From NCBI GenBank assembly GCA_030603445.1, contig JAUVXU010000029.1:1-7916 (forward strand): DNA of 7,916 nt, in the 5' to 3' direction. A program made the translations under genes and the position numbers. Source of the DNA: Methanomicrobia archaeon. Its GTDB lineage: Archaea; Methanobacteriota_B; Thermococci; Methanofastidiosales; NM3. Numbering within the stretch: the first letter of the stretch is position 1; the number at the start of each line of letters is the position of its first letter. Positions 1-7,916 of the stretch are shown here, piece by piece. Under the pieces are notes generated by a model that was not told where the DNA came from, did not search any database, and saw only the letters and a list, made by a program, of their open reading frames with translations.

Positions 1-154
1 CGCAAGTATTATTAATGCATTAGGGAGCGCCTACTCATCAGTTCTACTACTACATGGGGCAATTATTCTTGTAGTTGGAGCAATTCTCATCATCTCAGCT
101 TACGTTATGAAAAGAAATAGGGAGAAAGCCCAAGATAATAATGATTATGCATAA
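1..154 (+). CDS. C-terminal end of a membrane protein (partial, possibly a transporter)
   Basis: Only the last 50 codons are present; the reading frame begins at base 2 and ends with TAA at 152-154. The visible protein holds one strongly hydrophobic stretch (about residues 18 to 36 of the fragment, from LLLHGAIILVV to ISAYV), followed by a basic, hydrophilic tail (MKRNREKAQDNNDYA). A final transmembrane helix followed by a positively charged tail is the usual C-terminus of a polytopic inner-membrane protein with a cytoplasmic end. The helix with an upstream small-residue segment (NALGSAYSS) resembles the last helix of major facilitator transporters, but this is only an impression from 50 residues. 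The frame, the stop and the hydrophobic helix are seen directly; the family is a guess. Confidence 0.6.
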   Translation, partial: ASIINALGSAYSSVLLLHGAIILVVGAILIISAYVMKRNREKAQDNNDYA

Positions 155-223
155 ATAGAATTCATCACCGTTTGCACATTTCTTTAATTAGGTTAATATT
201 TTGTAGCAGAAAATTATGAACAC

Positions 224-231
224 TTTAAAAA
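224..231 (+). promoter_or_regulatory. TATA box for the alkyltransferase-like gene
   Basis: TTTAAAAA begins 28 bases before the ATG at 252. In archaea transcription starts about 25 bases downstream of the TATA box, which would put the first transcribed base at or next to that ATG. The transcript would be leaderless, which agrees with the absence of a ribosome binding site. The surrounding DNA is AT-rich, so the exact box is uncertain. Confidence 0.5.
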
Positions 232-251
232 TTTAAAATAAAAACACATGG

Positions 252-740
252 ATGACGAATATGGTAAAAATAAAAAGAAGTTGGCAGGAAAAACTTGCGG
301 ATGATAAGAATCTTCCAATAGTGAAAGTTATAGACGATAAGATGAGCAAACGATGGGGTACTGGAACAGTAGTTATCCCAGCCCCGCGAGAAGTAGATAA
401 GATCATGAAAAACGTTCCAAGGGGAAAATTAATAACCATAAATATCATTCGTGAAAAACTGGCTAGAAAACACAATGCAACAATAGGCTGTCCAATGACT
501 ACAGGCATATTTGCGTGGGTAGCCGCCAATGCTTCTGATGAGGCTGCTGCGGAGGGAAAAGATGACATCACGCCTTACTGGAGAACGCTTAAATCAAAAG
601 GTGAACTTAATCCAAAATATCCTGGAGGAATAGAGATGCAGTCTGCTCTTCTAGAAGAGGAAGGTTTTGCTATAGAACCAGGAAAAGGTAAGAAACTACC
701 AAAAATTAAGGATTTCGAAACCTACCTTGTTGAAGTCTAG
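252..740 (+). CDS. Alkyltransferase-like (MGMT-fold) DNA-binding protein without the active-site cysteine
   Basis: The 162-residue protein matches the C-terminal DNA-binding domain of O6-alkylguanine-DNA alkyltransferases. VPRGKLITINIIREKLARK (55-73) corresponds to the helix-turn-helix start (VPxGxVxTYxxIA). TPYWRTLKSKGELNP (107-121) lies where MGMT has the active-site PCHRV(I/V)xxxG, and YPGGIEMQSALLEEEG (123-138) matches the following GG...KxxLLxxEG segment. In the aligned motif Cys is Tyr109 and His is Trp110 (PYWR). It therefore cannot carry out the usual alkyl transfer at that position and is better described as alkyltransferase-like. Characterised ATL proteins (PWHR) bind alkylated guanine, flip it out and hand the lesion to nucleotide excision repair; a similar role here is inference. 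Cys80 (IGCPMTTG) is present but is not in the active-site position. The N-terminal 45 residues (KRSWQEKL...MSKRWGTGT) and the tail after 140 appear specific to this subfamily. The start could also be the ATG at 261. The gene is monocistronic, with its own TATA box and a T tract after the stop. Confidence 0.8.
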   Translation: MTNMVKIKRSWQEKLADDKNLPIVKVIDDKMSKRWGTGTVVIPAPREVDKIMKNVPRGKLITINIIREKLARKHNATIGCPMTTGIFAWVAANASDEAAAEGKDDITPYWRTLKSKGELNPKYPGGIEMQSALLEEEGFAIEPGKGKKLPKIKDFETYLVEV

Positions 741-750
741 CCATGGCAAT

Positions 751-775
751 ATGCATCCTGAGGCATTGTTTTTTT
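751..775 (+). terminator. Terminator: weak hairpin plus T tract
   Basis: Just after the TAG stop at 738-740 there is a short inverted repeat (ATGC at 751-754 with GCAT at 763-766) followed by seven T residues at 769-775. Archaeal RNA polymerase terminates on T tracts, so the T run is the likelier signal; the 4-bp stem is weak. Confidence 0.5.
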
Positions 776-790
776 AATGTTTCATTATCT

Positions 791-803
791 AAGAAATATT
801 CTT
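791..803. promoter_or_regulatory. Small AT-rich palindrome upstream of the lipoprotein promoter
   Basis: AAGAA-ATA-TTCTT is a perfect inverted repeat of 5-bp arms. Its centre lies 28 bp upstream of the centre of the stronger palindrome at 819-831. It could be a second regulator site, but AT-rich 5-bp arms arise easily by chance. Confidence 0.2.
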
Positions 804-818
804 CTATAATTAGTTTAA

Positions 819-831
819 TGTTCATTGAACA
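819..831. promoter_or_regulatory. Candidate operator: palindrome just upstream of the TATA box
   Basis: TGTTCA-T-TGAACA is a perfect inverted repeat with 6-bp arms and a single central base. It ends 9 bp before the TATA box at 841-850, next to where TFB contacts the BRE. In archaea this is a typical position for a dimeric activator, or for a repressor blocking TBP/TFB. No regulator gene is adjacent. The palindrome is seen directly; the function is inference. Confidence 0.4.
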
Positions 832-840
832 AATCCTCAA

Positions 841-850
841 TATTTATATA
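841..850 (+). promoter_or_regulatory. TATA box for the DUF333 lipoprotein gene
   Basis: TATTTATATA is a near-canonical archaeal TATA element centred about 28 bases before the ATG at 874. There is no ribosome binding site between them, so the mRNA is probably leaderless or has a leader of a few bases. Confidence 0.6.
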
Positions 851-873
851 GCACTTACATCATACAATTAGCA

Positions 874-1401
874 ATGAATTCTAAAAAAAAGATTGGCATA
901 ATTGCCCCTATTGCAATTATTATTATGTTAGTTGCAGGATGCATTTCCTCAGAATCTGAAGAAGATGTAGATGGAGAAAATGGACTACCTGGAATGGCAA
1001 ATCCTGCCTCGGTGTATGCTGAACGCATGGGCTATGAAAGCGAGATGCGAGAAAATGAGAATGGCCAATACTCTGTTGTGATGTTTCCTGATGGGTCTGA
1101 ATGTGAAGAATGGACGTTCTTTCGTGGAGAATGTGCAAAAGAATGGCAAAAGGACCACTTAGTTGATCTCATTTCAGTTAACATGATACGTGACTGGGCG
1201 CAAGACCTTACGATAAGCGGCATTAATGTGGACACTATAAAAAACGCATCTAATGAAGGATATTACTTAACAGAAAAAGAGTCCAAGACGGATGCCCTTT
1301 TAGTCTACGACAGCACAGATTCGCTATGCGGTGAAGTCATAGTCTTCTTGAACGATTCCTGGGAAAGTGAACTTATAAGCATCTTATCGCAGACGGATTA
1401 A
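874..1401 (+). CDS. Secreted DUF333-domain lipoprotein
   Basis: The 175-residue protein begins with a lipoprotein signal peptide: basic MNSKKK, a hydrophobic core at residues 7-20 (IGIIAPIAIIIMLV) and the lipobox VAGC, with Cys23 as the predicted lipidated residue. An acidic linker follows (SSESEEDVDGENG). Residues 42-92 match the DUF333 family: ANPASVYAERMGY, then ENGQYSVVMFPDG, SECEEWTFFRGEC and KEW, with Cys77 and Cys87. DUF333 proteins are sometimes labelled putative hemolysins in databases, without good functional evidence. The remaining 83 residues (93-175) have no recognisable domain; they contain one cysteine (Cys152) and are mixed alpha/beta in character. The protein is expected on the outer face of the cell membrane, tethered by lipid. 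The gene is monocistronic, with a strong TATA box, a palindrome upstream and a T-rich region after the stop. The role is unknown; the lipoprotein and domain assignments are solid. Confidence 0.85.
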   Translation: MNSKKKIGIIAPIAIIIMLVAGCISSESEEDVDGENGLPGMANPASVYAERMGYESEMRENENGQYSVVMFPDGSECEEWTFFRGECAKEWQKDHLVDLISVNMIRDWAQDLTISGINVDTIKNASNEGYYLTEKESKTDALLVYDSTDSLCGEVIVFLNDSWESELISILSQTD

Positions 1402-1410
1402 TGCCAATAA

Positions 1411-1432
1411 TATTTTTTTCTTTTTAATTTTT
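1411..1432 (+). terminator. T-rich terminator after the lipoprotein gene
   Basis: Starting ten bases after the TAA stop (1399-1401) there are runs of seven, five and five T residues (within 1411-1432) with no stem before them. This is a typical archaeal intrinsic T-tract terminator. Confidence 0.55.
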
Positions 1433-1511
1433 CATCAAAATATGAAATAGACAGATGCTAGCATGTTTCACAAAATTATTGTATCAAACACAAAGATGCT
1501 AACAACGATAG

Positions 1512-1682
1512 CTACCTATGCGGTCTCCCGAAAAGATTTCGCAGGAGATATATAGCAATTAGAACCAGCACCAATAATAGCAATGGCTTGAGCAGCAATG
1601 ATGCAACGAATGTTACTATAAAAAGCACTACTAGCGCTACTAAGACAAATATTAATATCAACATAACCCCTGCAACGCTCAT
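1512..1682 (-). CDS. Small membrane protein (56 residues)
   Basis: Starting from the ATG at 1682-1680, the protein is 56 residues long. It has a short polar N-terminus (MSVAGV) and a hydrophobic segment at about 7-31. A Lys-Pro turn follows at 32-33, then a second hydrophobic segment at 34-47 and a basic tail (RNLFGRPHR). It could form a two-helix hairpin or one long helix. The frame stays open upstream to 1739, but the start at 1682 is preferred. A TATA-like TTTAAAAA lies at 1712-1705 on this strand, so transcription should begin at or next to that ATG, as for the other genes here. A further in-frame ATG lies at 1664. No known family is recognised. The gene converges with the DUF333 lipoprotein gene and is divergent from the LRV gene. 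The strongly biased hydrophobic composition and the matching promoter support a real gene, but small hydrophobic ORFs can occur by chance. Confidence 0.55.
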   Translation of the reverse strand: MSVAGVMLILIFVLVALVVLFIVTFVASLLLKPLLLLVLVLIAIYLLRNLFGRPHR

Positions 1683-1702
1683 GCTTTTACAAGAACAAAA
1701 GC
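1683..1702. promoter_or_regulatory. Inverted repeat between TATA box and start of the small membrane protein gene
   Basis: GCTTTT (1683-1688) and AAAAGC (1697-1702) form perfect 6-bp arms around an 8-base spacer. The repeat fills the space between the minus-strand TATA box (1712-1705) and the ATG at 1682. A protein bound here would block initiation, so this is a plausible repressor operator. If transcription began upstream, it could instead be a hairpin in the leader. Confidence 0.3.
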
Positions 1703-1704
1703 CG

Positions 1705-1712
1705 TTTTTAAA
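1705..1712 (-). promoter_or_regulatory. TATA box for the small membrane protein gene
   Basis: On the minus strand the sequence reads TTTAAAAA, the same octamer as before the alkyltransferase-like gene. It begins 30 bases before the ATG at 1682, a spacing that predicts a leaderless transcript. Confidence 0.45.
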
Positions 1713-1781
1713 TGTTGTCCCTCTTTGATGGCACGACAAGAACTGTCTGTATTTCCATTTTAAGTGTCATAACATCCTGAA

Positions 1782-1792
1782 GTTTTAAAAAG
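1782..1792 (+). promoter_or_regulatory. Probable TATA box for the LRV repeat gene
   Basis: GTTTTAAAAAG would place the transcription start near 1810-1815 and give a leader of about 45 bases before the ATG at 1857. This fits the presence of a ribosome binding site for this gene, unlike its neighbours. The box is AT-rich and the assignment is tentative. Confidence 0.35.
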
Positions 1793-1846
1793 GGAGATGT
1801 GTATGAAATGAATGAATTTGCCTTAAGTAGCGACATTATACTATTT

Positions 1847-1853
1847 GGTGATG
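1847..1853 (+). promoter_or_regulatory. Ribosome binding site GGTGATG that fixes the LRV start
   Basis: GGTGAT is complementary to the 3' end of archaeal 16S rRNA and lies 3 to 4 bases before the ATG at 1857. This favours 1857 over the in-frame TTG (1845), GTG (1848) and ATG (1851), which overlap the site itself. Confidence 0.6.
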
Positions 1854-1856
1854 ATT

Positions 1857-2636
1857 ATGAACTTAGCTTTTGAAGAGAAGACCAACTTAGCATTAAGCAA
1901 AGATACTCCTGAAGATATCCTAATGGATCTGGCATCTGATAACGATGCAACCATACGTGCGTACGTTGCTTGGAACGAAAACGCATCAGAGGGTGTGCTA
2001 AAGACATTAAAAGATGAACCATACCTTCATAACATATTAGAAAACTGGGCAAATGAGGGTATCAAGTTCTCGGAATCTCTGATAAGGGAACTATCATTAT
2101 CCACACAGCCTTTTGTAAGAAGAGCAGTAACGCATAGCTGCAATTGCCCAAAAGACGTACTCAGTACACTTACAAGAGACCCTTCAGAACATGTTCGAAT
2201 AGCTGTTGCTGCGAATTCAAATACACCTTCAGATGCCCTTGTATTACTCTCCAAAGACAAGGAGGAACTGGTGCGAAGAAAGGTAGCCCGCAATTGTAGC
2301 ACACCTTTAGAAACACTGATATCACTAACAAAAGACAGAAAATACAACGTTCGCACGATAGTTGCTGCAAACAAACGCCTGTCGCCTGAAAAACTAAAGG
2401 AACTAGCTTGTGATAGTGAAGGGCATGTCAGATACAGCGTTGCAGGAAATCCTAACACCCCAGTGGAGTGCCTTGAAGTATTCTCAGATGACAAGTTCTA
2501 TGAGATACGCATCAATGTAGCATTAAATCCAAACTGCCCGAATCACATTTTAGACAAATTAGAAAACGATGAGCTAGACGTAGTGCAAAATAGGGCAAGG
2601 GAAAAGAAGCTGGAGCGCGGTAGTAGAAAAAAATAG
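1857..2636 (+). CDS. Leucine-rich repeat variant (LRV/HEAT-like) protein
   Basis: The 259-residue protein is built almost wholly of about 24 to 26-residue repeats. Their consensus is roughly TPxxxLxxLxxDxxxxVRxxVAxNxN. Clear copies lie at about 17-42 (TPEDILMDLASDNDATIRAYVAWNEN, shown as two helices), 97-122, 123-147, 149-172, 176-199, 201-225 and 227-247; the stretch 43-96 is a degenerate pair. This is the pattern of the leucine-rich repeat variant family, which folds into alternating alpha and 3-10 helices as a curved solenoid and usually serves as a protein-binding scaffold. The cysteine-rich Fe-S domain of the Azotobacter LRV protein is absent, although scattered cysteines occur (95, 97, 147, 185, 205, 227). 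The tail (REKKLERGSRKK) is basic. There is no signal peptide or membrane helix, so the protein is probably cytoplasmic. The partner is unknown. The gene converges with the flavoprotein gene, only 13 bp apart. Confidence 0.8.
   Translation: MNLAFEEKTNLALSKDTPEDILMDLASDNDATIRAYVAWNENASEGVLKTLKDEPYLHNILENWANEGIKFSESLIRELSLSTQPFVRRAVTHSCNCPKDVLSTLTRDPSEHVRIAVAANSNTPSDALVLLSKDKEELVRRKVARNCSTPLETLISLTKDRKYNVRTIVAANKRLSPEKLKELACDSEGHVRYSVAGNPNTPVECLEVFSDDKFYEIRINVALNPNCPNHILDKLENDELDVVQNRAREKKLERGSRKK
2627..2633 (-). terminator. T tract for the flavoprotein gene, inside the end of the LRV gene
   Basis: On the minus strand there are seven consecutive T residues 17 to 23 bases beyond the flavoprotein stop codon. 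They overlap the Lys codons at the end of the convergent LRV gene. This is a plausible archaeal T-tract terminator, though the poly-Lys coding on the other strand explains the tract equally well. Confidence 0.3.
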
Positions 2637-2649
2637 GTAGGGGCACGAT

Positions 2650-4263
2650 TTACTTATCCTCAAATCCCAGTTCAAATCCTTCTTTTATTATTATTGCCTT
2701 TTTCCATTTGGGCATCTCTTCCGGATAGTCGCTTCTGTAATGCGCGCCGCGGGACTCTTTTCTTTCTAATGCTGCCAATGCTATTACCTTTGCTACATGA
2801 AGAGAGTTTCGAAGTATGAAGTAGTCGTCTAATTCTTTGACAGAATCAATATCCTCAAATCGTTTCCACAAGTCCGATATTTCTTCTAGTGCGCAATTTA
2901 TGCTTTTCTTGTCCCGGGTTATCCCCACATTTTTCCACATGATCCCCCTAAGCTCGCTTATCATCTCCATCTCTTCGCTGTTTTTTCCGACAGAAGGAAT
3001 GCTTTCTATGAAGTCTTTTGTATCCGTATCAAGATAACTATTAACATTTGCAAAATCAGATGCGCTTTTTCCTGCTATTTCCCCAAACACTAAAGCTTCG
3101 GTAAGTGCATTTCCTGCAAGCCTGTTGGCGCCATGCGTCCCGCCCGCACACTCACCGCATGCGAAAAGGCCGCTGACATTAGTCCTGCAAGCATCATCTA
3201 TCTTTACGCCCCCCATAAAGAAGTGGCAGGCAGGCCTAACGAGAAGTGGTTCATCTTTCAGATCTATTCCTTTGGATATGAAAAATTCTAATTCCTTCCC
3301 GTACTTTTTTGATAAGATGTCCTGGGGCACTTCCTTGTAGGAAATATAAATGCCCCCATCAATTCCTCTGCCTTCCATCACTTCCGTGAAGATTGCGCGC
3401 GACATCTTGTCACGAGTTGTCTTTTCCATAAGTATTGGGTCGTACTTGTCGATAAATCTCCCATTATTACTGTTTCTTAGCGTGGCACCATTAGTGAATA
3501 CAAACGGCAAGACAAGGTATGAGCTAAGCGCAACTGTTGGAAAAAACTGCACATACTCCATATCCACAAGCGATGCCCCAGCATCCTGAGAAAGGAAGTA
3601 GCCATCCCCCATTATTCCTGACGGGTTTGTAGTGTTCTTATACAGTTTTCCTGCACCGCCTGTGGCAAGCACTGCAGACTTGAAGGTGATGTGCGTGAAG
3701 TCTCCATCCCAAAATGCAAGGGCGCCTGCGACTCTTTTATCCTGCACAAATAGCTTTATCACTGATGACCCTTCAAGGAACTTCACGCCAGTTTTTCTGG
3801 CAGTTTCCAAAAGAGCAAGCGGTATTGCCCTGCCGCATCCCGGCCCGGGCGGGTCCACCCTGATCGTCCTGGCAACAGAGTTCCCGCCTGAAAGTTCTAA
3901 TGATAAGGTATGACCACTCCTGACGAATTTGACACCATCCTTTTCTAATGACAGGACCGAATTTTTTGCGTTTTCTGAAAGCACTTTTACAAGAGATTCG
4001 TCCGCAACATTTGCCGAACCCTTCATTATATCATTGAAATAAAGCTGTGGTGAGTCTTTTTCTCCAAACGGTGCATTTAGAATGCCTTCAGATATAGAGC
4101 TGCAACCACCCTTTCCAACACGCCCTTTTGTGACCATAAGAACACTGCCTGTGTGTTTTCCTGCTTCTATTGCAGCTTTTAATGCAGCAATTCCGCCACC
4201 AATTATCATAACATCTGCATATATTTTTTTCATATCATCAAGACCATACCAGTTATTTCTCAT
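2650..4263 (-). CDS. FAD-dependent oxidoreductase, succinate dehydrogenase / fumarate reductase flavoprotein family
   Basis: The 537-residue protein has the full architecture of the SdhA/FrdA/NadB/TfrA family. The FAD-binding Rossmann motif is VMIIGGGIAALKAAIEA (18-34), and the second FAD segment is LATGGAGKLYKNTTNPSG (199-216) with GDG (219-221). TTRD (282-285) carries the expected proton-donor Arg284. RPACHFFMGGV (343-353) has substrate His347, and GLFACGECAGGTHGANRLAG (365-384) has Arg381. The helical C-terminal domain holds RKESRGAHYRSDYP (501-514). The usual His before the covalently bound flavin is missing (GKGGCSS at 50-56), so FAD is probably non-covalent, as in NadB. Two substrate-side positions differ from classical fumarate reductases: QFHPT is QFFPT (239-243) and TEG is TNG (257-259). 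The protein may reduce fumarate (as TfrA, the flavoprotein of methanogen thiol:fumarate reductase) or oxidise another dicarboxylate; this cannot be settled here. No iron-sulfur or membrane-anchor subunit is adjacent. ATG at 4233 is an alternative start, but the TATA position favours 4263. Confidence 0.85.
   Translation of the reverse strand: MRNNWYGLDDMKKIYADVMIIGGGIAALKAAIEAGKHTGSVLMVTKGRVGKGGCSSISEGILNAPFGEKDSPQLYFNDIMKGSANVADESLVKVLSENAKNSVLSLEKDGVKFVRSGHTLSLELSGGNSVARTIRVDPPGPGCGRAIPLALLETARKTGVKFLEGSSVIKLFVQDKRVAGALAFWDGDFTHITFKSAVLATGGAGKLYKNTTNPSGIMGDGYFLSQDAGASLVDMEYVQFFPTVALSSYLVLPFVFTNGATLRNSNNGRFIDKYDPILMEKTTRDKMSRAIFTEVMEGRGIDGGIYISYKEVPQDILSKKYGKELEFFISKGIDLKDEPLLVRPACHFFMGGVKIDDACRTNVSGLFACGECAGGTHGANRLAGNALTEALVFGEIAGKSASDFANVNSYLDTDTKDFIESIPSVGKNSEEMEMISELRGIMWKNVGITRDKKSINCALEEISDLWKRFEDIDSVKELDDYFILRNSLHVAKVIALAALERKESRGAHYRSDYPEEMPKWKKAIIIKEGFELGFEDK
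2678..2704 (+). terminator. T-rich termination region for the LRV gene
   Basis: About 45 to 65 bases after the LRV stop the plus strand is rich in T (runs of four and five). This region lies inside the 3' end of the convergent flavoprotein gene. It is the first T-rich stretch available to end the LRV transcript, so the two mRNAs probably overlap at their 3' ends. Confidence 0.25.
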
Positions 4264-4269
4264 TAAATG

Positions 4270-4283
4270 AATAATGAATTATT
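4270..4283. promoter_or_regulatory. AT-only palindrome at the flavoprotein transcription start
   Basis: AATAAT-GA-ATTATT is a perfect inverted repeat with 6-bp arms. It lies between the flavoprotein TATA box and its start codon, where a repressor could act. The low complexity makes chance likely. Confidence 0.2.
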
Positions 4284-4291
4284 TTTTGTAA

Positions 4292-4305
4292 TAATTTAAA
4301 TATAT
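4292..4305 (-). promoter_or_regulatory. TATA box for the flavoprotein gene
   Basis: The minus strand reads ATATATTTAAATTA, a strong TATA-like block 29 to 42 bases before the ATG at 4263. It predicts a transcript with a leader of at most about 12 bases. No ribosome binding site is seen, which agrees. Confidence 0.5.
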
Positions 4306-4489
4306 GTTCTTTTAGCATCCGATATTATCAAAAATAATAAAATCTATTCCCGATAAGAATGGCGCTTGTGAGTTTGCTATTCCCATACTAAACAATACGA
4401 AGCCATGATTATGTGTTTCACAAGATTTTGATAGGTGTATTGGCAGAAAATAAATAAAAAAATTGTATTATGTAAATTTTTTAGAAAGA
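4306..4489. other. Intergenic region between divergent genes, nothing recognised
   Basis: This lies between the flavoprotein promoter (minus strand) and the kinase promoter (plus strand). It has no open frame longer than about ten codons and no clear hairpin, RNA gene or repeat array. The stretch TGTTTCACAAGATT at about 4412-4425 resembles TGTTTCACAAAATT near 1463-1476 in another intergenic region (13 of 14 bases), which is too short to interpret. Confidence 0.4.
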
Positions 4490-4498
4490 TTTTAATTA
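4490..4498 (+). promoter_or_regulatory. Probable TATA box for the sensor kinase gene
   Basis: TTTTAATTA begins 36 bases before the ATG at 4526, so transcription would start a few bases before that codon. No ribosome binding site is visible, which suggests a near-leaderless mRNA. Another AT-rich block at 4507-4516 is a weaker candidate because it is too close to the start. Confidence 0.35.
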
Positions 4499-4525
4499 GT
4501 AGACATTAATAAATAGTTGTATTTT

Positions 4526-7500
4526 ATGTCTAAATTACTCAAAATCCTCCACGTGGAAGACGATTTCGATTATTCTGATATGTTTCAGCTGCAAATGAAC
4601 AGAATTGCCAAAAGAAAACAAGAAGAAGAATTCTCATTTGTTCTTGTCCCCTCTGTTGAAGAAGCTATTCAAAAGATAGATGAAAAAGAATACGACTGCA
4701 TAGTCTGCGACTATCAGATTATTGGGGGAAATGGTCTTGATATTCTCAAGGAAATGAGAAAGAGAAATGTCTTTACACCAATCATATTTCTAACAGGGCA
4801 GGGCGACGAGCAAGTGGCCCGGGAAGCATTTGTTCATGGGGCAAACGACTACTTCACAAAGGATGTTGGATTTGTAGGATATGACAGGATATACAACTCC
4901 ATATTAAGGTATATGGAGCTTTTCGAAACCAGCATGCAAAAGAAAGAAGCTGAGAACAAGTATCAAACTATCTTTGAAACAGGAAGCACCGCCATCGTCA
5001 TGCTTGAAGAGGACAGGACGATATCGCTTGTAAACTCGAAGTTTGAAGAACTTAGTGGTTATACCAAGGAAGAAGTGGAAAACAGGAAAAAATGGACAGA
5101 GTTTGTCACAAAAGACGATCTGGAGCGGATGAAAAAGTACCATCGGAACAGAAGGGTCGATGGGAAAAGCGCCCCAAGCGAATATGAGTTTCAATTCGTG
5201 ACTAAGGACGGAGGCGTGAGGGACATTTTCCTATCTGTTGGAATGATACCGGGAACGAAAAGAAGTGTGGCGTCCTTTTTGGATATAACAGAAGAGAAGA
5301 GAATAAACAAGCGCATCGAACACCTAAACAGCGTTCTTAAAGCCATACGAAATGTCAATCAGATGGTAGTAAAGGAAAGGGACAAAAACACCCTTCTCCA
5401 GAAGACCTGCGATACACTCATAGAAACACGTGGCTACACCGCAGCATGGATTGGGCTCTTAAAGGATGGCAATGATTTTTCCGTTATCAAGGGCGCAGGC
5501 CTTGGGAAGTATATTTCTCGATTCGCCAAAGAGATGTTGGCAGGGAATCGTCCCTACTGCATCAAGGAAGCACTATCCAGAAAAGAGGACATTATGTTGT
5601 TTTACAGCAGGGGCGAGGAGTGCAAAGACTGCTTTTTCAAAGACTCCCACCCCGAAGAGGGCGTTGCAATAATGCGAATCGAGTATGAAAATGAGCTTTT
5701 CGGACTGCTTGCAATAATACTTGCCCCAGATATGACCGTTGATGAAGAAGAGAAAGAACTCTTGAGTGAAGTTGCTGGCGATGTTGCATTTTCCCTTCAT
5801 ATGATGAGTTTAGAAGAGAAACGAAAAGAAGCAGAAGAGAATTTGCGAAAAGAAAAAGACAGGGCACAAAAATATCTTGATGTCGCCGGAGTAATGATTT
5901 ACCTCCTTGATAAGGATTATAATATCATACAAATCAACAAAAGAGGCTGTGAGATATTAGGATACGATGATGACAAGGATATCGTCGGCAGGAATTGGGT
6001 CGATAATTTTATTCCTGAAAAATATAAAGATAATATGAAAACAACTCTGGATAAAGTGATATCCGGGAAGACAGGGATTATCGAATATAATGAAAATTCA
6101 ATTTTAGATAAAAATGGAGAAGAGAGGATCCTTGCATGGCAGGACACCCTGATAAAAGATGAAAATGACATCTGTATTCTGACCTCGGGAGAAGATATTA
6201 CAGAAAAAAAGAAAGCAGAAAAACGCATCAACCACCTAAACAGCGTTCTTAAAGCCATACGAAATATTAACCAACTAGTGGTAAGGGATAAAAATAAGGA
6301 AACCATGCTGCAAATGACTTGTAATATTCTAACCGAAGCTCGTGGTTACGAAGCCATTATAATAGCCTCATTAAATGACAAAAATAATTTCGATACTGTA
6401 AAATATAATGGTTTTAATAAAGACATTCCTATTTTCTGCAAGCAAGTAAAAGCAGACAATTACCCCCTCTGTATCAGCAAGGCTCTGGACAACAATGAAT
6501 TAATAAGGATAATTGATAAAACAACGGCAAAAGAAGATTGTTTTTTTGCAAACACGTGCATAGGCAAAGAAGTTGCAATCGTACGAATTGAACATAATAA
6601 AAAACTTATGGGAATTCTTATCATCATGCTTTCCGGCGATGTGTTGATTGATGATGAGGAAAAGGAACTTTTGACCGAAGTTACCGGCGATTTAGGTTTT
6701 GCTCTTCACAATATACAACTTGAGAAGGCCCATAAAACATCAGAAATGATGCTAAAGGAAAGTGAAGACCGATTTAGAAATCTATTCAATAACATAGCCA
6801 ACTCAGTAGCTGTTTATGAAGCAATAGATGAGGGCAATGATTTTGTAATTAAGGATTTAAACAACGCAGGGGAAAAAATAGAGTGCATGAACAAGAAGGA
6901 TATCATAGGAAAGCGCGTGACAGAAGTATTTCCTGGAGTAAAAGAATCCGGCATATTTAATATATTTCAAAGGGTATGGAGAACCGGAAAATCAGAATAC
7001 TTCCCTGAAGCAGTTTATAAGGATGAACGCGGCCCAGGCAGCTGGAGGGAAAACTGGGTGTATAAATTGCCGAGCGGGGAAATAGTGGCAGTATATGATG
7101 ATATCACAAAAGGAAAACAGGTGCTAACGCAGCTGGAAAATAGCGAGAAACTTTACAAGACACTGTTTAACGATGCCCATGAAGGGATAATCTTAGTGAA
7201 CGAACATGAAAAAATAATCGATGCAAACAAAAAGTGTATCCAAATGTGTGGCTATGGTCCAGAGGAACTACTAATGATGAAGATATCTGATCTGCAATCC
7301 CCTAAACTACGTATGCAGCCCTTCCACCCAATATTTTCTAATTATTATCATACAAAAGATACGGTCTTTGAAACAAAGCTTATGAAAAAAGACGGGACAG
7401 AGCTAGATTGCGAGATCACAATCACAAAATTAGAAATAAATAATAAAAACATGTTTCTTTCCATCATACGAGACATTACCTTTCAAAAACATGCTAAGAA

Positions 7501-7831
7501 TCAACTTAAAAAACAAAAGGAAGAGCTTTCTGACTACGCCCATACTGTTGCACATAATCTAAAAAATCAGATAAATATCATTGAGGGATATATGGATTTA
7601 CAGTCAAAAGACAAAATTAACATTGATGAGTATACCCAAAGAACATCAAAGCATCTCAAGAAGCTAAAATTATCCATAATGCGCCAACTTCAATTGGCCG
7701 ATGCAGGAAGAATTATCGATCGTCCTGAAGATATCGATTTAAATATAATAATTGACAATGCTTCTAAAAATTATAGAGAATTACGATTAACTTCTATTTT
7801 TAGTTTTCTATCTGCTGTTTTCATGTTTTGA
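4526..7831 (+). CDS. Multi-domain sensor histidine kinase (REC-PAS-GAF-PAS-GAF-PAS-PAS-DHp) lacking its ATPase domain
   Basis: The protein has 1101 residues from the ATG at 4526; the in-frame TTG at 4517 is less likely. It has no signal peptide or membrane helix, so it is a cytoplasmic sensor. Residues 1-130 are a response-regulator receiver with acidic E11/D12/D13, phospho-acceptor Asp62, Thr90 and Lys112. PAS1 covers about 143-257 and GAF1 about 264-430. PAS2 (446-560) and GAF2 (567-733) repeat the same PAS-GAF module. PAS3 (744-863) is the methanogen-type PAS with GKRVTEVFPGV and RVWRTGKSEYFP. PAS4 (871-987) follows. A coiled segment then leads into the dimerisation/phosphoacceptor domain, YAHTVAHNLKNQINIIEGY (1004-1022), with His1010 as the likely phosphorylated residue. 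A linker (PEDIDLNIIIDNASKNY, 1067-1083) normally introduces the HATPase domain. The last 18 residues are then atypical and hydrophobic (RELRLTSIF...VFMF) and end at TGA. None of the ATP-binding N, G1 or G2 boxes is present. The gene is probably interrupted; it is divergent from the flavoprotein gene. Confidence 0.85.
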   Translation: MSKLLKILHVEDDFDYSDMFQLQMNRIAKRKQEEEFSFVLVPSVEEAIQKIDEKEYDCIVCDYQIIGGNGLDILKEMRKRNVFTPIIFLTGQGDEQVAREAFVHGANDYFTKDVGFVGYDRIYNSILRYMELFETSMQKKEAENKYQTIFETGSTAIVMLEEDRTISLVNSKFEELSGYTKEEVENRKKWTEFVTKDDLERMKKYHRNRRVDGKSAPSEYEFQFVTKDGGVRDIFLSVGMIPGTKRSVASFLDITEEKRINKRIEHLNSVLKAIRNVNQMVVKERDKNTLLQKTCDTLIETRGYTAAWIGLLKDGNDFSVIKGAGLGKYISRFAKEMLAGNRPYCIKEALSRKEDIMLFYSRGEECKDCFFKDSHPEEGVAIMRIEYENELFGLLAIILAPDMTVDEEEKELLSEVAGDVAFSLHMMSLEEKRKEAEENLRKEKDRAQKYLDVAGVMIYLLDKDYNIIQINKRGCEILGYDDDKDIVGRNWVDNFIPEKYKDNMKTTLDKVISGKTGIIEYNENSILDKNGEERILAWQDTLIKDENDICILTSGEDITEKKKAEKRINHLNSVLKAIRNINQLVVRDKNKETMLQMTCNILTEARGYEAIIIASLNDKNNFDTVKYNGFNKDIPIFCKQVKADNYPLCISKALDNNELIRIIDKTTAKEDCFFANTCIGKEVAIVRIEHNKKLMGILIIMLSGDVLIDDEEKELLTEVTGDLGFALHNIQLEKAHKTSEMMLKESEDRFRNLFNNIANSVAVYEAIDEGNDFVIKDLNNAGEKIECMNKKDIIGKRVTEVFPGVKESGIFNIFQRVWRTGKSEYFPEAVYKDERGPGSWRENWVYKLPSGEIVAVYDDITKGKQVLTQLENSEKLYKTLFNDAHEGIILVNEHEKIIDANKKCIQMCGYGPEELLMMKISDLQSPKLRMQPFHPIFSNYYHTKDTVFETKLMKKDGTELDCEITITKLEINNKNMFLSIIRDITFQKHAKNQLKKQKEELSDYAHTVAHNLKNQINIIEGYMDLQSKDKINIDEYTQRTSKHLKKLKLSIMRQLQLADAGRIIDRPEDIDLNIIIDNASKNYRELRLTSIFSFLSAVFMF
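5321..5353 (+). repeat. 33-base exact repeat, copy 1 (start of GAF1)
   Basis: This stretch encodes HLNSVLKAIRN at the start of the first GAF module (residues 266-276). It is identical at every base to 6233-6265, at a distance of 912 bases (304 codons), while the flanking module sequences have diverged substantially. Confidence 0.9.
6233..6265 (+). repeat. 33-base exact repeat, copy 2 (start of GAF2)
   Basis: This is the second copy, encoding the same eleven residues at 570-580 of the kinase. The 304-codon period equals the length of one PAS-GAF module, so the repeat marks an internal tandem duplication of the sensor part of the gene. Confidence 0.9.
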
Positions 7832-7850
7832 GTACTCCAAAAGGAGTACT
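7831..7850. repeat. Perfect hairpin overlapping the kinase stop codon
   Basis: AGTACTCC (7831-7838) and GGAGTACT (7843-7850) form an 8-bp perfect stem around an AAAA loop. Its first base is the last base of the kinase TGA stop. No T tract follows, so it is not a simple intrinsic terminator. It is the first of several consecutive hairpins and may belong to the end of a mobile element. Confidence 0.75.
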
Positions 7851-7893
7851 TACTGCCATCTATGCCCTTTTTGGGCATTTCCTGGCAGCAGTA
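7851..7893. repeat. Nested hairpin
   Basis: The inner stem is ATGCCC (7862-7867) with GGGCAT (7873-7878), closed by a TTTTT loop. It lies inside an outer stem of TACTG plus CCA (7851-7858) with TGG (7883-7885) and CAGTA (7889-7893), leaving three unpaired bases on the right side. The two-level structure suggests a folded RNA or a single-strand-recognised DNA end. Confidence 0.6.
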
Positions 7894-7895
7894 AA

Positions 7896-7916
7896 CCTGG
7901 CTTGCGCTAGGCCAGG
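7896..7916. repeat. Third hairpin at the window edge
   Basis: CCTGGC (7896-7901) pairs with GCCAGG (7911-7916) around a 9-base loop. The window ends exactly at the last paired base, so the structure may continue. CCTGGC also occurs at 7881-7886 in the preceding hairpin. Confidence 0.65.

Follow-up and report, generated by a model that had tools for sequence, protein, structure and literature searches.

Natural disruptions of prokaryotic genes by insertion sequences (IS) include cases such as the cas genes, for which an IS is reported to truncate a functional gene (PMC10359306). The locus analyzed here is almost certainly alike in that a gene has been truncated by an IS, and it differs in its target, a sensor kinase gene of an mcrA-bearing archaeon. 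The inserted element resembles members of the IS5 family (NCBIfam NF033581, transpos_IS5_4; DUF772 and DDE_Tnp_1 domains) in its short related terminal repeats, its 4-bp target duplication, and its multicopy occurrence, and a congeneric full-length transposase belongs to that family. Unlike such elements, the full copy is not assembled in the genome under study. The interrupted gene compares with archaeal histidine kinases that carry receiver, PAS, and GAF modules. Paralogues on contigs C33 and C31 share its H-box region and, once sequence from contig C26 is added, its HATPase domain, whereas the copy described here is split by the IS. The C33 paralogue is 75% identical to this kinase over the first 516 residues.

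The window, meaning the whole stretch of DNA that was analyzed, is contig C12 in full (7916 bp), from a 1.62-Mb genome assembled in 48 contigs (G000), and its end is the contig end (7916/7916). The genome bears mcrA and is therefore that of an archaeon of the methanogen type. The evidence leaves very little doubt that a recent-looking IS5-type insertion cut the sensor kinase gene in two, with the ATP-binding half now on C26.

The truncated kinase gene

The sensor kinase ORF occupies the plus strand from 4517 (TTG) or 4526 (ATG) to 7831 and ends with a TGA at 7829-7831; the two possible starts are in frame. Counted from the ATG, the 5' part of the gene (4526-7771) comprises 1082 codons ahead of the duplicated target. 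This part is supported by the ORF, by Pfam, and by homology to intact kinases. Pfam places receiver, PAS, and GAF domains in it, followed by an H-box region (AHTVAHNLKNQ, plus strand, 7538-7570) that aligns with its counterpart in intact kinases and has a SPOB_a match at sub-threshold level only. The phosphoacceptor histidine codon is likely 7553-7555. The motif HLNSVLKAIRN begins both GAF-type modules (5321-5353 and 6233-6265), where the DNA is nearly identical, and the two modules appear to represent an internal duplication. Other genes of the window lie within 252-2636. They encode a 162-aa protein with a sub-threshold match to the MGMT DNA-binding domain (252-740), a DUF333 lipoprotein-like product (874-1401), and an LRV/HEAT-like repeat protein (1845-2636).

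An earlier note on this DNA had described the kinase as ending before its ATP-binding domain in 18 atypical residues and a TGA. The ORF confirms this description. Its C-terminus reads DLNIIIDNASKNY followed by RELRLTSIFSFLSAVFMF, the latter being the 18 residues after NASKNY, and a Pfam search of the ORF found no HATPase domain, which leaves the present allele, as judged by ORF and Pfam, with no ATP-binding domain in the same protein. Base composition also changes near this point. The G+C content of 7741-7830 was put at about 22% and measures 22.2%, a value as low as that of none of the 3125 90-bp windows elsewhere in the gene. The rise 3' of the stop is real, and at 51.8% (7832-7916) it falls slightly below the 55% that had been claimed.

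The insertion sequence terminus

The sequence common to the repeats begins at GAGAATTACGATTAAC (7776-7791, plus strand), and therefore 7776 is the element terminus and the kinase/IS junction falls at 7775/7776. The TTAC at 7781-7784, previously offered as a possible junction, exists inside the terminal repeat, off by 6-9 bases. Immediately ahead of the terminus stands TATA (7772-7775), and the same TATA lies behind the other IS end at C26:139-142. The partner repeat on C26 is GAGTTTTTTGATTAAC, and both termini have GAG...T..GATTAAC in common, which gives the element the terminal inverted repeats of an IS5-family IS. From 7776 to 7916, the minus strand carries the 141-bp transposase-3'-side end of the element, which runs off the contig and equals the reverse complement of C41:1-141. 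The codon at 7775-7777 is composed of one target base and two IS bases, and the 18 IS-encoded residues RELRLTSIFSFLSAVFMF with their TGA (7775-7831, plus strand) are fused to the truncated kinase. The proposal that the last residues are read from inserted DNA has thus held, and all three checks suggested for it agree: recovery of the remaining HATPase coding sequence, comparison with intact kinases, and a multicopy test.

The sequence from 7776 onward is multicopy and dispersed. A comparison of 7700-7916 with the genome gave 11 matches, namely the locus itself and ten further places. C41:1-146 is 99% identical to the end of C12, with an exact match over 7776-7916 (C41:1-141), and nine weaker copies of the IS end start near 7762-7780 and show 76-97% identity over 29-140 bp. 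Scanning the genome with the terminal-repeat pattern returned 23 sites, against 7 with a reversed-pattern control. The identity of the C12 and C41 ends suggests recent movement of the IS. Because C41 has an identical IS end, it was considered as the opposite flank of this insertion and ruled out, as an unrelated gene and no HATPase lie next to its IS end. The frame next to this near-identical IS copy (L009:248-3445, about 1065 aa) starts with ALASSIVSRKCALFVGAGVTAASGG, which looks SIR2-like, and continues with an ATPase-like part; it is possibly a defense gene.

Short target duplications accompany the element: TATA flanks the kinase insertion on either side, and two other units have AGTA and TATA. 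No clear target duplication was seen at older short relics on C33 and C37. These relics (C37:12901-13199, L011:6902-7200, about 300 bp; C33, L013:2825-2972, 148 bp) retain the two IS termini but lack a transposase gene, and in this they resemble miniature elements or ones with internal deletions.

Three hairpins occupy the sub-terminal region of the IS on the minus strand (7831-7916), in keeping with the stacked hairpins that had been noticed after the stop. Folded as RNA, the minus strand of 7776-7916 reaches -45.5 kcal/mol (z = -4.6), and 0 of 200 shuffles were as stable. The hairpins presumably make up the untranslated 3' end of the transposase mRNA. The fold of the copy in the congeneric genome G001 is not strong (z = -0.9), and a conserved RNA structure is therefore not claimed. 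Beyond the terminal repeat, the 141-bp hairpin-rich end showed no close match to the corresponding end of the congeneric copy in an ungapped comparison of sequences that contain indels.

Probable assignment to the IS5 family

A Pfam DDE_Tnp_1 search of the genome bin found neither the IS interior nor a full transposase gene, and the family was therefore assigned via congeneric copies. The minus strand of C26:1-138 starts with GAGTTTTTTGATTAACC and codes for MTSFEKYILKQQYKNVAALGDKLSQ, the 5' end of the transposase gene. These are the first 25 transposase residues only, and they are 79-83% identical to two ORFs of G001. One G001 ORF, on its contig C25, spans 320 residues and matches NCBIfam NF033581 (IS5_4) with E = 2.9e-58, together with DUF772 and DDE_Tnp_1. 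The IS copies of G001 and G002 also sit at contig ends, and a plasmid search with the transposase N-terminus returned no match. Judged by these sequences, the element is most plausibly an IS of the IS5 family whose transcription runs counter to that of the kinase, and its hairpin-bearing 3' end faces C12. We infer its interior in G000 from the two ends, because the assembly breaks within the repeat. Going by the G001 copy, the whole element would measure roughly 1.2 kb.

The positions of these breaks are regular. C12 and C41 each extend exactly 141 bp into the element before they end, and the start of C26 lies 138 bp inside it. The TATA flank of C26 and the TATT flank of the C41 copy have three bases in common (138 + 3 = 141), which places the start of C26 141 bp before the base where the two flanks would diverge. 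The contig ends would fit a 141-base assembly overlap and two collapsed IS copies. Because the assembly is fragmented and the junction is 141 bp away from the end of C12, the cell might instead contain an intact kinase, with the end of C12 being a chimeric extension. This is highly improbable, since each kinase half runs independently into a different end of one IS and the two share the 4-bp duplication, and a chimera would not give a target duplication together with matching opposite termini.

The missing ATP-binding half

A HATPase_c profile search of the genome gave 15 matches, and only the one on C26 (181-489, in a 141-residue frame) is a short frame at a contig start adjoining an IS end. 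C26:1-138 is the opposite IS terminus, followed by TATAACATATCAG and the remaining kinase; from position 139 onward the sequence is TATAACATATCAGTTCAAAGG. Joining C12 up to 7771 with C26 from 139, so that TATA is counted once, yields one open frame of 1200 aa that reads ...DNASKNY-NISVQRDTIPLAKGDQQRMEIVFNNLFENAVDHG... across the join (KNY/NISVQRD). This frame has the H-box region and then a HATPase with N, G1, and G2 boxes, as expected of a HATPase-type histidine kinase before the insertion. Its last 260 residues match PF02518 (HATPase_c) with E = 4.9e-28. In tblastn, alignments of the same residues to intact kinases on C33 and C31 and in genome G004 extend across the junction at about 37-44% identity, and the G004 protein (L072) shows no gap there. 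The HATPase coding sequence expected beyond the element has thereby been located past the other IS end, and homology to intact kinases continues through the junction. Relatives yielded no full-length orthologue with an unoccupied site, a contig scan of genomes giving only a 28% match over the receiver domain, and the comparison across the junction draws on paralogues and on kinases that are more remote.

The insertion is not bridged by any contig, and we infer the physical linkage of C12 and C26. A HATPase derived from another IS-disrupted kinase, with the true partner of C12 missing, would accord with this indirect linkage and with the near-identical IS ends of C12 and C41, which represent two copies or more. 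That origin has only a slight chance of being correct, as the two halves agree in frame and in TATA, NASKNY/NISVQRDTIP matches an intact relative without a gap, and the other near-identical copy, on C41, has a TATT flank and adjoins an unrelated gene. The unseen spanning contig and interior do not weaken the reading of an IS5-type insertion much, because target, frame, homology, and terminus type are consistent between two independent junctions.

Proposed event and functional consequence

In the proposed event, an IS5-family IS transposed into the linker between the H-box region and the ATP-binding domain of a histidine kinase gene, with duplication of the 4-bp target TATA. The transposase gene lies antisense to the kinase, and the kinase frame therefore enters the IS 3' terminus and stops after 18 foreign residues. 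The truncated product retains the receiver, PAS/GAF, and H-box parts and is without the catalytic ATPase, and the ATPase half is left as an orphan at the start of C26. A kinase protein without N, G1, and G2 boxes should not autophosphorylate. The truncated kinase should accordingly be null for this activity, presumably with loss of function.

Residual function through a split kinase is very unlikely. In such an arrangement, the orphan HATPase would be made under IS-borne signals and would phosphorylate the truncated H-box protein in trans; its frame runs from stop to stop over C26:70-495, with an ATG inside the IS end at C26:76. The earlier note's own alternative of a stable, selected ATPase-less signaling protein that takes phosphate from a partner is barely credible. 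In its favor, receiver, sensor, and H-box parts are all present in the truncated frame, which is closed by a proper stop. Against it, the last 18 residues come from repeat DNA that recurs exactly at the end of a different contig, and the missing HATPase is found on C26, where it follows a matching TATA and continues the frame. An ATPase-less original design is therefore rejected.

The IS5-type insertion is ordinary in kind, though real. In this mcrA-bearing archaeon it is a clean and seemingly recent event that accounts for the truncated kinase as well as for several contig ends. Such truncations in fragmented genomes may be misread as new protein architectures, and caution is advisable.

Other units with the same termini

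An iron-uptake cluster seems to have been mobilized by these same termini, a lead of greater interest than the kinase insertion. A 4.2-kb unit at C47:39121-43347 (L010:3122-7348) has the two different IS termini in the arrangement of one element and AGTA on both sides. Its cargo consists of feoB in two ORFs, a small membrane-protein gene, and a DtxR-type regulator (dtxR); no transposase was found within the unit. The flanking genes, for an aldehyde dehydrogenase and an adenine deaminase, are 4.4 kb apart in G000 and about 120-675 bp apart in G001, G002, and G003, where the site is empty. Because the flanking genes are adjacent in these three related genomes, the unit resembles a mobile iron-uptake cassette that bears cargo and lacks a transposase. 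The related feoB locus of G002 showed no such IS termini.

TATA is a favored target, and a TATA match is therefore weaker evidence at a second, weaker candidate unit. This unit, at C47:78019-79642 (L067:4020-5643), has IS-type termini, TATA on both sides, and a 463-aa beta-propeller, lipoprotein-like gene inside.
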